From an uncultured Ruminococcus sp. (GTDB lineage: Bacteria > Bacillota_A > Clostridia > Oscillospirales > Ruminococcaceae), in contig CACZPE010000222.1 in assembly GCA_902782875.1 (NCBI GenBank), forward strand, positions 1-9,388: 9,388 nt of DNA. The letters are read 5' to 3'. Made by a program: the position numbers and the translations under genes. The notes below the pieces were generated by a model. The model searched no databases. It worked only from the letters and a program-made list of their open reading frames with translations, and was not told the DNA's origin. Positions 1-9,388 of the stretch are shown here, piece after piece (within the stretch, counting starts at the first letter, position 1; each line of letters opens with the position of its first letter).

Positions 1-2101
1 AGCCGAGTATGCCGAGACTGTGATAGAGCTCTGCAGTCAGCTGAGCGGCGGTGGATTTACCCGTGCCGGGATTTCCTGCCCAGATCATATGCGCAGGCCC
101 GGGGTATGCAAGCCCCTTCTCCATACATTCAACTCTCAGCGCGAGCTGGTCGTTGAACATATCCTCGAGAAACTCCATACCGATATAATCATGCAGCTTT
201 GAATAGATATCCTCAGCGGAGAAGCCTCTTTTCTCAAACAGAGCTTCTCTTGCCTCAAAATCGCAGCGCTCTGCGGTTATCACATCATCGCCCGTGAGCC
301 CCGAGCAGCTCCTGCGATAGGAGGCGGCACGCTTTACATCGCTTACGAGATTGTTTATATCCCTTGCATTACCGAAATTCTTCCTGTCGCGGTCGGCAAA
401 GAAATTCTCGAAGAATACCGGCAGACCGCTTTTCACATCATCAGAAAGAACGGTCCTTGTGCCGCTGATGCCCTCAGGCTCTCCGAACTGCGATTCAAAT
501 ATGCTCTGCAGCAGGGGAGGCTCATATTCCTTCAGCGTTATTATATTTGATGCCCCGAATCGCGAGAAGAGGCCTTCGTTCATCTTCCAGACCTCGTTCA
601 TGCGGTCGGCGTATCCTGCGAATATCACGCAGAAATGATAGTTCTTGTTGGTCATTGCCGCAACGATCGTGTTGAACACTTCATCGCAGTAGGATATGCT
701 GTTTTCGCCGCCCTGCTCGGCTATCGAGTATACCTCGTCCACGAGCAGAACGCCCTCCTGAGCTTCCTCAATAAGTGCGGCGGTGCGTATTGCGGTAGAA
801 CCGACATATTCGCCGACGAGCTTGTCGCGCGAGCCTATGACGGTGTGTCCCGAGCGGATGATGCCCTCTCTCTGGAGTATGCGCCCGATAATGTTTGCTA
901 TGGCGGTCTTTCCCACGCCGGGAGGTCCTTCAAGTACAAAGTTGGGAACACTGCCGCGGTCTGAGCTGTCTGATACAGGTTCAAAGCGGTCTGTGGTAAG
1001 CTCTTTTCTCTCAATGACAGCTGCACCGTCAGGATAAAGCATGCGCCAGCTTGATATGAAGCTGTTTATAACATTGTAGGCAGGCTCCCAGCCGCGCTTT
1101 TCACGCAGTATCTGCATAGGGTCGGTATCATCGCGTATACCCGCAGATGAATCGGGGTACAGTGCGGCTACGGTATCGGGAGTGAGCCATACTTCGTCTG
1201 TGCCTTCACTTTCCATATACCGCTCTATGATCTCTTTCATGGACTTGAGCTGCGTAAAACCGCTGTCACGGCTGCAGAAGCTGAGCATCCTGACTATCCT
1301 GCTGTGATCGCTTCTGTGAAAACGCAGGTATGCACAGTGTTCACCGCCGCGGGGGTCGGTATATCTGTGACCTGCTATGCGCAGGTATTCGAGCAGGTTT
1401 TCTATTTCGTCGTTGAGAGGAGTGCCGATGCAGAGGCTCGAATTGCGGTTGAACTCATTCTTTCTGAGAAAGAGGGATTCAAGCACGGCAACACGGTTGT
1501 CGTGCAGCATATTCTGAAGTCCGCAGGAGTCGAGAGTCTTTGAGAGGAATATGCATATATTCCTGTTTTCGTTGGGCAGAGACTTCCACTCCTCGAAACG
1601 CTCAAGCAGGCGCCTGCCCTCATCTGTAGTAGCAAGGCGTATCAGATCCTCAAGCGATGTGAACACTATCGCCTTCGGCTCTTCCGTATCGCGCATATAT
1701 CTGTCAGTCGCCGCGGAGAGCTGATCCTTTGCGATGCTGTGGGTATATTTGAGCTTTTCGCTTTTCTGCGGCGCAGGTATCGGTGCGGGTGCTGCGGGAG
1801 CATCATCATCAAGCCAGCTGTAATCGTCCGATGAGGCGGTGCTTTCAGGTGCCTTTACAGGTGCGGGATCTTTCTTTCCTGTCAGTACAGACATCGCACG
1901 TACGCCTGCAGGATCGGTGGCGTATACCATATTCCGCTGAGTAGAGCAGAATACTACTCCCGAGAAACCGAGATCCCTCAGCCTTATGCTCAGCAGTTCA
2001 TCAAAATTTACTATCCACCCGTTAGGCAGGCAGAAAATATCGCTCAGCTCGCCCGAAACGCAGAATATCCTTGTGGATGTATTGTTGAATATCGAGGACA
2101 T
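1..2101 (-). CDS. Multi-module AAA+ ATPase of CbxX/CfxQ (CbbX-like) type, 3' partial
   Basis: The frame runs from an ATG with GGAGG six bases upstream through the left window edge, giving 700 visible residues. Residues 1-245 look like a P-loop-less AAA+ module: SGELSDIFC stands where a Walker A would be, AIVFTSLEDLI (144-154) resembles Walker B, NICIFL (180-185) a sensor-1 strand and IGTPLNDEIENLL (225-237) a lid entry. A Pro/Ala-rich acidic linker interrupts it (about 79-115). The first complete AAA+ module has Walker A GPPGVGKT (392-399), Walker B VLLVDEVYS with Asp455 and Glu456, and GLFSRFG, an arginine-finger-like segment typical of CbxX proteins. A second module begins near 626 and has Walker A GNPGTGKS (676-683) before the sequence ends. 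CbxX-type ATPases usually form hexamers that remodel protein partners; CbbX itself reactivates Rubisco, but nothing here suggests Rubisco. It is probably the motor of the system. Confidence 0.92.
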   Translation of the reverse strand, partial: MSSIFNNTSTRIFCVSGELSDIFCLPNGWIVNFDELLSIRLRDLGFSGVVFCSTQRNMVYATDPAGVRAMSVLTGKKDPAPVKAPESTASSDDYSWLDDDAPAAPAPIPAPQKSEKLKYTHSIAKDQLSAATDRYMRDTEEPKAIVFTSLEDLIRLATTDEGRRLLERFEEWKSLPNENRNICIFLSKTLDSCGLQNMLHDNRVAVLESLFLRKNEFNRNSSLCIGTPLNDEIENLLEYLRIAGHRYTDPRGGEHCAYLRFHRSDHSRIVRMLSFCSRDSGFTQLKSMKEIIERYMESEGTDEVWLTPDTVAALYPDSSAGIRDDTDPMQILREKRGWEPAYNVINSFISSWRMLYPDGAAVIERKELTTDRFEPVSDSSDRGSVPNFVLEGPPGVGKTAIANIIGRILQREGIIRSGHTVIGSRDKLVGEYVGSTAIRTAALIEEAQEGVLLVDEVYSIAEQGGENSISYCDEVFNTIVAAMTNKNYHFCVIFAGYADRMNEVWKMNEGLFSRFGASNIITLKEYEPPLLQSIFESQFGEPEGISGTRTVLSDDVKSGLPVFFENFFADRDRKNFGNARDINNLVSDVKRAASYRRSCSGLTGDDVITAERCDFEAREALFEKRGFSAEDIYSKLHDYIGMEFLEDMFNDQLALRVECMEKGLAYPGPAHMIWAGNPGTGKSTAAQLTAELYHSLGILG

Positions 2102-2116
2102 ATGCAACCTCCGCCG

Positions 2117-3565
2117 TCAGGGCCTGTAAGTGTCGATCACGCCGGGATTCTTGCATCTCTGCCTGAGACCGAGAGCCTTGCCTACGGCAGAGCCCTTGAT
2201 CGCTTCGCAGTTTGCCAGACGTTCCTTCTCGCGGGCAAGCTCCACCTCGTCGAAGCCGCCCTCGTAGTCCGTGTGATCCTCTATGTCTATCTTCATATTG
2301 ACATGGCCGCCGCTCTCGTTTGCATCGAGGAAAAGATAGAGCCTTTCGTCCGTGCCGTCTTTCTGAAATCTCAGTACTATCCTGTCAAGGGGGGAGTACT
2401 CCTTATCCTTCTGTGTGAGAGGTATCAGACTGTACCCCTTTGATCTGTACCTTGCGGCGAGTACCTTTGCGGTTTCTTTTCTGAGCATCTCGTTATGCAT
2501 GCGCTCATACGCCGTGCGCGTAGATGCGGTGAAATCCGCTGCCAGCTTTGCGGTGCGAAGCCTTATATCACACAGCTCCTGTGCGGAGATATCGGCAGGA
2601 CTGCAGTCAAGCAGTCTTTCGAGTACCGCTATCTCTTCACCCGTGCGCTCATAGTCGCCGCGGTAATAATACGGCATATCATCGGTCTTCTTTATAACTG
2701 TTTCTCCCGAAGCAGTGCTGTCAGACTTAAGCTCGCCTGACTTTGAGTTTTCAAATGCCTCCCTCAGAGAGCGCAGGGCTGTTTTTGCGCTGACAAAGCG
2801 CTGTCTGTTAACTGCTTCGGATGTTATGATATCCTGCAGACGCAGATAGAATGCATCTTCGGCGGAATACACGTCTATCAGGGCAGCTTCGCTGAGTCCT
2901 GAGCGTATATTCTGTTCTGCCCTGTCGAGCATGCCCGAGCACAGCTTTACGGCTTCTGTCGCTTTTCTGCTCTCAGCGGTACTCAGTGCCGCCAGTGCTG
3001 ACCTGAGGGTTGCGATGGCTTTTTCTGCATATGCCACCGCCGCTGCCCTGCGCTCGTCATCATCAGCTGCACGGTTTATCTGAGCTTCTGCATCACGGCG
3101 CAGCAGGGCGTTCTGTGCGGTGCATTTCTTCATTTCGGAATCTATGACAGAGATGTATTTCTCGTCAAATTCACGCTGTGCAGCTTCCAGATCGGCGCAG
3201 AGCTTTTCAGCCGCCGCGCTGCAGTCTGCTATGAATATATCGGAATCACCGCTTTTTGTAAGCCGCCCCTCTATTTCCGACAGGGCTTCTGAGTACTGTG
3301 CGTTGATCCTACCCTGTGCGGAGCTAAGCTCGGCGGATATCTTCTCATCGAAATGGAATATATTTGTCATCGCGCTGTCAAGATGCTCATTCATACCCCT
3401 GAGTCTTGCATCCGTGACGGCGTTGCCTATAGCCTTCGGTATCGTATACGGCGCTGTAGCCACTCCGAAAACCAGCCTTCCCACAGAGCCCACGGTAAGT
3501 GAGAGCACTCCGTATGCCAGTTCGGCGATGAGCGGCACTGTTTCTATCTCGCCTGTATAGCTCAT
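2117..3565 (-). CDS. Helical coiled-coil protein with hydrophobic N-terminal segment
   Basis: This 482-residue protein is of unknown family. The N-terminus (about 8-50) is uncharged over most of its length and rich in Gly, Ala, Val and Leu (ELAYGVLSLTVGSVGRLVFG), which could insert in or lie on a membrane; it is not a classic cleaved signal peptide. Residues 55-275 are almost entirely helical, Ala/Glu/Arg-rich and coiled-coil-prone. A polar linker (about 273-298) leads to more helices and a small alpha/beta end, with strands such as RIVLRF (395-400), RLYLFLD (408-414) and HVNMKIDIED (421-430). A longer frame would start at 3616 inside the previous gene, but the ATG at 3565 has GAGGTG five bases upstream and is preferred. 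The gene starts 13 bases after the previous stop. Its architecture resembles that of its upstream neighbour. A membrane anchor or scaffold role is possible but unproven. Confidence 0.88.
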   Translation of the reverse strand: MSYTGEIETVPLIAELAYGVLSLTVGSVGRLVFGVATAPYTIPKAIGNAVTDARLRGMNEHLDSAMTNIFHFDEKISAELSSAQGRINAQYSEALSEIEGRLTKSGDSDIFIADCSAAAEKLCADLEAAQREFDEKYISVIDSEMKKCTAQNALLRRDAEAQINRAADDDERRAAAVAYAEKAIATLRSALAALSTAESRKATEAVKLCSGMLDRAEQNIRSGLSEAALIDVYSAEDAFYLRLQDIITSEAVNRQRFVSAKTALRSLREAFENSKSGELKSDSTASGETVIKKTDDMPYYYRGDYERTGEEIAVLERLLDCSPADISAQELCDIRLRTAKLAADFTASTRTAYERMHNEMLRKETAKVLAARYRSKGYSLIPLTQKDKEYSPLDRIVLRFQKDGTDERLYLFLDANESGGHVNMKIDIEDHTDYEGGFDEVELAREKERLANCEAIKGSAVGKALGLRQRCKNPGVIDTYRP

Positions 3566-3570
3566 GATAT

Positions 3571-3576
3571 CACCTC
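3571..3576 (-). promoter_or_regulatory. Ribosome binding site deciding the 482-residue protein start
   Basis: GAGGTG sits five bases before the ATG at 3565 and just after the TAA of the preceding gene. It supports this internal ATG over the upstream in-frame ATG at 3616, which falls inside the previous coding region. Confidence 0.75.
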
Positions 3577-3578
3577 GT

Positions 3579-4955
3579 TTAGTTAAGTCTGCCGTTTGCG
3601 AGCATGATCTTGTCATTGCAGACTGTCTTTACCCTGTCTGCCGTGGTCTGATCCGCTTCTGTCCTGCGGTAGTCTGTATCTATGCCCCTTGCGGTTATCA
3701 CCTGTGCAAGAGCTGTTCTTACTGCGTCATACCTGTCTTTTCCGATACCCTCGGGAACATAGCAGGACGCAAGATTTATCCATTTTTCGTCCGATCTGCG
3801 GAATACCGGGACTAAGATGAGCTCGAAGGTATGCACATCCATATCATCGGAGAATGTGATGATATGAACATCGCCGCTGTCTGTGAGCCTGCATGTGCAT
3901 CCTGCCTGTGCAAGGGATGAACGCAGCTGACGGTATATCTCAAGGCGTTCGTTCCACGCCCTCATGCGGCTGTGCATTACGGAAAAGAGCTTCTTCTCCT
4001 CTTTCTGTCTGTCAATTGCGGTGCGGATCATTTCGTACATCATGATATCGTCCGCCCTTGAAGCCATATCGGGCTTTTCTGTCATATATCTCCTGACATC
4101 GTCCTCGCTGTCGGGCATATCGCGCTCATATACCTGTGCTGCTTCGTCATAGCCTCTGTGCAGCGCGGAGTATCCGCCGTCGGTATACTTGTCGAGTATA
4201 TCATCGGAAAGCTTAAGATCACGTATCTTAAGGTATGCTCCAAAAAGCGGGATATCCTCGGGAAGTCTGTGAGCGGATACAAAAAGCTGTTCCTCTTCGG
4301 CGATCACGGCTTTGAGCAGTCTGTAGCTGTGAGACCATCTGCCGAATTTTTCCTCTGTTTCGAGTATATCAAATCTCAGCTGCATGAGTATATTGTCGCC
4401 GATACCGACAGCACTCTCGTAGAGCCCGTTTTTTATCCATCTGTCTATCTCGTCGGCACGTCTGCGGTAAAGTGCAAGATGCCCGGGCAGGAACCATTCC
4501 AGCGGCACATCAGATATCGCCTCCGCCAGCTGCCTGTTGAAGCGTGTTTGTATGTCCAGCGCCTGCTGTTTTGCGAATTCAAGGCGCGATCTGTACGCTT
4601 CTTCAAACTGCTGCTGCATAAGAAATATCTTTTCCCGTTCCTGCTGTTCAGCGGCAAGCTGCTCTGTAACCTCGGCACTCAGCTCGTCATACTCGTCCCT
4701 GAGGGAGGATATCCTGTCCTGCAGCTGCTTTTCTGTCTCGGACGTATGGTGTTCGAGTATGCTGCGGTAGAAGCTGTCTGTCTGTCTGTCATGTGAGTCT
4801 ATACGCTCTGCTATGCCGCCTGTAAGCTCTTTTATTCGCCGTGAGCTCTCCTCCACATAGTTTTCGCGTTCATTCTTCAGCTGTGCCTGCAGCAGATCTA
4901 TACGCTTGTCTATTTCGTTTTGTCTCAGCCGCAGTACGGAGATATCTGTAGCCAT
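3579..4955 (-). CDS. Coiled-coil protein with helical core and C-terminal alpha/beta domain
   Basis: This 458-residue protein has no family I can name. Residues about 5-145 are a long, charged, heptad-like coiled coil rich in Glu, Gln, Arg and Leu (for example LLQAQLKNERENYVEESSRR). It is followed by a conserved-looking hinge, PLEWFLPGHLALYRRRADE (150-168), and further helices to about 350. The C-terminus (about 350-422) alternates strands and helix: VHIITFS, TFELILVPVF and WINLASCYV, then a helix YDAVRTALAQVI. There is no signal peptide or membrane segment. A strong AGGAGG lies four bases before the ATG and overlaps the preceding TAG stop. The layout (coiled coil, helical middle, small alpha/beta end) is shared with the next protein, suggesting an ancient duplication. 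A structural or adaptor role in a complex with the Hsp70 and AAA+ proteins is an inference. Confidence 0.88.
   Translation of the reverse strand: MATDISVLRLRQNEIDKRIDLLQAQLKNERENYVEESSRRIKELTGGIAERIDSHDRQTDSFYRSILEHHTSETEKQLQDRISSLRDEYDELSAEVTEQLAAEQQEREKIFLMQQQFEEAYRSRLEFAKQQALDIQTRFNRQLAEAISDVPLEWFLPGHLALYRRRADEIDRWIKNGLYESAVGIGDNILMQLRFDILETEEKFGRWSHSYRLLKAVIAEEEQLFVSAHRLPEDIPLFGAYLKIRDLKLSDDILDKYTDGGYSALHRGYDEAAQVYERDMPDSEDDVRRYMTEKPDMASRADDIMMYEMIRTAIDRQKEEKKLFSVMHSRMRAWNERLEIYRQLRSSLAQAGCTCRLTDSGDVHIITFSDDMDVHTFELILVPVFRRSDEKWINLASCYVPEGIGKDRYDAVRTALAQVITARGIDTDYRRTEADQTTADRVKTVCNDKIMLANGRLN
4774..4790 (-). repeat. Short tetranucleotide tract (GACA x4) inside a coding region
   Basis: Four tandem copies of a four-base unit (CTGT on the plus strand, ACAG/GACA on the coding strand) lie within codons 56-61 of the 458-residue coiled-coil protein (DRQTDS). 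Gain or loss of one unit would shift the frame near the N-terminus. The tract is short, so it may be chance. Confidence 0.6.
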
Positions 4956-4963
4956 ATATCCTC

Positions 4964-5554
4964 CTATATTTCCGTGCGGTATCTTATAAGATCCTCGTGC
5001 GAGCGCCTTATCATGTCAGCTATCAGCTTTTCAGCCTTTGCAGCAGTCTCTCTTGATGTAAGAAGCTGCCTTGCCTCGTTTGCATCCGCTGTGTCGCCGT
5101 AGTATGACAGGAGCTTCAGGTCGCAGGCGATATTTTCGTCCGTGTCGTCATCTGTTAGCTGCTCTGTGCAGGAGGATGCTTCGCGGACAGGCGTATCAAC
5201 AGACATATCTATATCCCATCCGCCGTTTACTGCATTGAATCTTATCGTATCACTCATAAGACGGTTGCTGCCGAATTCACCCCTGAAAGCAGCCTGAGCG
5301 TCGGCAACAGCCCATCCGAGCAGGGGAAGGTCACCGAGCAGAGTATTTATATCCAGCACAAAGCTCACGGGTTCTCCTGTCTGTCCGACGAAGAGAGTGC
5401 CGCTGTCCTTGTTTGCGATGATTATCATATTTTCAGATGCGGTCTGACCGTCATTGGCGATAATCACTTTCCTGCCGCCTGCGGTCACAGTGAATTCGAT
5501 GCTGTCTGCGCAGTGCGCCCAGCCCGTGACAATAAAAACCTCGTTTGTTTTCAT
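4964..5554 (-). CDS. Uncharacterised 196-residue protein
   Basis: I do not recognise a family. Residues 1-125 look beta-rich, with alternating hydrophobic strands such as EVFIVTGWA, KVIIANDG, NMIIIANKD and VSFVLDIN, and with several Gly-Trp pairs (GW at 11-12, 80-81 and 112-113). A polar acidic linker follows (about 127-145, including DDDTDEN), then a helical, charged C-terminus (about 147-194) that could dock onto the neighbouring coiled-coil proteins. There is no signal peptide or membrane segment, so it should be cytoplasmic. Its ATG overlaps the radical SAM stop as ATGA, with AAAGGTG upstream, and it ends in a TAG that overlaps the AGGAGG of the next gene. The tight coupling says it belongs to the complex or pathway; the sequence alone does not say how. 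It could be an adaptor, or the target of the radical SAM enzyme. Confidence 0.85.
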   Translation of the reverse strand: MKTNEVFIVTGWAHCADSIEFTVTAGGRKVIIANDGQTASENMIIIANKDSGTLFVGQTGEPVSFVLDINTLLGDLPLLGWAVADAQAAFRGEFGSNRLMSDTIRFNAVNGGWDIDMSVDTPVREASSCTEQLTDDDTDENIACDLKLLSYYGDTADANEARQLLTSRETAAKAEKLIADMIRRSHEDLIRYRTEI

Positions 5555-6132
5555 ATCTGTGCACCTTTGTCTGTAAGCATATCTATCAGGGCTTTAGCAC
5601 CGTCTGACGGTATTCCTGTCATGCGGAAGCCCTTGTCTGTAAAAATGAAACGGTTCTGCCGTGATCTCGGCAGATCGTTTTCGGAGTATCTGTCTGTAAG
5701 AAAAATGAGCCGTTGGTTTGACGAGCCTCTCATAGGCCTGCCGTCATCAAGAGCTTCTATATATTCGCCGTCTATCAGCAGATCAATACGCCCTGTCAGA
5801 GGGTCTGCGGCGATATCCTCATAGGTGTATCCCGTGTAGCATATCACGCCTGTATCCGGTCTCTGCCCGCGCACCTTGTCAATGAGCGTACAAAGCGCTT
5901 CCGACTGCAGGAACGGCTCTCCGCCGCTTATCGTCAGATCTGCTCCTGAGGATATTATGATATCAGCAAGAGAGTTTACGGATATGCTCTCTCCGCCCTC
6001 GGGATCGCGAAGCGACGGGGCGATGCAGCCTGCACAGCTTTTATGACAGCCCTGCACCCACAGTGCAAAGCGCCTGCCGGGACCCAGATCTTCGGTTATG
6101 GTGTACCATGATATCCTGAGAGTATCGTTCAT
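5551..6132 (-). CDS. Radical SAM activase-like protein (NrdG/PflA type)
   Basis: This 193-residue radical SAM enzyme binds a [4Fe-4S] cluster through C29-HKS-C33-AG-C36, the canonical CX3CX2C motif. It carries the SAM-contacting GGEP (70-73), a YTGYT strand (99-103), IDGEYIE (120-126) and RGSSNQR (135-141). All are typical of short activases of the anaerobic ribonucleotide reductase and pyruvate formate-lyase type, and the length fits the minimal family. Known members abstract a hydrogen from a glycine in a glycyl-radical enzyme, via a 5'-deoxyadenosyl radical. No such enzyme is visible here, so it may serve an unlinked partner, or modify an operon protein. I chose the ATG at 6132 over one at 6165 because it forms an ATGA overlap with the upstream stop, has AGAGGT before it, and begins where the conserved fold begins. 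The fold is certain; the substrate is unknown. Confidence 0.93.
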   Translation of the reverse strand: MNDTLRISWYTITEDLGPGRRFALWVQGCHKSCAGCIAPSLRDPEGGESISVNSLADIIISSGADLTISGGEPFLQSEALCTLIDKVRGQRPDTGVICYTGYTYEDIAADPLTGRIDLLIDGEYIEALDDGRPMRGSSNQRLIFLTDRYSENDLPRSRQNRFIFTDKGFRMTGIPSDGAKALIDMLTDKGAQI

Positions 6133-8075
6133 TTTACCTCTGTCCTCACTGGTGATGTCTGCCATTCATCCTTGCCTGTAAGCTTTCCGATAAGACGGCC
6201 CACAGCGCCCCTGCGGCGGTGATATACGCATGAAGCGGTTATATTCCCGCTGCAGTTTATGTTAAATACCATCCTGTCGTTTTCTGTATCATACCCGTCG
6301 GGGAGCTCGGCTGTAACACAGCCTATATATGATATTGCACTGCCCTCGGGGTCAAAGGGGCTTTTTACGTGCTCCATGCCTTTTTTTCTGCTGTAAAGCT
6401 TCACGCAGAACTGCTTTCTGCCGTCCTTTTCTTCGGCTCTGAGCCCCTCTGAGGAATATGTGAAGCTGCATGCATCAGACGGGGTATCCGCCTTTATCAT
6501 CGGCGTGAATACGGGCATATTGCTGTTTATGGGGATATTAAGCACTCCTATGTCATAGGATACGGTGTTTTCTGCCCCGGGCAGGTCTGCACGGACTGCA
6601 CAGCCTCTTGCGGTTATATCCCTGCGTATATATTCGGGAGCGATATCATTTATCGTGAATATATCAAGACACGGCATACATGCGGCACCGCCCGCAACAG
6701 TGATGTGCTTTAGGTCGCTGCGCGATACCTTTGCGGTGCTGAGCGCTTCGTCTACTGCGCTGATAAGCTCTGTGACTACATCACGCACCATATTCTCAAA
6801 GCGGTAACGGTCATATTCAAGATTAAATACCTTTTTCTCACCGCCAAAGAAGAATTCAATATCCTCCGATGCGGATGATGAGAAGGAAAGCTTTTTTATT
6901 ATATTTTCCGCCGCTCTGTCCACAGCGGCGAGTGCTTCTCTGTGAAGCACTTCATCGGAAATATCCGTGTGATATGATATCCTGAGCTTTGATGTGATAT
7001 CATCTGCCAGGATACCGGTCATTTTCCTGCACAGCGGCACGGTTATGCAGCTGTCTGAATCAGTACCGTAGGCGCATATATGCGCATCGCTTCCGAGATA
7101 TGCAAAGAGCGCAGGGCGCTCATCGCCCGAGTATACAGACAATGCATCACCGAAGGGTATCGTGATGTCTGCATCATGCCATAATGTGCGGTCTGTCACA
7201 GCAGTCCTGTCAGCGGACGGGTCATACCCGTTGTCTCTGAGTATGCGCTGTATTTTTTCGGATATGTCATCAGCACCGTATACGGGGATATAGCTGCCGA
7301 TTTGTGCACCGATATCCGAAAGAGTGCCGTCTGTATCAAAAAGCGCCGCCGACAAATGCGAGAGAGCATCAAATGCGAATATCCTCCCGCCTGTTTTTCT
7401 GTCTCTCCGCTCGTCAGCCGACTGTTCGGTAAGTACACAGCCGCAGCTGTAGCCTATGAGCTTTCTGCGGTAGGGTATCCTTATGTTCCCGTCCGATGGG
7501 TATATCCTGTCGGCTCCAGTGCCGTGCGCGGCGGGGGTATAGACAGTATATGCATCGTCGAGGGATATCTCTTCCGAAAAAAGTACTGTCCCGGTCTGCT
7601 TTTCGGTATAATCGATCCTTGCCTTTGAACGGCAGGAGTGTGCGAGTGTGTCGAGCGCCTGCAGTGCGGTAAGACGTTTTTCGGGGAGTATGCGCGTCAT
7701 GCTGCGTATCAACTCATCTGCGGAAGATGACGGGCATGAGCACAGACTTATACTCTCATCGCCCTGTGCGCCGAGAAGAAGCAGCGCGGAATTTGCAAGG
7801 TCAGGCAGTTCGCCGCTCAGCTTGTGACAGAGCATCATGCCTGCTGCAAAGACTGCATCCGACGGTGTGCCGTCGGCCTTCACGGGACGGTAAATCTCGT
7901 CAAAGCCCGCCGACTTCGTAAAGACAAGCTCTCCGTCCTCTATAGCGATATCCGACGGGTCTGTGTATACAGCACCGCTTTTGTCAAGATATGCCAGATA
8001 CTGCGCAAATATATCCGCCGTATCGCCTTCGTTTATATCATAAGCCCGTATGCCGAGCCATTCTTTCAGGGTCAT
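6129..8075 (-). CDS. Pseudokinase C-lobe fused to degenerate Hsp70-like protein
   Basis: This 648-residue protein appears to be built from two decayed ATP-binding folds. Residues 1-147 follow the order of a protein-kinase C-lobe: an LKEWL helix like alpha-D (3-7), YLAYLDKSG like alpha-E (26-34), VYTDPSDIAIEDGEL where HRD..PeNil is expected (36-50), KSAG in the DFG position (54-57), SDAVFAAGMMLCHKLSGELP like alpha-F with its invariant Asp73, and ILPEKRLTALQAL (129-141) with the conserved Arg134. The N-lobe is absent and the catalytic residues are lost. From about 231 an Hsp70 pattern appears: FAFDALSHLS where DLGTT belongs, AYLGSDAHICAYG (325-337) where GGGT belongs, TGILADDI (353-360) for the GGDD motif, then an adenosine motif ITVAGGAACMP (458-468) and RDITARGCAVRADL. 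A substrate-binding-like beta domain follows (VFTPMIKADTP). The start is supported by GGAGGT five bases upstream. It is probably a catalytically dead scaffold or regulator of the upstream Hsp70. The Hsp70 part is fairly sure; the kinase part is likely but rests on motif order alone. Confidence 0.85.
   Translation of the reverse strand: MTLKEWLGIRAYDINEGDTADIFAQYLAYLDKSGAVYTDPSDIAIEDGELVFTKSAGFDEIYRPVKADGTPSDAVFAAGMMLCHKLSGELPDLANSALLLLGAQGDESISLCSCPSSSADELIRSMTRILPEKRLTALQALDTLAHSCRSKARIDYTEKQTGTVLFSEEISLDDAYTVYTPAAHGTGADRIYPSDGNIRIPYRRKLIGYSCGCVLTEQSADERRDRKTGGRIFAFDALSHLSAALFDTDGTLSDIGAQIGSYIPVYGADDISEKIQRILRDNGYDPSADRTAVTDRTLWHDADITIPFGDALSVYSGDERPALFAYLGSDAHICAYGTDSDSCITVPLCRKMTGILADDITSKLRISYHTDISDEVLHREALAAVDRAAENIIKKLSFSSSASEDIEFFFGGEKKVFNLEYDRYRFENMVRDVVTELISAVDEALSTAKVSRSDLKHITVAGGAACMPCLDIFTINDIAPEYIRRDITARGCAVRADLPGAENTVSYDIGVLNIPINSNMPVFTPMIKADTPSDACSFTYSSEGLRAEEKDGRKQFCVKLYSRKKGMEHVKSPFDPEGSAISYIGCVTAELPDGYDTENDRMVFNINCSGNITASCVYHRRRGAVGRLIGKLTGKDEWQTSPVRTEVK
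6136..6141 (-). promoter_or_regulatory. Ribosome binding site deciding the radical SAM start
   Basis: AGAGGT lies three bases before the ATG at 6132, which itself overlaps the upstream stop as ATGA. The alternative ATG at 6165 has only a close, weak AAGG. The site therefore favours the 193-residue product, which begins at the conserved fold. Confidence 0.65.
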
Positions 8076-9388
8076 CCGTTACCTCCGAGCCTGACATCAA
8101 GTTTGTCAGTCCTGCCCTTCTGTTTTACCGTGAGATCGAGTATCTTGTCCTCGCTGAAAGCCGCCTGGAGTATGAGCTTTGCGGGCTTTCTGCCGAATAC
8201 CGAGAAGGTTCTTTCCGCCAGGGGTATATCACCTGAGAGTATCACCGTATACCTGTCGGGGGAGAATTCCCCGCTGTACTCGACTATCTGTATCCGCACG
8301 GCTGTGGCGCTGCTGTCTGCAGGGGAGAGCTCCGCGGTGAATATCTCACCTGTCTTTACGGTTGAGCCCTCTCTGATGATGTTCTCTACCCCTCGGCCGT
8401 TGTCCTTGAGAAGGCCTATTGAAGTGTATGCGCGGTTCTCTACCGCAAGCTTCAGATCGCTGTTGCATATCGCCGCGCCCTTAGAGACAAGGTACATGGC
8501 ATCATCGGGAACAATAAGCCTGTTTTCGCCGAACATGCGTATGAGTATACGTCTGAGGCATATCTCATGTGCCATGCCGCCGACAACGATCACATGGTCA
8601 ACGTTTTTCGGGGAATAGCCCGTGCCGACGAATATATTCCCCAGGCAGCGTTCATAGCGCTTGTTTATATCCGCCATAAGGGAGGTGTATTCATCGGGAG
8701 TGAGCGAGAAATCAAGATCGGCATCGCCGTACAGATCGCGTATATATGCATACGCGGGACGGTCGGGCGATGAGTAAAGCTGTTTTTTTATATCTATCGT
8801 GAGTGCGCGAAGACGCTGTGCCGAAAGGGATATCCTTTCGTCACGGAACTGTGTGCCCTGCGGATGGTCGAGGGGTATGCCGCCTGCCTTTACAAAAGTG
8901 TCTGACATAGCCTTTATAAGCAGGTCGTCAACGTCATTTCCGCCGAGATGCATATCCCTGCCGTGGCCTACGGGCTCGAGCCTCTCCGCTCCTGTGGAAG
9001 CACCGACTATGCCTGTTTTCAGAAGAGACAGGTCAAAGGTGCCGCCGCCCATATCTACCACGAGAACGAGTCTGTCGCCGTCAAGCCTTGTGCCGTAGGC
9101 GACTGCGGCGGATATGGGCTCATCGGTGAGACAGTTCTCGTCTGTCTCAAAGCCTGCCGCCTTCAACGCCTGTTTTGTGGCTACCCTTGCACGGGTCATG
9201 AAGCCGGTAGGTACTGTTACGAATGCGTTGAATACCGCCTCCTCCGGAAAATGCCTCTCCAGCTCATTGTGCACCTCGCGGAGAATATGCGCGGTTATTT
9301 CCTCAGCGGTCATTGTAAGGCCGCCTATATAGTATTCCTTGTCGGGCTCGGGCATATTTGACTTTGCATCGCATACCACATCATCGGG
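8072..9388 (-). CDS. Hsp70/DnaK-like ATPase, 5' partial
   Basis: This is an Hsp70-family chaperone ATPase. The reading frame is open through the window edge, so the true start and the first nucleotide-binding motif (GIDLGTT type, roughly 90 residues in a typical Hsp70) lie outside; the GTG at 9379 is not a credible start. Counting from that GTG, the protein shows an AFVTVPTGF strand (about 52-60), a TDEPISAAVAYG segment (85-96), the phosphate-2 motif VVDMGGGTFDLSLL (107-120), LGGNDVDDLL (145-154) and the adenosine motif VIVVGGMAHE (263-272). A compact beta-rich tail follows, consistent with a substrate-binding beta domain, and the protein ends without a long helical lid. The proline normally found after the adenosine motif (GGSSRIP) is replaced here. 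Its stop overlaps the next start as ATGA, which couples it to a second, degenerate Hsp70. Family assignment is secure; client and role are unknown. Confidence 0.93.
   Translation of the reverse strand, partial: PDDVVCDAKSNMPEPDKEYYIGGLTMTAEEITAHILREVHNELERHFPEEAVFNAFVTVPTGFMTRARVATKQALKAAGFETDENCLTDEPISAAVAYGTRLDGDRLVLVVDMGGGTFDLSLLKTGIVGASTGAERLEPVGHGRDMHLGGNDVDDLLIKAMSDTFVKAGGIPLDHPQGTQFRDERISLSAQRLRALTIDIKKQLYSSPDRPAYAYIRDLYGDADLDFSLTPDEYTSLMADINKRYERCLGNIFVGTGYSPKNVDHVIVVGGMAHEICLRRILIRMFGENRLIVPDDAMYLVSKGAAICNSDLKLAVENRAYTSIGLLKDNGRGVENIIREGSTVKTGEIFTAELSPADSSATAVRIQIVEYSGEFSPDRYTVILSGDIPLAERTFSVFGRKPAKLILQAAFSEDKILDLTVKQKGRTDKLDVRLGGNG

Follow-up and report, generated by a model that had tools for sequence, protein, structure and literature searches.

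The window, by which we mean the whole 9,388-nucleotide stretch analysed here from a gut bacterium, an uncultured Ruminococcus sp., is one operon with all genes on the minus strand. It contains the following features:

2..2107, minus strand: AAA+ ATPase of the CbbX/SpoVK/EccA type, 3' end cut by the window (AAA 2.4e-16; SpoVK 4.7e-43, below cut-off)
2117..3616, minus strand: CC2, coiled-coil-like protein 2 (judged by eye), a listed ORF
3579..4955, minus strand: CC1, coiled-coil-like protein 1 (judged by eye), weak matches only, operon-conserved
4964..5554, minus strand: P197, a 196-aa protein, no Pfam/NCBIfam match at E<=1, operon-conserved
5551..6165, minus strand: NrdG-like radical-SAM activase-type protein (Fer4_12 4e-31; NrdG 6.8e-26, below cut-off)
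6129..8075, minus strand: fusion gene, 648 aa, ATG at 8075
7629..8075, minus strand: within the fusion, C-lobe-only pseudokinase, alpha-D to alpha-I, residues 1-149; N-lobe, HRD and DFG absent
7392..7628, minus strand: within the fusion, beta-strand linker domain, residues 150-228, no family match
6576..7391, minus strand: within the fusion, shortened degenerate Hsp70 nucleotide-binding domain (NBD), residues 229-500; phosphate-1 replaced, phosphate-2 deleted
6132..6575, minus strand: within the fusion, Hsp70 SBD-beta without alpha lid, residues 501-648; alignments to DnaK reach residue 648
8072..9388, minus strand: HspA, canonical Hsp70 (NBD and SBD-beta), 5' end cut by the window (Pfam HSP70 1.3e-34; DMGGGT intact)

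The first-pass annotation placed the fusion at 6129..8075 and named no strand; the coordinates are right and the strand is minus, frame 1 of the plus strand being interrupted by stops over this interval. The HspA stop overlaps the fusion start by 4 bases. Upstream of the fusion start, the in-frame codons before a stop number 1 in the window and 1-47 across the 11 loci compared, with the starts of L002 and L032 picked from the alignment. The radical-SAM protein carries a CxxxCxxC motif; none of the window proteins was recognised as a glycyl-radical enzyme. At its listed start, CC2 overlaps CC1 (3565-3616), and an MSYTG start common to relatives lies 51 bases inside the ORF.

The contig scan recovered two relatives in Oscillospiraceae MAGs of ruminants, with 63% and 39% identity. 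Strong matches to the N-terminal profile of the fusion (E < 1e-13) were found in 4 of 396 family genomes and, in three genera, in 4/20, 1/43 and 5/38 genomes, the centre genome being counted each time. Searches of 394 order and 391 class genomes gave a strong match in the centre genome alone; the next best E-values were 1.2e-5 and 5.7e-4, respectively. The system looks rare: of 291 class genomes searched with an AAA N-terminal profile, one, the centre genome, gave a match. The alignment comprised 11 full-length fusion copies, from the window and 10 genomes. A 179-aa partial protein (P0004) and two Hsp70-family matches (P0005 and P0006, E 7.7e-6 and 5.1e-4) are not in the alignments, and L079, equal in length to L002's contig and taken to be that contig, was omitted from the loci. 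A plasmid origin was rejected, since tblastn against 72,556 plasmid records gave no match. A phage origin was rejected on the absence of relatives among viral contigs, a weak test since one pattern only was used. As to known defence systems, PADLOC gave partial matches to single components only among the 10 proteins scanned, the best being IetA (4.3e-9) on the AAA+ protein.

The N-terminal part of the fusion has the fold of a kinase C-lobe. A single-sequence Pfam search found no kinase in the fusion protein at E<=1, so the assignment needed profiles and structure. The profile of the 11 N-terminal sequences matched nine PF00069-found kinases in hhalign with 96.3% probability and a pairwise E of 1.6e-9 (pairwise E-values are without database correction), compared with 0.3% for the reversed control and no more than 2.0% for 10 column shuffles. 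The nine comparison kinases were the motif-filter survivors of 27 PF00069 matches; L111 and L112 seem to be copies of one gene. In six-frame genome scans, the N-terminal profile retrieved PknB-type kinases. An HRD-type motif was found in 31 of the 44 stretches matched at E<=0.01, and 5 of the 13 stretches lacking it had DFG; the 44 include the same gene twice in places (e.g., L024/L039 and L025/L042). The predicted C-lobe superposes on PknB residues 98-278, and PknB gave the best structural matches among those listed. TRIB1 was also among the matches listed, and TRIB2 matched weakly (E 0.23).

These results make it extremely improbable that the N-terminal region is merely kinase-like through convergent helices. 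Against convergence stand the agreement of the sequence profiles with controls at noise level, a sub-threshold but collinear Pfam Pkinase match in the relative L032 (E 0.021), and the best 50 rows of each of two structure-match lists, all of which are kinases or kinase-containing proteins. Profile-profile comparison and structure prediction, the checks named in the first-pass annotation, thus both matched a kinase C-lobe, with nothing unrelated among the best 50 listed rows. The motif order and register read earlier from the letters were also confirmed: LKEWL is alpha-D, VYTDPSDIAIEDGEL is the remnant of the catalytic loop and beta7-8, SDAVFAAGMMLCHKLSG is alpha-F, and PEKRLTALQAL is alpha-H/I including the Arg. 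The fold runs from alpha-D to alpha-I in both profiles and predicted structure. The ORF begins at alpha-D, its start codon lying where the upstream Hsp70 gene ends, and the kinase N-lobe with its glycine-rich loop and lysine is absent, as had been proposed. The reported loss of HRD and DFG also holds, since neither motif occurs in any of the 11 orthologs. All 11 copies have the alpha-F Gly and the alpha-I Arg, whereas HRD is found in 0/11. We relied only on this Gly and this Arg because two hhalign alignments disagree by one column on the Pro near APE and the Asp near alpha-F.

With PknB/PASTA Ser/Thr kinases the C-lobe shares fold and sequence profile; it differs in having no N-lobe, HRD or DFG, and no PASTA repeats are present among the domains found. 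Tribbles pseudokinases, represented by TRIB1 and TRIB2 among the matches, resemble it in using a dead kinase fold as a scaffold, but they keep an N-lobe. The likeness to PknB could mean that the C-lobe binds a host PknB-type kinase or its activator as a decoy or sensor, reporting cell-wall state to the chaperone machine. PknB has a dimer contact at alpha-G of its C-lobe, the best structural matches listed are to PknB, and full-length PF00069 kinases, judged by the kinase domain only, are present in 6/6 system-carrying genomes searched. However, PknB may just be the nearest solved bacterial kinase, and the alpha-G stretch is variable among the fusion copies and partly missing in L083 and L033. 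We regard such a decoy as a lesser possibility.

Between the two recognisable halves, strands are predicted at residues 150-217 of the linker domain, and sequence searches with residues 150-228 gave no credible Pfam or PDB match. The C-terminal part follows the Hsp70 order, as the first-pass annotation had read it: Pfam HSP70 matched residues 357-531 (E 2.1e-11), and the predicted structure agrees, matching Hsp70 NBDs over 229-501 and NBD plus SBD to 648, with an actin-like fold in the NBD. The identities and boundaries proposed for the kinase C-lobe and Hsp70 domains therefore hold by profiles, predicted structure and a motif survey of the 11 loci. The same survey bore out the loss of the Hsp70 phosphate loops. 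The phosphate-1 loop reads FDALSH in the window fusion versus IDLGTTN in neighbouring Hsp70s, while phosphate-2 (DIGGGT) has been lost together with adjoining NBD segments. SBD-beta is present, with a long invariant run near KKGMEHVKS in the three closest copies. The SBD-alpha lid is absent: the chain stops after SBD-beta, and the only late helix is at residues 623-633.

The Hsp70 half forms a motif series among the relatives, near-canonical in L032, altered in L033 and L080-L083, and deleted in the window clade. L032 is the only one of the 11 copies with near-canonical phosphate motifs (IDFGTWTT and DIGGGTSD). Because this relative keeps the loops, their loss is most simply placed inside the fusion family, and the loss of ATP use is therefore not family-wide. 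In the window fusion, judging from its motifs, the chaperone half has probably lost its ATP-binding site. An alternative is that the fusion undergoes nucleotide-driven Hsp70 cycling on its own, tolerating the motif changes and carrying the C-lobe as a solubility or localisation appendage. The L032 motifs would fit such a protein, as would the adenosine-side GG, which is kept in 9/11 copies including the window (VAGGAACMP). However, the window and its close relatives have phosphate-1 replaced, phosphate-2 deleted and an NBD shorter by ~100 residues, and we consider self-cycling unlikely.

The dN/dS values between the window and L001 were ~0.12 for the C-lobe, 0.18 for the pseudo-NBD and 0.16 for SBD-beta; these values are rough because synonymous sites are close to saturated (0.60-0.80 differences per site), and the beta domain was not computable. 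A pseudogene or assembly artefact was rejected on the basis of the low dN/dS where computable and an architecture common to 11 loci. A decaying gene, i.e., an ancestral kinase-Hsp70 fusion that is losing function and now has no role of its own, would account for the catalytic features gone from both halves and for the large NBD deletions in the window clade. However, all 11 aligned copies are open with no internal stop, dN/dS is low in the three computable domains, and GGAGG lies immediately 5' of the fusion start codon in 10/11 loci, which makes decay highly unlikely. From the conservation and low dN/dS, the pure binding or regulatory platform proposed in the first-pass annotation is a reasonable inference.

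HspA is the immediate upstream neighbour of the fusion gene in 11/11 loci, with a spacing of -14 to +10 bases. The window copy shares 86% identity with the full-length one of L001; it is partial, as are those of L072 and L081. Wherever the region is present the HspA motifs are kept (phosphate-1 in 8/8, phosphate-2 and adenosine in 10/10). The radical-SAM gene comes next after the fusion in 9/11 loci. In the other two, L081 and L083, which form a second cluster type, the fusion is directly followed by a zinc-ribbon/TM protein (judged by eye) and then a DO-GTPase-like gene. The AAA gene was found in 4/4 other genomes checked and not in those of L081 and L083, where its absence is uncertain because the genomes are drafts. 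Comparison of these two loci with the others thus shows that the HspA/fusion pair is kept with and without the AAA/radical-SAM module.

This rare Oscillospiraceae cluster is conserved: in the window (2-9388), L001, L032, L033 and L082, the order is TM protein, HspA, fusion, NrdG-like radical-SAM protein, P197 and CC1, followed by CC2, the tandem AAA+ gene (914 aa in the full-length L001 copy), the DO-GTPase-like gene and unknown proteins; the window ends before the DO-GTPase-like gene, which is known from relatives only. The HspA/fusion pair shares a gene cluster with this GTPase-like gene wherever the contig extends to it. DO-GTPase2 matched the three homologs scanned with E-values of 5.9e-5, 8.6e-4 and 0.016, all below the curated cut-off, and the DO-GTPase similarity of this downstream gene is suggestive only. 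A zinc-ribbon and TM protein (by eye) lies directly upstream of it at L083:4814-5383, L081:7553-8122, L086:1-588 and L088:2007-2600. Adjacent proteins of ~325 aa and ~350 aa (P325 and P350) follow it at L001:20634-21611, L083:478-2573, L086:2841-4856 and L088:4749-6846; they have no convincing Pfam match and are candidate GAP1-like partners, and five copies of P325 gave no GAP1 match at E up to 10. A ~290-aa protein after the DO-GTPase-like gene was considered as a second, dead GTPase and dropped (hhalign 0.7%). A GNAT acetyltransferase lies between the AAA+ and DO-GTPase-like genes at L001:18827-19270, in L001 only among the 11 loci. No J-domain or GrpE family was found among the neighbour proteins scanned with Pfam.

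The first-pass annotation knew of no architecture joining a pseudokinase to a pseudo-Hsp70. The bare architecture is in print, since a Ser/Thr kinase domain and HSP70 occur in one chain in Pirellula sp. (gi|32474490; PMC1262709). In the available part of that paper, the resemblance is a kinase domain followed by a C-terminal Hsp70-like domain in the same chain. Compared by description, the Pirellula protein comes from a single planctomycete and is reported as a kinase tethered to HSP70, whereas the fusion here has a dead C-lobe only and a degenerate Hsp70, and is operon-tied. What stands of the claim is the C-lobe-only, doubly degenerate form, of which no description was found in the literature searched, with few subscription papers covered.

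GAP1-N2/DO-GTPase conflict systems have an HSP70 theme with one or two Hsp70 genes, as far as the accessible part of the source goes (Kaur et al. 2020, PMC7159879). The likeness lies in an Hsp70 and a second Hsp70-like gene near a DO-GTPase (here a DO-GTPase-like gene), in hosts that include firmicutes and in a zinc-ribbon/TM protein (by eye here); an Hsp70 gene is in the neighbourhood in 11/11 of our loci. In the same part of that paper, the second Hsp70 has no peptide-binding domain, whereas the fusion here keeps SBD-beta, and no kinase-Hsp70 fusion is described. A further difference is that here the DO-GTPase match is below the Pfam cut-off, with no GAP1 match found. The MoxR-vWA ternary systems treated there have kinase domains of which most show disrupted catalytic residues (PMC7159879).

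Because the fusion stands beside an intact-looking chaperone gene in every copy found, it is probably a docking and control partner of that chaperone. The fuller reading, in which it is a non-catalytic HspA partner whose dead Hsp70 half pairs with HspA and whose C-lobe docks the chaperone pair to other products, we hold to have about an even chance. Where a dead Hsp70 is invariably encoded next to a live one, the simplest reading is a regulatory heterodimer, which we infer from gene order. The dead half would most likely pair with HspA and set its ATP cycle or client choice, and the fusion SBD-beta may still grip a client segment. Ssz1 and Hsp110 are atypical Hsp70s that serve a canonical Hsp70; they are eukaryotic and have no kinase lobe, whereas the fusion has one and its putative partnership is read from the gene neighbourhood. 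For a dead kinase C-lobe, a docking role is the simplest suggestion. With neither N-lobe nor catalytic residues, the PknB-type C-lobe would offer a docking surface, and may link the chaperone pair to the AAA+ ATPase, the radical-SAM protein, the DO-GTPase-like protein or a cellular kinase. It is possible, though we put it at less than even, that the operon products act as one uncharacterised bacterial machine, a live/dead Hsp70 pair coupled by a PknB-like docking C-lobe to an AAA+ ATPase, a radical-SAM enzyme, a DO-GTPase-like switch and possibly PknB-type signalling. Such a machine might serve in defence, in envelope stress or in assembly.

The fusion joins in one chain two nucleotide-dependent enzymes that are unrelated and have both lost catalysis, and its relatives display the Hsp70 half at various stages of loss. 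A C-lobe that lacks an N-lobe and evolves at low dN/dS puts to the test whether half of a kinase fold can be a stable docking module, and since an intact Hsp70 is strictly paired with the fusion, the idea of a bacterial live/dead Hsp70 pair is open to direct testing. If real, the proposed machine would be a bacterial equivalent of the Ssz1/Hsp110 principle, its adaptor being a kinase lobe.
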